From Rossellomorea sp. AcN35-11 (GTDB taxonomy: Bacteria > Bacillota > Bacilli > Bacillales > Bacillaceae_B), in the NCBI GenBank assembly GCA_030388825.1, contig CP128835.1, positions 1 to 64,000 of the forward strand: DNA of 64,000 nt, given 5' to 3'. Numbering within the stretch: position 1 is the stretch's first letter; each line of letters begins with the position of its first letter. Under the pieces are notes generated by a model. The model was not told the DNA's origin. It saw only the letters and a list, made by a program, of their open reading frames with translations, and ran no database searches. Shown here piece after piece: positions 1 through 64,000 of the stretch. The translations under genes and the position numbers were made by a program.

Positions 1-351
1 TTGATCACCTGATGGATTCTGGAGATGCAGGGGCTCAAGGATGGCCTCTTCCACTGAGAAAAAGGGGTTGATGGACGAGGTGTAATTCTGGAATACGACG
101 CTGATTTTCCCTTTTCGTACCCGTTTACTCCCAACATCCTTCGAAGCGAGGGTGACGGTTCCACGGTCCGGCTTTTCGATACCGATCAGCAGCCTCCCCA
201 GGGTCGATTTGCCGCTTCCACTTTCCCCGATGATGCCCAGGCATTCTCCCCGCTTCACTTCAAAGCCGACATCAGACAGTACCTGCTGCCTCACCGTGGA
301 GAAGAGACCTCCGTGCTTATACGATTTGTCTATACCGTTAACGTTTAACAA
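1..351 (-). CDS. cntF: Opine-metallophore ABC importer ATPase, CntF-like (3' part beyond left edge)
   Basis: This is the N-terminal 117 codons of an oligopeptide/nickel-type ABC ATPase; the rest lies outside the window. The Walker A motif GESGSGKST is visible near residue 45 and the Q-loop region VVFQNYTSSINP near residue 90, as in the DppF/OppF/CntF group. I place the start at a TTG at 351, inside the end of the upstream ATPase gene (14-bp overlap), because a GGGGGGA ribosome site lies just upstream and the reading frame is open from there. It would be the second ATPase that powers uptake of the metal-opine complex at the inner face of the membrane. Substrate assignment rests on the operon; the family alone would allow dipeptide or nickel uptake. 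Confidence 0.85.
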   Translation of the reverse strand, partial: MLNVNGIDKSYKHGGLFSTVRQQVLSDVGFEVKRGECLGIIGESGSGKSTLGRLLIGIEKPDRGTVTLASKDVGSKRVRKGKISVVFQNYTSSINPFFSVEEAILEPLHLQNPSGDQ

Positions 352-1153
352 AGGACTGTCCCCCCGTCTGTCTGTTCAATGGATCGCTCAATGATCGCCG
401 GGTCGATACCAGGTGCTTGGTGTATTCTTCAACAGGCGTTTCCAGCACCGAGTGAGTCCTTCCTCTTTCAATGATCCGGCCGTCCTTCATGACCAAAAGA
501 TCATCTGCGATATGCCGGACTACGCCAAGGTCATGGGAGATGAAGATCATGGAGCACCCCACTCTTTCCTTTAATTCTGTCAGCTGCTTCATCACTTCGT
601 ATTGCGTGATGGTATCAAGTGCTGTCGTCGGCTCGTCGGCGATGATCAGGTCAGGTTCGAGGACGAGTGCCAGGGCAATCATGATCCTCTGGAGCATCCC
701 GCCGGATAGCTGATGAGGATAGTGGTTCATTGCTTCACAGGGGACCATGACACTTTCCAGGGCAGATTTCAGCTTTCGTTCCGCCTCCTTCTTGGACCAA
801 TTGAAATGTTCAGCAGCTGTTTGAAGCAGGTGAACCCCAATGACGCGTGATGGATCAAAGGCCGTCATTCCGTTCTGCATGATCATGTACATCTGTCTGC
901 CCCGTTTTTTCCTCATGGCTTTTTTTGAAAGGCCAAGAAGATTTTCCCCTTTGAAAAAGACGTTGCCGGTTTCTTTGAGCCCCGGCTGGTTTAACCCCAT
1001 CAGGGACCGACATGTAAGGGACTTGCCGCTTCCGCTTTCCCCGACGATGGCGAGTGTGGTCCCTTTCTTCACAAGGAAGGAACTATTCTTTACAAGGGTA
1101 TTCCCTGTCTTTTCATCGACAATGGATAGATTCTTCACCTCGAGGATATTCAT
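338..1153 (-). CDS. cntD: Opine-metallophore ABC importer ATPase, CntD-like
   Basis: ATPase of 271 residues of the OppD/DppD/NikD family. Walker A is GESGSGKS near residue 40, the signature motif LSGGMLQR near 150, Walker B DLIIADEPTTALD near 170 and the switch histidine in FISHDLGVV near 205. It lacks the long C-terminal Fe-S-like extension of some OppD proteins. Its start overlaps the stop of the upstream permease gene by 4 bp and its 3' end overlaps the next ATPase, so it is translationally coupled in the cnt-like operon. It would form the ATPase pair with the CntF-like subunit. Confidence 0.9.
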   Translation of the reverse strand: MNILEVKNLSIVDEKTGNTLVKNSSFLVKKGTTLAIVGESGSGKSLTCRSLMGLNQPGLKETGNVFFKGENLLGLSKKAMRKKRGRQMYMIMQNGMTAFDPSRVIGVHLLQTAAEHFNWSKKEAERKLKSALESVMVPCEAMNHYPHQLSGGMLQRIMIALALVLEPDLIIADEPTTALDTITQYEVMKQLTELKERVGCSMIFISHDLGVVRHIADDLLVMKDGRIIERGRTHSVLETPVEEYTKHLVSTRRSLSDPLNRQTGGQSFVKR

Positions 1154-2046
1154 TTCGTTTCAGCCACCTCTTTTCTTGAGCCTGCCTTCATCATGGAAAA
1201 GCCACCTTGACGAACCCTTCTTCCCCTGCTTTTGGGATCCAATGCGATCTGAAGGGAATCTGAAAGAAAATTAAAGGCCATGACAATCGTGATGATGGCG
1301 AAACCGGGAGCGAGCAATAATTCGGGTCGTGTGAACATCACCGACCGGGCTTCATTCAACATCATCCCCCATTCCGCCGTTGGTGCCTGGACCCCCAATC
1401 CAAGAAAGGAAAATCCTGAAATCTGGAGGATCATGGACGAAATCGAACTGCTTGAGATGACGGCGATATCGGCAAACGTCACCGGCACGATATGCTTGAG
1501 CATGATTCTGACGTCGCTGACACCGATGGCCCTTGCATATCTCACATAATCGGATTCGGCGAATTGACTGACCGACGTCCGGATGATCCGGGCAAACCAG
1601 GCCCATTTTGTGATAATGAAGGCAATGAGGATATTTTGAAGTCCCACCCCGAGTACACCGATGATGGCAAGGGCCATGATGTATCCTGGAAACGACAGCA
1701 TGATATCACAGACCCTCATGAGAACGGCATCCACTTTCCCCTGAAAATATCCCGACACGAAGCCGACGATGGCTCCGATCACCACAGATATGACCAAGGC
1801 CACCAGCACCCATAAGACGCTCGGCCTGATGCCGTAAAGAATCCTCGACAGGATGCAGCGGCCCAAATGATCATTCCCCAACAGATAATCCCATGATGGC
1901 GGGGCATAGCGCAGGCCCATGTCCACCTCGGCGGGATCGTGGGGGGCGATGAACGGAGCAAACAGGCCGCTCACAAGAGTCAACAGAATGACAATCAACG
2001 ATACCAACCCGAGTGCATCATGACGTATATTCAATACATGTCTCAT
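1150..2046 (-). CDS. cntC: Opine-metallophore ABC importer permease, CntC-like
   Basis: Integral membrane permease of 298 residues, DppC/NikC family. An N-terminal membrane segment (LGLVSLIVILLTLVSGLFAP) is followed by the OppC-type segment with HDPAEVDMGLRYAPPSWDYLLGNDHLGR, then five more membrane segments. The EAA-type cytoplasmic loop (YARAIGVSDVRIMLKHIVP, about residues 165-185) contacts the ATPase. The ATG directly follows the stop of the upstream permease gene. In Staphylococcus the equivalent subunit imports staphylopine-bound nickel, cobalt and zinc; the same role here is inferred from the adjacent biosynthesis genes. Confidence 0.88.
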   Translation of the reverse strand: MRHVLNIRHDALGLVSLIVILLTLVSGLFAPFIAPHDPAEVDMGLRYAPPSWDYLLGNDHLGRCILSRILYGIRPSVLWVLVALVISVVIGAIVGFVSGYFQGKVDAVLMRVCDIMLSFPGYIMALAIIGVLGVGLQNILIAFIITKWAWFARIIRTSVSQFAESDYVRYARAIGVSDVRIMLKHIVPVTFADIAVISSSSISSMILQISGFSFLGLGVQAPTAEWGMMLNEARSVMFTRPELLLAPGFAIITIVMAFNFLSDSLQIALDPKSRGRRVRQGGFSMMKAGSRKEVAETK

Positions 2047-2988
2047 CTAGTGATCATTCCTTACTTTAGGATTCACAGCTGCGTTCAGAATGTCCGAAAT
2101 CGCATTGAAGATCACGAAAGCCGCCGCCACGATCAGGACATATGCCTGAACGACGGGAAAGTCCCGGCTGATAATGGATCTGACACTCAAGCTTCCGACA
2201 CCCGGCCAGGCAAACACACTTTCCACGACCACCGTACTCCCCAATATGATGGGCACAGCCATACAGAAGACGGAGATTGCAACCTGAAGGGAGTTGCGGA
2301 TGATCCTCCCGGTGACCTGCCATTCCTTCAGTCCGCATGCCCGTGCATAAAGAACATAATCAGCACTCAACTGTCTCTGCAGCATGGAGCTTCGGATGAT
2401 CCGGAAGTAGATCCCTGCATAGCTGATGGTGATGACGAGGACGGGAAGGATATAACCCGAGTAGGAGTCCATGCCGTTCGTCGGAAGCCAATCGAGCTTA
2501 ACGGAAAAATACCAGATCAACAGAGTGGCCACTAAATAAGAAGGCATGGCTGTCAGGAAAAATGAGGTGCCCCTGATGAACCGGTCCGCCGCTTTGTCCT
2601 GCTGCAACGCACAAATCACCCCAAGGAACACCGAAAGGACGATGACGGCTCCAGAGGAAATGAGCGTCAGCTTCACCGTATTGATCAATGCGGGACCAAG
2701 GAGGGACCAGACAGCCTGGCCTGTCACAAAGGACGTCCCGAAGTCGAGACGGAGACAGTCCAGCAGCCAATCCCCGTACTGCAGGAGGAATGGCCGGTTC
2801 AATCCGAGCTCCTCCCTTGTGCCTTCTTTCAGTTCATCCGTAATGACCGGTACTCCCTGTGCCTTCAAAACGACCTCTGCGTGATCCATGGGGGACAGAC
2901 TCATCAGCACGAAGGTCAGAAAGGAAATCACCAGCAGCACCGGCACCGCCATTAACATTCTTTTAAAGATGTATCTTATCAAGACCAT
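2047..2988 (-). CDS. cntB: Opine-metallophore ABC importer permease, CntB-like
   Basis: Permease of 313 residues, DppB/NikB family. The first membrane segment (MLMAVPVLLVISFLTFVLMS) precedes the typical large extracytoplasmic loop with LGLNRPFLLQYGDWLLDCLRLDFGTSF, followed by about five segments and the EAA loop (YARACGLKEWQVTGRIIRN). The ATG at 2988 abuts its GAGGAGG site; a TTG at 2982 has better spacing (6 nt), so the protein may begin two codons later. It partners the CntC-like permease. The assignment as metallophore importer comes from the operon. Confidence 0.88.
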   Translation of the reverse strand: MVLIRYIFKRMLMAVPVLLVISFLTFVLMSLSPMDHAEVVLKAQGVPVITDELKEGTREELGLNRPFLLQYGDWLLDCLRLDFGTSFVTGQAVWSLLGPALINTVKLTLISSGAVIVLSVFLGVICALQQDKAADRFIRGTSFFLTAMPSYLVATLLIWYFSVKLDWLPTNGMDSYSGYILPVLVITISYAGIYFRIIRSSMLQRQLSADYVLYARACGLKEWQVTGRIIRNSLQVAISVFCMAVPIILGSTVVVESVFAWPGVGSLSVRSIISRDFPVVQAYVLIVAAAFVIFNAISDILNAAVNPKVRNDH

Positions 2989-3009
2989 CCTCCTCTCAAT
3001 CGTTGGGGT

Positions 3010-4605
3010 TTATTCGTGTAATTCCATCTGTTCGAACGGAAGCTCAAACTGTGTTTGTTTGAACGTCAGTCCCTTTAATCCTTCAGGAGCCACAACCGTC
3101 ATCCTGCCGTTGGATATCGGGATGAATACAGCTTCCTCATGAACGATCGATAATATATCCTTATAGAGGGATTTCCGCTTCCCTTCATCCGTCTCCACCA
3201 TGACGTCTTCAATCTTTTGATATAGTTCGTCTGCTTGCCTGATGCCCTTGGTTGTATGAAGGTAGGATGCATCGGAAGTAAATGCCGCAATGGTACTGAC
3301 AGGGTCGTAGGCGAGTCCCCATGTTTGATTGAATAATAGTTCATAGTCCCCTGTTGAACGTCTTCCTGCGATGGAGGTGGATTCTTCCCCAAGGATTTCA
3401 AGCTGGACTCCGATTTTCTTGAGTGAGCTTTGGATGAATTCTGCTTCTGTTTTTTGAGAAGGGGAATTGCTGTCGTAATAGAGCTTCATGGCTAAAGGCT
3501 GACCATCCTTCTCACGGATTCCGCCGTCACCAGTCTTCCAGCCTGCTTCTTCCAGGAGCTCAATCGCTTTATCCTCATCGAAGCCCCTCTTTTTCAACTC
3601 AATATCGGCATACAGGACATTGGCTGAAAATAAGGTGTGGGCTTCTGTTTCCGTCCCGTCCAGAATCTTCTCTGAAATCGTCTTTCGGTCGATGGCATAC
3701 CAGATCGCTTCCCTGACCGCCGTCTCCTTGACAGGACTATCCGTTTTGCTGCTGTTAGCGACAATCATCTTCGTATTCATCGGTTGACTTCTTTCCACTT
3801 GATAGTCCCCTGTCCCGACCAGCTGCTGCATCGCTTCCACATTGAGGCTGTCGGCCCCGCGGTCATCCGTGAAAGCGAAGTTAATCTCCCCTTTTTGCAA
3901 CGCGAGGAATGTCGTCTCCCCGGCAGGGAGCACTTTCGCCGTAATTTCTTTAATAGAAGGAACTCCTCCCCAATAGTCTTCGTTTGCTTTAAACCGGGCG
4001 AACTCATCTACTTGATGTTCCTCGAGGATATAAGGACCGGTGCCGTGATAACCACTCACCCCATCCTTTGTTTCCCCGTTCTTGAAGTCATTCGGTGACA
4101 GAAACACATAAGGCCTCGTCATGGATAACTCCGTTAGCGTTGGATAATAGGCCTCAGACAGAGCCAGTTCAACGGTATGTTCATCCTTGACCCGAACTTC
4201 CTCAATTTTAGTGGAAAGCTTGATCCACGAGTGTTTCTCCCGATTGTGCTGTACAGCTTCTATATTCTCCTTGACTGCTTCAGCATTGAATGGTGTTCCG
4301 TCATGGAAGGTTACATCCTTCCTGAGGTGGAAGGTATACATCTTGCCGTCTTCTGAAATCTCCCAGGACTCAGCAAGCAGCGGTTTGATGCCATCCTCCG
4401 TATTCTCTACCAACGATTCATACACCTTGCCTTGTGCTGCCATGGATCCCGTGTATAAATGCGGGTTCATGTCATTAATATCTTTGGCAGTGGCATAGAT
4501 CAATCCATCTTTAGCAGCCCCAGGTTCTCCTTCCGTTTTCCCTGAGCAGGCAGCAAGGATCATGGTCACAGCGACCAATAAGCTTAACGTCCATTTCTTC
4601 TTCAT
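3010..4605 (-). CDS. cntA: Opine-metallophore substrate-binding lipoprotein, CntA-like
   Basis: Extracytoplasmic solute-binding protein of the SBP_bac_5 family, about 531 residues. A lipoprotein signal (MKKKWTLSLLVAVTMILAAC, lipobox LAAC with lipidated Cys20) anchors it to the outer face of the membrane. Family blocks include VYESLVENTEDGIKPLLAESWE and FHDGTPFNAEAVKENIEA. I chose the ATG at 4605 because it starts the signal peptide and has a GGAGAG site; the frame is open 14 codons further up without such a site. It lies 16 bp after cntM, between the biosynthesis and permease genes, the order known from the Staphylococcus cnt operon. Confidence 0.9.
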   Translation of the reverse strand: MKKKWTLSLLVAVTMILAACSGKTEGEPGAAKDGLIYATAKDINDMNPHLYTGSMAAQGKVYESLVENTEDGIKPLLAESWEISEDGKMYTFHLRKDVTFHDGTPFNAEAVKENIEAVQHNREKHSWIKLSTKIEEVRVKDEHTVELALSEAYYPTLTELSMTRPYVFLSPNDFKNGETKDGVSGYHGTGPYILEEHQVDEFARFKANEDYWGGVPSIKEITAKVLPAGETTFLALQKGEINFAFTDDRGADSLNVEAMQQLVGTGDYQVERSQPMNTKMIVANSSKTDSPVKETAVREAIWYAIDRKTISEKILDGTETEAHTLFSANVLYADIELKKRGFDEDKAIELLEEAGWKTGDGGIREKDGQPLAMKLYYDSNSPSQKTEAEFIQSSLKKIGVQLEILGEESTSIAGRRSTGDYELLFNQTWGLAYDPVSTIAAFTSDASYLHTTKGIRQADELYQKIEDVMVETDEGKRKSLYKDILSIVHEEAVFIPISNGRMTVVAPEGLKGLTFKQTQFELPFEQMELHE

Positions 4606-4621
4606 CACGTACTTCTCTCCT

Positions 4622-5944
4622 TTAACGTCCTTGTAAAATAGAATCATTACGATTTGTCTCCTGTAACATCTGTCCGGTTATCCCCTTGATGTCCTTATGA
4701 AAACTCCGGATCCGAAAAGCTTCAGAAAGCTTCTGACCTTGATAGGCTGCAGCCACTTCTTCCAGCTTCTTCTCATAGGTTCTGATCTGCCTGTCGATGG
4801 TGGGGCATTGCACGTCCAAGAACCTGGCAATCCCCTGGATGATCTTGATGCGGTAGTAGTCTTCCTTAGGCATCCTCGGAATGTCGAGCTCCCCCTCCAG
4901 ATTCCTGAACATGCTCCGGATCGGCACGGCGGAGAAGTCGAAATACCTTCCTGCCTCATCCGGGGTGGAAAAAGGATCGATCAGGAGGGAAGTATAGCGT
5001 ATGTAAAGCAGATACTCCTGGTGGATCGTCTCCAGTTGTTCAAACCCCTCGATGTCCGTGCGGGACAGACTTTCCTCTCTCACAGGATAGGTATCATCCG
5101 TCATGAACCGGAGGAGGTTGACTCTCTCCATGCCCAACTTCTCAAGGATCCGCATCATTTCCTGCCACTGGGCGAGCATATCCCGTATCAAATGCTGGGT
5201 GATTGGACCTTCCGGGTACAGCTTATACACATATTTCCTGGAAGGCCTGTCAGCGAATATCTCCTTCAGTGTCACCTCATTCATAAAGAGGGGCGGATGG
5301 ACGTATAGGGAAATGTTACGCGTTTCGGCCTCCAGTGGTGACGGTGTCCTGACGACCTCGATCCCAAGCTTCCTTCCCGATTCGATAAGGCTTTGAACGA
5401 TCTCGGAATATCCATGGGTAGAACCGATATACAGCCTCTTTTTTACGGCGGTGGTGACGACATGATGGGAAGGCTCCTTCTCCATCCACCTTGTATCCCC
5501 TAAATATGTGGAGAAACTGATGATTTCGGCCTCTGGTTGAATATCTGACAGATCATGCTTCACGAGTCGATTGGACCCGAAAGTCGGTGAAACCAGCACA
5601 ATGGACTGTACGCCTCTGAATACGTCCCTCGGGATCGTGTGGAGCACGTCCAGATAAGCGTCGGTGGTAACGGCAAGCACCACTGTGTCCCAATTTCCTC
5701 CTATGGTTTCCAACCCTCTGAAGACATGATCGACTCTGCATGTACCTTGCACTCTTTCATTCTCCCGATTCTGAACAGACACGCAAATATGATGATCATT
5801 TCTCTCCAACGATTGAAAAAAAGATTCGGACCTGACCGAGTTTCTTCCGGCAATCCCCACTTCACAGCCCATTTGCTCTTTAGCCAACATACAAAGCTGC
5901 ACCGAGGCAGGTCCCGTACCGATTACTAAGACTCGTTTACCCAT
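4622..5944 (-). CDS. cntM: Staphylopine-type opine dehydrogenase, CntM-like
   Basis: NADPH-dependent opine dehydrogenase of 440 residues. In the Cnt pathway it reductively condenses a keto acid with the aminobutyryl-D-histidine made by CntK and CntL. The N-terminal Rossmann motif VLVIGTGPASVQL (residues 5-17) and cofactor segment GIAGRNS are clear. The segment STYLGDTRW puts an Asp at residue 150, counting from the ATG at 5944. Asp at this position is, as I recall, linked to pyruvate use (staphylopine), while Ala is linked to 2-oxoglutarate use (pseudopaline). The start overlaps cntL by 8 bp; a longer frame upstream has no better ribosome site. Confidence 0.88.
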   Translation of the reverse strand: MGKRVLVIGTGPASVQLCMLAKEQMGCEVGIAGRNSVRSESFFQSLERNDHHICVSVQNRENERVQGTCRVDHVFRGLETIGGNWDTVVLAVTTDAYLDVLHTIPRDVFRGVQSIVLVSPTFGSNRLVKHDLSDIQPEAEIISFSTYLGDTRWMEKEPSHHVVTTAVKKRLYIGSTHGYSEIVQSLIESGRKLGIEVVRTPSPLEAETRNISLYVHPPLFMNEVTLKEIFADRPSRKYVYKLYPEGPITQHLIRDMLAQWQEMMRILEKLGMERVNLLRFMTDDTYPVREESLSRTDIEGFEQLETIHQEYLLYIRYTSLLIDPFSTPDEAGRYFDFSAVPIRSMFRNLEGELDIPRMPKEDYYRIKIIQGIARFLDVQCPTIDRQIRTYEKKLEEVAAAYQGQKLSEAFRIRSFHKDIKGITGQMLQETNRNDSILQGR

Positions 5945-6761
5945 TATCAGCCGCCGCCTTCCCTGTCCTGAACTTCTCATAAACGATGACATCGAATATT
6001 TGATGAGGGCGCATACTGTTTTCTGCGATTCTCCATTTCTTCTGATCTACTTTCTGTGAAGGGAAATTGAAGAGGGATTTAAGCCCGTCCCCGTACCTCA
6101 TGGACACGACGACGTCTTCTCCCGTCCGTTCATAGAGCTGATCGAGGATGTCATATTTCCCTTCTACCGTCGAACTGAAGATGATATGCGTCACGTCCTT
6201 CAGGTCCTTGTGCTCTTCCACCTGCGAAAGCTCCAATGTGATTGGAAGATCCCTGCCCAACCGGTCCACCACTTGACGACCAAGAGTGATGGCTTCCGGG
6301 TCGATGTCGATTCCGATGACCTTCGCTCCTGTACGCCCTGCAATCAGGAGGGGCGTCATGGGGAATGAGCCGGATCCAACCAGAAGGACAGTCGACTTCT
6401 GCGTCACCTGAAACTGTCCGAATTCCTTTTCAATGCAGGATTCAATGTTTTGAAAATAATCTGCTGTCTCTTCTTCCCCACTCAAAAGCTTCATGGCGCG
6501 ATGCTTCTCCATCTTTGCAACGGAAAGGGCCGACAGCTTCCTTACCCCATCCACAAGGTGTAAGACATCCTCTGGCGTGGAATCCATCAGCAGTTTCCAC
6601 TTCTTTATGTATTCTTCATTGAGTATGAATGCGGAATACTCATCGATTAACTCCTCTAAAGGGAAAGCATCCTCTTCCATTAAGCCACTCCCTTCCATGG
6701 CCTCGGCAAATCGCTTCAAATACATGCGCAGATCATCTTCCAACGTCCTGTTCTCAATCAT
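5937..6761 (-). CDS. cntL: Nicotianamine-synthase-like aminobutyryltransferase, CntL-like
   Basis: Protein of 274 residues of the bacterial nicotianamine-synthase-like family. In the Cnt pathway it moves an alpha-aminobutyrate unit from S-adenosylmethionine to D-histidine. A helical N-terminal half (about 1-125) precedes an SAM-binding Rossmann-like half with VLLVGSGSFPMTPLLIA (about 125-141) and VIGIDIDPEAITLGRQ; SMRYGDGLKSLFNFP is near the C-terminus. The length fits single-domain CntL proteins. It starts with a 4-bp ATGA overlap with cntK and ends inside the start of cntM, so the three enzymes are tightly coupled. Confidence 0.88.
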   Translation of the reverse strand: MIENRTLEDDLRMYLKRFAEAMEGSGLMEEDAFPLEELIDEYSAFILNEEYIKKWKLLMDSTPEDVLHLVDGVRKLSALSVAKMEKHRAMKLLSGEEETADYFQNIESCIEKEFGQFQVTQKSTVLLVGSGSFPMTPLLIAGRTGAKVIGIDIDPEAITLGRQVVDRLGRDLPITLELSQVEEHKDLKDVTHIIFSSTVEGKYDILDQLYERTGEDVVVSMRYGDGLKSLFNFPSQKVDQKKWRIAENSMRPHQIFDVIVYEKFRTGKAAADNG

Positions 6762-7612
6762 CCTGCTACCTCCTCCTCGTTCATCATTATGAAAGCTTTG
6801 CCTTCTGCCACGATGCCGACAGTCCCTTCAATCCGGACGGACGTAATGGACCCTTCATCCCACTCGGCGCTGACATGCATCTCACCTCCAGGCTGTTTGA
6901 CTCGTGCTGACATAGAGCGATCCTGCTTCCATGCCAGATAGGCACCCAGTGACCCGGTTCCCGACCCGCATCCCCTTTCCCACACCATGCTCCCCAGCTC
7001 AGGCACATAAATGAGGGGGGAAAGTTCACTTGTCCCGGCATCATACAGGAGGACCCCGACCAAATTCCCCTCATAGGATGACCGGATCATCCTTGCCAGT
7101 GCTTCGGCGGACCGTCTCAGTGTAGGATCCACCGGTCCCGCTTCCAGTACTGCGTGAACTGCCTCCTGGTAATGAATCATGGTGACCGCCAGGACTTCTC
7201 CATCCACCACCCACATCTGTTTCTGGATCAGTGTGGGAACAGGAATGGTCATTGTGCACCGATATACCCCCATTTCATTTTCCACCTCACAAGAGACCAG
7301 CTCATCCGTTCCCGAGACTTGCATCAGGATCGTTGATGAATCACCATGTGGCATAGACCTTTGAGAAGCAATGAAAGCCGCCAACGACATGCAGGCATTC
7401 CCGCAGAACTCTCCCCCGGCCATCACCAGGGCCGCATCTGCAGCTCCGTCCTCTGCCTCTTCCATGAAGCCGACCTGTTCTGCATGGAGACTGTCATATG
7501 CCATAAGCCTTGAGGCAATCTGGTGGTAATCGTCCACCCGGTGTCTGGTCTTTACTAGAACCGTCATGTTCTCAGTCGGATTGAATTTGACAAATTCGAT
7601 TTCCTGCATCAT
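6758..7612 (-). CDS. cntK: Cofactor-independent histidine racemase, CntK-like
   Basis: First gene of the operon, about 284 residues, of the diaminopimelate-epimerase fold. It should convert L-histidine to D-histidine for the metallophore. The two catalytic cysteines of this fold are visible: Cys70 in GGEFCGNA and Cys215 in ERGCGSGTGS, one in each half. I chose the ATG at 7612 because AGGAAAGGG lies 5-12 nt upstream; the frame is open 15 codons further without a good site. A DapF or proline-racemase function is possible by fold, but the neighbours point to CntK. A promoter and Zur-type boxes lie upstream. Confidence 0.88.
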   Translation of the reverse strand: MMQEIEFVKFNPTENMTVLVKTRHRVDDYHQIASRLMAYDSLHAEQVGFMEEAEDGAADAALVMAGGEFCGNACMSLAAFIASQRSMPHGDSSTILMQVSGTDELVSCEVENEMGVYRCTMTIPVPTLIQKQMWVVDGEVLAVTMIHYQEAVHAVLEAGPVDPTLRRSAEALARMIRSSYEGNLVGVLLYDAGTSELSPLIYVPELGSMVWERGCGSGTGSLGAYLAWKQDRSMSARVKQPGGEMHVSAEWDEGSITSVRIEGTVGIVAEGKAFIMMNEEEVAG

Positions 7613-7696
7613 GTTGATCCCTTTCCTCCTTTTTTCCACCGCTTCGTCAGCAGCCACTGTGTGGTGCGTGTAAAGCTTATTTCCTGAATGTAAAAT

Positions 7697-7711
7697 TCGT
7701 AATGATTACGA
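7697..7711. promoter_or_regulatory. Exact Zur-type operator upstream of the cnt operon
   Basis: The 15 bases TCGTAATGATTACGA match the Bacillus 7-1-7 Zur consensus (TCGTAATnATTACGA) at every defined position. The TAAA/TTTA flanks extend the symmetry. It lies 85 bp upstream of the cntK start, so zinc-dependent repression of the operon is likely. Confidence 0.85.
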
Positions 7712-7746
7712 TTTACAAAACAAAAAAATACTCTCCTGCATGTAAA

Positions 7747-7761
7747 ACGTAACAGTTTCGA
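7747..7761. promoter_or_regulatory. Degenerate second Zur-type operator
   Basis: ACGTAACAGTTTCGA matches 10 of 14 defined positions of the Zur consensus and has the same TGTAAAA/ATTTAC-like flanks as the exact box 50 bp away. It sits just downstream of the predicted transcription start. Its weakness means it may be an auxiliary site only. Confidence 0.45.
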
Positions 7762-7773
7762 TTTACCTCTTCT

Positions 7774-7802
7774 ATGCTAGGGAGTTTTTCATTTTCTGTC
7801 AA
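7774..7802 (-). promoter_or_regulatory. Predicted sigma-A promoter of the cnt operon
   Basis: On the minus strand TTGACA (7802-7797) and TAGCAT (7779-7774) are separated by 17 bp. The start point would be near 7767, next to the degenerate Zur box and upstream of the exact one. A second, weaker promoter near the exact box cannot be excluded. The rest of 7803-8015 shows no gene. Confidence 0.6.
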
Positions 7803-8015
7803 TTAACTTTTCCCTTAAAAAGAAAATTCAGGAAAAAGGGGCTATCTTTTCGAAAAGGGGACTTTCCGACCTTTCGGAGGGTGTTGAATCAAAGGATTCA
7901 CAGTCTTGACGAAGAAGAAACGGATAACATGAAGACCCCTTCCATATAACTGTTTTCCTGCCTAAATAGTCCTTTGATGAGAAATCATGAACATCCGTCT
8001 TTATCAGAGCAATAA

Positions 8016-8046
8016 AAAAGCTGAAGAATGTGCTTCTTCAGCTTTT
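8016..8046 (-). terminator. Intrinsic terminator of the IDEAL-domain gene
   Basis: AAAAGCTGAAGAA and TTCTTCAGCTTTT form a stem around a 5-nt loop, followed on the minus strand by a T-rich tract, 11 bp after the gene's stop. Confidence 0.8.
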
Positions 8047-8056
8047 CCAAACCTAA

Positions 8057-8398
8057 TCAGGATATCTCATCCACACCTTCTGCCAGCTCCCTCATGGAGT
8101 TCAACTTGGAGGTGAGTTCAAAGAACCATTCTTCATCTCCCGTTGACAGCGCCAGGTCGATGAGGAAATGGATTTGTTCTTTGTTCTTGATAATGGTGGA
8201 CGGTATTTTTTTCACCTGCTTGCCAAGTAAGGGGATGGTCTTGCCTTCAATGGCTTTATTGTCACTTGTGACGACTTTTGCTTTGATGGTCCGGCCTTGG
8301 ATATCAAGGTTCTCGATATACCCGATGACGAGTTCACCCGAGTGTGATGTCCCCTTGATCCAATCTCCCGTTTTTAAGATCGATTCCTGGTTTGACAT
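8057..8398 (-). CDS. IDEAL-domain protein
   Basis: Protein of 113 residues. The C-terminal part IDLALSTGDEEWFFELTSKL (about residues 80-100) fits the IDEAL domain, a short helical element found in small Bacillales proteins; the N-terminal half is a beta-rich region (TGDWIKGTSHSGELVIGYIENL) that I do not recognise. I chose the ATG at 8398 over a GTG at 8410 because AGAAGGTG lies 10-12 nt upstream of the ATG. One copy of the 23-bp operator shared with the Rrf2 and Spx genes lies 33 bp upstream, so it probably belongs to the same stress regulon. Its molecular function is unknown. Confidence 0.75.
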   Translation of the reverse strand: MSNQESILKTGDWIKGTSHSGELVIGYIENLDIQGRTIKAKVVTSDNKAIEGKTIPLLGKQVKKIPSTIIKNKEQIHFLIDLALSTGDEEWFFELTSKLNSMRELAEGVDEIS

Positions 8399-8430
8399 GA
8401 TCCTTTTCACCTTCTAACATTATTTTGTAA

Positions 8431-8453
8431 ACTGTAATGTTTTTCATTACATT
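8431..8453. promoter_or_regulatory. SaiR-like operator, copy 1 (IDEAL gene)
   Basis: ACTGTAA-N9-TTACATT matches the local consensus ACTGTAA-N9-TTACAGT at 13 of 14 arm positions. It is 33 bp upstream of the IDEAL-gene start, consistent with repression at the promoter. Confidence 0.7.
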
Positions 8454-8488
8454 TAAATCAAAGGAAAGCACCCTCTTCTGGCCTTCCG

Positions 8489-8902
8489 TTACTTCTCTTG
8501 ATTGATCAGATCGACTATATCTTTGATGGTATAGTCCTTTAAATAATCCCCCAGTTGTTCTTCTGCACCGAGGAAAATGTGAAATAGAACTCTTTTCATA
8601 TTGGCCCCGACGACACATTGTTCGTTGGAGTCCGTGCATTTCGGCTGCAGGGCACCTTCCGAGGTGATTTTATAAATATCCCAAAGATTGATCTCACTCA
8701 GTTCACGGGCAAAGATGAATCCTCCGCCTGTTCCTTCTTTGGAAGTAATGAATCCTTGTTTCTTCAACAAGCTCAAGACTTTCCGGATGCGGACCGGATG
8801 AACCCCGGCACTTTCTGAGATAGCATCGCTTGTGGACATGCGGTCCATCTTCAGTGCAAGGTAGGTTAAACTGTGAATCGCTAACGTAAAATCACTATTC
8901 AT
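8489..8902 (-). CDS. Rrf2-family repressor, SaiR-like
   Basis: Transcription regulator of 137 residues, Rrf2 family. A winged helix occupies the N-terminus (FTLAIHSLTYLALKM, then SAGVHPVRIRKVLSLLKKQGFI and the wing KEGTGGGF). Only two cysteines stand out in the region that in other Rrf2 proteins binds an Fe-S cluster (CTDSNEQC, about 89-96), so cluster binding is uncertain. A perfect copy of the 23-bp operator lies 18 bp upstream of its start, so it is likely autoregulated. The next gene upstream encodes an Spx paralogue with two copies of the same operator. This matches the saiR-spxA2 arrangement known in the Bacillus cereus group. Confidence 0.85.
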   Translation of the reverse strand: MNSDFTLAIHSLTYLALKMDRMSTSDAISESAGVHPVRIRKVLSLLKKQGFITSKEGTGGGFIFARELSEINLWDIYKITSEGALQPKCTDSNEQCVVGANMKRVLFHIFLGAEEQLGDYLKDYTIKDIVDLINQEK

Positions 8903-8919
8903 GGCCTTCCTCCTTTATG

Positions 8920-8942
8920 ACTGTAATGGTATCTTTTACAGT
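8920..8942. promoter_or_regulatory. SaiR-like operator, copy 2 (rrf2 gene)
   Basis: Perfect ACTGTAA-N9-TTACAGT dyad, 18 bp before the rrf2-family start codon. It fits autorepression. Confidence 0.8.
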
Positions 8943-8971
8943 TTAGACTGTCAAGGATCCCGTCCATGCCG

Positions 8972-9367
8972 TTAATTGGCGAGCTTCTGAAGCTCATGGA
9001 ACGACACGTTGCGAATCTTGCGTGGAAGGAAGCTGCGGATTTCTTCATCATTATATCCGACCTGCAACCTCTTTTCATCCATGATGATCGGTCTTTTCAG
9101 CATTTGCGGATTCTCCCTGATGAGAGCGTAAAGATCCTTAAGAGGCAGCGATTCAATATCCACGTCCAATGCCTGGAACGCTTTGGACTGGGTGGAGATG
9201 ATGTCTTCCGTCCCATTTTCCGTCAGGCGGAGAATCGACTTGATTTCGTCAGGTGTCAACGGCTCCGTGTTCATGTTTCGTTCGATATATTCAATGGAAT
9301 GCTCCTCGAGCCATGCTTTTGCTTTTCGGCATGAACCACAGCTTGGTGTCAGAAATAGATTGACCAT
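8972..9367 (-). CDS. Spx-family transcription factor, SpxA2-like
   Basis: Spx paralogue of 131 residues. Spx binds the RNA-polymerase alpha subunit and switches on thiol/oxidative-stress genes. The redox CXXC is present (CGSC, residues 10-13 of [16 protein letters not shown]), as are the conserved [20 protein letters not shown] block and the basic FLPRKIR near the C-terminus. The start at 9367 gives the usual Spx N-terminus MV and an AAGGAG site; an in-frame GTG at 9379 abuts that site. Two upstream operators shared with the Rrf2 gene suggest strong repression. It is more likely the inducible SpxA2 type than the housekeeping Spx, which normally lies near mecA. Confidence 0.88.
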
Positions 9368-9398
9368 TTGTTTCAACACTCCTTCTAGTATTAAATGA

Positions 9399-9421
9399 AT
9401 TGTAATAAAAAAAAGTACAGT
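9399..9421. promoter_or_regulatory. SaiR-like operator, copy 3 (spx gene, proximal)
   Basis: ATTGTAA-N9-GTACAGT keeps 12 of 14 arm positions of the local consensus and lies 32 bp upstream of the Spx-like start. Confidence 0.6.
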
Positions 9422-9459
9422 TTAGATAGTAAAAAATATACTCGATGTTTTCCGGGTAC

Positions 9460-9482
9460 ACTGTAATAATAATATTTACAGT
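9460..9482. promoter_or_regulatory. SaiR-like operator, copy 4 (spx gene, distal)
   Basis: Perfect ACTGTAA-N9-TTACAGT dyad, 61 bp from copy 3 (about six helical turns), upstream of the Spx-like gene. Confidence 0.8.
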
Positions 9483-9555
9483 TGAATATGTCAATAGGGA
9501 TTTTTCATCTACAAATATAGACTTGCCTGGTACGGGGGTGTCTATTTGAAAGAAA

Positions 9556-9686
9556 TTTCGACACGGAGGATGAATTATAGTGAAAAAAGATTCATTCATT
9601 CTCAACAGGATCGATTTTTTCCTGAGAGGATCAATCATCCGAATACGGGATTGAATACACTCGAATCTGGATTAATTTCCAAGGGA
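9556..9686 (+). repeat. Dispersed 20-bp-period element, copy A
   Basis: Head TTTCGACACGG followed by six units of 20 bp (9567-9686) with core RGGATYRATT and a variable second half. Four more copies occur in the window. It fills the gap between the spx promoter and the DrrB-like gene. Confidence 0.8.
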
Positions 9687-9801
9687 AGTGATTCCTAGCC
9701 TGCAATTTACGTCCTCATTTTGACCCACAGGCTTCTCAACAACTCTATTCCAGCTAAAAAGCACACTCTAAAGACTTTTTCTATCCCCTTTATAATCGCA
9801 C

Positions 9802-9830
9802 AAAAAACCCTTTCCACCCAAGGAAAAGGT
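9802..9830 (-). terminator. Terminator of the DrrAB-like operon
   Basis: ACCCTTTCC and GGAAAAGGT pair (one G-U) around a 6-nt loop, followed on the minus strand by TTTTTT, 14 bp after the permease stop. Confidence 0.75.
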
Positions 9831-9843
9831 CCTGTACTTCAGC

Positions 9844-10623
9844 TTATTTCCGTGAGACCGCCCCTTTAGCCGAAACGGCGGCAAAAGTAATGGTGATGGC
9901 GCTGACAATGATGATCGCTATGACACCCTGCATCAAATCCCAGAAGACCCAGCCATCAATAAGAGCGGTACGCATGCTCTCGAACACGTAGGTGGTAGGG
10001 TTGATGGTGGCGGCAATCTTCAGCCACTGGGCTTCGATCAATTCGTAGGGAACGAACGTCGTGCTTAAGAAGATCAGCGGGAAGAAGATGAACGTCCCTG
10101 CCTGGGCAGCCTGGGCATTCCGTGTCCTTAGGGCAATCCCGACGGAATATCCAGCGAATGCGAGTCCCCAGCCGATGGCAATGAGAAGGACAAACAGGAT
10201 ACCGGCAAATCCGGTCTTCACATGTAATCCGAGCAAAAAGGCCATGCCGATGATCAACAGGGTCTGGACAAGGAGCTGCAGCATCCCTGCGATGATTGGG
10301 CCAAGGACGATGGCAAGCCTTGATGCGGGTGTGAGAAGAAGCCTGGAGAAAAAGCCGTTTTCAATATCCTTCACAATGCTTTGACCGGCTCCACCAGCCC
10401 CGCCGATGGCAGCCGACACAATCGAGACAGGCAGGATGAACGCCAGATAATCGGCACCTTCGAATGTAGGCAGCTGGGAAATCCCGCTCAGTCCCCCTTC
10501 ATATACAAGAAGGAAGAAGGCGGAAATGATCAGGTTGGGAATGAATGAAAACGGGTTCCGGATCGTAGTCTTCACATTCCGGACCGTCATGAGCCACGTG
10601 TCTTTCAGTACACTATTCCCCAC
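9844..10623 (-). CDS. ABC-2 type exporter permease, DrrB-like
   Basis: Membrane protein of 259 residues, ABC-2 family with about six transmembrane segments. The family block SIVKDIENGFFSRLLLTPASRLAIVLGP (about residues 82-109) is clear. It overlaps the upstream ATPase gene by 11 bp and starts with GTG. Such pairs export drugs, lipids or peptides; nothing here fixes the substrate. If the ATPase gene is truly broken, this permease would have no partner encoded here. Confidence 0.85.
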   Translation of the reverse strand: MGNSVLKDTWLMTVRNVKTTIRNPFSFIPNLIISAFFLLVYEGGLSGISQLPTFEGADYLAFILPVSIVSAAIGGAGGAGQSIVKDIENGFFSRLLLTPASRLAIVLGPIIAGMLQLLVQTLLIIGMAFLLGLHVKTGFAGILFVLLIAIGWGLAFAGYSVGIALRTRNAQAAQAGTFIFFPLIFLSTTFVPYELIEAQWLKIAATINPTTYVFESMRTALIDGWVFWDLMQGVIAIIIVSAITITFAAVSAKGAVSRK

Positions 10624-11581
10624 GGCTCTTCACCCCTTCTCCAGTCTCCCTGGTCAATTTCAGGAATATATCATCCAGGGTAGGTGAAGAAAGCTGGATG
10701 TCTATGATCCCGATTTTCTCTGCATCAAGCATCCGGACCACCTCTAAAAGCTGCCTGGTTCCTTCTTCAACATATAGTAGGATCTTGTCTTGCTGTTGGA
10801 TGACATCAACATCGTCCATCTCTGTCCGGATCAGCCCGACGCTGTGGTCGATCCGTTCACGGTCCTTCAAGGTCAAGGTGATGAGATCATGACCGATTTG
10901 GGATTTCAGCTCCCTTGGAGATCCCATGGCCACGATTTCCCCTTTATTGATAATGCCGATGCGGTCAGCAAGAGAATCCGCCTCCTCCAAATATTGCGTC
11001 GTAAGAAAAATCGTCGTCCCGTTTTCTTGATTCAGCCTCCTCAGTTCCTTCCAAATCGATGCGCGGCTGGAAGGATCAAGCCCCGTCGTCGGTTCATCCA
11101 GGAAGAGAATATTCGGTTCGTTGACAAGGGTAAGGGCGAGATCCAGCCTTCTTCTCATCCCCCCGGAATACCCGCCGATCCTGCGTTCCGCAGCTTCAGT
11201 CAAATCCACGATAGTAAGAAGTTCCTCTGCCCGCTTCCTACCTTCCTCTTTACTGAACCCGAATATGTACGCCTGAAGCTCCACCATTTCACGGCCAGTC
11301 AAATCAGGATCGACTCCGGTTTCCTGAAGGGCGACGCCGATATGCCGGCGGACATTCTCCGGGTCCTTTATGACATCATGCCCCGCCACTTCCACTTTAC
11401 CGGAAGTAGCATTGATCAAGGTCGTCAGAATCTGCACCGTCGTCGACTTTCCTGCCCCATTTGGACCTTAGAAAGCGAAGAACTCTCCCTCTTCGACTTC
11501 GAAGGAAACCCCATTGACCGCCTGCACGTTTCCCTTTTTGAACGTTTTCGTTACATTTTCCACGATAATCTTCCCATTCAC
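10613..11581 (-). pseudogene. DrrA-like ABC exporter ATPase with in-frame stop in Walker A region
   Basis: The full reading frame starts at GTG 11581 (GGAGGG 6 nt upstream) and encodes a DrrA/CcmA-type ATPase of about 322 codons. A TAA at 11470-11468 interrupts it exactly where family members read FFAF-Leu-GPNGAGKSTT. One base change (TTA or CTA to TAA) explains it. Downstream the frame is intact: signature YSGGMRRRL, Walker B NILFLDEPTTGLD and the C-terminal DrrA domain. Re-initiation at GTG 11437 would give a protein without Walker A. It is either a sequencing error or a recent nonsense mutation. Confidence 0.8.
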
Positions 11582-11672
11582 ACGCATCCCTCCATTCTTT
11601 CTATTTCTATTCGAGGAAACGGTTGGTATATCCTTTAATAAGAACGGATGAATGTGTTTCCGTGAAAAGATA

Positions 11673-11710
11673 AAAAAACTGGTGATCGCCTCTCGATCCC
11701 CAGCTTTTTG
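11673..11710 (-). terminator. Probable terminator downstream of the DUF817 gene
   Basis: Nested stem AAAAA-CTGG-GATCG / CGATC-CCAG-TTTTT with seven T's on the minus strand. It lies about 200 bp past the DUF817 stop; the remainder of 11588-11909 shows no gene. Confidence 0.6.
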
Positions 11711-11909
11711 AATGGATATCCCTACTTATCTGAACGGTCCTAACGATTTACATGTCCTTGCTGTTCCGCTTCATCCACTTTCAAATTGTGTCTGGACTTA
11801 TCGGGGATAGATGGCTCCACCACTTTGATCACAATGGGAATAAGCGAACATCACCGGTTCCTTTGACGTTTCCGTTTCCTCTCTTAACGAGCGAACCATT
11901 GAAAGGACT

Positions 11910-12705
11910 TCAGGTTAAAGAATGACCAGAGCCAACTGCATCGGAACTTTTCCCCTTCACCTGCTTCAACGTCGCCACGATCAAAAAGCTCACAATCACA
12001 AGCAGCAGCCATGAGCTTACCTTCCCAAGATGAACGAGGCTCCAGGCATCGGTCTGATTCGGGTACTCCCAGGCACCAAAAAACGTGGCGATATTCTCGG
12101 CAATCCAGATGAAAAAGCCGATGAGGACAAAGGAAAGGGAGAGCGGCATATAGTATCGGGACCCTCCTACCACGTAATGGACACCGGATTTCCAGAAGAC
12201 GACCAGGACAAGGGCTGCCAGCCACCATCGTATATCGATCCAGAAATGGTGGGTGAAGAAATTCAAGTAAATCGCTGCTGCCAGGGGGGACGACAACCCT
12301 GAAAGAGGGCCACTGAATGAGTTGGACCTTTAACCTTCTCCATGCCTGACAAAGGTAACTCGCCACACTTGCATACATAAAGCCGCTGTATAACGGGACT
12401 CCCAACAGTTTGGAATACCCCTCCCCGGGATACGACCAGGAGCCCATATGGACCTTGAACAGCTCAAGGGCAAGGCCGATCCCATGAAACAGGGTAATCA
12501 CCTTTAGTTCATCCCTGGTTTCCAGTCCTGAGCGCAGCATACCCCACTGCATCAAGAAGCAGATGAGGAGAAGCCAGTCATATCGGGGTAGGAAGGGCAG
12601 GGAGATGAGCTGCGTTAGCGCCAAAGAGGCAAAGATGACAACGGGAAAAAGGCAGGACAGGGCCTGCTCCCATCCAAATCGGAGAAGTTGCCTGACAGGC
12701 CTCAT
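11910..12705 (-). pseudogene. DUF817 membrane protein, frameshifted
   Basis: Two frames together make one DUF817 protein. Residues from MRPVRQLLRFGWEQ (start 12705) run to QWPSF near 12305; the protein continues in another frame as LSSPLAAAIYLNFFTHHFWIDIRWW to the stop at 11910. Dropping one G from the GGG near 12300 restores a single frame. Several transmembrane segments and the FFTHHFWIDIRWW motif are typical of the family, whose function is unknown. The gene follows yozG by 13 bp and is probably its operon partner. Confidence 0.75.
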
Positions 12706-12718
12706 GGGTACGGCCACT

Positions 12719-12943
12719 TCAGGATTCCTCTGTCTCTTCATCCGGTTGGTACTCAAGCAGATCCCCCGGCTGACAGTCGAGGGCCTTGCATATCGCTTCC
12801 AATGTGGATAATCGGACCGCCTTGGCCTTGCCGTTCTTTAAGATCGACAGATTCGCCATAGTGATCCCGACCCGTTCAGATAGTTCCGTCACGCTCATTT
12901 TCCGTTTCGCAAGCATCACGTCAATATTGATTATCATCGCCAT
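12719..12943 (-). CDS. yozG: YozG-like HTH (Cro/CI) regulator
   Basis: Small XRE-type DNA-binding protein of 74 residues. The helix-turn-helix covers about residues 12-62 (MSVTELSERVGITMANLSILKNGKAKAVRLSTLEAICKALDC), ending in the usual PGDLLEY. An AGGTGATAGT site precedes the ATG at 12943. It lies 9 bp after a DUF2975 (YoaS-like) membrane protein gene, the pairing seen in Bacillus. It probably represses its own operon; a perfect inverted repeat lies upstream of the first gene. Confidence 0.85.
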   Translation of the reverse strand: MAMIINIDVMLAKRKMSVTELSERVGITMANLSILKNGKAKAVRLSTLEAICKALDCQPGDLLEYQPDEETEES

Positions 12944-12952
12944 ACTATCACC

Positions 12953-13432
12953 TCAGACCGTTAAATCATGTTCAGATTTTATCTCGATGGCATTGTTCAA
13001 CAGCTTCTCAAGGACTGCTGCAAACACGGCAATCACCGCTGCACCGAAAATGAAGACCATTCCGATCAGGATGACCCCAGGTGCGTCATCCACTTCCGCC
13101 AGCATATAAAAGAGGGGCATGGCGGCTACATAGAATAGACTGATGAAGACGGCACATTTTTTGATCGTTTTTAACGCTTTGACGGAGTAGTCCGAGAACG
13201 CGTTATTTCTGTCTATATATGTTAAGAGCTTAAACGCCTGGAACAATGCCATGAAGAACGGTACAGCGGAAAGAACCATCACGATCAGAATTCCATAGAC
13301 TACATACCGATACTCCCATCCATTTTCCGCTGCATCCATGGCGAGGAGGGGCAATCCGATCACACATAAAGCCGCAATGGGGGCTCCAATAAGGAAAAGG
13401 GCGATTTTCAAGAAGAGCGTTTCCCGTTTCAT
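12953..13432 (-). CDS. yoaS: DUF2975 membrane protein, YoaS-like
   Basis: Membrane protein of 159 residues with four predicted transmembrane segments and the conserved cytoplasmic stretch RNNAFSDYSVKALKTIKKCA (about residues 75-94) of DUF2975. I chose the ATG at 13432, which has an AGGTG site 6 nt upstream, over an in-frame GTG at 13441. The family almost always pairs with a YozG-type regulator, as here. Its activity is unknown. Confidence 0.85.
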   Translation of the reverse strand: MKRETLFLKIALFLIGAPIAALCVIGLPLLAMDAAENGWEYRYVVYGILIVMVLSAVPFFMALFQAFKLLTYIDRNNAFSDYSVKALKTIKKCAVFISLFYVAAMPLFYMLAEVDDAPGVILIGMVFIFGAAVIAVFAAVLEKLLNNAIEIKSEHDLTV

Positions 13433-13475
13433 ACACAGCACCTCACTTAATCTTATAATTTGAATTTACCATGGT

Positions 13476-13496
13476 ATTTATTGTTTTACAATAAAT
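13476..13496. promoter_or_regulatory. Perfect inverted repeat upstream of yoaS-yozG
   Basis: ATTTATTGT-TTT-ACAATAAAT, a 9-3-9 perfect dyad 44-64 bp upstream of the yoaS start. It is a candidate YozG operator. The rest of 13497-13905 is AT-rich and shows no gene. Confidence 0.55.
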
Positions 13497-13905
13497 TTTT
13501 ATTTATATTTACTATATTTTTATTGAATATAATAAAAAATCTATCCCTCACCTACGATAAGTAGTTCCGTTTCCGTAGAGAAACCCGAACGAGCATACTT
13601 TTTAGCATTGAAACCGTGTGGTTGTTTTTGTTCATTTACCAACCTTTTATTAGATCAATACAATAAAACTACACAGCAAATAGCACCCCGAATACCCACT
13701 GGACAATGAATCATGTCATCTTCCTGGAAAGGGTGCTTGTTTCCATGTTAGTTGAAATGCGATTTTCTACTTTTCAAAGAAGAATCAAGGATGTATGTGG
13801 TAAAATTTCTTAATAAGAACTATTCGACTACTTAAAAATAAGCGGGTAATAACAATCCAATCTAAGCGATAGGATAGTGTTAATTAACGAACGTGAGGGG
13901 GAATC

Positions 13906-14082
13906 ATGTTGGAATGGCTCTGGTTACCGTTAATCATTGCATTTTCTCTAGCTTATTATGCTCATAAGAATTATTTAGATCATAAGCAGAAGGTAAGAGA
14001 AATGGATTTGAAAGAGAAACAAATTGAGTTAGAGATGTTGAAAGAAAGAAACGGCTCAAACACAGATATAAAAGGGGATTAA
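13906..14082 (+). CDS. Small single-pass membrane protein (58 aa)
   Basis: A 58-residue frame with a strong GAGGGGGA site 5 nt before the ATG. One N-terminal membrane segment (LWLPLIIAFSLAYYAH) is followed by a highly charged helix rich in Lys and Glu (KVREMDLKEKQIELEMLKER). A strong intrinsic terminator follows 45 bp after the stop. Signal plus terminator suggest a genuine monocistronic gene. I do not recognise the family; the shape recalls small membrane-anchored coiled-coil proteins. Confidence 0.65.
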   Translation: MLEWLWLPLIIAFSLAYYAHKNYLDHKQKVREMDLKEKQIELEMLKERNGSNTDIKGD

Positions 14083-14126
14083 ATACACTCTTAAAGGGGT
14101 CTTCAATTTAATAAGAACATCACATT

Positions 14127-14168
14127 CAAAGACAAAAAGCCTGGAATATCCAAAGCTTTTTGTCTTTG
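14127..14168 (+). terminator. Intrinsic terminator after the 58-aa membrane protein
   Basis: Perfect 14-bp stem CAAAGACAAAAAGC / GCTTTTTGTCTTTG with an inner TGG/CCA pair. It lies between convergent genes and could serve both. Confidence 0.75.
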
Positions 14169-14283
14169 CTATTTGTATAGTTAGTTCGCTTGCTATTTAC
14201 GTTAACTGGCTTTCCTCGGAAGTAGTCAAGATTAAGTGGAGAAAGCGTAAAATCGATTCCCAACTAACAGCCGTTGCGAAATC

Positions 14284-15123
14284 TTAGTTTCTACGGTCTA
14301 CATAATCCGGATAATCCGTAATGATGGCATCAACCTTCATGTCGAATAGAAAGTCTGCCGTTTCTTGATTTCGAACGGTCCATGATCCTATTTTCATATC
14401 ATGGGAGTGAACGCGGTCCACCAATTCTTCCGTCACCAATTTATAGCTGGGATTAAACCAGTCCGCAAAGGAGGAGAACTGCTTAATCGCTTCCTCTGTC
14501 GTCAGGGCAGGGTTGGAGGTCAATACGCCGATTGGCACCTCGGGAAGCAGCTGATCCATTTTCTTCATCGACAAAACGTTAAACGATTGAACAATGCTCT
14601 TTCCATTTTGAGGTCGATCAAGATGAAGTTCTTTTAATGCATCGACCACCTGTTCTTCCATGCCAGGATACTGCTCCGGCGCTTTCAATTCGATTAGAAT
14701 GCCAACTTTTCCATGATAACGTTCGAGAACCTCATGGAATGTAGGAATACGCTCCCCTGCAAACTCTTCTCCTTTCCAGCTGCCGGCATCAAGGCTCTTA
14801 AGTTCTACAAGGGTCAGATCTCCGACTCTCCCGGTTCCATCGGTTGTGCGGTCAACGGTGGTATCATGTATGACCACCAATTCACCATCTTCGCTTCGCT
14901 GCACATCGATTTCGATATAATCGGCTTTCATATCCACGGCGAGATCGAAGCCGGCGATGGTATTTTCAGGAGCATATCCCGTTGCTCCCCGGTGAGCGAC
15001 ATGCTCCACTTGCTTTCTTTCCCCCTCCCTCGTCTCTTCTGCAGACGCCTGACTGAATGGGCTCAATAGGAATGACAAGGCAATCCCTGTACCTAATAAG
15101 AATGATTTGTTCACTTCCTCCAT
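14284..15123 (-). CDS. Secreted glycerophosphodiester phosphodiesterase
   Basis: GlpQ/UgpQ-type phosphodiesterase of 279 residues that would hydrolyse glycerophosphodiesters outside the cell. An export signal (LLGTGIALSFLLSPFSQASA) ends in ASA-EE. Family motifs are HRGATGYAPENTIAGF with catalytic His, EIDVQRSEDGELVVIHD with the metal-binding Glu and Asp and second His, and LIELKAP. The start is uncertain: both ATG 15123 and the GTG four codons later have poorly spaced purine-rich sites. It is monocistronic. No clear PhoP box was seen. Confidence 0.88.
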   Translation of the reverse strand: MEEVNKSFLLGTGIALSFLLSPFSQASAEETREGERKQVEHVAHRGATGYAPENTIAGFDLAVDMKADYIEIDVQRSEDGELVVIHDTTVDRTTDGTGRVGDLTLVELKSLDAGSWKGEEFAGERIPTFHEVLERYHGKVGILIELKAPEQYPGMEEQVVDALKELHLDRPQNGKSIVQSFNVLSMKKMDQLLPEVPIGVLTSNPALTTEEAIKQFSSFADWFNPSYKLVTEELVDRVHSHDMKIGSWTVRNQETADFLFDMKVDAIITDYPDYVDRRN

Positions 15124-15299
15124 CTCCTCTCGAAAATATGAATTCCACTGTATTTTAGAAAAGGGATGTTGAGTGGGTATGTAGGGACAGATACAGATTG
15201 ATGTTGATCATGTTAACAAAATTCGACCTTTTTCCTTACGTATTTTTACAAATCGATGGAACAAAAATAAACCGCTGATTCATTGTGCTCAGGCGGGAT

Positions 15300-15338
15300 G
15301 AAAAAGGGGCCCCTCCTGAATAAGGAGGCAGCCCCGGT
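15300..15338 (-). terminator. Terminator of the 79-aa protein gene
   Basis: GGGGC-CCTCCT / AGGAGG-GCCCC hairpin followed on the minus strand by TTTTT, 5 bp after the stop at 15343. Confidence 0.75.
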
Positions 15339-15342
15339 AGGT

Positions 15343-15582
15343 TCAATAATATGTTTCATTCTTTTCCCATGATTCAACGGTGTGATAGGCCGTATGAGGG
15401 TCATATCCTTTCCCCAGCAGATAGGCGATGGCAGCTACCTCTGTAAGGGCATGGGAATAGGATGTATACTTTGCTTCCTTTAATCCATACTCCACAAATG
15501 GTTTCACAGCATTCAACGTCTCATATTTCAAGTCTGTATGAGGGTTATAACCCCTTGTATGAAAAGGGTGACCATAATACAT
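15343..15582 (-). CDS. Small conserved-looking hypothetical protein (79 aa)
   Basis: Acidic/aromatic protein of 79 residues without membrane segment or signal (starts MYYGHPFHTRGYNPHTDLKY, ends VESWEKNETYY). It contains a repeated-looking YNPHTD / YDPHTA pattern at about residues 12 and 61. It has its own terminator. I do not recognise the family; spore-associated small proteins of bacilli can look similar, but that is only a guess. Confidence 0.6.
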   Translation of the reverse strand: MYYGHPFHTRGYNPHTDLKYETLNAVKPFVEYGLKEAKYTSYSHALTEVAAIAYLLGKGYDPHTAYHTVESWEKNETYY

Positions 15583-15769
15583 GATTCTTTCTCATCCTTC
15601 CTTCATTAAGTCCTTCACGCTTTTTATCGTATGATGAAAGTGGATTTTCGTTTGTTGTCCTGATGAAATCCTGGAAGAAAGGTTCCCTTATACATGAATG
15701 GACCTATTCCGTCATACCTATGGAAGGAGAGAAAACTTTCCTACTATCAGGTGTAAGGAGATGATCTGA

Positions 15770-16213
15770 ATGTATCCGTACCATTACAGGGGGAACGGCT
15801 GGGAACCCGTGTTGACTCTATTGCAGCAAAGCTTACGTGCAGAAGAAATGGTATGCAGTATAAGCAGCGAGCTGTTCCATATCCCACAAACGCAAAATTT
15901 AAAGGGAAATAATGAAATGCACAGTCATTTAGTACCGGCTTCCTACCACCGGGTAACCGCCGTCGGATCTGCTATGAGACTGGTCAATGGGGAGCAGCAA
16001 CAAACCATTGTCACAACACTCGCCACATGCATCCTCAATGCGGAAAACCAGGATCAACAAGTACGTGCCGGCTTAATGGTAATGGAAGAAAATGCAGCCC
16101 CGGAATTCAAACCCGTCATTCAAACCATCATTGAGTGGCAGGATCAGGCAGAGGCATTTTTATTCCAAGCGAAAGAAGCGATGCGGAGTATGGGGATTGG
16201 TTTTTCTCCTTAA
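15770..16213 (+). CDS. Hypothetical protein (147 aa)
   Basis: Frame of 147 residues with AAGGAGATGATCTGA before the ATG. Starts MYPYHYRGNGWEP; mostly helical, without signal or membrane segment. The middle (SYHRVTAVGSAMRLVNGEQQ) and the end (AEAFLFQAKEAMRSMGIGFSP) carry no motif I recognise. A hairpin terminator follows immediately. Function unknown. Confidence 0.65.
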   Translation: MYPYHYRGNGWEPVLTLLQQSLRAEEMVCSISSELFHIPQTQNLKGNNEMHSHLVPASYHRVTAVGSAMRLVNGEQQQTIVTTLATCILNAENQDQQVRAGLMVMEENAAPEFKPVIQTIIEWQDQAEAFLFQAKEAMRSMGIGFSP

Positions 16214-16233
16214 AGAGATCTGGAGGAGCGGGG

Positions 16234-16255
16234 TCTGTTTTTGAGACCCCGGTAT
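16234..16255. terminator. Bidirectional terminator hairpin
   Basis: GGGGTCT / AGACCCC stem with a T-rich loop between the convergent genes ending at 16213 and 16267. Confidence 0.6.
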
Positions 16256-16266
16256 GCTAATGAAAG

Positions 16267-16824
16267 CTATTTTTCAAGATTAGGACGAAACCTTGCCATC
16301 AAGTAAGTGTCATAGTAAACTCCGTCTGACAGCCATTTATCTTCTCTCAGGGTCCCTTCTATTTCAAAGCCATGTTCCCGGTAGAGATGAATGGCTTTTT
16401 CATTGGTTTCAAGAACGCTCAACGTCATCTTTCTTATATCATGGGAATCCGCCCATTGAATCGACTCTTTTAACAGGTTCGTTCCAATCCCGTATCCCCA
16501 GAATTCCTTCAGAACTCCTACCCCGAATTCGACTCTGTGGGAAGTCCTTTTTAGGTTCGTTCCTTCACATCTTGAGTATCCAATGATCCTATTATCGCTT
16601 TCCGCTACTAAGAACAAACGGTTCTCCCTCTCAAGATCCTCTTGAATGATGGCTTTAAAACCTTCCTCGTCTATGAACGCTTCCCCTTTTTCCCTATCCA
16701 GGTTTTCCGTTTCCCCATCGATTTGCACCCTTACATTGGACAATGCTTCCGCATCCTTCTCCTCTGCCGATCTTATGGTATAGGAGAGATCACGAACAGG
16801 ATACTCACTTTGCTTCACTCTCAA
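16267..16824 (-). CDS. GNAT N-acetyltransferase
   Basis: GNAT-fold acetyltransferase of 185 residues. The acetyl-CoA loop is VGVLKEFWGYGIGTNLLKESI (about residues 103-123), followed by SVLETNEKAIHLYREHGFEIEGTLRED, the typical C-terminal block of RimI/RimJ-like enzymes. It starts with TTG, with GGGGGAG 6 nt upstream. It is followed downstream in a pattern of closely spaced minus-strand genes with another GNAT just upstream. Substrate unknown. Confidence 0.8.
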   Translation of the reverse strand: MRVKQSEYPVRDLSYTIRSAEEKDAEALSNVRVQIDGETENLDREKGEAFIDEEGFKAIIQEDLERENRLFLVAESDNRIIGYSRCEGTNLKRTSHRVEFGVGVLKEFWGYGIGTNLLKESIQWADSHDIRKMTLSVLETNEKAIHLYREHGFEIEGTLREDKWLSDGVYYDTYLMARFRPNLEK

Positions 16825-16839
16825 CTCTGTCTCCCCCCT

Positions 16840-17313
16840 CTATGCCCAGTCTTTCTCCATGATGATAAAGCTGTATGCCGTGCCTCTTATGTCGTTCTGG
16901 AAATCCCCTTTTCGTATGAAACCTTCTTTTTCATACGTTCTGATAGCCCGTTCATTAAAGTCGACTACTGCGAGGCCCAGTCGGGTAAATCCCAGACGGT
17001 CCCTGCCTTGTTCCACAATGTCATGGACAAATGCCGAGCCATGCCCTTTTCCTGTCAAGGATGGACTCATTTGTACCCCGACGGCCACTATTTTCTCCCC
17101 ATCTTCTTCTACATCAAAGAATTCGCAATTGCCAACGAGAAGCCCTTTCTCATCCGTCACGGAAAAGGCTCTTTCATCATGGATGCTTTCCTTCAAGCCG
17201 TCGATCTTTTCCTGCTGGATGTTATTATCGTAAAATGAATAGATTCCTTCATACGTCCAAGTCATGAATTCGTTTATATCGTCCGTTGTCCTTCTTCTGA
17301 GTGTAAATTTCAT
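16840..17313 (-). CDS. GNAT N-acetyltransferase
   Basis: Acetyltransferase of 157 residues. Motif A is VGVQMSPSLTGKGHGSAFVHDIV (about 77-99), followed by LAVVDFNERAIRTYEKEGFIRKGDF. An AGGGGAATG site precedes the ATG. It lies 15 bp upstream of a second GNAT gene and is probably co-transcribed with it. The acceptor cannot be predicted. Confidence 0.8.
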   Translation of the reverse strand: MKFTLRRRTTDDINEFMTWTYEGIYSFYDNNIQQEKIDGLKESIHDERAFSVTDEKGLLVGNCEFFDVEEDGEKIVAVGVQMSPSLTGKGHGSAFVHDIVEQGRDRLGFTRLGLAVVDFNERAIRTYEKEGFIRKGDFQNDIRGTAYSFIIMEKDWA

Positions 17314-17355
17314 TGTTCATTCCCCTTTTGTTCGGTCATCCTTCATCTCTCATCT

Positions 17356-17430
17356 CTATTTTCTTTTTCCCATAAATGCAGTGGCAAAGGCACTAAACAC
17401 ATCACCTAATAGTGATAAAGGTGCAGCCAT
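17356..17430 (-). CDS. Possible 24-residue amphipathic peptide
   Basis: A 25-codon frame in the gap between a HAD gene and a GNAT gene. It has an excellent site, GGGAGGAG 5-12 nt before the ATG. The product starts MAAPLSLLGDVF, continues with alternating small and aromatic residues, and ends FMGKRK. A hydrophobic or amphipathic helix with a basic tail is reminiscent of membrane-active or regulatory micro-peptides. I recognise no family; expression is unproven. Confidence 0.4.
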   Translation of the reverse strand: MAAPLSLLGDVFSAFATAFMGKRK

Positions 17431-17480
17431 GTTTTGCTCCTCCCATTCTTTTCATGTTCATTCTCATGATCAACCTATGA

Positions 17481-18155
17481 TTATGTAACATACTCTAGTA
17501 AACGATCAAATGAATGAATTTCAGCATATGGTTTTATGCCGGTACCATTCCTGATCCTATGTGGATTGAACCATATGCCTTTTATATTGGCATTTTGGCA
17601 GCCTTCCATATCCTTTTCCAGGTCATCTCCCACAAACAATGTCTCTTCCGGTTTCACATTAAGCTCGTTTAAAGCTAATTCAAATATATGTTTGTCAGGC
17701 TTTGTGAATCCCACTTCTTCAGAAATAATGATTGTCTCGAAGCAGCGATATAAATGAGTGTTCTTGATTTTCGCTGTTTGTCTCTCCGTCGTGCCGTTTG
17801 TGATGATACCCACTTTAACCTGACTCTTTATTTCATTAAGGACAGCAATCATTTGTTTGTTTACGGAAAAACATTGAGGAAAGTGATGATTCCAAAAGTC
17901 CTGAATGGAATCACGCGTCAGTCGATGGAATGGTGGAAAATCATCAAAAAATGAGTCCAGCACGTTCGTTTTATCACTATAGCCATAGCTTTTTCTATCG
18001 TGTTCTTTGAACCTTGTCAGCATTTCGGTTTTCTTAGAATGGGAAACATCCTCATAACACTTCTCTACCAAAATGAAAAACAGGTTTTCTACTGCTTTGT
18101 CCCTGTCAATCAAGGTGTCATCCAGATCAAACAGGATTGCTTTACAACCGTTCAT
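17481..18155 (-). CDS. HAD-superfamily hydrolase, YjjG-like
   Basis: HAD phosphatase of 224 residues. Motif I is FDLDDTLIDRD (about 9-19) with the catalytic Asp pair, motif II IITNGTTERQ, motif III lysine in FTKPDKHIFE and motif IV FVGDDLEKDMEG. The C1 helical cap resembles YfnB/YjjG-type nucleotidases. It is a soluble cytoplasmic enzyme, likely acting on a nucleoside monophosphate or other small phosphate ester. Transcribed alone. Confidence 0.82.
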   Translation of the reverse strand: MNGCKAILFDLDDTLIDRDKAVENLFFILVEKCYEDVSHSKKTEMLTRFKEHDRKSYGYSDKTNVLDSFFDDFPPFHRLTRDSIQDFWNHHFPQCFSVNKQMIAVLNEIKSQVKVGIITNGTTERQTAKIKNTHLYRCFETIIISEEVGFTKPDKHIFELALNELNVKPEETLFVGDDLEKDMEGCQNANIKGIWFNPHRIRNGTGIKPYAEIHSFDRLLEYVT

Positions 18156-18242
18156 GTGACTTCACCAGCCTTCTTCAACATGTAGTAGCTCATTTTCTTT
18201 TTCACTTATTGTAGTTAAAGGTTCGCTATTCTATTATTCTCG

Positions 18243-18479
18243 TCAACTGAATAATGAACTTTTGAAAAAAGTAACAAAAGATAGTATAGAACAACCCATC
18301 AACACGATTCCCCAGGTCCTTTTTTCATCAACCATGATAGATTCAATACAAAGAACGAACATAAGCAGCCCGAAAAACAATTGTAAAAATGGAAATAGCT
18401 CGCTTCGATTAGAAACTAGCCCGTAGACTGAAAAAAGAATAATGAGAAGTGCCAGTATTCGTCTGCTTAGTATGATCAA
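18243..18479 (-). CDS. DUF3953-like small membrane protein, YczI-like
   Basis: Hydrophobic protein of about 78 residues with three membrane segments (IILSRRILALLIILFSVYGL; LFPFLQLFFGLLMFVLCIE; TWGIVLMGCSILSFVTFF). I chose the TTG at 18479, 9 nt after AAAGGAG; a TTG at 18488 abuts that site. It fits DUF3953. A second small membrane protein gene lies 64 bp upstream. Function unknown. Confidence 0.6.
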   Translation of the reverse strand: MIILSRRILALLIILFSVYGLVSNRSELFPFLQLFFGLLMFVLCIESIMVDEKRTWGIVLMGCSILSFVTFFKSSLFS

Positions 18480-18543
18480 AAAAAACAACTCCTTTTTAAT
18501 TGAAGATGTCTTGTTGCCCCAGAATTTAATTGAGAAAATCTTA

Positions 18544-18792
18544 TCATATTTGTCTTTCTTTCACTGATAAAACGATGATCGTTACACCTATTATGCCAAA
18601 GGAAATCGCCAGTATAATGGGAACTGTTCCTACCTCTACTAAGGCAGTTCCAAAGATTCCATACCTTGTATCCCATCCCGGACCACCATCACTTGCCAGC
18701 ACACGTGAATAGACTGACGCTGAAATCAGTGCAGAACCGTATATGATTGAACTCACTAATAGAAACAGTAACCCCACAATAGGATTCTTCAA
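18544..18792 (-). CDS. Small membrane protein (82 aa)
   Basis: Protein of 82 residues with two membrane segments (PIVGLLFLLVSSIIYGSALI and TVPIILAISFGIIGVTIIVLSV) separated by an extracytoplasmic loop (SDGGPGWDTRYGIFG). It starts with TTG preceded by GGAGGTGAT, an optimal site. No family recognised. It is probably co-transcribed with the DUF3953-like gene. Confidence 0.65.
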   Translation of the reverse strand: MKNPIVGLLFLLVSSIIYGSALISASVYSRVLASDGGPGWDTRYGIFGTALVEVGTVPIILAISFGIIGVTIIVLSVKERQI

Positions 18793-18855
18793 CTCTAATC
18801 ACCTCCAAAACACCTAAAATGAACATTCATTTCCGCTAGTCCAATAACTTCTACA

Positions 18856-18877
18856 AAAGAAGGGTTAATCCTTCTTT
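18856..18877. terminator. Possible terminator hairpin
   Basis: AAAGAAGG-GTTAAT-CCTTCTTT, an 8-bp stem downstream of the Lrp-type gene. Weak because no long T-run follows. Confidence 0.35.
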
Positions 18878-19004
18878 CTTAAAGGTTGAGCATTCATCTT
18901 CTTTTAAGGTAATACAGGGTTTATCCGATCTGTGATTAGTGATTAGATAATCGTACAAATAAAAAGACCACTGACCAATCCCGTAAACTAAATAACAAAT
19001 CCTC

Positions 19005-19424
19005 CTATATAATCTTCCCACTCACAGGTGAAGAAAGGTTCATCATCGTATAGGGCTCCCCGTACTCCATAGAGGAATCGATAAACTCTTCTAACAGCAC
19101 ATTATTTTCAGTTACTACCTTCACGATGTAACTGTATTCACCAGTCAATCTGTGACATTCTACAACGTGGGGATTTTCTTTACAAAATTCTCTGAAGGCT
19201 TTGCAGCGATGGGTTTTGATTAATATGAATGCTTTGACAGGTTTATGGACTTTTTCAGGGTTAATGATGGCTCTATATCCTTCAATCACTCCCTGCTCTT
19301 CCAGCTTCCTTACCCTCTCTGTAACGGCAGGGACTGAAAGGGATATTTGTTTGCCCAACTCCGTCATCGATATTCTGGCATTCACTTGTAATAGATCTAG
19401 TATTTGACGGTTTATAGTATCCAC
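19005..19424 (-). CDS. Lrp/AsnC-family transcription regulator
   Basis: Regulator of 139 residues. An N-terminal winged helix (MDTINRQILDLLQVNARISM...SLSVPAVTERVRKLEEQGVIEGY) is followed by the RAM ligand-binding domain (VKAFILIKTH; VVECHRLTGEYSYIVKV; MMNLSSPVSGKII). It starts with GTG after AAGGTGGAGA. It is divergent from the DUF1272-isochorismatase pair, which it might control. The ligand is probably an amino acid, but this is not visible in the sequence. Confidence 0.85.
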   Translation of the reverse strand: MDTINRQILDLLQVNARISMTELGKQISLSVPAVTERVRKLEEQGVIEGYRAIINPEKVHKPVKAFILIKTHRCKAFREFCKENPHVVECHRLTGEYSYIVKVVTENNVLLEEFIDSSMEYGEPYTMMNLSSPVSGKII

Positions 19425-19569
19425 GATTCTCCACCTTCAATCTTATTGTGAAACCCAATCATTTCCTTAACTCCTTAAGAATAACAGTAATAATTCCTAA
19501 AAAATAGTATATAAATAGAAGCTTCTTTTCCTTAAGATGATGGTAAGTCGAATAGAGAGGGGTTTGTTT

Positions 19570-19770
19570 ATGGGATTGAAAATGAAATCAAGATGTGAAA
19601 GGTGTGAGCAGAAAGTGCAGGATGAGGCATTCATCTGTGTGCACGAATGTACGTTTTGCTCCAGATGTGCTGATGAAATGGCTCATATATGCCCTAATTG
19701 TCACGGCGAACTGGTAAGAAGGCCGAAGCACGCTGCAGCATGTCCGGTAAGGAATGGAGGCAGACAATGA
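19570..19770 (+). CDS. DUF1272 zinc-binding protein
   Basis: Protein of 66 residues rich in paired cysteines: CERC, CVHECTFCSRC and CPNC, the zinc-ribbon/RING-like arrangement of DUF1272. I chose ATG 19570, preceded by GAGAGGGG. Its stop overlaps the start of the isochorismatase-like gene in an ATGA, so the two are translationally coupled. Function unknown. Confidence 0.8.
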   Translation: MGLKMKSRCERCEQKVQDEAFICVHECTFCSRCADEMAHICPNCHGELVRRPKHAAACPVRNGGRQ

Positions 19771-20309
19771 AAAAGGCACTGCTTATTATAGATGTACAAG
19801 AGACGTTTCATCATCCTAAATGGGGGAAGAGAAATAACCCTGATGCAGAGGAAAATATGAAACTACTACTTAATGAATGGAGACACAGGGATTCAGAAGT
19901 CATTTTCATTAAACATCTTTCTAAGGATCCCCAATCCGGTTTCCACCCTGACCATGAAGGGTCATGCATCAAAAAAATAGTCAAACCTCTCGAGGCAGAA
20001 ACCGTAATGACGAAAGAGGTTAACAGCGCTTTTATAGGCACCTCACTAAAAAAACACTTAGATGATAGGGGGATTACAGAAGTAGTGATAACAGGCTTGA
20101 CTACTCCCCATTGCATCTCTACAACGACCAGGATGAGCGAAAATCTGGGATATCAAACGTATCTTGTATCAGATGCAACTGCCGCATTCGATATGGATTA
20201 TAAAGGCCGTTATATCGATTCAGATACGGTGCATACTATGTCACTTGCTGCGCTGGATAATGAGTTTGCTACGGTGTTGACGACGGAGGAGCTTTTGGAA
20301 CGATTGTAA
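19767..20309 (+). CDS. Isochorismatase-family cysteine hydrolase
   Basis: Hydrolase of 180 residues. The catalytic triad regions are visible: Asp in ALLIIDVQETF (about residue 8), Lys in VIFIKHL or the following TKEVNSAF block, and Cys in GLTTPHCISTTTRMSENLGY (about 117). A cis-peptide-like TTP precedes the active Cys, as in nicotinamidase/isochorismatase-like enzymes. The ATG at 19767 has GGAGG upstream; the frame is open further but without a site. Likely substrate is an amide or carbamoyl compound; not resolvable here. Confidence 0.82.
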   Translation: MKKALLIIDVQETFHHPKWGKRNNPDAEENMKLLLNEWRHRDSEVIFIKHLSKDPQSGFHPDHEGSCIKKIVKPLEAETVMTKEVNSAFIGTSLKKHLDDRGITEVVITGLTTPHCISTTTRMSENLGYQTYLVSDATAAFDMDYKGRYIDSDTVHTMSLAALDNEFATVLTTEELLERL

Positions 20310-20438
20310 TCTTGGATAGGTGGGTTATATGTTAGGTGAAATAGCAATAAGCTCTTAATAAACTTGAAGATCATGCAGAAACCTTGCTGGTCTTCTTTAC
20401 GTATTCTGTAACGAATATTAGGTATAAAGAATTCCTTA

Positions 20439-20852
20439 TCATCCAGATTTTTTAGTTAGAATAACCGGTTCTTGCTTTGAAATGATGTCTACTTTGTGTT
20501 CAATACAAGCTAATGAGTAATGCGTTAGCTTTTGGCTGCGAAGGGAGGAACCTCTTAGTACAGAATCAAGGTAGAAGGACTTTTTATAGATTCGAAACGA
20601 ATGACCTTGAAATACCTCGGTATCATCGCATAATGTGAAATCATCATAAATAACGGAATAGGTCACATAGTCTCTAAAGTCAATCTGTAACGTTTCTACT
20701 TTACAGTCAGGGTTAGGAAAAATAAGTAAGTCTGTTGGGTTATCACTTTTATTAATTACTATTCTAAGCCTTGCTTCCTGAACTCTAGGCTCAGCGATTT
20801 GTTCAAATGAAATATGGCAATGTTTAATCCTTACTAATTCCTCAAATTTCAT
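20439..20852 (-). CDS. Hypothetical protein (137 aa)
   Basis: Soluble protein of 137 residues without signal or membrane segment, predicted mainly beta-strand (KVETLQIDFRDYVTYSVIYD). GGGGAGAAT precedes the ATG. No family recognised. Base composition is more AT-rich than the surrounding metabolic genes, as in the next three genes, suggesting a variable accessory patch. Confidence 0.6.
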   Translation of the reverse strand: MKFEELVRIKHCHISFEQIAEPRVQEARLRIVINKSDNPTDLLIFPNPDCKVETLQIDFRDYVTYSVIYDDFTLCDDTEVFQGHSFRIYKKSFYLDSVLRGSSLRSQKLTHYSLACIEHKVDIISKQEPVILTKKSG

Positions 20853-20954
20853 ATTCTCCCCGTCCTTTTTTTACCTTTTATCACAATCAGTCGTACAACC
20901 TACTACCAATTATTTTAAAATCTTTCTATTTACTCAAATGATAACCCTAGAAAC

Positions 20955-20984
20955 GGAGGCTTACCCAATTTCGGAAAAGCCTCC
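20955..20984 (-). terminator. Terminator hairpin after the 227-aa gene
   Basis: GGAGGCTT / AAGCCTCC stem directly following the stop codon at 20985. The T-run is short, so efficiency is uncertain. Confidence 0.55.
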
Positions 20985-21668
20985 TTAATCACCATCAATC
21001 TTCTCATCGTCCACCATTTGATCGTTTATCTGAGTAATTACGGTCCCCTTGGGTAAGTTCGAAATAAACTTCTCGAGGGGAACAAATTTGTCTTCGTTAG
21101 AAAATATAAAGAACCCAGCCCCATCGTGAAAGATCGTGATAAAGGTTGTTTCTGCATCAATGTTGAATGTGGGGATGGACCGTTTCCTTTTTCTCCCCCA
21201 CTCCATGACTTCCCCTAATTCAAACACGAGATTGTCGGAATAGGAAATGGCATAAAACTCATTTTGAGATGGCAGCCAGTATGTTTCATTAAGTAAAAGA
21301 GCCAATTTATCCGGATCGTGAATCTTTGCAGTAAAGCAGGGCGGATGATAACGGTGTCTGCCCAATAAATCATAGTAGCTTCTTTTTTCTTCCAGGTAAT
21401 GCAGGGAGAATTCAATGTTATTCTGATTCAAGAACGTTATGTATTCCTCATCTTGTTCATCATAGACCACAAAGGTGACAAATAAAGGATACTTGTTTTG
21501 GTGGATGAAAAACGTCAATAGGAAGTTTTTATTTTCCTCTATGTAATCTTCCCCATGAGCATTCACATAATAGGCCTTGTCCAGTTCTCCATGGAGTCTT
21601 ACATGATGCCCTGATTCATCTAAAAGTTCTTTTGAGATTGGTTTATCTTCAATCCATATTTCTGACAT
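20985..21668 (-). CDS. Hypothetical protein (227 aa)
   Basis: Acidic soluble protein of 227 residues (starts MSEIWIEDKPISKELLDESG). Aromatic-rich beta-type segments (TFITIFHDGAGFFIFSNE near residue 172) suggest an all-beta or SMI1-like fold, but I cannot assign a family. AGGAGC precedes the ATG. It sits in an AT-richer patch with a lipoprotein gene and a small membrane protein gene. Confidence 0.65.
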   Translation of the reverse strand: MSEIWIEDKPISKELLDESGHHVRLHGELDKAYYVNAHGEDYIEENKNFLLTFFIHQNKYPLFVTFVVYDEQDEEYITFLNQNNIEFSLHYLEEKRSYYDLLGRHRYHPPCFTAKIHDPDKLALLLNETYWLPSQNEFYAISYSDNLVFELGEVMEWGRKRKRSIPTFNIDAETTFITIFHDGAGFFIFSNEDKFVPLEKFISNLPKGTVITQINDQMVDDEKIDGD

Positions 21669-21701
21669 GTTTTTGCTCCTGACTATGTTGTATTTACTCT
21701 A

Positions 21702-21881
21702 TTATTTTATGCTTTTATACTGAGGTGTCCAAACCACCAGACAAAAAATAACATCACGGCAACTATAAACCAACCCAAGTGCAACAAGATGTTTTTTCTC
21801 TGCCTTTTTCTTACTTGAATTTGCAGCCGCTATGCCACCAACCAATGCAACGGACATTGCGACCCATGTCCAAAAATTCAT
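21702..21881 (-). CDS. Putative small membrane protein (59 aa)
   Basis: From ATG 21881 (GAGGT 10 nt upstream) the product begins MNFWTWVAMSVALVGGIAAA, a membrane segment, followed by a lysine-rich stretch NSSKKKAEKK and a second hydrophobic stretch. Two-segment small membrane proteins of this form are common in bacilli. No family recognised; coding status moderate. Confidence 0.45.
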   Translation of the reverse strand: MNFWTWVAMSVALVGGIAAANSSKKKAEKKHLVALGLVYSCRDVIFCLVVWTPQYKSIK

Positions 21882-21953
21882 CCTTACTTGTACCTCACTT
21901 AGCCCTTTCACCCGACGTCGATCCACCACCAGTTCACCTTTCGAAATTCATCA

Positions 21954-22460
21954 TTACTCCTGTTCTTCTAACCATTTTTTCACTTTATCCGCCATCTCTT
22001 TTTGTAAGTCATCTATATGTCCACTGTCTTGTTGAGCGAATTTCAAGTATTTGCGTGGAAACATTTTTTCTAATGAAGACTGATACATCGAACCATCCTG
22101 GGGTTCAATGTACTCAATAACAGTATATGATTCTTCTATTTTACTTAATCGGATGACGGCAGGTAATGAATGTCCCGCTTGTATGTCTATTCCATCTGAT
22201 TGATTAAAACCGCCGTAATAAGACCACATATAGACACTCAGGACACCGTCTTCCTCACTGGTCCCATATATTTTATGGACTTCAAATTGCTTATCAGTAG
22301 CAAAGTATGACGTGGCGTTTTTTTGAATAATGTAATCAGAAATGACCGTTTCCACTTCATCGGTTATGTGTTTATCTCCATCCTTTAGATTCTCATCACC
22401 GCCTGTACATGCCGCTAAAAATAATGCTCCTAATAATAAACATACCACCCTTACCTTCAT
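21954..22460 (-). CDS. Lipoprotein (168 aa)
   Basis: Export signal MKVRVVCLLLGALFLAAC with lipobox LAAC, so a membrane-anchored extracytoplasmic lipoprotein. The mature part (GGDENLKDGDKHITDEVETVIS...) resembles no family I can name. ATG 22460 lies 7 nt after GGGGAG. It could be co-transcribed with the downstream small membrane protein gene. Confidence 0.7.
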   Translation of the reverse strand: MKVRVVCLLLGALFLAACTGGDENLKDGDKHITDEVETVISDYIIQKNATSYFATDKQFEVHKIYGTSEEDGVLSVYMWSYYGGFNQSDGIDIQAGHSLPAVIRLSKIEESYTVIEYIEPQDGSMYQSSLEKMFPRKYLKFAQQDSGHIDDLQKEMADKVKKWLEEQE

Positions 22461-22570
22461 CAAACGTCTCCCCTAACCTCAAAAGCTATTCATCTGTAAT
22501 CGCTATAAACGAATAAACAGACTTTCTTACTTGTCTTGAAGTTCCTTTCGCCCTGTTTTGGTGAAAGTGA

Positions 22571-22576
22571 TATAAT
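22571..22576 (+). promoter_or_regulatory. Extended -10 promoter element
   Basis: TGATATAAT gives a perfect TATAAT with an upstream TG; no good -35 was found. It would start transcription about 25 nt before the GyrI-like gene's ribosome site. Confidence 0.5.
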
Positions 22577-22617
22577 GTAACGAAAATTCACTCTTTTTAA
22601 GGAGAATGCCTTTCACT

Positions 22618-23109
22618 ATGAAATACACACTGACTGAATGTAAAGAGGATCGATATTTTGTTGGACTCAAGTATCCCGGAGAGGTATCCATTCAACATTT
22701 AGGAGAAGCCGACCTCCCATCGTTCTGGATGACGTTTTCTGAACAATTCTTTCAAAGCCACGTAAGCGATCTCGTTCCCAAGGAAGAAGCGATCGGTTAT
22801 ATGAAGAGAATACTTGACCGGGATCGTGATCTCAACTATGAATACTATGCAGCATGTGAAGTAACACAATTCGGTGAGACGGGCGACTTCGATAGAATTA
22901 TCATTCCGAAAGGACAATACTTATTTTTCGAGATTCTCTTTCGTGTCAAAGACCGTGAGATTGTATCGGTAGTTGACTTTTTACAGAAAGAATCGTCACT
23001 CAGGGATCGTGTGGACCTCTCCTATTGCTTTGAATACTATCTTGAAACGTTTAACCATAATGAAGAAGGCACCTTATTTTATTTGGTTGTTCCGGTGAAG
23101 GAAGATTAG
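22618..23109 (+). CDS. GyrI-like / AraC-effector-binding-domain protein
   Basis: Protein of about 163 residues (MKYTLTECKEDRYFVGLKYPG...). The lay-out and the block YYAACEVTQFG...IIIPKGQYLFFE resemble the stand-alone GyrI-like effector-binding domain, which binds small hydrophobic or cationic ligands. The ATG at 22618 is 13 nt after AAGGAG; ATG 22606 is only 1-2 nt after it, so either may be used. Family assignment is moderate. Confidence 0.55.
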   Translation: MKYTLTECKEDRYFVGLKYPGEVSIQHLGEADLPSFWMTFSEQFFQSHVSDLVPKEEAIGYMKRILDRDRDLNYEYYAACEVTQFGETGDFDRIIIPKGQYLFFEILFRVKDREIVSVVDFLQKESSLRDRVDLSYCFEYYLETFNHNEEGTLFYLVVPVKED

Positions 23110-23145
23110 TAAGCTGCCCCGATTTTCAGCAGATGCCACTGAGCT

Positions 23146-23523
23146 TCATTTTGAATAGCTGTAATGAAACTTAGTCTTTATTTTGAAAATGAAATAGGTC
23201 ACCAAAAATAGAATGATTCCAACCTTATTAAACTGAAAAAATACCTTTACGACATCACCAAAAGTATGTAATGGATGAAACCCGCTCAGAAGTAAGGTTG
23301 GAAAAACCGTGATCAGCATGACCAGATAATGAACAATGATCTGTTTACTAAAACTCCATTGTTTGATTTCATATACTACGCTGGCACAACCTAAGAAAAA
23401 CGCCATCAGGCCATAATGATAGAAAATGCTTGAATGATCTGGCGACGTCTTCCATAGTGACATGAATAGAAAGAAAGCAAGGAGGATTATGCCTCTCATC
23501 AATCCTTTAATAAGTAGGTTCAT
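23146..23523 (-). CDS. DUF3021-like membrane protein
   Basis: Membrane protein of 125 residues with four predicted segments (IILLAFFLFMSLW; LMAFFLGCASVVYEI; IIVHYLVMLITVFPTLLL; VGIILFLVTYFIFKI). Length and spacing fit DUF3021, often next to LytTR regulators, although none is here. AAGGAAAACGAA precedes the ATG. Confidence 0.6.
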   Translation of the reverse strand: MNLLIKGLMRGIILLAFFLFMSLWKTSPDHSSIFYHYGLMAFFLGCASVVYEIKQWSFSKQIIVHYLVMLITVFPTLLLSGFHPLHTFGDVVKVFFQFNKVGIILFLVTYFIFKIKTKFHYSYSK

Positions 23524-23664
23524 TTCGTTTTCCTTCCTGTTTATCTACATTTATCGTTCAATTGGTCATTTTATATGCCATTATAGAGAAATATTTATGG
23601 TGGATGCTGTCAAGGATCATGCGATGGCCGGTTGAAGCCTTGTTTTCATGCTTACATGACACGT

Positions 23665-23795
23665 TCCATCACTCATTAATCCTTTCTGCCACACATTTAA
23701 TCCTGATTTGAACGAATTAATCCCTATTCAAATTAATTAATCCCCGACGAGAATAATCGATCCTCAATCCAATGAATTGATCCCCGGTGTCGAAA
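23665..23795 (-). repeat. Dispersed 20-bp-period element, copy B
   Basis: On the minus strand a TTTCGACACCGG head (23795-23784) is followed by six 20-bp units with core GGGATYRATT. It lies directly downstream of the DmpA-like gene stop (23821) and fills the 300-bp gap. Confidence 0.8.
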
Positions 23796-23820
23796 TATGC
23801 AGCCGAACATCCCCGGTCCA

Positions 23821-24885
23821 TCATTTCAATGAAACATCGTACTCTGCCAGTAGATCCTTAAAGGCAGGCCGTTCATTCCCTTCCCGTCCCACCACGCGGG
23901 TGGCCGTCACCAGTGAGTTTAACACGGCTTCTTCTGTCGCTTCCCCCATGGCCCGGAAGGCAAGGTCGATGTCTTCCTCATGTATGATGGGAAGGGACAG
24001 GCACTGTGAGGTTTGATCATGGGGGATCCGGGTGGCTGTGGAGAAACCGATGACGATTTCACCGCTTCCCGTCGTGATAATGGAGCCGGTGCGGGATAAC
24101 CCTGTGATTGCCCGTTTGATGATCCGGTTGAGCTGCCTTTCTGATACAGGGAGGTCGGTTGCCGCAATGATGATGATCGACCCTTTATCCCGCTCCTCCC
24201 GGGTTTGGAGGATCCTCTCTTTCAGTTCCTCCCCGACGGCTTTCCCGTTCACTTTCAGGTCACTGAGTATGCCGAAGTTGGACAGGACCAATACGCCAAG
24301 GGTGTACGTTCCATGATCCATCTTCATGGTTCTTGACGACGTGCCGATCCCGCCTTTCAGGGAATAGCAGAGCATACCTGTTCCCGCTCCCACCGTTCCT
24401 TCCTCCACGTCCGCCGATGTTTCATGAAGCGCCTTCATCACATGTTCACCCTCAATAAATCTTGCCCGGACATCATTTAAGAACATGTCATTGCATTCAC
24501 ATATGACAGGATTGACGGTTCCCGTCGTCCGGCCGATTTCCGGATTACGTTCAAGCATATAGTCAATCAGGGCGTCCGCTGCCGTGCCGATGCTTAACGT
24601 ATTCGTCAACACAATGGGGGTTTCCAATGTGCCAAGCTCGTTGATCTGGATCGTGCCCATCGTCTTCCCGAAGCCATTGATGACATGGGTGGAGGCAACC
24701 AGTTTTTCCTTAAAGACATTCCCTTGATGAGGCAAAATTGCCGTCACACCCGTTTGGCAATCACCGTCACTGAGTGTGACGTGGCCCACTGTAACGCCCT
24801 CCACATCCGTGATCGAGTTGAGGCGCCCCGTTTCCAGTTTGCCGATTTTCACTCCATAGTCCCTGATTCTTTTTTGAGGGGTCAT
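23821..24885 (-). CDS. P1-family (DmpA-like) aminopeptidase
   Basis: Self-processing N-terminal-nucleophile peptidase of 354 residues, DmpA/BapA family. Such enzymes cleave N-terminal residues or beta-peptides after autocleavage before a Ser/Thr nucleophile. Visible blocks are NSITDVEGVTVGHVTLSDGD near the N-terminus, TGTVNPVICECND, GTVGAGTGMLCYSLKGGIGTSSR (with the likely cleavage region GTSS near residue 180) and VLVLSNFG. GGAGG precedes the ATG. Monocistronic, cytoplasmic. Confidence 0.88.
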   Translation of the reverse strand: MTPQKRIRDYGVKIGKLETGRLNSITDVEGVTVGHVTLSDGDCQTGVTAILPHQGNVFKEKLVASTHVINGFGKTMGTIQINELGTLETPIVLTNTLSIGTAADALIDYMLERNPEIGRTTGTVNPVICECNDMFLNDVRARFIEGEHVMKALHETSADVEEGTVGAGTGMLCYSLKGGIGTSSRTMKMDHGTYTLGVLVLSNFGILSDLKVNGKAVGEELKERILQTREERDKGSIIIIAATDLPVSERQLNRIIKRAITGLSRTGSIITTGSGEIVIGFSTATRIPHDQTSQCLSLPIIHEEDIDLAFRAMGEATEEAVLNSLVTATRVVGREGNERPAFKDLLAEYDVSLK

Positions 24886-24909
24886 GGTCTCGCCTCCATT
24901 TATTATCTA

Positions 24910-25260
24910 CTATTGATGAACAAATACTTTTCGAGCTATGTAATATCGATTCCCGATTTGATAAGCAAGAATGTCAGGTGATTCTTCCTTCTCGTGGACC
25001 ATATTAAAAAGGTTCGTGCCTTCAGGTAGACCCTTGGCTTCCCCATTTTCACCAACGACGGATGCCGCCTCTGTTTTAATCACACCCAGCTTTTCTCTCA
25101 ACTGTTCTTCTTTTATAGGTTCATAGGTAGCGATATATAGGATCTCGTCCCACATAAAGTGAGGTTCGGTAAGTTCTTCTTTGTTTCCGCAGGCTGTCAT
25201 GAACATGATCAAAGTACCTACCATAAAAAAGACCTGATAGATTGAAATATACACCTTCAA
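24910..25260 (-). CDS. Small lipoprotein (116 aa)
   Basis: I start it at TTG 25260 (GGAAGG 4 nt upstream), giving an export signal VYISIYQVFFMVGTLIMFMTAC with a lipobox-like MTAC. The longer frame starting at 25332 would overlap the end of the serine-hydrolase gene. The mature part carries no motif I recognise. It follows that hydrolase by about 10 bp and is likely in the same transcript. Confidence 0.55.
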   Translation of the reverse strand: MKVYISIYQVFFMVGTLIMFMTACGNKEELTEPHFMWDEILYIATYEPIKEEQLREKLGVIKTEAASVVGENGEAKGLPEGTNLFNMVHEKEESPDILAYQIGNRYYIARKVFVHQ

Positions 25261-25270
25261 GGTGCCTTCC

Positions 25271-26401
25271 TTACAATCCACTAAAACAATCCACCACCAT
25301 ATCCCCAACATCATGATGCATGCTTCCATCAAAGTTCAGTAAGACCACGACTCCAAGACCCAGTTCAGGGACCATCTTGATCAGGGATCTTACCGCCATC
25401 TGACCTCCACCATGTTCGACGACTTTATATCCTTTGTAGGTGTCGGTGAACCAGGCAAGTCCGTAGCTTCTGACCTCGCTTCCAAACTGCCAGTCTTCGC
25501 TGACAAGCTGGACCGGCTTTTGCATGTCTTCCTTCAACTCTTGACGAAGGATGCCCGCTCCTTCATTTAAATGGAATCTGACATATTTGGCTAAGTCATT
25601 GGCCGTTGAATATAAGTAGCCGATGGGTGCCGAAATGGGATTGATGGGGAAAGGAGTTTCTGTTTGATCCTCGCCTAAATAATAGCGGGCACTGTTATGG
25701 TCTTTCTGCACTTTCTGTGGATCAGCCGTTGTCCGTGTCATGTCTAAAGGTGCAAGGACTTTCTCCCTCAGGTGCGATTCCCACGTTTCACCTGTCACTT
25801 TTTCAAACAGATCGGCAAGGATCACATAGGCATCAGTGCAATAATCCCATCCCTCCCCCGGTGTATAGTCCAGTTCCACTTTCTTGAACCATTTTGTGAT
25901 ATCGTCTCTTGTTTCAATTCTCGTTATCTCTTCTTCTGTCAGCTGGTAATGATCCAGTGCTTCCTGGAATTCTGTCGGTGTATCCGAGAAGATTTCCTTT
26001 ACATTGGGGGCGATCATGTTGGCTATCCCTATTTCTGAAGGAAACCCTGCCGTATGGGACAACACATGTCGAACTGTGATGCGATCACTCTGTTCTTTAT
26101 TCTTTGTCCGGAAGTAAGGCAGATGGGTAACAATCGGATCATCCAGTGCCACCAGGTTCTCCTCAACAAGCTGCATGATTGAAACGGCCATGAAATTTTT
26201 TGATACACTTTGAATGCTCATCAAAGTATCCCCATCCATCGGGCGTTCTTCCGGTTGTAACCGGGAGTGGCCGAATCCTTTAGAATAAATAATCTCGGCG
26301 TCTTTCACTATGGCGACGCTGCATCCGGCTCCCTTGTGCTGATGAAGCATCTCATTGATGGAATCGGTTAGTTGATTCATTGTTTCGGTATAATTCTGCA
26401 T
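25271..26401 (-). CDS. Serine hydrolase, beta-lactamase class C-like
   Basis: Hydrolase of 376 residues, beta-lactamase/penicillin-binding-protein fold (Pfam beta-lactamase). The nucleophile motif SXXK is SVSK in MSIQSVSKNFMAVS (about 63-66), followed by HVLSHTAGFPS, and the third motif is HGGG in VVEHGGGQMAVRS. No signal peptide, so likely an intracellular esterase/peptidase-type enzyme rather than an antibiotic-degrading one. It lacks the longer C-terminal domain of some relatives. Confidence 0.82.
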   Translation of the reverse strand: MQNYTETMNQLTDSINEMLHQHKGAGCSVAIVKDAEIIYSKGFGHSRLQPEERPMDGDTLMSIQSVSKNFMAVSIMQLVEENLVALDDPIVTHLPYFRTKNKEQSDRITVRHVLSHTAGFPSEIGIANMIAPNVKEIFSDTPTEFQEALDHYQLTEEEITRIETRDDITKWFKKVELDYTPGEGWDYCTDAYVILADLFEKVTGETWESHLREKVLAPLDMTRTTADPQKVQKDHNSARYYLGEDQTETPFPINPISAPIGYLYSTANDLAKYVRFHLNEGAGILRQELKEDMQKPVQLVSEDWQFGSEVRSYGLAWFTDTYKGYKVVEHGGGQMAVRSLIKMVPELGLGVVVLLNFDGSMHHDVGDMVVDCFSGL

Positions 26402-26440
26402 GTTGACTCTCCTTGTAATCTATTATTCTTACATGATCCA

Positions 26441-27663
26441 TTACATAAAGGCTATGATCTCAGCTTTACTTTTCTGTAACAGCTGATTACTGAACGCTGC
26501 TTCTGCAGGCAGTGGGATCCTTCTGAACAGATCGGCGCTCGCCTGACTAAAGAAGTAGGCAAGTTTTTCATCCCTTTCCTCCACCAGGTAGCCTGCCCCC
26601 AGAAGCCTGTAAATTTCACCCCGTAAATACGTTGAGTCCCTGCCGGCCAAACTTTCAAGGGCTCTTTCGCAATACTGTCGGGTGTGATAGAACTCTCCTT
26701 GAATGAAGTGACAAATCGCTATCTCCACCAGACACTTTGAAAAAAAGTTCGGGATCTCTCTTTCTCGCATACCATGTGCAGCATGCCAGCATATCCCGGA
26801 ACGAATCCAGGTTGCCGAGCTTTCTCTCTATAGCTGCCAGATTGAAGAGAGCTGCCATCTGATCTTTTTGACTTTGCTGCTGGTAATACCCGACACATGT
26901 TTCGGTCCATGACTTGGCTTTCACGTAATTTTTTTGATGTAAATACGCTTTCCCGATTCCCATGGAGATGTCTCCAAGCTGTTTCTCATCTCCTTCAAGC
27001 TTTGCACATTCGAAGGCAAGACAGATACGCACTCAGTGCATCCTCCACACTTCCGACTCTTATGTAACATGTCCCTAGAAACGTATAGGTTTCTGCAATG
27101 GAACGGTGATAGCTCTTGAGCCCCTTCACCAGCTGGATCGCCTGCTGATAATGGGCAATGGAATCGTTAAACCGTTCCATCCTGAAGTAGAGCTTTGCCA
27201 CTTTCATCTGTACGTCATACCGGAGAAGGCGGTCACCCACTTTTTCCAGGTACTGCTTTCTTTCCATATAACATTGGTACGCCTGGTCATACTGCTTCTT
27301 CGAGATCCAGAAATCGATTCTCATAAGTAAAGCCTTAACCCAAAGATAATCATCCATCTTCAGTTGTTCCAGCCGGTCCAGCCATACAAACCCGTCCTCT
27401 GCATTCCCTTGTCCGATCAACTGCTCTGCCTGCCTGAGATAGGCTGCCCCCACCACTTCATGATCCTCCCTGGCTTCTCCTTGAAAATAGTGGACAGGCT
27501 TTTGCAGGTGAAAGGCGAGTTTCTCCAATGTCTGTTCACTTGGAATCGTATGCCCATTCTCCACCATGCTGATATAGGAACGGGTCATCACCAATTCACC
27601 TGCCAGCTGTTGTTGGGATATCCCGATTTCACGCCTTGCTTTTCTTACTTTTTCACCGATCAC
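26441..27663 (-). pseudogene. XRE-HTH/TPR regulator, two frameshifts
   Basis: Three frames join into one regulator of about 405 residues. The N-terminus is an XRE helix-turn-helix (VRKARREIGISQQQLAGELVMTRSYISMVENGHTIPS) followed by TPR repeats. The frame shifts near 27020 (…DALSAYL to ICLAFECAKLEGDE…) and again near 26760 in a run of seven T's (RDPELFF to KCLVEIAICHF…). The architecture resembles PlcR/Rgg/AimR-like or generic HTH-TPR regulators. GTG start at 27663 after GGAGC. It is divergent from the metallo-beta-lactamase-fold gene. Confidence 0.7.
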
Positions 27664-27787
27664 CTTCCATGGCTCCTTCCTCGTTTGCTTACCCTCGTAA
27701 GTAGATGCTTACCTTATTTTACACTACTTTCCACTTCTTCTGGTCCATATAATGGAAGTAACCACATCTTACAGGAGGAATTTCCTT

Positions 27788-28605
27788 ATGAAAAAATATG
27801 TATGCACCACATGCGGCACCCAATATCAACCATCCGATCAGGAGCCCGACGGCTGCGTGATTTGTATGGAAGAGAGGCAGTACGTCCACCCCGACGGGCA
27901 AACGTGGACCACCTTAAAGGAAATGAAGGAATCCGGCATCTATTCAAACCGCCTGATCCATGAACAGCCTGGACTGACAAGCATCACAACCGAGCCCAGG
28001 TTCGGGATCGGACAAACCGCCTACTTACTGGAAGAGCAGGGGTATAGGCTGTTGTGGGATTGTATTTCCTATCTGGATGAGGCTACAAAAGAGCTTTTGT
28101 CACAGGACGGAGGCATCGATGCCATTGCCCTGTCCCACCCCCATTATTATTCCACACAGGCTGAAAGACATTCGACTGCCCCATCTATATTCATGAGGAT
28201 GACCGGCAGTGGGTGCAGGACCCTAGTGACCGCATCATCTTCTGGAAGGGAGAATCCAACGTACTATCGAATGGAATCACCCTTTATCGCCTTGGTGGAC
28301 ATTTTAAAGGAGGGGCGGTCTTACACTGGGAAAACACCCGTACCAATCAGGGGGTTCTCCTTACGGGGGACATCATTCAGGTGGTGGCAGACCAGCAATG
28401 GGTGAGCTTTATGTACAGCTATCCCAACCTGATTCCCTTACCTGCAGAAAAAGTCGGGGCAATGGCACGGGCCGTCAAACCTCTCTCATATAATCAACTC
28501 TACAATGCATTTCATCGGGAAATCCCGGATAACGCCGATCAGGCAGTCCAACGTTCTGCCGAAAGATATATAAAAGCGCTGAATGGCAGCTGGTTTTCAA
28601 CCTGA
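27788..28605 (+). pseudogene. Zinc-ribbon plus metallo-beta-lactamase-fold protein, frameshifted
   Basis: N-terminal zinc ribbon (YVCTTCGTQYQPSDQEPDGCVICMEE, about 3-28) followed by a metallo-beta-lactamase-like domain: AIALSHPHYYST metal site near residue 117, then after a shift at about 28172 DCPIYIHEDDRQWVQDPSDR…GGHFKGGAVLHW…GVLLTGDIIQVV…SYPN. One missing T in CATTCGAC would restore the frame. The ATG at 27788 has AGGAGG 7 nt upstream. The fold suggests a hydrolase of unknown substrate. Confidence 0.7.
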
Positions 28606-28621
28606 TGAGAGAAACCAGCTT

Positions 28622-28650
28622 GAAAGCCATCATCTTGGATGATGGCTTTC
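28622..28650. terminator. Bidirectional terminator hairpin
   Basis: GAAAGCCATCATC-TTG-GATGATGGCTTTC, a perfect 13-bp stem between two convergent genes. Confidence 0.7.
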
Positions 28651-28667
28651 TTGTACATTCCCTGCCC

Positions 28668-28979
28668 TTAGAAATAGGTGACAATCATCACGACGAAACT
28701 GATGACTGTATATAGTACCGCTCCGTAAAACACGCCACCCACATTCGTTTTCATCTCATTTTCCTTTTGAACCTTCCAAACCGCTTCACTTGCTTCCAGC
28801 GTGGCTCCCTTTGATAACGTTCCGCCGCTGCTGCTAAAATAGAAGAGGACTACCGCCAAACCGAGGCCGATAAAGAAACTCCATTCGCTATATGGGAACG
28901 GGATGAGGACACTTGCCCCCCACACCAGTAGTCCAATGACTACAGCTGAAACCACTGCCCACCCAACGTTTTTTTTCAT
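28668..28979 (-). CDS. Membrane protein (103 aa)
   Basis: Three membrane segments (VGWAVVSAVVIGLLVWGASVL; FFIGLGLAVVLFYF; GGVFYGAVLYTVISFVVMIV) with a Ser/Gly-rich and charged loop between (SSSGGTLSKGATLEASEAVW). GAGGAG precedes the ATG. No family recognised. Monocistronic. Confidence 0.65.
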   Translation of the reverse strand: MKKNVGWAVVSAVVIGLLVWGASVLIPFPYSEWSFFIGLGLAVVLFYFSSSGGTLSKGATLEASEAVWKVQKENEMKTNVGGVFYGAVLYTVISFVVMIVTYF

Positions 28980-29106
28980 CTAACCACTCCTCTGTTGGCT
29001 ATTCTACGAGATGGAAGGGGAAAAAGTTTCGGGTTTTCAGAATATTTATAAAAAAGAGCTTACCCGGTTATCGATAAGCTCTTCAAAAATAACCTTACTC
29101 TCTCCT

Positions 29107-30379
29107 TTATTTCCCTACAGCCGCTTCCGTTTTCACAACAGATGTATCTTTCCCTGCACTCTTCAAGGCAACCTTGGAAAAGAAGATCCCCAGGACGACC
29201 AGTCCTAAAAACCCTGCGCCCATAGCCATTCCGCCAATGATGTTTCCGACAATCAAGCCGGCAGCCCCAATCATTTTACCGACCTGGAACACCAATCCGT
29301 TCATGGCCATATAGGCCCCGCGTTTGCTGTCATCGACAATATCAGCCAAGAGGGACTGCCTTGTTGGCACATAGAGCAGTTCTCCGATGGTCAGGACGAT
29401 GACAGAAAGGAAGAGTGTGAGAACGTGATTGCTGAAGGCCATGAAGAAGTAGCCAAGTCCGAATAAGATGAATCCGGTGTACATGATGGGCTCCTCTTTT
29501 CTGCCGGTGATCCATTTCGCAGCAGCAGGCCGTGAATAGGACAATCATCAGGGTATTGACGACGGTCAGCACGCTCAATAACCGAATCCCATCCATTTCA
29601 AACGAGATCAGGTTAAATAACCCGATCGTTTGCGGGATGATTTCCTCTTCCAGTCTGACGGAAATGAAATTGTTTCGTTGAAATTCGATGGATAGAATCG
29701 CGATTCCCCCGAAGGTAAAGGCCATGAATGTCCAATCTTTCATGACAAGACCGTAGCTCTTTAAAAGAGGCTTGATCCCGTAGCTCCCTTCACCTTTTAC
29801 CCTTTTAACCTGGTACGTATCGACGATCAGGGCGGCTGTCATCCAAAGTGTCACCAGCCCCATCAGGAGAAGGACCGCAATCAATTCAAAGAAGTGATGC
29901 TCGAAGAACCAGCCTCCGATCATCAGACCGATCATAATGGACAGGTTCACAGCCCAGTAATTGACGGAGTACATGAATGCCCTTGTTTCCTTCGTGCTCA
30001 CATCTATCAGCATGGCTTCGGAGGCAGGATTGACAATCCCCGATGAAACACCGATCAAGAGCAGCATGATAAACGTGATCCATGGAGAAGTGTAGATGGG
30101 GGAATTGACCGCTAGCAGCCCTGCAAATGCCGCTGCCTTCATGGCTTCACCAACCACCATCAGCCGCTTCCTGCCTATGATATCGGCGAGGTACCCCCCG
30201 TACAATCCTGCAAGAAACTGAACCGCCACCTGAATGAATAGAAGAATCCCTGCAACGGAAGCATTGATTTCTTTCGTGAAATAAATGGCCATGAATGGGA
30301 AAACAGCTGAGCCCACCACCCGGCTTAAAAATGACGTATAAATCCTGACTTTGATATTTGGGTGTAATGTTTTAAACAT
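29107..30379 (-). pseudogene. MFS efflux transporter, frameshifted
   Basis: Twelve-segment major-facilitator protein of about 423 residues, MdtH/YttB-like. The N-terminal half has AIYFTKEINASVAGILL and the loop motif GGYLADIIGRKRLMVVGE (about 58-75). The frame shifts near 29525 (MIVLFTA to AAAKWITGRKEEPIMYTGF…); removing one T before GCTGCTGCG restores it. AGAGGAG precedes the ATG at 30379. It is divergent from an SgrR-type regulator whose E. coli relative controls the sugar efflux carrier SetA, so this carrier is its probable target. Confidence 0.75.
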
Positions 30380-30477
30380 CGTATCATCTCCTCTACATTT
30401 CCATTATGTGCTAGAAGAAAAGGGGTAAAAAGGGTACAATAAAGGAAATAATGTCCCCTTTTAGGAGGAGTATGGAA

Positions 30478-32199
30478 ATGAATGACCGCTATTTTGTAAT
30501 GAGGGCCCACTTTCTGGAACGGGAAGTGAACGGAGAATGCTCCTTTAAATTGAAAGAGCTTGAGGAACGATGGTTTTGTTCAAGTAAGAATGTGAAAAGG
30601 ATCCTGCATCAGCTCCAGGAGTCCGGAAGGCTTACCTACATTCCCGGTGCCGGAAGAGGGAACCCTTCAAGACTAACGTTCAAGGAGCCCTTTCAGAAAG
30701 AAGTAGAGGACTTCATGAAAGACTGTATGGAAAACGGGAAGCTCGATCAGGCTGCACAACTCCTGAGACTTCCCATTCCAAAATCGTGGATCGCTAAGGC
30801 TTCCTCAGATATACGGGAGATGTTCGGTTATCATCAGGGTATGGAATCCAAGGATGTTCTCCATGCCTTTATCTCCAGGGACCTTACAACTCTTGACCCT
30901 CTGAAGGTATCGATCTCCTTTGAGTCCCATCTACTCGAGTACCTGGGAGATACCCTGGTCAAATATGATGAACGAAAAGACCGGATTCTCCCCCATATCG
31001 CTCACCACTTTGAGTCAGAGGGCAACAGGAAATGGACGTTCCATTTGCGAAAAGGTGTATTCTTTCATCATCAGGAAGCATTGACAAGCAAGGACGTGGC
31101 TTATACTGTTGAGCGGATCAAAACCAGCCGGGATTCCTCCCACCAATGGCTTGCAGAAGATATTGAGAAGGTGGAATGCCCCGGTCCTTATAAAGTAGTC
31201 ATCACATTGAAGAAGGAGAATCCCTTCTTCTTACGGTACATTGCTTCCCCTCATTTCTGTATCCTTCCCTCCCGTTTTCCTTTCCATGAAGACGAATGGA
31301 TCGGCACCGGCCCTTTTGCATTAAAGGAACGCTCAGAAAACAAATTGGTCCTAGAGGCATTTGACCGCTACTTTCTTCAACGGCCCCTTCTGGACGAGCT
31401 CCACTTTTACAAAGTGAGCCAGGATGCAGCGAACATTGTGGATTTCACTGTTCAGGACCCACCGAATGAAGAAGTGTTGAGCAAACACGAAATTGAAACT
31501 GGGTTCCGATTCCTGATGTTCAATTTAAGGAGACAAACCGTCATTCAGCAACCTTCCCTCCGAAAGGCCCTCTATCATTTAATGGATATCAACCGGATCG
31601 CAAGGGACCTTGGCTGGGATCATTGGGTCGAAGCAAGCAGCTTTGTGAATGAGCGGTCCTCCCCCCAGAAGAAGAACCCTGAAGCCATTCAGTCCCTTTT
31701 GGCCGAAGCGGGATATGATGGTGAACCGATCAACCTGTATCATATGTATTATCAAAAAGCTTTTAACGTGGCCGATTGGGTTAAAAGGCAGGGTGAAGCA
31801 TATGGAATCAATTTCGTCCTCCATTCCTTTACGTTTCCTGACTTTTACCTTCGGGACATAGACCGGGAAGCAGACATGATTTTCATGGGAGAAGTTTCTT
31901 CCCTCGATCCCCATATGTCTTTCCTGGCTGCTTTCTATAACGATACCCTTCTATTCAGAAGGATGTTCCCACTTGATTCACTTGAATGGATCGATGAGAA
32001 ACTGGAGATTTTCAAAAAGGAGGAGGCTGAGAACCGGGAAAGGATCATGGTTGACATCGAAGAGCATATACGTGAACACAATCTCTTACTCTTCCAGCAT
32101 CATCCTATAAAGACAAGAACGTTTCACCCCATGATCAAGGATGTAAAATTCCACTCATTCGGGCATTTTGACTTTTCCAAGCTTTGGATTCCCGGGTAA
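30478..32199 (+). CDS. SgrR-family regulator (HTH plus solute-binding domain)
   Basis: Transcription regulator of 573 residues. The N-terminal SgrR-type winged helix (MNDRYFVMRAHFLE…LKELEERWFCSSKNVKRILHQLQESGRLTYIPG, about 1-70) is followed by a cytoplasmic SBP_bac_5 domain (TLDPLKVSISFESHLLEYLGDTLVKY… to the end), with HFHLRKGVFFHH-like and DVAYTVERIK blocks. I chose ATG 30478, 9 nt after AGGAGG, rather than upstream in-frame starts. The solute-binding domain probably senses a sugar-like or peptide ligand. It is divergent from an MFS carrier (99-bp gap). Confidence 0.85.
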   Translation: MNDRYFVMRAHFLEREVNGECSFKLKELEERWFCSSKNVKRILHQLQESGRLTYIPGAGRGNPSRLTFKEPFQKEVEDFMKDCMENGKLDQAAQLLRLPIPKSWIAKASSDIREMFGYHQGMESKDVLHAFISRDLTTLDPLKVSISFESHLLEYLGDTLVKYDERKDRILPHIAHHFESEGNRKWTFHLRKGVFFHHQEALTSKDVAYTVERIKTSRDSSHQWLAEDIEKVECPGPYKVVITLKKENPFFLRYIASPHFCILPSRFPFHEDEWIGTGPFALKERSENKLVLEAFDRYFLQRPLLDELHFYKVSQDAANIVDFTVQDPPNEEVLSKHEIETGFRFLMFNLRRQTVIQQPSLRKALYHLMDINRIARDLGWDHWVEASSFVNERSSPQKKNPEAIQSLLAEAGYDGEPINLYHMYYQKAFNVADWVKRQGEAYGINFVLHSFTFPDFYLRDIDREADMIFMGEVSSLDPHMSFLAAFYNDTLLFRRMFPLDSLEWIDEKLEIFKKEEAENRERIMVDIEEHIREHNLLLFQHHPIKTRTFHPMIKDVKFHSFGHFDFSKLWIPG

Positions 32200-32205
32200 A
32201 TATAA

Positions 32206-32236
32206 GCGGGACTCCATTTCCATCATGGAGTCCCGC
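32206..32236. terminator. Bidirectional terminator hairpin
   Basis: GCGGGACTCCAT-N7-ATGGAGTCCCGC, a perfect 12-bp stem between convergent genes. T-runs are short. Confidence 0.65.
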
Positions 32237-32251
32237 AGTCTACTAATATCC

Positions 32252-32725
32252 TTATCCTACTATCGAATCGTATAATTCCACCCTCATATCACCGGGATGC
32301 TCCGGATCGTTCTCCTTCTCATATATTTCGAGATTCCAGCTCTCATGAGAACGGGTGTATCCTTCCTCTTCGATCCAGCGGTGCAGCTCTTCATACCTCT
32401 CCCTTATTTGATGATTCGGTCCTCTATGGAGGACGCTTGCATATCGTTGGGGAGGGATCGTCAAGGTCGTCATATTATCAGGGGTGTCTTCGTATTCCCT
32501 TACTTGCACACCGATCCAATAGCCGTCTTCTTCTGATGAAGGTGCCTCAACGATAAAGGCTCCTATCTGTCGGCCCGGGTGGAGGACGTGTTTGATTTCC
32601 CCCTCTCTTTCTTTCAGCCTTATCGCTGCCTTGGGAATTTCCTCCGCATACCTCTCCCCGGGACACACCACTCTGTATCCTATCAGTTTCAGTTCGGTTA
32701 ATTCTTTTACAGATCCTTCATTCAT
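32252..32725 (-). CDS. GyrI-like effector-binding protein
   Basis: Protein of 157 residues of the GyrI-like/AraC-effector-binding superfamily (LIGYRVVCPGERYAEEIPKAAIRL…; DGYWIGVQVREYED…; TLTIPPQRYASVLHRGPNHQIRERYEELHRWIEEEGY; WNLEIYEKENDP). The IPPQRYASVLHRGP and C-terminal EIYE blocks are characteristic. Such stand-alone domains bind cationic or hydrophobic small molecules. Transcribed alone on the minus strand. Confidence 0.75.
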   Translation of the reverse strand: MNEGSVKELTELKLIGYRVVCPGERYAEEIPKAAIRLKEREGEIKHVLHPGRQIGAFIVEAPSSEEDGYWIGVQVREYEDTPDNMTTLTIPPQRYASVLHRGPNHQIRERYEELHRWIEEEGYTRSHESWNLEIYEKENDPEHPGDMRVELYDSIVG

Positions 32726-32897
32726 TCAGTTATCACTCCTAAATGGGGTTGTTCTTATGTATGTACTATTCAATAGTGCATGTAAGATTCCTCCCATATT
32801 ATTTTTTAATGATTTTAGCCCATAACTGACCATTTTCCTTAATAAAAAAAGATGAACAACGCAGTGACGCATCCTATTTGTGCCGATCGTTTCATAT

Positions 32898-33027
32898 GGT
32901 TTAACGTTATTAATCCTCTTTCAGGTTTATTAATCCCGATAAAAAATTATTAATCCTCTTTCAAATTTATTCATCCCAACCAATAATAATTGATCCTGAT
33001 TTAGAAACATCTATCCTCCTTGTCGAA
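32898..33027 (-). repeat. Dispersed 20-bp-period element, copy C
   Basis: On the minus strand a TTCGACAAGG head (33027-33018) is followed by six exact 20-bp units (33017-32898), core RGGATNRAT. It occupies the gap downstream of the histidine-kinase gene, just after that gene's terminator. Confidence 0.8.
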
Positions 33028-33039
33028 TATCCTTTACTC

Positions 33040-33070
33040 AAAAAAAGACCAGACGCTCCAACGTCTGATC
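33040..33070 (-). terminator. Terminator of the sensor kinase gene
   Basis: GATCAGACG / CGTCTGGTC stem (one mismatch or wobble) followed on the minus strand by seven T's. Confidence 0.8.
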
Positions 33071-33072
33071 GT

Positions 33073-34329
33073 TCATTTCCTCTCGGCCCGGGGCAGCTCA
33101 ATGACAAATTCCGTTCCGACGCCTTCTTCACTTTTCACCATGATCCTTCCATTAAAAGAACGGATGATTTGGAAGCTGACCATCATGCCGAGGCCCGTCC
33201 CCTTTTCCTTCAATGAATAATACGGTGATCCGAGACGGTCGATCTGCTTTTGGTCCATGCCTATCCCCTGATCCTTGAAGGTGATTTGGATCCTTTTGTC
33301 ATCAAGGGGATGACAGGTGACCCAGACCGTACCGCCATGCGGCATGGATTCCACGGCATTTTTCAGGATATTGATCAGGGACTGGTTCAATTTTTGGGGA
33401 TTGGCCTCGATCCAGCAGTCATGATGGATATCCGTTTTGATTTCCACCAGCTGATTGACGCTGAAGGTTTGAATGAGTGTGGCCAACCGCTGAACCTGTT
33501 CCCCTGCATTGATGATTCCATTTGTGTTTACGGACGGTTTTCCAAAGGCTAAGAAATCGTGAATGATGTCGTTGGCCCGGTCCAATTCTTCAAGGGATAT
33601 TTTAATGAATTCCTTCTTTCTGTGAGGGAGATCCGGCTCATCGAGAAGCTGTAGAAATCCACGTGTCACCTGCATGGGGTTCCTGATCTCATGGGCAAAT
33701 ACGCTGGTCAGCTCACTGATGACCTTGAATTTCTCGGCATCCTGTACGTCCAGACGCAGTTGGTGGATCTCCCTGATTTTCTCGATCAGCCCGATGCAGA
33801 ACCACGAAACCCCCATCATAAAGAGCAGGTGTATGCTCTGCACCTTTATTGAATCAGGTGAGAAGCCGTTCAGCAGGCCTGATAAAACCATCCCCGTGAA
33901 GCAGTAAGCAAGGGTCAAGCTGATGGCCATCAGCACCTTTTTATCTTTATTTACACGGATAAACGTTTTTTTAACATACAGGATAACAGGAAGAAACAGA
34001 ATTAATACAAGTACTGTCGTATATACCCCTGTGCTCATCCCGTGACAAAGCCGATACAGGATGATCAGGACAGAAAGAAAGATTCCCGGCCAGACCCCAA
34101 GGTATAAGGTGCCGAGTAAAAGGGGGATGAACCGGATATCCAGGCGTGCACCTTCCCCATACTCTACGGGAAAGGACATGCACAGGAGAATCGACATACC
34201 CCACAGGAGGGTCATGATGATCTTGATCGTTTGATCTTTTTTCACCCGCTCCAGAATAAAGGTAAAATAACTGAATATCGGTATGACCATAAGGGTCAGC
34301 TGCAGTAAGAAATCTTTTAGTATGCTCAT
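33073..34329 (-). CDS. KinB-like membrane sensor histidine kinase
   Basis: Kinase of 418 residues. About six N-terminal membrane segments of the 5TM-LYT type (to about 185) precede the phosphoacceptor domain with HEIRNPMQVTRGFLQLL (His near 216) and the ATPase domain: N box NILKNAVESM, G1 DQGIGM and G2 GTGLGMMVS. No response regulator gene is adjacent, as for sporulation kinases that feed the Spo0F phosphorelay; KinB is the nearest shape I know. The role in sporulation is inferred, not shown. Confidence 0.82.
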   Translation of the reverse strand: MSILKDFLLQLTLMVIPIFSYFTFILERVKKDQTIKIIMTLLWGMSILLCMSFPVEYGEGARLDIRFIPLLLGTLYLGVWPGIFLSVLIILYRLCHGMSTGVYTTVLVLILFLPVILYVKKTFIRVNKDKKVLMAISLTLAYCFTGMVLSGLLNGFSPDSIKVQSIHLLFMMGVSWFCIGLIEKIREIHQLRLDVQDAEKFKVISELTSVFAHEIRNPMQVTRGFLQLLDEPDLPHRKKEFIKISLEELDRANDIIHDFLAFGKPSVNTNGIINAGEQVQRLATLIQTFSVNQLVEIKTDIHHDCWIEANPQKLNQSLINILKNAVESMPHGGTVWVTCHPLDDKRIQITFKDQGIGMDQKQIDRLGSPYYSLKEKGTGLGMMVSFQIIRSFNGRIMVKSEEGVGTEFVIELPRAERK

Positions 34330-34499
34330 CGTTTTACCTTTCCCTAACTGTTCTATGTTTCTTTTATATTAGCAAAAAAAACAGGGAAGAGAGAGAATAT
34401 TTTCACAATTCGGCAAAACAGCTCTGAAAGGATCAAATCAAAAGGTCGCTTTCTGATACAATAAGATGAGAATCTGATAAGAAAAGGAGAAAAAGACTC

Positions 34500-35189
34500 A
34501 TGACGGAATCTAGTGATTGGAAAAATGGAGCGCACGGCCGTCCATTCATCACTTCTTTCAGCGGAGGAAAAGACAGCGTCTTAGCCCTCTATAAATCGAT
34601 GAAGGTCGGAGAAGCGATGGGACTGATTGTGATGCTCGAAGAACAGGGGGAGCGCTCGAGATCCCACGGCATGCCTCCGGAGCTGATACGAGCACAGGCG
34701 GAATCCATCGGCTTGCCTCTTTATAGCGCCCGTGCAAGTTGGGCAGATTACGAAAGAGAATTCATGAAGCTATTGGATAGGGCGAAGAAGCAGGGGGCTG
34801 AAGTGTTGGTAAACGGTGATCTCGATATGCCCCGCCATGGCTGCTGGCATGAAAAGGTGGCAGGAAAGGCTGGGTTAAAGCTCGGCATGCCCCTGTGGGA
34901 GATGGATCATCATGAAGCCGTGACGGAGTTCATCGATTTGGGCTTTGTCACGATCATTGTCACCGTCAATCTCTCACTGGGTATGCAGGAGGACGATTTA
35001 GGACGCATCTTAACCCACGAGTACATACAGGAGCTGGAATCCAGGGGGATCGATCCGTGCGGAGAAGGCGGCGAGTTCCATACCACCGTCCTCGACGGAC
35101 CGATTTTCAAACGTCCCATCCCGATCCGAAAGTGCGGGGTACTGAGGGACGGGGAGTATGCTTTTTTACCGTTGGAGCTGGAGCAATAA
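34500..35189 (+). CDS. Dph6-like ATP-binding protein (diphthine-ammonia ligase family)
   Basis: ATP pyrophosphatase-fold protein of 229 residues. The PP-loop SFSGGKDSVLALYKSM (about 20-35), the substrate-side block GDLDMPRHGCWHEKVAGKAGLKLGMPLW and the C-terminal CGEGGEFHTTVLDGPIF are those of the archaeal/eukaryotic Dph6 family. Bacteria lack diphthamide, so the real reaction is probably another amide-forming or thiolation step. AAGGAG precedes the ATG. It is followed by a GNAT gene. Confidence 0.8.
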   Translation: MTESSDWKNGAHGRPFITSFSGGKDSVLALYKSMKVGEAMGLIVMLEEQGERSRSHGMPPELIRAQAESIGLPLYSARASWADYEREFMKLLDRAKKQGAEVLVNGDLDMPRHGCWHEKVAGKAGLKLGMPLWEMDHHEAVTEFIDLGFVTIIVTVNLSLGMQEDDLGRILTHEYIQELESRGIDPCGEGGEFHTTVLDGPIFKRPIPIRKCGVLRDGEYAFLPLELEQ

Positions 35190-35214
35190 ATTGAGAATGA
35201 AGAGGAGACTGTAT

Positions 35215-35748
35215 ATGGATATCATCATGAGGCAGGAACGCCCTGAAGACTATATCAAAACCGAAGAACTGACGAAAGAAGCGTTTTTACATGCGGAATT
35301 CAGCGACAAGAAAGAACACCTCCTTGTAAAGAGATTGAGAACATCCGATGCCTTTATACCTGAGCTTTCATTGGTGGCCGTCGATCAGGAGGATGGTTTG
35401 GTCGGACACGTGCTATTATCGAAGATCACCATTGCCCATGGTCACAATGTAACTGATTCTTTGGCACTTGCCCCGGTGTCGGTGTCCCCTTCCTATCAAG
35501 GAATGGGCATCGGCAGCCGGTTGATTCGTAAAGCCCTGGAAAAGGCGGAAGAGATCGGATATGCTTCGGTGGTTGTGTTGGGGCACAAAGACTATTATCC
35601 CAAATTCGGATTCAGGCGCGCGAGTTCATGGAATATAAGACCTCCCTTTGACGTTCCCGATGAAGTATTTATGGCCCTTGAATTGAAGGAGGATTCCCTT
35701 CGACATGCGCAAGGAGTCGTGCATTACCCAGAAGCTTTTACGGAATGA
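35215..35748 (+). CDS. GNAT N-acetyltransferase, YhbS-like
   Basis: Acetyltransferase of 177 residues. The acetyl-CoA motif is APVSVSPSYQGMGIGSRLIRKALEKAEEIGYASVVVLGHKDYYPKFGF, typical of YhbS. I chose ATG 35215 with AGAGGAGA six nt upstream; upstream in-frame codons overlap the Dph6-like gene. It lies 25 bp after that gene, so both may be co-transcribed. Confidence 0.85.
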   Translation: MDIIMRQERPEDYIKTEELTKEAFLHAEFSDKKEHLLVKRLRTSDAFIPELSLVAVDQEDGLVGHVLLSKITIAHGHNVTDSLALAPVSVSPSYQGMGIGSRLIRKALEKAEEIGYASVVVLGHKDYYPKFGFRRASSWNIRPPFDVPDEVFMALELKEDSLRHAQGVVHYPEAFTE

Positions 35749-35752
35749 GAAA

Positions 35753-35780
35753 GAAGAGGTTGTCCCGGGACAACCTCTTC
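35753..35780. terminator. Bidirectional terminator hairpin
   Basis: GAAGAGGTTGTCCC / GGGACAACCTCTTC, a perfect palindrome between convergent genes. Confidence 0.75.
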
Positions 35781-35796
35781 TTCAAATCATCATGAC

Positions 35797-36588
35797 CTAC
35801 ACCCATTCTTTTCCGTGTTCACGAATGAAGGCAATATCCTTCTGGTAATGTTCAAGATGCCCTTCTTCTATCATGGTTTGGAAAGCACGATCGCCCTCCC
35901 CTGCTTTTCTTTTCATCGTTTCGCATAAGCCTTCCAATCGACGGAGTACCATCTCCACATACCCTTCCTTCAGTCCCTCACCGTACGATTCAAAGAACAG
36001 GTCCACTCTTTTTTTGATTCGGTCTCTGTCCTTCAAGGAATCATAATAGACCGCTTCCCCTGTCTCGGAATGATGGACTCTGCTCAACGGGACGCATGTA
36101 TAAAGAGTATAGGCGATGTCCCAGAGTCTTGGACCGGGAGCAGCCATATCGAAATCAATGATCCCAACCGGCCTTTCCTGATTGAAGACAATATTGTACA
36201 CGGCAAAATCATTATGGCATATCACCTCAACTGGTTGAGGGGTGTTGTCTAAAGGTTTCCAGCTTTCGTCAATGGGAAAATCTCTCACAGCATCATGATA
36301 GCGTCTCAGCATCTTCCCAATTTCGTTTAACACGTCATTCGACCACATATAGTCTTTCAGGGGATAATTCCCTGCTTCCCCTTCAATGAAGGATAAAATC
36401 TCTCTTCCTTGTTCATCCATCCCTAAATACCTTGGCGAATACGTGTATCCTTTCTTCTCCAGATGTTGTAACAGCTTATGGATCCTGGCACTGCCAGGCT
36501 TTACGTCCCGTCGAACGGTATTTCCTGAACGATAGACGGTTGAGACATTTCCGCCGGTCAGGATTTCTTCGTTATCCTTGTGTGACAT
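35797..36588 (-). CDS. Aminoglycoside-phosphotransferase-family kinase
   Basis: APH-fold protein of 263 residues. The catalytic loop is EVICHNDFAVYNIVF (catalytic Asp near residue 125) and the metal-binding motif IIDFDMAAPGPRLWDIAY (near 142). The glycine-rich N-terminal lobe (LTGGNVSTVYRSGNTVRR) is present. Family members phosphorylate choline, thiamine, homoserine or antibiotics; nothing here shows antibiotic specificity. Transcribed alone with AGGAAGGGGATC upstream. Confidence 0.82.
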   Translation of the reverse strand: MSHKDNEEILTGGNVSTVYRSGNTVRRDVKPGSARIHKLLQHLEKKGYTYSPRYLGMDEQGREILSFIEGEAGNYPLKDYMWSNDVLNEIGKMLRRYHDAVRDFPIDESWKPLDNTPQPVEVICHNDFAVYNIVFNQERPVGIIDFDMAAPGPRLWDIAYTLYTCVPLSRVHHSETGEAVYYDSLKDRDRIKKRVDLFFESYGEGLKEGYVEMVLRRLEGLCETMKRKAGEGDRAFQTMIEEGHLEHYQKDIAFIREHGKEWV

Positions 36589-36651
36589 GTGAGATCCCCT
36601 TCCTCTACAGCAATTATTTCGTGGTAATAAAAACAGGATGAACCCTTTGTG

Positions 36652-37209
36652 CTAAAGCTGAAATTCCCGTTTGATCCTTTCCGCTGCTTCTTCTGCACTC
36701 AAATCCGTATTATTGATCTTTATATAGTTCTCTTTCGTTATTTCACCTTCCATTGAATTCAGGCGTAGCTTGTCGAGGGAAGCGAGCAATCGTCTCTCAG
36801 AATCCTCCACATTGCGTTTAGTCGGTTTATGCTGCAGCCGGTTCGGTGTGGTATTCCGCTTCAGCCTCACCTCAAGGTCCGACTCTAACTCTACGAAGTA
36901 CACTTCCGCCCCTTTTGATTCGAATATATTCGTGACCTTCTCAACCCACTTCCAGTCCTCTTCTTCGTTGAATGCCCACATGAAGGTGAAAATCATCCCG
37001 TATTGATCACTTTTCGAGAAGGCTTCAAAAATTTCTTCTCTCATCCTACTGCAAAGCCTCCACATTTCTTCACTAAATCCCAAGAAAGGCTGAAGCAGTT
37101 CAATGGTCATATGGTTATGAAACAGTTTTAAGTCTGTCGTTTTTTCTAATTCCTGGCCAACCGTCATTTTACCGACGGCTTGCGGTCCGAATAGCAGGAT
37201 GAGTTTCAT
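36652..37209 (-). CDS. P-loop kinase-like protein (AAA family)
   Basis: Protein of 185 residues with a Walker A variant GPQAVGKMTVGQEL (residues 8-21; GKM instead of GKS/T) and a shikimate/uridine-kinase-like fold (LFHNHMTIELLQPFLGF, VEDSERRLLASLDKL). Such proteins in bacilli are annotated as AAA-family ATPase or shikimate kinase-like. The phosphate acceptor is unknown. GGGCAAGGGA lies directly before the ATG. Confidence 0.65.
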   Translation of the reverse strand: MKLILLFGPQAVGKMTVGQELEKTTDLKLFHNHMTIELLQPFLGFSEEMWRLCSRMREEIFEAFSKSDQYGMIFTFMWAFNEEEDWKWVEKVTNIFESKGAEVYFVELESDLEVRLKRNTTPNRLQHKPTKRNVEDSERRLLASLDKLRLNSMEGEITKENYIKINNTDLSAEEAAERIKREFQL

Positions 37210-37230
37210 TCCCTTGCCCCCCTGTTTGTT

Positions 37231-38166
37231 TTAATCCTTTTCATACCTCACCAACACCTTCAAAGGCTTGATCTTTCTTTCGCTGAGCTCTGCAAAACAT
37301 TCGATCAGATCTTCGGATGAAATGGCATGCTCGAAAATCCTGGTTACATAAGGGGCGTTGATCTGCTCCTTAAAAAACCATTCGGAATGCTTCCGGTAGT
37401 CCCAGCCATCACTGGATCCGACAATCTTTAACTCCTTTTCGTAGAAGGCCTCATTAAGGAAAAATAAATCCTTATTGCCATCCGATAGAATACAAGCCTC
37501 TCCACGCTGCTTCAATGATCGAAGGAGTGCCTGAAAAGCATCACTGCTTGCGGAACATTCCAAGCCGTAATCATATACTGCTTCAGGCACTTGTCCCCTG
37601 TCCCCATAGGTTTGTGTGGCCCCAAACGTATGAGCCACTGCCCGCCTGGATTCATCGGACTCTAACACGTCAACACGCTCGACCTTCATATAGCTCTTTA
37701 GAAAGTGAAGGGTCAACAGCCCCATGGTACCTGCACCGGTGACCAGGACCTTATCCTTCCGCCCGGGCTTGAGCTTCAGCACACCCTTCCCTGCGTCACA
37801 CGATAAGGTATTCAGGAGGGCGTGATCATAAGGAACATCCCCCGGCACCTTGACGACTTTATTCGCCTTGACCACGGCTGCCTGCTTGTGGCCATAGAAT
37901 GCAAGCACATGATCCCCTGCTTTTATATCTGTGACACCTTCTCCCGTTTCCATCACCATGCCATAGCTTTCGTAGCCGGTTCCCCTTGGATACCGGGGAT
38001 TCTGATCGGTTACATCAGACTCTTCATATTGCGGCATTTCTGCCCCGATGCTGATGGCCCCGGCAACAGTACGAATCAGGATTTCATCTTCCTTGATCCT
38101 TTTGATTTCTTCCTTCATCCATTCCAATTGCTTCTTTCCAGTTAACATGAGTGATTGTTGATTCAT
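37231..38166 (-). CDS. Zinc-type alcohol dehydrogenase-like oxidoreductase
   Basis: MDR-family dehydrogenase of 311 residues. GroES-like N-terminal half (RGTGYESYGMVMETGEGVTDIKAGDHVLAFYGH) and Rossmann half with VLVTGAGTMGLLTLHFLKSY (about 140-160). The usual zinc-binding Cys/His set is not evident, so it may be a zinc-independent or sugar-type MDR protein. I chose ATG 38166 with AGAGGGA upstream. It is downstream of a cysteine-rich small protein gene and a GNAT, probably one transcription unit. Confidence 0.78.
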   Translation of the reverse strand: MNQQSLMLTGKKQLEWMKEEIKRIKEDEILIRTVAGAISIGAEMPQYEESDVTDQNPRYPRGTGYESYGMVMETGEGVTDIKAGDHVLAFYGHKQAAVVKANKVVKVPGDVPYDHALLNTLSCDAGKGVLKLKPGRKDKVLVTGAGTMGLLTLHFLKSYMKVERVDVLESDESRRAVAHTFGATQTYGDRGQVPEAVYDYGLECSASSDAFQALLRSLKQRGEACILSDGNKDLFFLNEAFYEKELKIVGSSDGWDYRKHSEWFFKEQINAPYVTRIFEHAISSEDLIECFAELSERKIKPLKVLVRYEKD

Positions 38167-38182
38167 GGTTTCAGTCCCTCTA

Positions 38183-38542
38183 TCATGATTGGTTCTTACA
38201 GGCATACCTTCTCCCCATCGTAGAAGCTGAAAAGGTGATTCTGTATTTCCCGCCAAGCGCCCCCTTGGTTCGATCCGTTAACTGTTGACCTTGCTTGTTA
38301 TGTTCTTCTTCCATGGCAATACCATTTGGAATCAGCTGATCTAAGCTCCAATCGATCCACTTACCGTACTCAGATGCCCATTGTCCCCACTCCAGCTTCA
38401 ACTCTTGTGATATGGGCATTTCTTCTATATCGAAATTGCAGCCGCATTCCGCGCACCAGAAAGGATCGGCCCCTACATCACCTTCCACGTTCATGGCGAA
38501 GGATTCATTCGGTTTACAAAAACCATTCATACAACCGCTCAT
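38183..38542 (-). CDS. Hypothetical cysteine-containing protein (119 aa)
   Basis: Protein of 119 residues with scattered N-terminal cysteines (MSGCMNGFCKPNE…FWCAECGCNFD), a likely metal-binding site. I chose ATG 38542, which overlaps the stop of the GNAT gene in an ATGA; a longer frame starts inside that gene. Translational coupling to the GNAT gene is likely. No family recognised. Confidence 0.6.
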   Translation of the reverse strand: MSGCMNGFCKPNESFAMNVEGDVGADPFWCAECGCNFDIEEMPISQELKLEWGQWASEYGKWIDWSLDQLIPNGIAMEEEHNKQGQQLTDRTKGALGGKYRITFSASTMGRRYACKNQS

Positions 38543-39108
38543 TTCCCGGACTCTTCCTTTGCATTTATGTAGTAGATCAGATGATCCGTCCATTCACCGT
38601 GTTCATGGATAAACCCTTTCCTCACGCATTCAAATTTCATTCCCACATGTTCAGCTAGTTTGATAGAGGGAGCATTATCAAGATTGATATGAGCCTCGAT
38701 CCGGTGGAACCCCAGTTCATGAAAGGCGAGATGCAAGGCTTGCTTCACTGCCTCTTTTCCGTATCCGTTCTTCCAGTGCTGATTATGTATCGTGTACCCG
38801 ATCCTTCCCCATTGGAAAGCATCTCTTTCGATCGTGGAGAAATCCACCATCCCCAGATGCGTGTTGTCCCCTTTTCTGAACACACCGAATATGTAGGCGA
38901 TATCCTCCAAGGCCTGTTCCTGGTGTTTACTGACCAGCTGCTTAAACCACTCTTCCGTGCATTCAGTCATATCCATCTTTCCTACATCATGCCGGCTCAA
39001 GGAAGGGGACCTGCTTTCGAATTCATGAAGCCAGTTGGAATAATCCTCGACCTTCAATGGCCGTATCCGTAATCTTTCAGTCTCTGAAAACAACGTAAAT
39101 TCTTTCAA
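38539..39108 (-). CDS. RimJ-like GNAT N-acetyltransferase
   Basis: Acetyltransferase of 189 residues, RimJ/RimL type: N-terminal FSETERLRIRPLKVEDYSNW and acetyl-CoA region GRIGYTIHNQHWKNGYGKEAVKQALHLAFHELGFHRIEAHINLDNAPSIKLAEHVGMKFE. It starts with TTG after AGAGGTG. Substrates of such proteins are usually protein N-termini or small amines. First gene of a probable three-gene unit. Confidence 0.85.
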   Translation of the reverse strand: MKEFTLFSETERLRIRPLKVEDYSNWLHEFESRSPSLSRHDVGKMDMTECTEEWFKQLVSKHQEQALEDIAYIFGVFRKGDNTHLGMVDFSTIERDAFQWGRIGYTIHNQHWKNGYGKEAVKQALHLAFHELGFHRIEAHINLDNAPSIKLAEHVGMKFECVRKGFIHEHGEWTDHLIYYINAKEESGK

Positions 39109-39134
39109 CGAAACACCTCTTCTATATTATGTCT

Positions 39135-39362
39135 CTACACTAAAAACCAAAGAACCAGACTTACTATCAGGATGATCACACCGATGGTTTTCTTATAAAA
39201 CTGCCCCCCGTATCCCACCAGGAAAAGGAGAATGGCTCCCCACTTAAAGTGATAGGACACCCTGATGTCTTCAGCAATGTACCCGATCCAGGTAGCAAAA
39301 GCCAGGAACAATACCAGGAACGGGAGGAGGAGATTCATTCCTGCCCAGAGAAATCTCATCAT
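39135..39362 (-). CDS. Small membrane protein (75 aa)
   Basis: Hydrophobic protein with three membrane segments (FLWAGMNLLLPFLVLFLAFATW; WGAILLFLVGYGG; IGVIILIVSLVLWFL). Starts are uncertain: ATG 39362 has AAGGGAG six nt upstream. No family recognised. Confidence 0.5.
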   Translation of the reverse strand: MMRFLWAGMNLLLPFLVLFLAFATWIGYIAEDIRVSYHFKWGAILLFLVGYGGQFYKKTIGVIILIVSLVLWFLV

Positions 39363-39580
39363 GTACATCTCCCTTACACGTCTTAGTCGTATAGCCTTGA
39401 TACCAATTATTCCAAATAGTGGTGATGGGGACAATGTTTTTTTCTTATTTGATGAAGAATCGTCTTGATGAGTCAGTACACACGAAGGGATAGGAAATTT
39501 ATGTTAAAATGAATGAAATAAGCAGGATTATAGTAAAACCTTTGTCGACCTTATTCTGTTTGTGAAAGGGGTTAAGAATA

Positions 39581-39976
39581 ATGCGAGATAGAGCTTCCGT
39601 AGTAATCATAGAGAATCATAAGGTTGGTCTCATTAGAAGAATGAGAGAGGGGAAAATGTATTATGTGTTTCCCGGTGGTGGAATAGAAGAAGGAGAAACG
39701 CCTGAAGAAGCAGCTAAACGAGAAGCATTTGAAGAATTGGGTGTAGAGGTTAAGGTACATCACTGCATGGCAGAAATTGAATTCAACGGCACTCAATCCT
39801 TTTTCCTATCTGAAATCATGGAAGGTGTATTCGGGACGGGTCAAGGTGAAGAGTACATAGATAAAAATAGGGATAGAGGAACGTATATGCCGGTGTGGGT
39901 TGATGTAAATAGATTATCATCCATTGATGTTAAACCTAAAGAAATGGCTTTAAAGGTTGAAGCGTTGTTTCCATAA
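39581..39976 (+). CDS. NUDIX hydrolase
   Basis: NUDIX protein of 131 residues. The Nudix box spans GGGIEEGETPEEAAKREAFEELGVE (about residues 32-56) with the metal-binding REAFEELG. It would hydrolyse a nucleoside diphosphate-linked compound. AAAGGGG precedes the ATG. It is followed by a nucleotidyltransferase gene and a GNAT gene in the same direction. Confidence 0.85.
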   Translation: MRDRASVVIIENHKVGLIRRMREGKMYYVFPGGGIEEGETPEEAAKREAFEELGVEVKVHHCMAEIEFNGTQSFFLSEIMEGVFGTGQGEEYIDKNRDRGTYMPVWVDVNRLSSIDVKPKEMALKVEALFP

Positions 39977-40057
39977 AGAGGCTTTTTTTAGTAAAGGCAT
40001 CTGTAATACGGCCCATTCCAAGGCAAACATGAGCATTTTCGAATCGGGGGATTGAAT

Positions 40058-40678
40058 GTGAACATAGATAGTTTAGTAGAACAGATAAAAACATACGTAA
40101 AACAAAAATATAACTGCCACACCATCATCTTATATGGTTCATACCATACAGGCGATTATTCCAAAGAAAGTGATATCGATATCATATGTTTTTCAGATCA
40201 TACAGAAGATAAAAACGACGTGGAGCTGTTTAATGGCAAACAATTAGATGTCTGGGTCTATCACAGTGACCAGATGGATCATGCCGAAACATTTTTACGG
40301 GTACATCAAGGCAAAGTACTATTGGATGATAAAGGAATGGCTGAATCGTTCTTGTCCAAAATCGAGACTGTATGGAATGAAGGTCCGAAGAAACTTTCTG
40401 AGGAAGAAAAAGATTTTCTAAAGGAATGGCTGAATAAGATGTACGTGCGATCCAATAAGAATGATTTGGAAGGGAATTACAGGTTTTATTGGATGCTGAA
40501 AGACAGCTTAGAAATCTATTTTGAACTAAAAGGATTATGGTATCTAGGTCCCAAAAAGTCATTTAAGTGGCTCCAGGAGAATGACCCTTTAGCTTACAGC
40601 CTTTATAAAAATGCGTTAGAGAAAAACGCAGACGCTAAAGAGGTTGAGAGTTTACTCCAATACTTGAAGGAAATATAG
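40058..40678 (+). CDS. Minimal nucleotidyltransferase-domain protein
   Basis: Nucleotidyltransferase-fold protein of about 206 residues. The pol-beta-type motif is ILYGSYHTGDYSKESDIDIICFSD (GS near residue 26 and DID near 39), followed by a HEPN-like helical C-terminal half (EWLNKMYVRSNKNDLEGNYRFYWMLKDSLEIYFELKGLW). The combination resembles MNT-HEPN toxin-antitoxin proteins or kanamycin-type nucleotidyltransferases, fused in one chain. Start is GTG 40058 (CGGGGG 7 nt upstream) or TTG 40052. Confidence 0.72.
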   Translation: MNIDSLVEQIKTYVKQKYNCHTIILYGSYHTGDYSKESDIDIICFSDHTEDKNDVELFNGKQLDVWVYHSDQMDHAETFLRVHQGKVLLDDKGMAESFLSKIETVWNEGPKKLSEEEKDFLKEWLNKMYVRSNKNDLEGNYRFYWMLKDSLEIYFELKGLWYLGPKKSFKWLQENDPLAYSLYKNALEKNADAKEVESLLQYLKEI

Positions 40679-40683
40679 ACTAT

Positions 40684-41241
40684 ATGAGCATAATAATATC
40701 CAGTGACAGAGTTTATCTGAGAGAGATGACAGAAGAAGATTGGGTGGACTTCCATGCCTACGCTTCACAAGAAAGAGTCAGCCTGTATCAACCTTGGGGA
40801 CCTAATTCAGAAGACGATACGAAGGCTTTTGTTCAGCAGGTACTAGAAGATGCCCGTAAGGAAAACCGGACTAGATATGTCCTGGCGATCATACATAAAG
40901 AACATGACCAGTTGATTGGTGCTGGAGAATTAACGATTAAAGATGAACAAAATGGATCAGGAGAAATTGGATATATCATACATCCCGATTATTGGGGGCA
41001 GGGATATGCTACTGAGGCGGCTGTCTTACTTTTAACATTCGGGTTTGAAAGGTGTGCACTTCATCGCATCGCTGCTACGTGTGACCCCAGGAATAGTGGG
41101 TCTGCCAAAGTACTGGAGAAGGTCGGCATGACCAAAGAGGGAAGGATCCGTCATCATATAAAGCTAAAAAAGGGGTGGCGGGATTCGTTCCTATACAGTG
41201 TGTTAGAGGATGAATGGTTTACAAATCAATCATCTTACTAA
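40684..41241 (+). CDS. RimJ-like GNAT N-acetyltransferase
   Basis: Acetyltransferase of 185 residues. Acetyl-CoA motif GEIGYIIHPDYWGQGYATEAAVLLLTFGFERCALHRIAATCDPRNSGSAKVLEKVGMTKEGR is classical RimJ. It starts six bp after the nucleotidyltransferase stop, and the terminator follows its own stop. Substrate unknown. Confidence 0.88.
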   Translation: MSIIISSDRVYLREMTEEDWVDFHAYASQERVSLYQPWGPNSEDDTKAFVQQVLEDARKENRTRYVLAIIHKEHDQLIGAGELTIKDEQNGSGEIGYIIHPDYWGQGYATEAAVLLLTFGFERCALHRIAATCDPRNSGSAKVLEKVGMTKEGRIRHHIKLKKGWRDSFLYSVLEDEWFTNQSSY

Positions 41242-41249
41242 GCCAGAAA

Positions 41250-41280
41250 GCCCAGAGTTCTAAACTCTGAGCTTTTTTAG
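41250..41280 (+). terminator. Intrinsic terminator of the NUDIX-NTase-GNAT unit
   Basis: GC-CAGAGTT-CTAA-AACTCTG-GC stem followed by TTTTTT on the plus strand. Confidence 0.8.
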
Positions 41281-41427
41281 ATTATGAGGGACCAAATGTC
41301 GTCGAAAAGACGATGAACGAACAAATCATGCCGCCAGTACAAAAATACATTTTTTACCAATTTGTCCAATCGAGCCTGTCCGACCAGGAATATAGTACTA
41401 TGTACCATATACTCAGGAGGGTGTTAA

Positions 41428-42807
41428 ATGAAAACAATTGTACTAGATCCTGGACATGGTGGTTCCGATCCCGGAGCGACCTATAAAGGAAATGAGGAAA
41501 AGAAATACAATTTGTTAACAGCACTGGCTGTGAGAGATCAATTGACAGCCGGGTACAATGTAAATGTGGTGATGACGAGAACCGGAGACTCAGCACTGTC
41601 TTTATCCCAACGGACGGATCTTGCCAATCAAAAGAATGCGGATTTTTATCTATCCATCCATCATAACGCGGGTGGGGGGAGCGGATTCGAGAGCTTTGTC
41701 TTTAACGGAGCCGTTCCTTCTCAGACGCTTACCAACCAGAAGATCATCCATGATGAGGTGATGGCTTCCATTAAACCGGCTTATAGCGTGATCGACAGAG
41801 GGAAAAAGAGAGCGAATTTCCATGTGCTCCGAGAAACGAAGATGTCTTCCCTTCTGTTAGAAATCCTGTTCATCGACGATCCAAAGGACCTGGCCCTCAT
41901 GAATAACGGGGACTTCCGGAACAGGGTGGTCAAGGGCATCGTCACCGGGGTGGCAAAAGCACTGAACCTGTCTAAGAAATCCATCAATGGCACGCTTTAT
42001 AAAGTGATCGCTGGTTCTTTTACGGAAAAAACCAATGCTGAGGATCGAATGAAAGCATTGAAAGGAAAAGGATTTGATTCCTTTATCGATTCAGTGGCCA
42101 TTTCAGGCAAGATGTATTACAGAGTTCAAACCGGGGCATTTTCCGATAAAGAAAATGCTGAGAATCAAGTGGTAGATTTGAAGAAAATCGGGATTGAAGC
42201 CTTTATTAAAGTTGTGGGAGCTCAGGATCCTCCTCCCCCTCCGCCCCCGCCAAAGCCACCAGGTGTGGAGTATTCCATCTCTGGCCCGTCTGAATTAAGG
42301 GCCGACCAGCTGGACGCGTTTGTACGAACCGTTAACCCGAATGCTCCTTTATTAGGAGCGTACTATATCCGCTACGGAAATATCTATGGCATGAGAGGGG
42401 ATATCGCCTACGCCCAGGCCATTCATGAAACCAACTACTTCCGATTTACCGGGCAGGTGAAGCCGAGCCAAAATAATTACGCAGGCATCGGAACAACGGG
42501 TCCCGGAAATGACGGAGCAACTTTCAAAACACCAGAAGAAGGCGTCATTGCCCATATTCAGCATCTGTATGCCTATGCCTCCACCAAGCCCCTTCCACAA
42601 GGTCAGACACTCGTCGATCCAAGGTTCTCACTCGTCAAAAGAGGCAGCGCCACGAACTGGACGGACCTCAACGGGAAGTGGGCCGTTCCCGGCACGACTT
42701 ACGGGCAAAGCATCCTTTCAGTATATAGCAGAAACATTGAACATGCACTGAAGGGGATTGAAAATCAAAAAGCGATGCTTAACGCTGTTCTGAAGAAATT
42801 GAAGTAA
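41428..42807 (+). CDS. CwlC-like amidase fused to glucosaminidase
   Basis: Cell-wall hydrolase of 459 residues with two catalytic domains. Residues 1-175 are an Amidase_3 N-acetylmuramoyl-L-alanine amidase (VLDPGHGGSDPGATY, zinc ligands His9, Glu23 region and IHHNAGG, catalytic ELL…E in SSLLLEILF). Two SPOR repeats follow (about 188-222 and 230-264), then a poly-proline linker (about 269-279), then a glucosaminidase domain with the catalytic block AQAIHETNYFRFTGQVKPSQNNYAGIG. There is no signal peptide, as in B. subtilis CwlC, the mother-cell amidase of sporulation. CAGGAGGGTG precedes the ATG and a terminator follows. Confidence 0.88.
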   Translation: MKTIVLDPGHGGSDPGATYKGNEEKKYNLLTALAVRDQLTAGYNVNVVMTRTGDSALSLSQRTDLANQKNADFYLSIHHNAGGGSGFESFVFNGAVPSQTLTNQKIIHDEVMASIKPAYSVIDRGKKRANFHVLRETKMSSLLLEILFIDDPKDLALMNNGDFRNRVVKGIVTGVAKALNLSKKSINGTLYKVIAGSFTEKTNAEDRMKALKGKGFDSFIDSVAISGKMYYRVQTGAFSDKENAENQVVDLKKIGIEAFIKVVGAQDPPPPPPPPKPPGVEYSISGPSELRADQLDAFVRTVNPNAPLLGAYYIRYGNIYGMRGDIAYAQAIHETNYFRFTGQVKPSQNNYAGIGTTGPGNDGATFKTPEEGVIAHIQHLYAYASTKPLPQGQTLVDPRFSLVKRGSATNWTDLNGKWAVPGTTYGQSILSVYSRNIEHALKGIENQKAMLNAVLKKLK

Positions 42808-42814
42808 GATTCTG

Positions 42815-42847
42815 GCGCATTTCGTATTCAGAAATGCGCTATTTTTA
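42815..42847 (+). terminator. Terminator of the amidase/glucosaminidase gene
   Basis: GGCGCATTTC / GAAATGCGC stem followed by ATTTTTATT. Confidence 0.75.
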
Positions 42848-42869
42848 TTCCATGACAGCCTCCATAACC

Positions 42870-43463
42870 TCAACTCATGACCGGAATCAAATAAAAAATA
42901 TTTGAATATTTGAACACCACTAAGAGTCCAGCCAGGACAGGCAGCAGTCTTACACGTTGTAAATGATCCTTGGGTAAAAGGACAAACAACAGGATTGCCG
43001 CCGCTATGTCAAACCCGCTGACAATGGAAAAGGTATAGAAAAAGCTCTGACCTTCAAAGACGAGCACACTGATGGGCAAGGCGGCGAAAAAAGCGGCACT
43101 CCACCCTTTTCCCCGGGCAAACCAGACCATGTACGCACCGAATGGGGAAACGAGAGCAACGGCTGTCCAAAGGAGAAAATAATGGGTAGGAAAAAAACCA
43201 AATAATATCATTGAATAGATATAGTACGCCATGAGCATGGCAAGGAAGAATACAAGCGTATGTAAAGCAGCTCGGAGTGGCGTACGGCTCGCCATCACGA
43301 TGAACGTGGCTATCAAAACCCAAACACCCAACTGAGTCCCGATCCACCCCACAACCGTTCCGTCTGCATACTTGGCAAATGTGCCGAGTAATACCCCCAG
43401 GATGAGAGATGCCACCACCATTGACTTTCCATCCCGAATCTTATTAAAGACGACTTGCACCAT
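42870..43463 (-). CDS. DUF6518-like membrane protein
   Basis: Membrane protein of 197 residues with six predicted segments. N-terminal IRDGKSMVVASLILGVLLGTFAKYADGTVVGWIGTQLGVWVLIATF and the central FGFFPTHYFLLWTAVALVSPFGAYMVWFARGKGW suggest DUF6518. AAGGAGG precedes the ATG. Function unknown; monocistronic. Confidence 0.6.
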   Translation of the reverse strand: MVQVVFNKIRDGKSMVVASLILGVLLGTFAKYADGTVVGWIGTQLGVWVLIATFIVMASRTPLRAALHTLVFFLAMLMAYYIYSMILFGFFPTHYFLLWTAVALVSPFGAYMVWFARGKGWSAAFFAALPISVLVFEGQSFFYTFSIVSGFDIAAAILLFVLLPKDHLQRVRLLPVLAGLLVVFKYSNIFYLIPVMS

Positions 43464-43540
43464 CTGTTACCTCCTTCTTTATGAACCCTTTTCAACTATC
43501 CCTTCCTTTGGCTTTTGGCTGACCTGCGCGTGAAGAAAAA

Positions 43541-43670
43541 TCGACACGGAGGATCAATTATTGAAGAAGAGGATCAATAAATAGTAAACAGGATCGATTC
43601 GTTTCAACCGGGATCAATTAGTTGAAATAGGGATTGAATGTAGTCCGATCAGGATCAATTCCTTCTCGAA
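43541..43670 (+). repeat. Dispersed 20-bp-period element, copy D
   Basis: TCGACACGG head followed by units of 20, 20, 20, 20, 21 and 20 bp (43550-43670), core RGGATYRATT. It sits between two minus-strand genes. About 70 bp beyond, copies A and D share the 13-mer TTCCAGCTAAAAA. The rest of 43464-43828 shows no gene. Confidence 0.8.
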
Positions 43671-43828
43671 GGGGTGCCTTATCATCATTTCCATCCCGCT
43701 GACGGTCATAGGAAACCCAGCCGGCACCTGATTCCAGCTAAAAAAAGACAATCTTACGTTTTTTTATTAAAAGCACCCAAAATGAACATTCATTCATCTT
43801 TCAGAATAGCTTACCTGTTCCAAAATAA

Positions 43829-44032
43829 TCAATAGCCTATCCAAAAATAGATTCCGATACAAATAATGATAAAAGCAAACACCACGCCAAACACTTTGAT
43901 TCCTCTAGACAGATGAATGAAGCCATCTTCTATTTCTTCTTCTTTACTCTGATACTTCTTCCCATCCCGTTCATCCGTCCGGGTGTAGAAATGCTGAACG
44001 ATGGACTCCAGTAGATCCAGTAACCAATACAT
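43829..44032 (-). CDS. Tail-anchored small membrane protein (67 aa)
   Basis: From ATG 44032 (GGAGGG 8 nt upstream) the product begins MYWLLDLLESIVQHFYTRTDERDGKKYQ, a charged soluble part, and ends in a C-terminal membrane segment (VFGVVFAFIIICIGIYFWIGY). It fits a tail-anchored small membrane protein. No family recognised. An in-frame ATG at 44053 has no site. Confidence 0.6.
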   Translation of the reverse strand: MYWLLDLLESIVQHFYTRTDERDGKKYQSKEEEIEDGFIHLSRGIKVFGVVFAFIIICIGIYFWIGY

Positions 44033-44176
44033 ACGCTGGTCCCTCCATTTCAATCGTGATGAACATGTATACGTTTGTACCAGAAAATGGTTTCAACTTT
44101 TGACGTAGCCCTCTACTTCCTCAAATAAATTCGCCACTTCAGGTAACAATAACATGGACATGCCTGCACGGCAGGA

Positions 44177-45501
44177 ATGAGGTGGATGGAAGACATGCGG
44201 TTATCAGCAAAGTACATCAACATGATCTCCACCCTTGGTGGATGGATTTTCTTTGGAATCGTCATTGGGAGTATTGTCGGTTGCACAACGACCCTCCTTT
44301 TAAATGTAAATGATTATCTCGGGGAGGTACGGGAACGGACTGACTGGCTGATCCTCTTCCTCCCTGTTGCCGGGATAATGATCGGCTATCTGTATATGAA
44401 GGTTGGAAAGGTTGAGCTGAATCGTACGTTACATGACACTGCCCAGGAGAATAATCTCGTCATTGATGCTGTTCATGGAACGAAAGAGGTCCCCGTAAGA
44501 ATGGGTCCGATCGTCTTCCTTGGCACCTTCTTGACGGTTTTCTTCGGCGGCTCGACTGGAAGGGAAAGTGCCGCGATCCAGATGGGAGGAAGCGTGGCTG
44601 CTGCCGTCATACGACTGGTTAAACTGAACAAACCAGACCGGGGCGTGATGATCATGAGCGGAATCAGCGCAGGCTTCGGGGCTGCTTTTGGTGCGCCGGT
44701 AACCGGGGCGGTCTTCGGTATGGAGATGGCTGCGTTAGGCAGGCTTAAATTCGAAGCCCTTGTTCCCTGTGTGACAGCAAGCTTTATCGGCCACTATGTC
44801 ACGACAGCCGTGCTTGGACATAAGCATGAAGAATTCATGATCCAAAGTCTGCCTCATCTATCAATCACGACCGTGATCACCATCATTCTGCTATCCGTTC
44901 TTTTCAGTCTGACTTCCGTCCTGTACTGTCAGCTGAGGCACTGGATTCAAAAGGTCTCGGAAAAATGGTTCAAGCAAAACCATATGAAAAGGGCTTTCTT
45001 TGGAGGATTGATCATTGTCGCCTTGACGGCATTGGCAGGTTCACAAGACTATAATGGCCGTGTGGGTTGGAGATGCTGGAACAATCGTTTACAGAAGATG
45101 TCCCTCCCTTTGCTTTCCTGGCGAAGCTGGTCTTTACGGCCGTCAGTCTTGGGAGCGGATTTGTCGGCGGTGAGGCGATTCCCCTTTTTTTCATCGGTGC
45201 TACATTGGGCAATGCTCTTCACGCGTTCATTGATCTACCACTTTCCTTTCTCGCCGCCCTTGGGCTGATTGCTGCCTTTTCTAGCGGTGCCAATACCCCT
45301 CTTGCTGCTTTCCTTCTGGCTCTCGAACTATTTGACGGCAAGGGCCTGGAATACTTCTTCATCGCCTGTATCGTCAGCTACCTCTTCTCAGGACACCACG
45401 GGCTTTGGCCTGCTCAACAGATATATGAACCGAAAAGCAGGCTTTATAGTGTTCCTAACGGGGAAACCATTGAAAGAGTGGAAAAGAGGAAAAATCAGTG
45501 A
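44177..45501 (+). pseudogene. ClC-type chloride channel/transporter, frameshifted
   Basis: ClC-family membrane protein of about 440 residues. Motifs include GSTGRESAAIQMGGSVAA (the selectivity GxEGP-like region near 118), GAAFGAPVTGAVFGMEM and, in the second frame, GSGFVGGEAIPLFFIGATLG and FSSGANTPLAAFLLALELF. The frame shifts near 45060-45070 (GSQDYNGR to GLEMLEQSFTEDVPPFAFLAKL). It would move chloride or fluoride/proton; the GREGP-type variation is not diagnostic. Start is ATG 44177 or ATG 44186 (AGGA upstream). Confidence 0.75.
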
Positions 45502-45509
45502 ATACACGT

Positions 45510-45545
45510 AAGGTCCGTCCTTTATCACGTTAAAGGACGGACCTT
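45510..45545. terminator. Bidirectional terminator hairpin
   Basis: AAGGTCCGTCCTTTA-N6-TAAAGGACGGACCTT, a perfect 15-bp stem between convergent genes. Confidence 0.85.
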
Positions 45546-45572
45546 ACTTTGATTCTCCTTGACGATCGTTCA

Positions 45573-45893
45573 TCATTTCTTTTTAAATCTATTCCCTGTA
45601 TTCGTGTAAACCAAAATAAACACAATGAGCCCTAAAAACAAACCCAATCCAATGATAAACAACAATTGAATGTCAAACCATTCGCTTAATGCCCATAATA
45701 ACAAGCTAAAGCTAAAACCAAACATCATTTTCCCCATAAATTTACACAACGCGCGTTCATCGTAAGCAGCCTTCTCACTTTCAGACAGGGTATTGTAACC
45801 CGCAATGAGAAATGCTCCTTTGCCTTTCGAGAGAAAAACAGCAAAGATGAAGAAAGCAATCGAACCAGCACTGTTGATAATTACTTCCGCCAA
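45573..45893 (-). CDS. DUF3784-like membrane protein
   Basis: Protein of about 106 residues with three membrane segments and the family block KGKGAFLIAGYNTLSESEKAAYDERALCKFMGKMMFGFS, typical of DUF3784. I chose TTG 45893, seven nt after GGAGCG; a TTG at 45908 has no site. Function unknown. Confidence 0.75.
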   Translation of the reverse strand: MAEVIINSAGSIAFFIFAVFLSKGKGAFLIAGYNTLSESEKAAYDERALCKFMGKMMFGFSFSLLLWALSEWFDIQLLFIIGLGLFLGLIVFILVYTNTGNRFKKK

Positions 45894-45984
45894 GACCGTT
45901 CGCTCCAATCTCTATTTGTTTACATAAGTGTAAATCGCAGCTCTAGCATATATACGTTATGAATGAATCATAGGTTTCAATCAT

Positions 45985-46018
45985 GTGAAAAAGCTCCTCA
46001 ACCAGTGAGAAGCTCCTG
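45985..46018 (-). terminator. Terminator of the MFS carrier gene
   Basis: AGCTTCTCA / TGAGGAGCT stem (one wobble) followed on the minus strand by TTTTTC. Confidence 0.7.
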
Positions 46019-46021
46019 ATA

Positions 46022-47209
46022 TTACTTATTCCTTTGTGCTTTCAATCGTTGAACAACTAAATAGCCCCCTGCCAGGGTAAAGAAGATCACCAACAGACCG
46101 GAGAACCCGTCGGTAAATCCTGTACGCTCGATGGCAAATCCGAACAGGGGAAAGCTGATCATGATAACGAAACTTTCCATTAACCCGATAAGGGACAGGA
46201 AGGTGGACCTGATGTTGCTCTGCAGAAACTTCTGAACAAATGAACTGAAAATCGGCTCGAACAGGCTCAACAGCTGGGCAAGAATCAGGAACGACAGGAG
46301 GATCGCCCAGTCAGTGGCAAAGATGAAAAGGACGAAAAAGACAAGAAACAGACCCAGGCCGTAATAGAGAATATTGAAAAACGCAAACCGCTCCTCCACC
46401 TTGTAGGCGATTTTCGCCATCACGACGCCGAGGAGCCCTTCAATGGTAAACACAGCCCCAACGACCATAGGCGAGTAGCCTAATTGAATGAAATATTCCT
46501 GTCCGTAGAAAACCATGATCACCATGACTGCACCGGCCAGGATAAACAGGACGACTGGCTGGTGGATGACCGGGTTATTCCTCCAAACCGCTACACCCAG
46601 TTTGAATTGGTGAACCCACTGATGGTACCAGCGTCCCCCGATATCTTCCGTCTTCTCCCGTTCCGGTTCCTTCATGAACAACAGCGGGATCACCGCCAGG
46701 ACATGGGTCAGGATGGTGGAGCCATATACCACTTCCCAGCTGATTTCCGCCATGAATCCTCCGAGGAATTTCGCAAGACTCAAGGAAAGAAGGGAAATCG
46801 CCGTCATGCTTCCAATCACCCTCGTGTAATCCTTCTCGCGCTTCTCCTGTTTCAGCGTGTCATAAGCAAATGCCTGCTCGGCACCTGAATGGAACGTCAC
46901 CATGAGTCCCATGGATAAAAAGGCCAGAGTAAACAGGGAAAACGACCCGCTCATCAGCATGAACAGGGCATAAAGGAGACTGAACACATTGCCGATGAAC
47001 AGGCTGATCTTCCTGCCGTATAAATCAGCGATCATCCCCGTCGGCACCTCGAACAGGACGATGGCCAGATGTAGCTGCGCCTCCAATATCCCGATTTCAC
47101 CGAAGGTCATGCCCTTATCGCCAAGGTAAATGACCCACAATGCCCGGTCAAAGAACAGCTGGGCAAAAAACAGATAAAAATATAATAAAATGATCGTATT
47201 CTTTTTCAT
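46022..47209 (-). CDS. MFS transporter
   Basis: Twelve-segment MFS protein of about 395 residues. The loop between segments 2 and 3 is GMIADLYGRKISLFIG (about 52-67), the usual MFS DXXXR-type motif. I chose ATG 47209 (AGAGGAA upstream). It resembles YfmO/YttB-like drug or metabolite exporters. Monocistronic with its own terminator. Confidence 0.82.
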   Translation of the reverse strand: MKKNTIILLYFYLFFAQLFFDRALWVIYLGDKGMTFGEIGILEAQLHLAIVLFEVPTGMIADLYGRKISLFIGNVFSLLYALFMLMSGSFSLFTLAFLSMGLMVTFHSGAEQAFAYDTLKQEKREKDYTRVIGSMTAISLLSLSLAKFLGGFMAEISWEVVYGSTILTHVLAVIPLLFMKEPEREKTEDIGGRWYHQWVHQFKLGVAVWRNNPVIHQPVVLFILAGAVMVIMVFYGQEYFIQLGYSPMVVGAVFTIEGLLGVVMAKIAYKVEERFAFFNILYYGLGLFLVFFVLFIFATDWAILLSFLILAQLLSLFEPIFSSFVQKFLQSNIRSTFLSLIGLMESFVIMISFPLFGFAIERTGFTDGFSGLLVIFFTLAGGYLVVQRLKAQRNK

Positions 47210-47259
47210 TGAATTTCTTCCTCTCATAAACATAAAATGAATTGAATAGCCGGAATAAA

Positions 47260-47290
47260 AAAGCCACAGGGAATCATTCCCCGTGGCTTT
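47260..47290 (-). terminator. Terminator of the 36-aa peptide gene
   Basis: AAAGCCACGGGGAAT / ATTCCCTGTGGCTTT hairpin with six T's on the minus strand, 45 bp downstream of the small frame's stop. Confidence 0.8.
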
Positions 47291-47334
47291 CGCTATACTC
47301 AGGAAATCATACGTTCGTTCATCATTATGGTATC

Positions 47335-47445
47335 TCAGCTAAAAATGGACAGACCTGTCCCGTTGTCAGCTAAAATTCCAAAAATCGACATCATGAAGAC
47401 GAGATACTTTTTCTCTGCCTTGATGTCTAACGTGAACAATTGCAT
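47335..47445 (-). CDS. Possible 36-residue peptide with own terminator
   Basis: Frame of 36 residues with AAGGAGGGA six nt before the ATG. It starts MQLFTLDIKAEKKYLVFMMS, a charged N-terminus followed by a hydrophobic region, and ends GLSIFS. It is divergent from an NtdB-like gene and is followed by a strong terminator. No cysteine, so not an AgrD-type peptide. Coding is likely but unproven. Confidence 0.5.
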   Translation of the reverse strand: MQLFTLDIKAEKKYLVFMMSIFGILADNGTGLSIFS

Positions 47446-47610
47446 GATATTCCCTCCTTTATGTTTAAGATCCACTTTTATTATATCTTTCTAACAGGTG
47501 CCGGACAAGGTGAAGGAGTTAAAATGAAACTCATTGTAGGAATTAATGCTCTTCATCATTTTACATATTATAGTAATATGTATTTAGAGAATGAATGGAG
47601 GTGTCCCAGC

Positions 47611-48474
47611 ATGTACCTAAATAAAATCAGCACTTTTAACCGAGTGAATGAAGTCAGCAATCCCAAAACGATCGTCTTTTTTGATTTTGACGAGACATAC
47701 TTCCCTCATGAAATCGATTCGTACCGACATGAGAAGCTTCGTGCATTGGAAGACTATTTGCTTCATCAGGCAAAGGAACAGGAGATGGTGTTTGGATGGG
47801 TCACTGGCAGCAGCATAGAATCGGTTATTGATAAAATGGAGAAAGGCGGTCTTACGTTACTGCCTCATTTTATTGCAAGCAGCTTAGGCACTGAAATCAC
47901 TTATTTTCACGACAATGGTTTTAATAAAACGGATACGGATTGGAGCAGAGCATTGGATGATACGGTGTTTTCCTCTTCCGTTGTCGAACGCATCGTGAAC
48001 GATCTGGATAACGAGCACGGAATTGTGCTGGAGGGACAAACGAATTTAGGTGGTTCAACGTACAAGAAGAACTTCTATTACCGGGAGGAGAACCCCTCCA
48101 TCGACGAGTTCAATCTGGAGACGATAAGAAAGGCAGCAGACCATCATGGCATTTCAGTGAATATCAACAAATGCAATCCCATGGCCGGCGATCCTGAAGA
48201 CAGCTACGATGTCGATTTCATCCCTTTAGGGACAGGAAAGGATAAAATAGTAGACTACATGCTTCATAAGTACCAAGTCACCAAGAATCATGCGTACGCT
48301 TTTGGAGACAGCGGCAATGATTTAGCCATGCTCCACTCGGTGGAGAATGGCTTCTTGGTAGAAAATGCGACGGCCGAAGCGAAAAACCAATACACGAAAG
48401 TTACCCTTGGGCGTTATTCTGAAGGAATATTAAACACCTTGCACTCTTTGATTCAGGATGAAAAGAAAAAGTAA
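47611..48474 (+). CDS. NtdB-like HAD phosphatase (kanosamine-6-phosphate phosphatase family)
   Basis: Phosphatase of 287 residues. Motif I is VFFDFDETYFPHEID (about 21-35), with FGWVTGSSIESVIDKM, ASSLGTEITYF, NINKCNPMAGDPEDSYDVDFIPLGTGK and motif IV FGDSGNDLAML. These blocks closely match, by memory, B. subtilis NtdB, which dephosphorylates kanosamine 6-phosphate in neotrehalosadiamine synthesis. No ntdA or ntdC is nearby, so the real substrate may be another sugar phosphate. I chose ATG 47611, preceded by GGAGG. Confidence 0.8.
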   Translation: MYLNKISTFNRVNEVSNPKTIVFFDFDETYFPHEIDSYRHEKLRALEDYLLHQAKEQEMVFGWVTGSSIESVIDKMEKGGLTLLPHFIASSLGTEITYFHDNGFNKTDTDWSRALDDTVFSSSVVERIVNDLDNEHGIVLEGQTNLGGSTYKKNFYYREENPSIDEFNLETIRKAADHHGISVNINKCNPMAGDPEDSYDVDFIPLGTGKDKIVDYMLHKYQVTKNHAYAFGDSGNDLAMLHSVENGFLVENATAEAKNQYTKVTLGRYSEGILNTLHSLIQDEKKK

Positions 48475-48528
48475 CGATAGGGATAGCGTTCTAGTCTTAT
48501 CTGTTTCTATATGAGTACCGACCATGAA

Positions 48529-48582
48529 AAATGGGGTCTTTCTTCTGACACAATATGTTCTCTCAGGAGGAAGGCCCCATTT
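48529..48582. repeat. Long imperfect hairpin with G-U pairs
   Basis: A 20-bp stem (48529-48548 with 48563-48582, 14-nt loop) whose mismatches are all G-U on the plus strand. It follows the NtdB-like gene by about 55 bp but has no T-run; possibly a terminator or RNA element. The rest of 48583-48807 shows no gene. Confidence 0.5.
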
Positions 48583-48807
48583 CTACATGAAAGATGCCTC
48601 AAAATCATCTCCTCCCTTATTTTTCCCATTTCAGGCCCACCGACCCATGGTGAAAGAAAAGAATAATAGAATAGGTCAAATTACCCTTACAAAATATTTT
48701 GCACATGGTAAACTTTTATGTGTTAGGTAAATTATTATATACAAGTCAAACTTTTTCGAAATCCATACATTTCCTGTAACCCAATAAGTAGAAAGGAGAA
48801 GCAGCAC

Positions 48808-49317
48808 ATGGAAAACATAAAAAATGAAAAGGTAGGAATATTCTCATCACTGATTGTATTGATGCGAATTCTTTTTGGAGTTGGCTGGTTACTGGCTGGC
48901 GTAACCAAAATCACTGGAAAGTCGTGGTTTACAGAACCCGGATTATTTTTGAGGGGTTATCTGGAGGAGTCCCTTCAAAGCCCCACTGTCCCCACCTTCT
49001 ATAAGGTGTTCCTGGAACATTTTGCTTTAGAGTATGTGATGGTATTGAACTACATGATCCCCATCGTACAGATGATCATCGGTCTATTCCTACTGGCAGG
49101 GTTATTCACCATCCCTTCTATCCTTATTTGTCTGTTCATGCACATCAACTTCATTCTGTCGGGAAATATGAATCTGATGAGCCTTGTCCTTTATACAAGT
49201 GCGTTTTCACTCATTATTTTCAGGTCAGAGATCTATCATTTCAGTCTGGATCAATACGTTACTCTAATGGGAGTGAACCGGAAGAAGAGTGAGGAGGAAC
49301 GGTTACATTCTTATTGA
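48808..49317 (+). CDS. DoxX-like membrane protein
   Basis: Protein of 169 residues with four membrane segments and the DoxX/DoxD-type N-terminal motif LMRILFGVGWLLAGVTKITGKSW, followed by FLEHFALEYVMVLNYMIPIVQMIIGLFLLAG. Such proteins are linked to thiosulfate:quinone oxidoreductase or to redox stress in membranes; the role here is unknown. AAAGGAG precedes the ATG. Confidence 0.75.
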   Translation: MENIKNEKVGIFSSLIVLMRILFGVGWLLAGVTKITGKSWFTEPGLFLRGYLEESLQSPTVPTFYKVFLEHFALEYVMVLNYMIPIVQMIIGLFLLAGLFTIPSILICLFMHINFILSGNMNLMSLVLYTSAFSLIIFRSEIYHFSLDQYVTLMGVNRKKSEEERLHSY

Positions 49318-49355
49318 AAGTTTTTCATTATTCAGGCTGGACCATATTGAGAAAT

Positions 49356-49387
49356 AGAAAAAACCCGCTCATACAAGAGTCGGGTTT
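49356..49387. terminator. Bidirectional terminator hairpin
   Basis: AAACCCG-TC / GA-CGGGTTT stem between the convergent DoxX-like and NhaC genes. Confidence 0.7.
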
Positions 49388-49425
49388 CCTTCGTATAGAG
49401 GAGCATTCAATACACCTGCTGCCCC

Positions 49426-50907
49426 TTAACGATAGTCTTTCGGTTTAATTTCCTCGCCGTTTTTCCCGCTGTATCGTAGTCCCCAGCCGGTGAATGCGGC
49501 AAACAGCATGACGATGAGGAGTCCCCAGCCCTGGAATACGAATGGGAACACATCTGTGGGGCTGACAACCGGCAGGAAGTCATAGTCTGTTGCCGCTCCC
49601 TTGATTGTCGACCATGCAAGGAGCACCCCGCCGCTCCAAGGAAAAATGTATCCCAAAGAGGAAGAAACGGTGTCCAGTAAATTCGCTCTGCGGTATGGAT
49701 GAATATTCATTTCTGAGCCGATTTTTCGGACGAACGGTGCTGCAGCTATTTCTGCTGCCGTATTGATGGTGATGAAAATGTTTAAGAAAGCGACAATTCC
49801 AAAGATCGATAATTCTGCTCTTCGCACTATATTGTTAATCAAGCGAAGGAAGAAATTCTTGATCACTTCCATCGTCCCTGCTGCTTCCAACAGATGGGCA
49901 GCTGCCAGGATGAAGAGGATCAAAATCGCCATATTGAAATAGCCTCCAATTCCGTTCATCAACGCCCCTTCGACCACTGCCGTGCCTGCATCATTTTTGT
50001 AAATATGAATGACTTCTGTAAATGGTGTTCCCGTAATGAAAATAAACGCGATGGATGCCACGATTCCCCAGGTAAGGGATGTAAGCAAATGGTGTCCGGA
50101 TAATGCCAGATACAGGACAAGTGCAAACGGAATCAGTAAAAGCAGGCCGTTTGGTGACACTTGTTCCTGAAGCTGGGCCATGGCATCGGGACTCCCTATG
50201 TCACCGCCTCCGCCCAGGAGTACAAACAAAGTCAAGGCCGGGATTGCGGCCGCAATGGAATACTTGAACCTGGAGCGCACAACCCCCGGTACATCAGCAT
50301 CCTGGGTGGTAGCTGACACAATCGTTGTATCCGAGACAGGGGCAAGATTATCTCCAAAGACCGCCCCGCTGAGAATCGAGGCAAGCAAGACGACTGGATC
50401 GGCACCAAGAATGATTCCCGCCGGATACATCAAAATCCCGAAGGTCGCCACCGTACCGTATCCCGTTCCGACTGCCGTGGAGAATAAGGCAGCCAGTAAG
50501 AAGGTTAAGCCTACGAACAGGCCTCCTTCCAGGTTCGTCTGAAATCCAAACCAGATCAAGCCATCGACCAATCCGCCGGCAGACAACAGTTTCGCAAACA
50601 TCCCCGCCCAAAACCAGGCGATGACCGCGATGACACCAATCGGCTGGGCCATGCCGGAGAACAAGGTCTGGGCATAATCAGACCACTTGGATTTACAGAA
50701 GAACAGGCCGATGGCGATGCCGATGACCATTCCGAGGACGAGAGCCTCTTCCGTGACGAGCTCCGCTACACTTAATGTAATCGCCCAAATGATGAAGAAT
50801 ACAAGTGGAATCGTGGCCGCAAAGACCCCACCCCTGAATTCAAGCAGCTCAACTGAGCGCTCCCCTATCGCATCATCAATGACTTCCTCTTTTTGTTCCT
50901 TATCCAT
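49426..50907 (-). CDS. nhaC: NhaC-type Na+/H+ antiporter
   Basis: Antiporter of 493 residues with about 11-12 membrane segments. NhaC blocks include SILSGAVFGDNLAPVSDTTIVSATTQDADVPGVVRSRFKYS and ALFSTAVGTGYGTVATFGI. It exchanges cytoplasmic Na+ for protons. I chose ATG 50907 (AGGGGG six nt upstream); the frame is open 18 codons further without a site. A large terminator-like hairpin lies 53 bp upstream in its leader. Confidence 0.85.
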   Translation of the reverse strand: MDKEQKEEVIDDAIGERSVELLEFRGGVFAATIPLVFFIIWAITLSVAELVTEEALVLGMVIGIAIGLFFCKSKWSDYAQTLFSGMAQPIGVIAVIAWFWAGMFAKLLSAGGLVDGLIWFGFQTNLEGGLFVGLTFLLAALFSTAVGTGYGTVATFGILMYPAGIILGADPVVLLASILSGAVFGDNLAPVSDTTIVSATTQDADVPGVVRSRFKYSIAAAIPALTLFVLLGGGGDIGSPDAMAQLQEQVSPNGLLLLIPFALVLYLALSGHHLLTSLTWGIVASIAFIFITGTPFTEVIHIYKNDAGTAVVEGALMNGIGGYFNMAILILFILAAAHLLEAAGTMEVIKNFFLRLINNIVRRAELSIFGIVAFLNIFITINTAAEIAAAPFVRKIGSEMNIHPYRRANLLDTVSSSLGYIFPWSGGVLLAWSTIKGAATDYDFLPVVSPTDVFPFVFQGWGLLIVMLFAAFTGWGLRYSGKNGEEIKPKDYR

Positions 50908-50962
50908 ATAGAACCCCCTAAGCTCTTGTATTGGTTGGTCAGATCTTGGATCATTCAACAAA

Positions 50963-51041
50963 AAAGAGTCATTTCATTCCTACTCCCACCACTGTTCTCT
51001 CCTACGATAAACAATGAAAAGAGGAATATAAATGACTCTTT
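50963..51041 (-). promoter_or_regulatory. Terminator-like hairpin in the nhaC leader
   Basis: A 12-bp outer stem (AAAGAGTCATTT with AAATGACTCTTT), an inner 6-bp stem (ATTCCT / AGGAAT) and a third inner stem (CATTGTT / AACAGTG) enclose a 39-nt core, followed by six T's on the minus strand. It is either the terminator of the upstream maa gene or a leader switch for nhaC. Confidence 0.6.
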
Positions 51042-51210
51042 CAGTTTAACCACCAATTGGATTATTTATAAGACCATGGCGGAAGTATACACACTAGAGG
51101 CGGAGGCTTGTCTAAAAATGGATCTTATTAGGACATGGATAGCAAATTTTCGAGGTTGACGTGCTTAAAACAATGATTTTGCCTGTTCGAATCCGTTGAG
51201 GGGATCTCTT

Positions 51211-51340
51211 GTGAGGATGGATCGATCCGGATTCAAACATAATCGATCCCTATGGAACGGAATCAATCCTGCTGGATCATTATTCAACCTGTTTTTAATT
51301 TATTGATCCGATTTCAGAATAATTGATCCTCTGTGTCGAA
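51211..51340 (-). repeat. Dispersed 20-bp-period element, copy E
   Basis: On the minus strand a TTCGACACAG head (51340-51331) is followed by six 20-bp units (51330-51211), core RGGATYRAT. It starts 13 bp after the maa stop codon. Confidence 0.8.
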
Positions 51341-51352
51341 TTTTCTTTATAC

Positions 51353-51913
51353 TTAGATTTCAAGATGCTTCAACACTCTGGCAGGGTTCCCCCCAACGAC
51401 GACATTTTCCGGTACATCTTTCGTCACGACGGCTCCCGATGCAATCACGGCGTTGTCCCCTACCGTGACGCCGGGGTTGATGACGGCATTTCCTCCGATC
51501 CAGACATTGTTGCCGAATGTGATCGGTTTGGCGTATTCCTTTCCGGAGTTACGTTCAGCCGGATGGAGGGGATGTGTGGCTGTATAGATTTGAACGCCGG
51601 GTGCCAGCATGCAGTTGTCCCCGAACCGGACTTCACACACATCGAGAATGGTACAGTCGAAGTTGGCAAAGAAGTTTTCGCCGACGTGTGTGTTATACCC
51701 GTAATCGAAGCGTATAGCCGGTTCCATATAGACGTTCTCTCCGGTTGAGCCGAGTAATTCCTTCAATAATTCTGTCCGCTTTCCTTCTTCTGATTCCAGT
51801 GTTCCGTTATAGATCCTTACCTTCCTTCTTGCTTCCATCCGTTCCTTTGCTAATACCGGGTCGGCCGGATTGTACATTTCCCCGGCCAGCATCTTTTCTT
51901 TTTCGGTTCTCAT
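51353..51913 (-). CDS. maa: Maltose O-acetyltransferase-like (left-handed beta-helix) enzyme
   Basis: Acetyltransferase of 186 residues. N-terminal Mac domain ([28 protein letters not shown]…) and hexapeptide-repeat beta-helix with the catalytic His region [58 protein letters not shown]. It acetylates maltose, glucose or another sugar with acetyl-CoA. It starts two bp after the upstream phosphatase gene's stop, so the two form a unit. Confidence 0.88.
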
Positions 51914-51914
51914 C

Positions 51915-52511
51915 TTATAACCTTCTTCCTATGTAATCGAGATGTTTGGTGCAGTTATAAAGGGTACAGCCCCATTTTCCATCTGCATGATTCAAGATGG
52001 TGAGAGAAGTATGATCGATATACGTACTTTGAAACCGGTCCGGCAGTAACTGCTGGAGGGTCAACCCGATCAGGGCACCATGACTGATCAGCAGGATCCG
52101 TTTGTCAGGGTATGCAAGGGCTATTTCCTCCACAGCTTCCATGCCTCTTCTACCTACCGCTTCGAATCTTTCCATCCCCGTCACGTGGTCGCTCCAATTA
52201 GGGCCCCATTTTTTCACCCGAAACTCTTCTGTTGTACCCTCGATCTCCCCGCAGTCGATTTCACGGAGCCGTCTTTCATAGGAATGAACCGGTAAGTCCA
52301 GTTTCCTTCCAATAATCGCGGCCGTTTCTGCCGCTCTGGATAAGTCGCTTGAGATGACCATATCCCATTCTTGTTCTAGAATCAGCCTTTCACCCATTCG
52401 ACCGGCTTGTTCCCTTCCGTCTTCATTCAAGGGGATATCGGATATGCCTTGAGCTTTGCCGAGTGCATTCCAGTCTGTTATACCGTGTCTGATGAAACCA
52501 ATTGTCGTCAT
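51915..52511 (-). CDS. Histidine phosphatase (phosphoglycerate-mutase family)
   Basis: Histidine-phosphatase of 198 residues. The phosphoacceptor motif is [11 protein letters not shown] (His near residue 8), followed by [15 protein letters not shown] and the second His in [13 protein letters not shown]. PhoE/YhfR-like; probably a broad-specificity phosphatase. AAGGAGG precedes the ATG. First gene of a unit with maa. Confidence 0.82.
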
Positions 52512-52635
52512 GTGATTGTGTCCTCCTTATGATGATTTTAGAAGATGAAACCGTAACGGACCATCATCCGTATACATAGAATAGAATCGCTGAATGCAAC
52601 GATCCATGCAGATTAGAAGAAGGAGGACCGGTACC

Positions 52636-53100
52636 ATGAAGCCGTTTCATTTAATGCTGATGATCCTCTCAACTTCTATCCTTTTCTATCACGTCATTCA
52701 TTTAGTTTCTCTTTGGCCGGACATCCCCTATGAAATTGGGATTCATTATAGTGATGGTCAGCCAGATCAGCTGGGCTCAAAATCTTTTTTACTTGTCATG
52801 CCCATGATCAGTCTCCTCTTCTGGATTCTCATGCAAATGGTCGTGAGAAGACCGGAGAAGTTGAACTATGTTTATGTAACGGAGAAAAATAAGCAGGTTC
52901 AATATAGAAAAGCCGAGAAAGTCATGATCCTGATTCAATCCCTTGGATCCATTGCCTTTCTAGTAGGGAATGAAGCATTTCTTAGAAGGTCGGTTGGTAT
53001 GGAGACAAGCCTGCCCTTTACGATTGCGATTGGTCTTTTGGCAATCTGTTTCCTTGCCCCCCTATACCTGTTATTCTGGGCGGCGACGTTGAAAGACTAG
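52636..53100 (+). CDS. DUF1648-like membrane protein
   Basis: Protein of 154 residues with four membrane segments; the loop after the first (LVSLWPDIPYEIGIHYSDGQPDQLGSKSFLLVMPMISLLFWI) is the DUF1648 pattern. I chose ATG 52636, nine nt after AAGGAGG; the upstream in-frame ATG at 52594 lacks a site. Function unknown. Confidence 0.65.
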   Translation: MKPFHLMLMILSTSILFYHVIHLVSLWPDIPYEIGIHYSDGQPDQLGSKSFLLVMPMISLLFWILMQMVVRRPEKLNYVYVTEKNKQVQYRKAEKVMILIQSLGSIAFLVGNEAFLRRSVGMETSLPFTIAIGLLAICFLAPLYLLFWAATLKD

Positions 53101-53106
53101 GTATGC

Positions 53107-53628
53107 TTAGTTATGAACGAATTGATACATGAGGATATCGTCAACATATTCATTGTCAGCAATCTTGAATTCGTTTATTTTCCGACCTTCTTCTACGAAT
53201 CCCATCTTCTTGTATAAAGAGAGGGCCCTGTGATTAGTCGAGAAAACCCCTAAACTCATTTTTTCAATGAGGGGATTCTCTTTTGCCCAATCGATGAGTG
53301 CCTGTAAAAGCAATGTTCCGATGCCCCTGCCCCGATACTGTTTACGGACCATCATTCCAATCGAGCCGGTATGTGTCATCCTTTTTCTATTTTGGATATG
53401 AAAAACGATCCAGCCAACTGCTTTCCCGTCTGTTTCTGCAATCAGCAATGTCTCCCTTTCATTTTCCAGTATGTTGTTGATCCAATCCCTTTGTTGTGTT
53501 GGTGTGTTCGAAAACTCTTCGGAAACGGTGATTAAATAATCACCTTCAGAGATGACAGATTGTTGTATGTCTAAGAGGGATTCTGCATCCTCTTCTACTG
53601 CCCTTCGTATCACGTATTGTTCAGACAT
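53107..53628 (-). CDS. GNAT N-acetyltransferase
   Basis: Acetyltransferase of 173 residues with VIRRAVEEDAESLLDIQ at the N-terminus and acetyl-CoA motif GSIGMMVRKQYRGRGIGTLLLQALIDWAKE…KMSLGVFSTNHRALSLYKKMGFVEEGRKI. RimI/YjcK-like. GTGGAGG precedes the ATG. It is convergent with the DUF1648-like gene. Confidence 0.85.
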   Translation of the reverse strand: MSEQYVIRRAVEEDAESLLDIQQSVISEGDYLITVSEEFSNTPTQQRDWINNILENERETLLIAETDGKAVGWIVFHIQNRKRMTHTGSIGMMVRKQYRGRGIGTLLLQALIDWAKENPLIEKMSLGVFSTNHRALSLYKKMGFVEEGRKINEFKIADNEYVDDILMYQFVHN

Positions 53629-53662
53629 TTTACATCCTCCACGTTCGAGTTTAATAGGGGTC

Positions 53663-53945
53663 CTACCTCAACGGTTTCTCTGAAACAATGTGCTTCGAAT
53701 CCTGGTAGTTCCAGAGATTCGCACCATGTTCTTCCGTTACCAGTCCCGCAACTTCTTTGATCACTCCCACGAGTTCAAGCAGGATCCCGTTATCTCTCTC
53801 TTCAAGGGGGATAATGGAGGCAATCTGCTTTTTGGGGATCCCTACAGGATAAAAAGGACGGGTATGATAATAAGTCAGACTCTATCACCTTTTTCACTTC
53901 TTTCTTATCGCTTACCACTTCATCACAATAAAAATCATTTTCCAT
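53663..53945 (-). pseudogene. Decayed HIT-family protein gene
   Basis: The N-terminal part (MENDFYCDEVVSDKKEVKKVIESDL, start 53945) and the rest, in another frame (YYHTRPFYPVGIPKKQIASIIPLEERD…AGLVTEEHGANLWNYQDSKHIVSEKPLR), resemble a HIT hydrolase. The frame shifts near 53866. Compared with family members as I recall them, HIVV before IPKK, the residues around EEHGA and the catalytic HLHWH after DSKH have been lost. The remaining sequence could not form the HxHxH site, so it is a likely pseudogene. Confidence 0.65.
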
Positions 53946-54189
53946 CTCATGACCACCTTGAACTGGCATCTCTATGCCAATTATTTCAAATTTACTGCCG
54001 TATAACAATCATTCTTTACTAGACAGCGAGTATTAATAAATTAATATCAACAGAGGTTCATAGAGATAGTGACCAGTTCACGGGTCATCCTTCTCGTTTT
54101 CAGTAGAAACCACTTTTTATGAAAGTAGTATGTTCATAGGAGGATTGGTATAATTCAATTACAATTTTTAACAAAGGGGATAGTGAAAG

Positions 54190-54485
54190 ATGATGGACTT
54201 ACGTTCGAATTCAGTTAAGTATTTGGCGGTCGCTTCCATGATGTTTTTGGCAGGGGCTGCTGCAGGGGCACCGGCATTCGCTGGGGAAGGTAACAGCATA
54301 AGGGCCATTGAAGATGGGGGATCCGCGGGAGTCACCTGGCAGGAATCGTACCGAAAGACTACGGGAAGTTATACGTTTATCGTGTATAGAAGCGCGAATG
54401 GGGGCAATCAGTGGAAGGAAGTCACGTATGACCCGTTTGGAACGATTGTAAAGGTCAGATATGGTACATTTTATAAAAAAAGAAA
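54190..54485 (+). CDS. Small exported protein, normal stop apparently missing
   Basis: Export signal LAVASMMFLAGAAAGAPAFA (cleavage near residue 31) followed by a short mature part (GEGNSIRAIEDGGSAGVTWQES…TYTFIVYRSANGGNQWKEVTYD…IVKVRYGTFYKK). The frame has no stop before the terminator and runs on to 54942 antisense to the next gene; a TAA is present in the +1 frame just before the terminator, so a single-base change near 54470 would end it. End given here is where the plausible gene stops. Family unknown; promoter TATAAT near 54148. Confidence 0.5.
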
Positions 54486-54513
54486 GGATGATGGACCGGT
54501 ATCCATCATCCTT
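54486..54513. terminator. Bidirectional terminator
   Basis: GGATGATGGA / TCCATCATCC stem with T-runs on both strands, between convergent genes. Confidence 0.85.
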
Positions 54514-54516
54514 TTT

Positions 54517-55161
54517 CTAACGAAACGACTCCGCCATTTTGATCATATCCCGTTTAGTCAGGGTGACATCGGATTGTCCAGGCAAGTATTCCATTTCGTA
54601 CAGGGCATTCCCTTCTATCCAGGACAGGTGATTGACCTTCGCGGGACCATCGGATTCATAGTAGCTTCCTTCGAACGGTCCGACTTTCACCTTTTCCTGG
54701 GACAAGGTGAGATTCGAACCGGGGTCAAATGTCTGAAAGGTCAGTTTGAGGGTGTCCTTTTCTTCTCCCGTCAAGGTGACCAGATAGACCATTTCCGTTG
54801 GGCCCTCCCTTGTTTTCGTGCTTACATTTTTCACTTCAAAAGGGGCTTTCGTCAGGAACTTGAATTCTTTCCCGAGAGATTCAGGTCGATCGGAGGCTTC
54901 GTATTGATAAAGGGGGGCACTGGCATTGTTTCCTTCAAATAACCCCAGCTGCGTACCGCCGAAATAGACAAACAGGGAAAGGCAGGCTGCCACAAACAGA
55001 AAGGACATCATCGGGGCGAATACCGGTTTTTTATTGAAAGAGAAGGACTTTGGCTTCGAATGGATTTCCTCGAGGATATGTTCCCTCATATTATTGGTAA
55101 AGCCACGGCCTTTAAATGTCTCTTCTTTCATTAATCCACGCAGGGCTTTGAGTTCATCCAT
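54517..55161 (-). CDS. Anti-sigma-like membrane protein
   Basis: Protein of 214 residues with one membrane segment (PVFAPMMSFLFVAACLSLFVYFGG, about 45-68), a cytoplasmic N-terminus and an extracytoplasmic part (EGNNASAPLYQYEASDRPESL…TEMVYLVTLTGEE) resembling DUF4367/DUF4179-type sensors. The N-terminus lacks a clear zinc anti-sigma motif. It overlaps the ECF sigma gene by 8 bp, so it is its likely anti-sigma partner. Confidence 0.75.
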   Translation of the reverse strand: MDELKALRGLMKEETFKGRGFTNNMREHILEEIHSKPKSFSFNKKPVFAPMMSFLFVAACLSLFVYFGGTQLGLFEGNNASAPLYQYEASDRPESLGKEFKFLTKAPFEVKNVSTKTREGPTEMVYLVTLTGEEKDTLKLTFQTFDPGSNLTLSQEKVKVGPFEGSYYESDGPAKVNHLSWIEGNALYEMEYLPGQSDVTLTKRDMIKMAESFR

Positions 55162-55702
55162 GTTTATCCACCTCGTTCCGTTTAATCGCTGAGCCGAGCA
55201 ATGCCTTGCCTCTGGTCAATCGTGTCTTCACCGTATTCGTGTTTAAATCCATACAGGCACCGATTTCCGACAGCTTCATCTCTTCGAAATAATACAGGAA
55301 GATGATTTCCCGGTATTTGACGGGCAGGGACAGGACGGCCTGGATAAGTTCTGAATTCCGTTCTTTCTCCATGACGGCCTGTTCTGGTGCCCCCATCTTT
55401 CCTTTGACCATGTCATTGATCTTACTTGATATACTGATCATCCTCGTATCCCAGCGTCTTAAGTAATCCTTGCAATGGTTGACGGCGACGCTGATGATCC
55501 ACGTTTTTAGGGTGGAATCCTGCCGGAAGGTGTCCATCTTCCGGTAAAACTTGATGAAAATCTCCTGTGTGAGATCCTCCGCCAGACTGTGGTCCTTCAC
55601 ATAGGAATAGACAACATAATAAACATCGTTTCCGTATTCAGTCATGGCTTTCTCAAGCAGTCGGTCTTTCTCCGATTTACTGGTCTGTCCTGGCTGCTCC
55701 AT
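55154..55702 (-). CDS. ECF-type RNA polymerase sigma factor
   Basis: Sigma-70 family protein of 182 residues. Region 2 (YYVVYSYVKDHSLAEDLTQEIFIKFYRKMDTFRQDSTLKTWI, about 28-70) and region 4 (LPVKYREIIFLYYFEEMKLSEIGACMDLNTNTVKTRLTRGKALL, about 125-168) are complete, with the DLTQEIFIKFY core of ECF factors. The next gene encodes the anti-sigma partner. Trigger unknown; cell-envelope stress is usual. Confidence 0.9.
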   Translation of the reverse strand: MEQPGQTSKSEKDRLLEKAMTEYGNDVYYVVYSYVKDHSLAEDLTQEIFIKFYRKMDTFRQDSTLKTWIISVAVNHCKDYLRRWDTRMISISSKINDMVKGKMGAPEQAVMEKERNSELIQAVLSLPVKYREIIFLYYFEEMKLSEIGACMDLNTNTVKTRLTRGKALLGSAIKRNEVDKHG

Positions 55703-55847
55703 TTTTATATGTTCACCTGCTTTGTATGTATCTCTACTAATGTGACGTTTCTCAATTGAAAAAAGTTTGGTATTTTAGGTATTTGAAGCATCATCTTCCG
55801 GAAATGAACAGAGGCAATCACCAGTATCAGCGATTGCCTAGAAACCA

Positions 55848-57626
55848 TTATTTAAGATTCTCAGTAGCTTTCAAATACTGATCAACTGCTGCCTTCAATG
55901 GTTGGATAGATGTTTCCCAGAAGTTCGTCCCCGTTAATTCCTCCTGGAGGAACTGGACGCTCAGCTGCTCCATGGATTGGTTCCCTGAGGATGCGAGCAA
56001 TTGGTCGTATCGTGCAGGGAATGTTTCTTTATCCTGCTGATAAAGAGAATAGATGCCGTTACTGAACAAGTAACCGATGGTATACGGTAGATTGTAAAAG
56101 GCCTTTTCTGTATTAAAGAAATGCGGGATGGTCATCCAATTATGGGTATTCACTTCTTCCAATGAGTCTTGGAACCATTCTTTTTCCGTTTCCTCCATTA
56201 ACTGAACGATCTCAGCTGATGAAAGCTTCCCGCTTTTACGCTTTTTGTAAAATGCTGCCTCGAACTCGTACTTGGCTGGGATATACGAGATGTATTTCAG
56301 TCCGTTCGTGATTTTCATTTCCATTAGAGACAGTCTGTCTTCTTCTGTCTTCGCTAAATCGATGGCTGCATCGAGGACGAGATTTTCAGCAAAAGTGGAC
56401 GCTGTTTCAGCAAGACCCGTACCTACTTTGTGAGAGAAACCAGGTTGTTCATACAGGAGGGAATTGTGATAGGCATGCCCCAGCTCATGAGCGATGGTGA
56501 CGACATCCTGGTAGTTGCCGGTAAATGATAGCATCACACGGCTTTCTTTTGCATTTGGGAACGATGCACAAAATGCACCATGACGTTTTGAGTTTGCAGG
56601 CGCTGCGTCAATCCAGCCCTTTTCAAATGCGTTTTGTGCGAATTGGCCCATTTTTTCACTGAAGAGATAGAACTGTTTGGTCACAATGTCTGCCGCTTCC
56701 TCGTATGTAAGACTCGTCTTAGAAGAGAAGATTGGGGCATAGATGTCATACCAGCTCAATTTCGTTACTTGGCTCAACGTAGCTTTTCGTTCCAGAAAAA
56801 GATGCAGCAAGGATGTGTGTGAATGGAGTGTGTGCATCATGCTGTTGACTGAGACTTCACTGATCCGGTTTTGTTCTAACATTTCCTTCAGGGGATTCTT
56901 CCATCCCCGCAAACGATAGAGCTCATTGCGGTATCCGGAAAAATGGTTGAAAATGGATGAAAACCGATCTTCATTCTCACGGCAGACCGTTGAAAGGGAG
57001 GCGGCGATTTCCTTCCTGATCCCCCTGTCCCCCGAAAGCATGGCCCGCATGTAGGCCATATCAAATGAAAGACTCTCTAAACCTTCCCCATTCCTAACCG
57101 GGACAGTCAGGCGGGTGTACTCTTCCTCGTATAAGTCTTCCCAACCGTCAAATCCATGAACAGACAGGGAGTGAATCAGCGTTTCCATCTCCGGCTCGAG
57201 CCTGTCCTTCACCTTTTTTCTCTGTTCCGTTAGAAACCGCTCACTTCCCTCCACTTCTTTACGTTGAATGAATGCTTCCCAGTTCACGTCTGGCATATCG
57301 GCAAGAAACTGACTGTAAACAAGGAGCAGTGTATCCATTTTCGCTTTCAACACATTACTCTTTTCACTAAGACCCTGTGCTTCCTTGTCAAAAACATTTC
57401 CAGCTGCCAGGCAATAGATATACTCATCCATATGGAATACCTTCGTATAGAGATCCTGTACACGTTCGGTCATTTCTACTGCATGATCGGGGCGGAGCTG
57501 TTTTTCAAAAGAAGACTGCGCTTCCTCGATTTGTAAACGAATGAGCTGAATGTGATCCTCCACATGACCGGCTCCCGGTTGAACCCTTTCTAAATCCCAT
57601 TGCATTTTCTTCTCCGTTTGCTTCAC
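55848..57626 (-). CDS. M3-family oligoendopeptidase (PepF-like)
   Basis: Zinc peptidase of 592 residues. The catalytic motif HELGHAYH (about 388-395) and the downstream TASTFAENLVLDAA glutamate region are clear; the helical N-terminal half is that of M3 peptidases. It cleaves oligopeptides in the cytoplasm. It starts with GTG after GGAGGGG. Monocistronic. Confidence 0.9.
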   Translation of the reverse strand: MKQTEKKMQWDLERVQPGAGHVEDHIQLIRLQIEEAQSSFEKQLRPDHAVEMTERVQDLYTKVFHMDEYIYCLAAGNVFDKEAQGLSEKSNVLKAKMDTLLLVYSQFLADMPDVNWEAFIQRKEVEGSERFLTEQRKKVKDRLEPEMETLIHSLSVHGFDGWEDLYEEEYTRLTVPVRNGEGLESLSFDMAYMRAMLSGDRGIRKEIAASLSTVCRENEDRFSSIFNHFSGYRNELYRLRGWKNPLKEMLEQNRISEVSVNSMMHTLHSHTSLLHLFLERKATLSQVTKLSWYDIYAPIFSSKTSLTYEEAADIVTKQFYLFSEKMGQFAQNAFEKGWIDAAPANSKRHGAFCASFPNAKESRVMLSFTGNYQDVVTIAHELGHAYHNSLLYEQPGFSHKVGTGLAETASTFAENLVLDAAIDLAKTEEDRLSLMEMKITNGLKYISYIPAKYEFEAAFYKKRKSGKLSSAEIVQLMEETEKEWFQDSLEEVNTHNWMTIPHFFNTEKAFYNLPYTIGYLFSNGIYSLYQQDKETFPARYDQLLASSGNQSMEQLSVQFLQEELTGTNFWETSIQPLKAAVDQYLKATENLK

Positions 57627-57808
57627 GTTTATCCCCTCCTACTAATCTACTTACATTGTAAAGGAGCATGGAACATTCTACTTCAGTCTCAGGGTGGATA
57701 AGGAAAGCTCGGGAGACCTACGATTACATCCTACTATGTTCGGCCACTGGATGATGAAGCAGCTCCATCATGAACCGATCTTTGAGGAAATGTTGGTTAG
57801 GCCTCTAT

Positions 57809-58456
57809 TCAAAGCGTAATCCTATCCCCTGCTCCTTTCACCTCAATCAACACCTCTTCTCCCAACTCACACTGAATCATCTGCATTCTCCCTGAAGAAG
57901 AAAAATCCTTCGGCATGAGTCCATTCAATGGCATCGTAAAGGAAGCAATCCCCAATTCCTGATACGTTTCCCCGATTAATTTACTGCATGTATAATCTTT
58001 CGCTTTAGAAGGAATGGAAAAAATCCTGCCCTCCATCACCTCTTTGATCATGTTCCATTCTGAAGGATTGGGGATTCCGTGGACTTTTTTCATATAGTGG
58101 AGAAATGCCTGTTCATCCACTGGCTGGTTATGCTCAAGGGAACGCCACGCATAGGCAGGTGGTTGGTAAGGTACAACATCTTGTCCATAGGTTTTTAAAC
58201 GATCGATTAATTTGACTATTTTCGGGCCTGTCAGGTTGTCATGCATGACCTCATCCTGTAAATTCGTTAAGGCTGTAGACTCCCAAAAGTATACTTCCCC
58301 TTCTGGATTAGGCCGATAGACCATGCCAACATGGGACCACATGCTATTCTCTAATTTCTCAACTAGTTTGCTCATTCGATATTGTCCACTGAACAGGATG
58401 AGATCTCCTGTCTTTAGTTCTGGATAAAGTGAGTCGATGGATTGTGATTTCATCAT
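57809..58456 (-). CDS. YiiX/YebB-like NlpC/P60-superfamily hydrolase
   Basis: Protein of 215 residues resembling the permuted papain-like YiiX family: LKTGDLILFSGQYRMSKLVEKLENSMWSHVGMVYR (catalytic His in SHVGMV near residue 42) and KAKDYTCSKLIGETYQELGI (Cys near 166). In the permuted order the His block precedes the Cys block. Probably a lipid or peptide amidase. I chose ATG 58456 with AAGGAG upstream. Confidence 0.78.
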   Translation of the reverse strand: MMKSQSIDSLYPELKTGDLILFSGQYRMSKLVEKLENSMWSHVGMVYRPNPEGEVYFWESTALTNLQDEVMHDNLTGPKIVKLIDRLKTYGQDVVPYQPPAYAWRSLEHNQPVDEQAFLHYMKKVHGIPNPSEWNMIKEVMEGRIFSIPSKAKDYTCSKLIGETYQELGIASFTMPLNGLMPKDFSSSGRMQMIQCELGEEVLIEVKGAGDRITL

Positions 58457-58536
58457 TTTTTCTCCTTTTTTTAATTTTCTCATAAAAAGTCTGTGCTATA
58501 ATCATACAATATTGACTAAAATTAGGAGCCTTTTTT

Positions 58537-60700
58537 ATGAAAAAATATATCTTGCTTTTCATATTCTTCGCTTTCTTCATGACATTCCCATCAAGTCTTT
58601 CTGTATACGCAACGAGTCACACGAATACGGTCACCATAGATGATGGATTCCAGGAATTAGATCTGAGAAACCAATTAGAAATATTTTTTGATCATAAGCA
58701 CGTATCGAATGAAAAAATCCTCGAAAAGACCGACGCGTTTGTACCATTATCCAAAGCCAATCCATCAGGAGATATTGACGATACGGTCTATTGGCTGAAA
58801 GTGAATGTGAGGAATGCTTCCCAGCACCAGAGGGATCTTCTCCTTGAGATCAAGAAGCCCCATTTAAGCTCCGTCACGTTGTACAAACAAAGGGAAGGTC
58901 AGCTTCAGAAGGAAGAAACGATAGGGTACCGCTATCCTTTCAACATAAGAGACTACAAGCATCGGAATCTCGTGTTTACCCTGCAGCTCCCTGGGGATGA
59001 AGCCGGCACCTATTTTTTGAAAATGGAGACGGACAGTTTCTTTCAGGCGCCCGTGTCCTTATGGGATCCCATTGCGTTCTCTGAATCCAACTATATGAAT
59101 CAATCGATTCTTGGTGTGTTCTATGGCATTATGCTGGCCATGATCATCTATAATACATTCCTGTTCTTCTCTCTAAGGGAAAAAAGTTATTTCTATTACA
59201 TATTGTTTATTTCCGGATTTACGATGCTGCAGGCGATCTGGGACGGATTGGCCTTTCAGTTTGTATGGGGGGGACTTTCCGTGGTGGGCCCTCAGGTCAA
59301 ATGTCTTCTTTATCTTATGGTCATCCTTGTTCGCCCTTCAGTTCACGAGGCATTTCCTTCAGTTGAAGGAACATGCACCTGTCCTGAATAAGATCGTCAC
59401 CTATTTCACTCTCGTGTGTGCCCTGTGCCTGACCTTTTCTCTTTTCATGCCTGTCGGGATCATGACCATGGTCAGTACTGTGATCGCTACGGTCTTCCTG
59501 ATATTTCTTATCGTCATTGCCCTGAAGGTAAGGCTCCGGACAAGGGAGGCAAAGTTCTTCTTATCCGCCTGGGCACTCCTCTTTGTCGGGGTGATCCTGA
59601 ACCTGCTCGCGGCGTATAAGCTCATCCCCCTGACGAATCTGACATTGTTCGCCCCTAAGATCGGAGGGGTTGTGGAGGTATTGGTGCTCTCCCTTGGTCT
59701 CGCCGACAAAATCAAGCGGATGAGGAAAGAAAAGGCTCACGAAACCAAGAAGTATTATGTTCATACGCTCATGCAGCATTCCTTTAAACAGATGTCCATA
59801 ATGGACGAGCTTGAATCGTTGACGGAACAAGGATTAACCTGTTTGAGGGATGTCACCCATTTTGAAAAAGGGGTATATCTCAAAGAGACTGAAGAAGGCT
59901 GGCGGGTCGTGTCCCAAATAGGCAGTATCAAGGGAAGTGCGCCTGACGAGATAGAGGCGCGGAAATTGGAGTGGTATGCTTATTTTAAAGAAGCGGATGA
60001 AGCGAGGAATGCCCTTGGGATGGAGTCCTTGGACGGTTCTACCTTATCCATACCGATTACAGGCAGCACCCACACTGGATTATTCATTCTCTGCAGCAAC
60101 CGGAAGGACGGAGTGGACCTTTCCATCATGGACAGCATCCTCCCTTCGTTCATCGGGCAGTTCACTGCCTTGATCGATCAAAAGGAAGGCCTGAAGACGC
60201 TGAAAAGGTCTGCCATGATCGATCACTTGACGAAAATATACAACCGAAAGTACTTCCTGGAAAAAGCGAACGAGCTTCATGAGCAGGAAGGGAACGGACC
60301 TGCTTCCCTCCTGTTGATCGACATCGATCACTTTAAGAGAATCAATGATTCATATGGGCATTTAATTGGAGATCAGGCGATTACCTTTGCAGCCGATCTC
60401 ATCCAGGACGTCTTCCATGAAAAAGGGATTGTAGGCCGCTTTGGCGGTGAAGAATTCATCGTCTACTTAGAGGGGGCGGATAAAGAACGTGCATTGGAAA
60501 TGGCGAACACCCTTCTCGATGTCCTGCACAGAGAAAGCTTTCCCCTTGATGACGGCAGCTCCCTATTCCTAACCGTCAGCATCGGGTTCTGTACCACCGG
60601 GAACCATCGAGAGAAGAGTCTTCATGCTATGATCCAAAGTGCCGATACCGAATTATATAAGGCCAAGCATAATGGACGGGATCAGGTATCAGCTTGTTGA
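58537..60700 (+). pseudogene. 7TM-receptor diguanylate cyclase (GGDEF), frameshifted
   Basis: A membrane diguanylate cyclase of about 720 residues. The export signal and 7TMR-DISMED2-like extracytoplasmic domain (IDDGFQELDLRNQLEIFFDHKH…) lead to the 7TM region; the frame shifts near 59258 in a T-run (…AFQ to LYGGDFPWWALRSNVFF…), then continues through the 7TM part to a GGDEF domain with GRFGGEEFIVYLEGADK and DHLTKIYNRKYFL. GGEEF is an active-site variant that makes cyclic di-GMP. AGGAGCC precedes the ATG. Confidence 0.78.
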
Positions 60701-60810
60701 TAATGGAATGCTGACGGCTCTGTCAAACAGTATGTGCAAGATGGTGAGGTTTTCGCGACCGATTTCAACCGTTTTTCAAACGTATATCAATGGGTGAAAA
60801 AAGCCTACTA

Positions 60811-60843
60811 AAAAGCCAGGCATCACGATGATGACTGGCTTTT
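60811..60843 (-). terminator. Terminator overlapping the DUF454 gene stop
   Basis: AAAAGCCAG / CTGGCTTTT stem with an inner CATCA / TGATG pair; the minus-strand gene's stop codon lies inside it. It may also stop plus-strand transcription after the GGDEF gene. Confidence 0.65.
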
Positions 60844-61239
60844 CTCTATTTCATATGACGCTGGATGAATCGTCTTGATTTTCTTGATGAAATAATAATG
60901 CTTGTAAAGGGCGAGGCCGATTAAGATGATCCGGACGAAGAGAATATCCACGTACAGGACCGAAAGAAGAATAAAGAAATCCGCCGTCAGGTTGATCCTG
61001 ATCTTCTCTCTTCTCGTCATCCCCTTCTTTTCAAGAAAGGCTACAACATACTTCTCATAAACGGTGGTGTTTTTAAACCAGGCTTCCATCCGCTTGGAGC
61101 TTTTCGCAAAGCAGTAGGCAGCGAATAAGTAAAACGGTCCACCCGGCAGGACCGGAAGCACCGTGCCGGCAATCCCCAAGAGCAGGGATACAAGCCCCAG
61201 CAGCATGAACAGAATGCTTTTCACTTTTTTTATTGTCAT
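60823..61239 (-). CDS. DUF454 membrane protein, YbaN-like
   Basis: Protein of 138 residues with two or three membrane segments and the family block LGIAGTVLPVLPGGPFYLFAAYCFAKSSKRMEAWFKNTTVYEKYV. Widespread YbaN-like family, function unknown. AGGGGAAATCGACC precedes the ATG. Monocistronic. 61240-61485 upstream shows no gene. Confidence 0.85.
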   Translation of the reverse strand: MTIKKVKSILFMLLGLVSLLLGIAGTVLPVLPGGPFYLFAAYCFAKSSKRMEAWFKNTTVYEKYVVAFLEKKGMTRREKIRINLTADFFILLSVLYVDILFVRIILIGLALYKHYYFIKKIKTIHPASYEIEKSQSSS

Positions 61240-61485
61240 GGTCGATTTCCCCTATGTCACTATATTCATAGATCTACAACACCCATTGTACTATAAATAT
61301 ACCAGGAAAGGCGCACACTTTGTTTAGGAGATTCCTGTCAATGACCGTTCATCTCCTACCGTCACTGTTTCCGTGACTCTTTTCACCCGCCTTCCTTTCT
61401 CTAACAATATGAACCTATCGGGAATTTCATGCCCTTCTGATCCAGGGGAGATTTGCCTCGAAAGGACACTGGACCTCCGACGCCC

Positions 61486-62470
61486 TTACTGCATCCACTT
61501 CGCCATTTCAAAATAGACGGGGATTCCTATGACCAGGTTGAATGGAAACGTTACACCAAGAGACAACCCTAAATAGATAGACGGGTTTGCCTCTGGTACA
61601 GATGTCTTGAGAGCCGCCGGGGCTGCAATGTAGGAAGCACTTCCCGCCAGCACGCCCATTAAGGTCGTTCCGCCTAAAGATAATCCCGACAAATGACCGA
61701 CGACGACACCGAGACCCCCAAACAGGACGGGAGCGAATACGGCAAAAAGCACCAGGGGGAATCCGTGCTTTTTCACTTCATGCAATCGTTCGCCTGCCAT
61801 CAAGCCCATATTTAACAGGAATAAAATAAGAATGCTGCTGTATAAGTCCAAAAATAACGGTTTAACCGTCGGCAGGGCCCGTTCGCCAAGGACGGAACCG
61901 ATGAATAAGCTCCCGACAAGAAGCAGAATGCTTTTTCCAAACAAACTTTCCCTCAGGATTTCTTTGTTGAACAAATTCCCTGAAGAAGGAAGTGACTCGT
62001 CATTCCCCTTCCTTTCCAATACCTTTAACAGTAACAGGGAAACCAGGATCGCCGGGCTTTCCATCAGGACCACCAGGGCATTCATGAATCCTTCATAGGT
62101 GGTTCCGCTTGCTTTCAAGGAATGAAATGGCGGCTCCGTATGTCACAATGCTGATGGAACCATATGTCGCTGATAGTCCGATGGCGTTTTTCAAGTCCAT
62201 CTTGATGACTTTCATCATCAGCAGGGTGATCAGGGGGGTGATGACCCCGATGAACATCGCTCCCGTGATCGGCCCCAGAACGAGAGGGATCGAATAATGC
62301 GAAAGCTCGATCCCCCCCTTGATGCCGATCGCAATCAATAAATAGATACTCAAGCCCTCACTCAGGCCCTTCGGAAACTTCAAATCCGACTTACAAATAG
62401 CCGCAATAACCCCCAGTACAAAGAAGAATACCATGGGGGATGCGATGTTTTGAATCATGATTTCTGTCAT
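61486..62470 (-). pseudogene. SbtA-like sodium-dependent bicarbonate permease, frameshifted
   Basis: Two frames make one membrane protein of about 327 residues, of the Sbt_1 (SbtA-like) family. N-terminal part (PMVFFFVLGVIAAICKSDLKFPKGLSEGLSIYLLIAIGIKGGIELS) and, after a shift near 62115 (FL to KASGTTYEGFMNALVVLMESPAILVSLLLL), the C-terminal part with GTTLMGVLAGSASYIAAPAALKTSVPEANPSIYLGLSLGVTFPFNL. Removing one T restores the frame. In cyanobacteria the protein imports bicarbonate with Na+. It is 82 bp downstream of a carbonic-anhydrase-like gene. Confidence 0.75.
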
Positions 62471-62552
62471 TATTGTCCTCCCTACCTACTTCAGAAGCCC
62501 CGGACATGCCAGGGCATGCTGTGTTCTCATTCACAAGGGGTAACCACTGCCG

Positions 62553-63005
62553 CTACCCGATTTCCACCTTGCCATTTCCGTCTATCACCCATCCATGGAC
62601 CGTGATATGCTTCGGAATGAGGGGGTGCCCTGTGATCTTCTCCATATTCTTCTTGATGCGTGCCACCGGATCCCCGGAACCAAGTAACCAATCATACACC
62701 CCACCACCGACGACATTCATGTACTGAATCGTTTTTATGGTGTCCGGGGATATCCCGGCCTTCGAGAATTCCGATTGAAAATACTCTTTTGTAAAAGGTG
62801 TGTCCTTGCTTTCCTTATGGAAAAGAAGATAAATGGCATCGATGTTTTCCTGATAAATGGATAAGATGATGTTCCTCATGCTGCATCCATACGGGTGGCT
62901 GATATCTGCCCCAAAAGAGTCAATCACCCGAACGATTTCCACATCGTGCAATACGTCATGGATTCCTTCTTGAGTATTCGTGACAACCAGTCCTCTTGTT
63001 TTCAT
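62553..63005 (-). CDS. Beta-carbonic-anhydrase-like protein lacking zinc ligands
   Basis: Protein of 150 residues. GADISHPYGCSMRNIILSIYQENIDAIYLLFH, IKTIQYMNVVGGGVYDWLLGSG and HPLIPKHITVHGWVIDGNGKVEIG align, by memory, with AGAIVSHPFGSVMRSILVAIYEL and the C-terminal block of YtiB-type beta carbonic anhydrases. The CxDxR site corresponds to VTNTQEG and the HxxC site to HKES, so two of three zinc ligands and the Asp-Arg dyad are gone; about 35 N-terminal residues are missing. Enzyme activity is unlikely; a regulatory role beside SbtA is possible. ATG 63005 follows GGAGAGG. Confidence 0.7.
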   Translation of the reverse strand: MKTRGLVVTNTQEGIHDVLHDVEIVRVIDSFGADISHPYGCSMRNIILSIYQENIDAIYLLFHKESKDTPFTKEYFQSEFSKAGISPDTIKTIQYMNVVGGGVYDWLLGSGDPVARIKKNMEKITGHPLIPKHITVHGWVIDGNGKVEIG

Positions 63006-63045
63006 GAACAATCCTCTCCTTCAAGTTGAAGTGTCTTTTTTCGGC

Positions 63046-63103
63046 CCATAAAAAAAACCGACAAATTCCCAAAACACCGGTTTTGAGAATTTGTCGGTTT
63101 ACT
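63046..63103 (-). terminator. Very strong terminator between DUF2294 and the anhydrase-like gene
   Basis: AAACCGACAAATTC plus CAAAAC paired with GTTTTG plus GAATTTGTCGGTTT, followed by about eight T's on the minus strand. Only about 40 bp separate it from the next start, leaving little room for a promoter, so the downstream genes need read-through or a promoter inside it. Confidence 0.85.
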
Positions 63104-63181
63104 TTCAACGAACCACAACAGTTTTTTGAAAATCTCCCGATTGAACCACGGGAACGGGTCCCCTGGCCAAAATATTTTGTT

Positions 63182-63550
63182 TTAGTTTAAAGAGTTCTCT
63201 AAATCTTTCCCTAATCTGAAGACCATGACCCGCTCTCCAGTCTGCGTACTGATATCCGTGTGGAAGCATGTAACCTCTTCGCCTGTCAAATCTGAGATGA
63301 TCTTGTTTAACTCAGCGACGCCGGACTCCACCAGGGCAGCCCGGTTCTTCTTGATAGCAAGCATCCCTTCCTTCGTCTCGGACACTTTGTATTCAGCAGG
63401 TGTCAAAATGCCCCTCAGGGTGACGATGATCATATCCCTGACAATGTCAGACTTCACGGCAATCGATCCCCGCCCCAGAAAATCCTTTTCCCATTGCGTA
63501 ATCGATTTACTTATATCTGCTTCCAGACTTCCTTTAGTGACTTTACTCAT
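63182..63550 (-). CDS. DUF2294 protein
   Basis: Protein of 122 residues, DUF2294 family: SLEADISKSITQWEKDFLGRGSIAVKSDIVRDMIIVTLRGILTPAEYKVSETKEG and the C-terminal LTGEEVTCFHTDISTQTGERVMVFRLGKD. Function unknown. Its start overlaps the stop of a 26-codon leader frame by an ATGA and lies only 17 bp after a strong terminator, so its expression probably depends on events in the leader. Confidence 0.82.
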   Translation of the reverse strand: MSKVTKGSLEADISKSITQWEKDFLGRGSIAVKSDIVRDMIIVTLRGILTPAEYKVSETKEGMLAIKKNRAALVESGVAELNKIISDLTGEEVTCFHTDISTQTGERVMVFRLGKDLENSLN

Positions 63551-63627
63551 TCCATTTCTCTCCCATCAAAAAAGGTGTATTCCCCTAACGAAAAAATCGC
63601 TAAAGGAATACACCGATTTATACACAT
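63547..63627 (-). CDS. Leader frame (26 aa) through the DUF2294 terminator
   Basis: An ATG at 63627 with AAAGGG five nt upstream opens 26 codons (starts MCINR, ends REME) that run through the terminator hairpin and stop by overlapping the DUF2294 start codon. A ribosome translating it would keep the hairpin open. Whether it is translated is unknown. Confidence 0.45.
   Translation of the reverse strand: MCINRCIPLAIFSLGEYTFFDGREME
63568..63614 (-). terminator. Terminator in the leader of DUF2294
   Basis: GGTGTATTCC / GGAATACACC continued by an inner stem with G-U pairs and a TTTT loop, followed by six T's on the minus strand. It lies between the promoter and the gene, so it can act as an attenuator. 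Confidence 0.8.
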
Positions 63628-63661
63628 GTTAACCCTTTATCTTGATGTCACTTGTTCATGC

Positions 63662-63679
63662 AACCAATGCACGCATTGG
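63662..63679 (-). promoter_or_regulatory. Perfect hairpin in the DUF2294 leader
   Basis: ACCAATGC-GT-GCATTGGT, an 8-2-8 perfect inverted repeat in the transcribed leader, about 60 nt after the predicted start point. It may be part of an anti-terminator or a protein site. Confidence 0.55.
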
Positions 63680-63743
63680 TATTATGCTCAAGTCCTTATC
63701 AATAAATGGCTTCAGATGATCTCTCGGTATTATAGTTTTTTTC

Positions 63744-63772
63744 ATTCTATCCCGTTCACCCGGTTGTGTCAA
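63744..63772 (-). promoter_or_regulatory. Consensus sigma-A promoter of the DUF2294 transcript
   Basis: TTGACA (63772-63767), a 17-bp spacer and TAGAAT (63749-63744) on the minus strand. The transcript would have a leader of about 187 nt before DUF2294. Confidence 0.8.
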
Positions 63773-63913
63773 TAGGGAAACTACGGACTTTTTTCCTATT
63801 GTTTAATGAGAAAAGGTGACGCTTTTACAAGCCAGGGAAAGGATGGTCCCTTTGGCGTTCATGATACTATATTGGTAGAAAGAGATTCACATTTTTTGAA
63901 GCAGGTGAACAGA

Positions 63914-64000
63914 ATGAAACATGGAATGGTACTAGAAAAAATGACTACCGGTGATTGGGACCAAGTACGAGACATTTACCTTGAAGGGATAACGACAGGG
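63914..64000 (+). CDS. GNAT N-acetyltransferase (3' part beyond right edge)
   Basis: First 29 codons of an acetyltransferase. MTTGDWDQVREIYLEGI-like sequence (here MTTGDWDQVRDIYLEGITTG) is typical of phosphinothricin-acetyltransferase-like GNATs. AGGTGAACAGA precedes the ATG at 63914. It is divergent from the DUF2294 transcript. The rest is outside the window. Confidence 0.65.
   Translation, partial: MKHGMVLEKMTTGDWDQVRDIYLEGITTG

Follow-up and report, generated by a model that had tools for sequence, protein, structure and literature searches.

A probable Zur-controlled opine-metallophore operon of the staphylopine kind in Rossellomorea sp. AcN35-11

Introduction

Opine-like zincophore gene clusters were defined by Morey and Kehl-Fie 2020 (PMC7438024), and clusters of Bacillaceae were already mapped there (cluster 1). 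According to that paper, Asp at position 150 of CntM (S. aureus numbering) is associated with the use of pyruvate and the presence of a racemase with D-His, and residues other than 150 likely contribute to CntM selectivity. Expression of cnt in S. aureus rises when Zur or Fur is lost (PMC5666155).

We analysed the first 64,000 nucleotides of contig CP128835.1 (C1; 4,187,338 bp) of Rossellomorea sp. AcN35-11, referred to as the window. The original prediction placed a near-complete opine-metallophore operon in its first 7,802 positions and considered such systems less well characterised in Bacillaceae. This description is appropriate for their biochemistry and not for their occurrence, which was mapped by Morey and Kehl-Fie 2020 (PMC7438024). 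A search of open-licence literature found no paper linking Rossellomorea with staphylopine, and none combining staphylopine, bacillopaline and Bacillus. The word Rossellomorea also does not occur in two papers that were consulted in passages.

Biosynthetic genes and predicted product

Within positions 1-7802 the open reading frames comprise seven complete genes, cntK-L-M-A-B-C-D, all on the minus strand, together with the beginning of cntF. Adjacent genes in the window overlap or are separated by gaps of 0-21 nt. The complete order, K-L-M-A-B-C-D-F-E, was found in all 18 related loci of the same type (type 1) used for comparison; these include two staphylococci and are partly close kin, hence not all independent. 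The predicted opine-metallophore operon, its tight minus-strand coupling and its Staphylococcus-like order are all borne out by gene order and by NCBIfam, Pfam and PDB matches.

The biosynthetic trio begins with cntK (6758..7657, minus strand), coding for a predicted histidine racemase (NF033599 His_racem_CntK, 228.3 bits, E 1e-67, cut-off 300). It is followed on the same strand by cntL (5937..6761), coding for a nicotianamine-synthase-like aminobutyryl transferase (NF033601, 298.2 bits, cut-off 350), and cntM (4622..5992), coding for an opine dehydrogenase of staphylopine type (NF033600, 522.3 bits, cut-off 675). Translation of cntK more likely starts at ATG 7612, behind GGAGG, than at GTG 7657, as read by eye, and that of cntM probably at ATG 5944. 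In each case the Cnt model is the best NCBIfam match, yet the score is under the equivalog cut-off. In Pfam, CntL reaches 29.6 bits with the NAS model (cut-off 27.1), and CntM 636.6 bits with Staph_opine_DH. The best matches among solved structures are CntL 7c7m/7c9m (7c7m, E 6e-70) for CntL and staphylopine dehydrogenase 6h31/6gmz/6c4r (6h31, E 2e-119) for CntM. Those of CntK are 6l4l (E 1e-42) and 6jis, deposited as "diaminopimelate epimerase" and which we take to be structures of S. aureus CntK, followed by histidine racemase 9cr6. The three proteins accordingly match Cnt families and structures and not unrelated enzymes, which was the comparison the original prediction had proposed. Both catalytic motif cysteines claimed for the racemase are present in CntK, as well as in all 18 type-1 relatives. 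In the terms of Morey and Kehl-Fie 2020 (PMC7438024), the locus has a CntM homologue with NAS-like CntL directly upstream, and its genes for import and efflux are no more than six ORFs away from cntM.

We looked for Ala at CntM position 150, the mark of bacillopaline, and found Asp, both in the window and in 18/18 type-1 relatives. As the published rule ties this residue to pyruvate, the product is predicted to be staphylopine-like. A bacillopaline product, as in the related Paenibacillus system named in the original prediction, was set aside for the same reason. Since CntK, CntL and CntM miss their equivalog cut-offs, the product may differ in detail; no CntM among 397 genomes of the order sample scored above the staphylopine equivalog cut-off. 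An unlikely alternative is that the same system makes something other than staphylopine, with CntM using alpha-ketoglutarate (as for bacillopaline) or another keto acid, or with the product further modified. The scores under the cut-offs are in its favour, as are the clustering of Bacillaceae CntM with the bacillopaline enzyme and the probable role of residues beyond 150, both according to PMC7438024. It is opposed by the conserved Asp150 and by the lack of any additional transferase gene between cntK and cntE.

Importer, exporter and contig ends

The importer genes follow on the minus strand. The first, cntA (3010..4647; probable start ATG 4605), codes for the substrate-binding lipoprotein (NF047575 opine_bind_CntA, 950.7 bits, cut-off 800). 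Permeases are coded by cntB (2047..2988; NF045469 Opp1B nickel/cobalt permease, 460.9 bits, cut-off 380) and cntC (1150..2046; NF047573 opine_perm_CntC, 479.9 bits, cut-off 440), and the first ATPase by cntD (338..1153; NF047578 opine_ATP_CntD, 416.1 bits, cut-off 380). Of the second ATPase gene, cntF (1..351, minus strand), only the N-terminal 117 codons are in the window, and the remainder is at C1:4186943-4187338. Joining the end of C1 to its start gives an unbroken CntF frame of 248 aa; because cntF is intact across this join, C1 is best read as circular. The join sits in a single unbroken 20.9-kb alignment (98.6% identity) to the genome G024 of the same species. A truly truncated operon was therefore rejected. 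NCBIfam model NF047576 for CntF scores the first ATPase with 414.8 bits and the second (G024 copy) with only 130.8 bits. As this model is uninformative for cntF, the gene was named by its position and by homology to its counterparts in two staphylococcal cnt loci, whose second ATPases are 47-49% identical to it.

The original prediction expected the rest of cntF and an exporter beyond the left edge, and both were located at the end of C1, next to the join. The exporter gene cntE (about C1:4185713-4186905) comes after cntF, with a gap of 37 nt, and is the sixth gene after cntM. It is an MFS gene above the cut-off of the CntE model NF047574, but is spread over three frames in this assembly. In G024, where the cnt operon is complete, cntE is one frame of 396 aa (641.5 bits, cut-off 235). 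On homology and position, cntE at the far contig end would complete the staphylopine architecture.

The broken cntE can also be explained by decay of the pathway in this strain: the metallophore could not leave the cell because its exporter is broken, and the importer would serve foreign metallophores or nickel/cobalt. This is unlikely. In its favour, the frame is broken in this assembly not only in cntE but also in the ABC exporter gene that comes next. Against it, the eight remaining cnt genes have open frames, and in the same-species genome cntE and the first exporter gene are open too. Both breaks are no more than about 2.7 kb away from the contig end, a region in which assemblies are often least reliable, although single-base length differences from G024 also turn up at a few other places of the 20.9-kb alignment. 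In addition, PMC7438024 states that exporter loss is detrimental in S. aureus, and that in P. aeruginosa the defect disappears once synthesis is stopped.

That an importer for nickel/cobalt or oligopeptides simply stands beside three unrelated enzyme genes is very improbable, and this reading was set aside: the permeases also match Nik/Opp models, but CntA, CntC and CntD score above cut-offs specific to Cnt proteins, the three enzymes match CntK/L/M, and the nine-gene order is common to staphylococci.

Upstream regulatory sequences

A Zur-like operator, TCGTAATNATTACGA, is located upstream of cntK (7697..7711, unstranded); all Zur-like sites reported here are motif matches to a consensus. Only three perfect sites exist in the genome, before cntK, before a znuA-like gene and before an rpsN paralogue, and this common box supports zinc-repressed zinc scavenging. 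A Fur-family gene directly follows the znuC/znuB-like genes of the same genome. The operator lies near a sigma-A-like promoter and, as a motif match, recurs at other genes of the genome that Zur probably targets. The cnt operon is apparently under the control of zinc-sensing Zur. The original prediction did not include this operator.

The promoter, TTGACA-17-TAGCAT (7774..7802, minus strand), matches the consensus in 10/12 positions and is weak by itself, because shuffles give 0.9 where one was found. A second Zur-like site (7747..7761, minus strand) with 4 mismatches is situated 50 bp upstream of the perfect one, just downstream of the -10. Taken alone it is weak as well, since shuffling the upstream regions of the 18 relatives yields 0.19-0.42 sites with up to 4 mismatches. 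Boxes with at most one mismatch were detected upstream in 14 type-1 relatives and in none of the remaining four loci (L028, L090, L092, and L093); 9 of 22 type-2 loci, described below, also have no such box. Three relatives from the genus (L051, L052, and L053) carry a pair of boxes, each with 1-2 mismatches. A further operator in front of cntA, a feature described for S. aureus, is not claimed: in a scan of G024 and the relatives, G024 gave a 4-mismatch site only, and the relatives gave anything from no site to one with 1 mismatch.

Two zincophore types in the order

The order sample contains 35 loci, 13 of the staphylopine type and 22 of the other type (type 2), one of the latter being a fragment. 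Type-2 loci have no racemase and are characterised by Ala150 and an EamA exporter. Genome G169 (E 8e-4, partial) does not enter the count of systems, and G115, with fragments only, was excluded from residue, operator and racemase counts. Both types together were found in no sampled genome. The racemase-less EamA type occurs in two other genomes of Rossellomorea, and in more of the order.

We tentatively propose, with somewhat more doubt than confidence, that one genus may switch between D-His/pyruvate (staphylopine-type) and L-His/alpha-ketoglutarate (pseudopaline-type) zincophores, which would have different exporters, never occur together in sampled genomes and be missing from most, the staphylopine type being under tandem Zur operators. 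If true, Rossellomorea would be a natural test bed for zincophore competition, piracy and incompatibility.

Discussion

Direct observations are the gene content and order, the homologies, the active-site motifs, the match to the operator and the context of the regulon. The locus is very probably a complete opine-metallophore system of the staphylopine kind under Zur control. Its enzymatic steps, its product, the metal bound and its regulation are inferred as follows. At low zinc, Zur would leave the operators and the operon would be transcribed. CntK would convert L-His to D-His, CntL would add aminobutyrate from S-adenosylmethionine, and CntM would join pyruvate reductively, giving staphylopine or a close relative. 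The metallophore would be exported by CntE, its zinc complex captured by the lipoprotein CntA, and imported by CntBC, powered by CntD and CntF.

The Rossellomorea operon is a sound further example of a known system and no surprise. Modest additions are the regulon evidence, the history of the site within the genus and the clean two-type split in the order sample, which leads to a simple chemical prediction for each genome. A system known mainly from Staphylococcus is now placed in a genus of Bacillaceae with an intact same-species genome, which could open the way to work on staphylopine-type zinc scavenging in organisms other than this pathogen.

Pseudopaline and yersinopine systems share with the Rossellomorea locus CntL and CntM homologues and zinc scavenging but, unlike it, have no racemase and use an EamA exporter (PMC7438024). 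The bacillopaline system of Paenibacillus mucilaginosus shares the racemase, the MFS exporter gene (frame-broken in this assembly) and the Opp-type importer. Bacillaceae also belong to its CntM cluster, although PmCntM has Ala150 and uses alpha-ketoglutarate (PMC7438024), whereas Rossellomorea CntM has Asp. The S. aureus staphylopine system (cnt) shares the racemase, the MFS exporter gene with the same reservation, the Opp-type importer, Asp150 and Zur-like box; a Fur box is a reported feature of S. aureus cnt, and the Rossellomorea biosynthetic enzymes differ in being under NCBI equivalog cut-offs. Gene content and order are as in the two staphylococcal loci compared, and cnt proteins of S. 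caeli and S. agnetis are 35-62% identical to those of Rossellomorea.

Gene content and family assignment

The operon of the window is a well-supported, ordinary representative of a known system, with small additions. The minus strand of the first 7.8 kb encodes cntK (histidine racemase), cntL (nicotianamine-synthase-like transferase), cntM (opine dehydrogenase), the importer genes cntA, cntB, cntC and cntD, and the initial 117 codons of cntF. CntA, CntC and CntD lie above Cnt-specific curated NCBIfam cut-offs and CntB above that of the Opp1B nickel/cobalt permease. For CntK, CntL and CntM the Cnt models score best, yet under their NCBIfam equivalog cut-offs. Pfam is concordant for six of the seven proteins, and no Pfam match was found for CntK. 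Among solved structures, the top matches were CntL for CntL and staphylopine dehydrogenase for CntM; CntK matched entries deposited as diaminopimelate epimerase, which we take to be S. aureus CntK, and then histidine racemase. Ribosome-binding sites read by eye place the likely true starts of cntK and cntM at 7612 and 5944, and that of cntA, where a lipoprotein signal was also read, at 4605. The NCBIfam model NF047576 (“CntF”) gives 414.8 bits for the first ATPase (CntD position, 338-1153) versus 130.8 for the second (same-species copy), and for this lineage the model may have a misassigned name or seed.

Completion of the operon at the contig end

The genome comprises 4,815,552 bases in two contigs, the window being C1:1-64000. 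It had been predicted originally that the remainder of cntF and an MFS exporter gene lie past the left edge, and both were located at the end of C1. Reading of cntF continues there (4,187,338), and joining end and start yields a single 248-aa frame. A 20.9-kb stretch that includes the join aligns without a break to the same-species record at 98.6% identity, and the most likely reading of C1 is a circle opened within cntF. The MFS gene after cntF scores over the CntE model cut-off but is spread across three frames. The same-species genome (G024) has the complete operon, including a CntE of 396 aa, and its eight other Cnt proteins are 97.8-99.3% identical to those of the window.

Broken genes in our assembly are cntE and the adjacent ABC exporter gene, both no farther than about 2.7 kb from the contig end (L022, outside the window); the same-species genome has open frames for both. 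Their position does not prove an end effect, since a few single-base length differences between the two genomes also occur farther from the contig end. An ABC ATPase near 10613-11545 carries an in-frame stop, the relative having a 324-aa frame. With all three genes broken here but represented by open frames in the relative, our assembly may require polishing. For cntE and the ABC exporter gene, assembly error is the preferred reading and a real strain-level loss the less likely one.

Distribution of two locus types

CntM was detected in 7 of the 36 genus genomes, CntL being present in the same seven, and in 36 of 397 genomes sampled evenly across the order. After dropping one weak, partial match (G169), the 35 remaining order loci were classified as 13 type 1 (cntK-L-M-A-B-C-D-F-E) and 22 type 2 (cntL-cntM-EamA without cntK), the latter followed directly by the five-gene importer in 16 cases. 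The genus holds type 1 in five genomes, ours included, type 2 in two, and neither in 29. Type-2 loci, with Ala150 and often an Opp-type importer, are L054 (G025) and L055 (G023) in the genus and L094-L113 in the order. L114 (G115), counted among the 22 type-2 loci of the order sample, consists of type-2 fragments alone (partial CntM, EamA, ATPase), apparently a decayed or broken cluster.

Across all loci compared (18 type 1, 23 type 2), CntM residue 150 (S. aureus numbering) is Asp in every type-1 locus and Ala in all 22 readable type-2 loci. Genome-wide searches found CntK in 16/16 type-1 and 0/22 type-2 genomes (G115 excluded), and no sampled genome of the genus or order showed both types. 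The broad split, racemase with MFS versus EamA without racemase, is already known from PMC7438024 and, as regards exporters and importers, from PMC5666155.

Phylogeny and genomic site

In a tree of nine concatenated Cnt proteins (the window row lacking CntE), the five genus members form a monophyletic group (100% support), and some of the deeper branches are weakly supported. Family f44 is not monophyletic, which makes transfer likely in other parts of the order.

In our genome and G024 the operon is flanked by an IDEAL-domain gene and a two-gene ABC exporter. The adjoining block (IDEAL-domain, Rrf2 regulator and ArsC/Spx-family genes, 8057-9379) recurs in most genus stretches examined. It was compared in 20 additional genus stretches picked by strong Rrf2 matches (G032, also matching, was left out), with unmatched frames under 150 aa omitted. 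The exporter pair is present in 12 of the 20, directly behind the IDEAL gene in G031 and G019, both without cnt, and past other genes in the remaining ten. In the three other type-1 genus genomes, cnt is close to this block and has other neighbouring genes. One ancestral cnt copy with many losses fits; one early gain with later moves does so equally well.

Predicted product

By the rules given in PMC7438024 (Morey and Kehl-Fie 2020), a racemase implies D-His, and CntM position 150 indicates pyruvate when Asp and alpha-ketoglutarate when Ala. Window CntM has Asp150 and CntK keeps both cysteines, so that a staphylopine-type product is predicted; the scores of CntK, CntL and CntM below NCBI cut-offs call for caution on its identity.

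Candidate Zur control

A perfect Zur-like box, TCGTAATNATTACGA (7697-7711), stands between a promoter match (TTGACA-17-TAGCAT) and the likely cntK start, which it precedes by about 85 nt. Imperfect matches mean little, as allowing two mismatches gives 23 sites per strand in the genome versus 17 in a reversed control. Perfect boxes number three, the others preceding a ZnuA-family gene (above the Pfam cut-off, below that of NCBIfam AdcA) and an S14 ribosomal protein gene. The latter is read as a putative zinc-free form, because it exceeds the ordinary S14 cut-off, just misses that of the zinc-type model (75.4 versus 77) and has a single cysteine. One of three Fur-family matches lies directly behind two genes read as znuC and znuB. 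The B. subtilis Zur regulon includes znuABC and rpsN paralogues (PMC4324032, PMC6103462).

Boxes with at most one mismatch precede the first gene in 14/18 type-1 and 13/22 type-2 loci. All five type-1 genus members have paired boxes 35-51 bp apart, each with at most two mismatches in L051-L053 (genus relatives), and one perfect and one with four mismatches in the window and G024. In S. aureus, cnt expression rises on loss of Zur or Fur (PMC5666155), and both cntK and cntA reportedly have Fur and Zur boxes (PMC7594338). A promoter with two Zur boxes is known in B. subtilis, that of yciC (PMC6103462).
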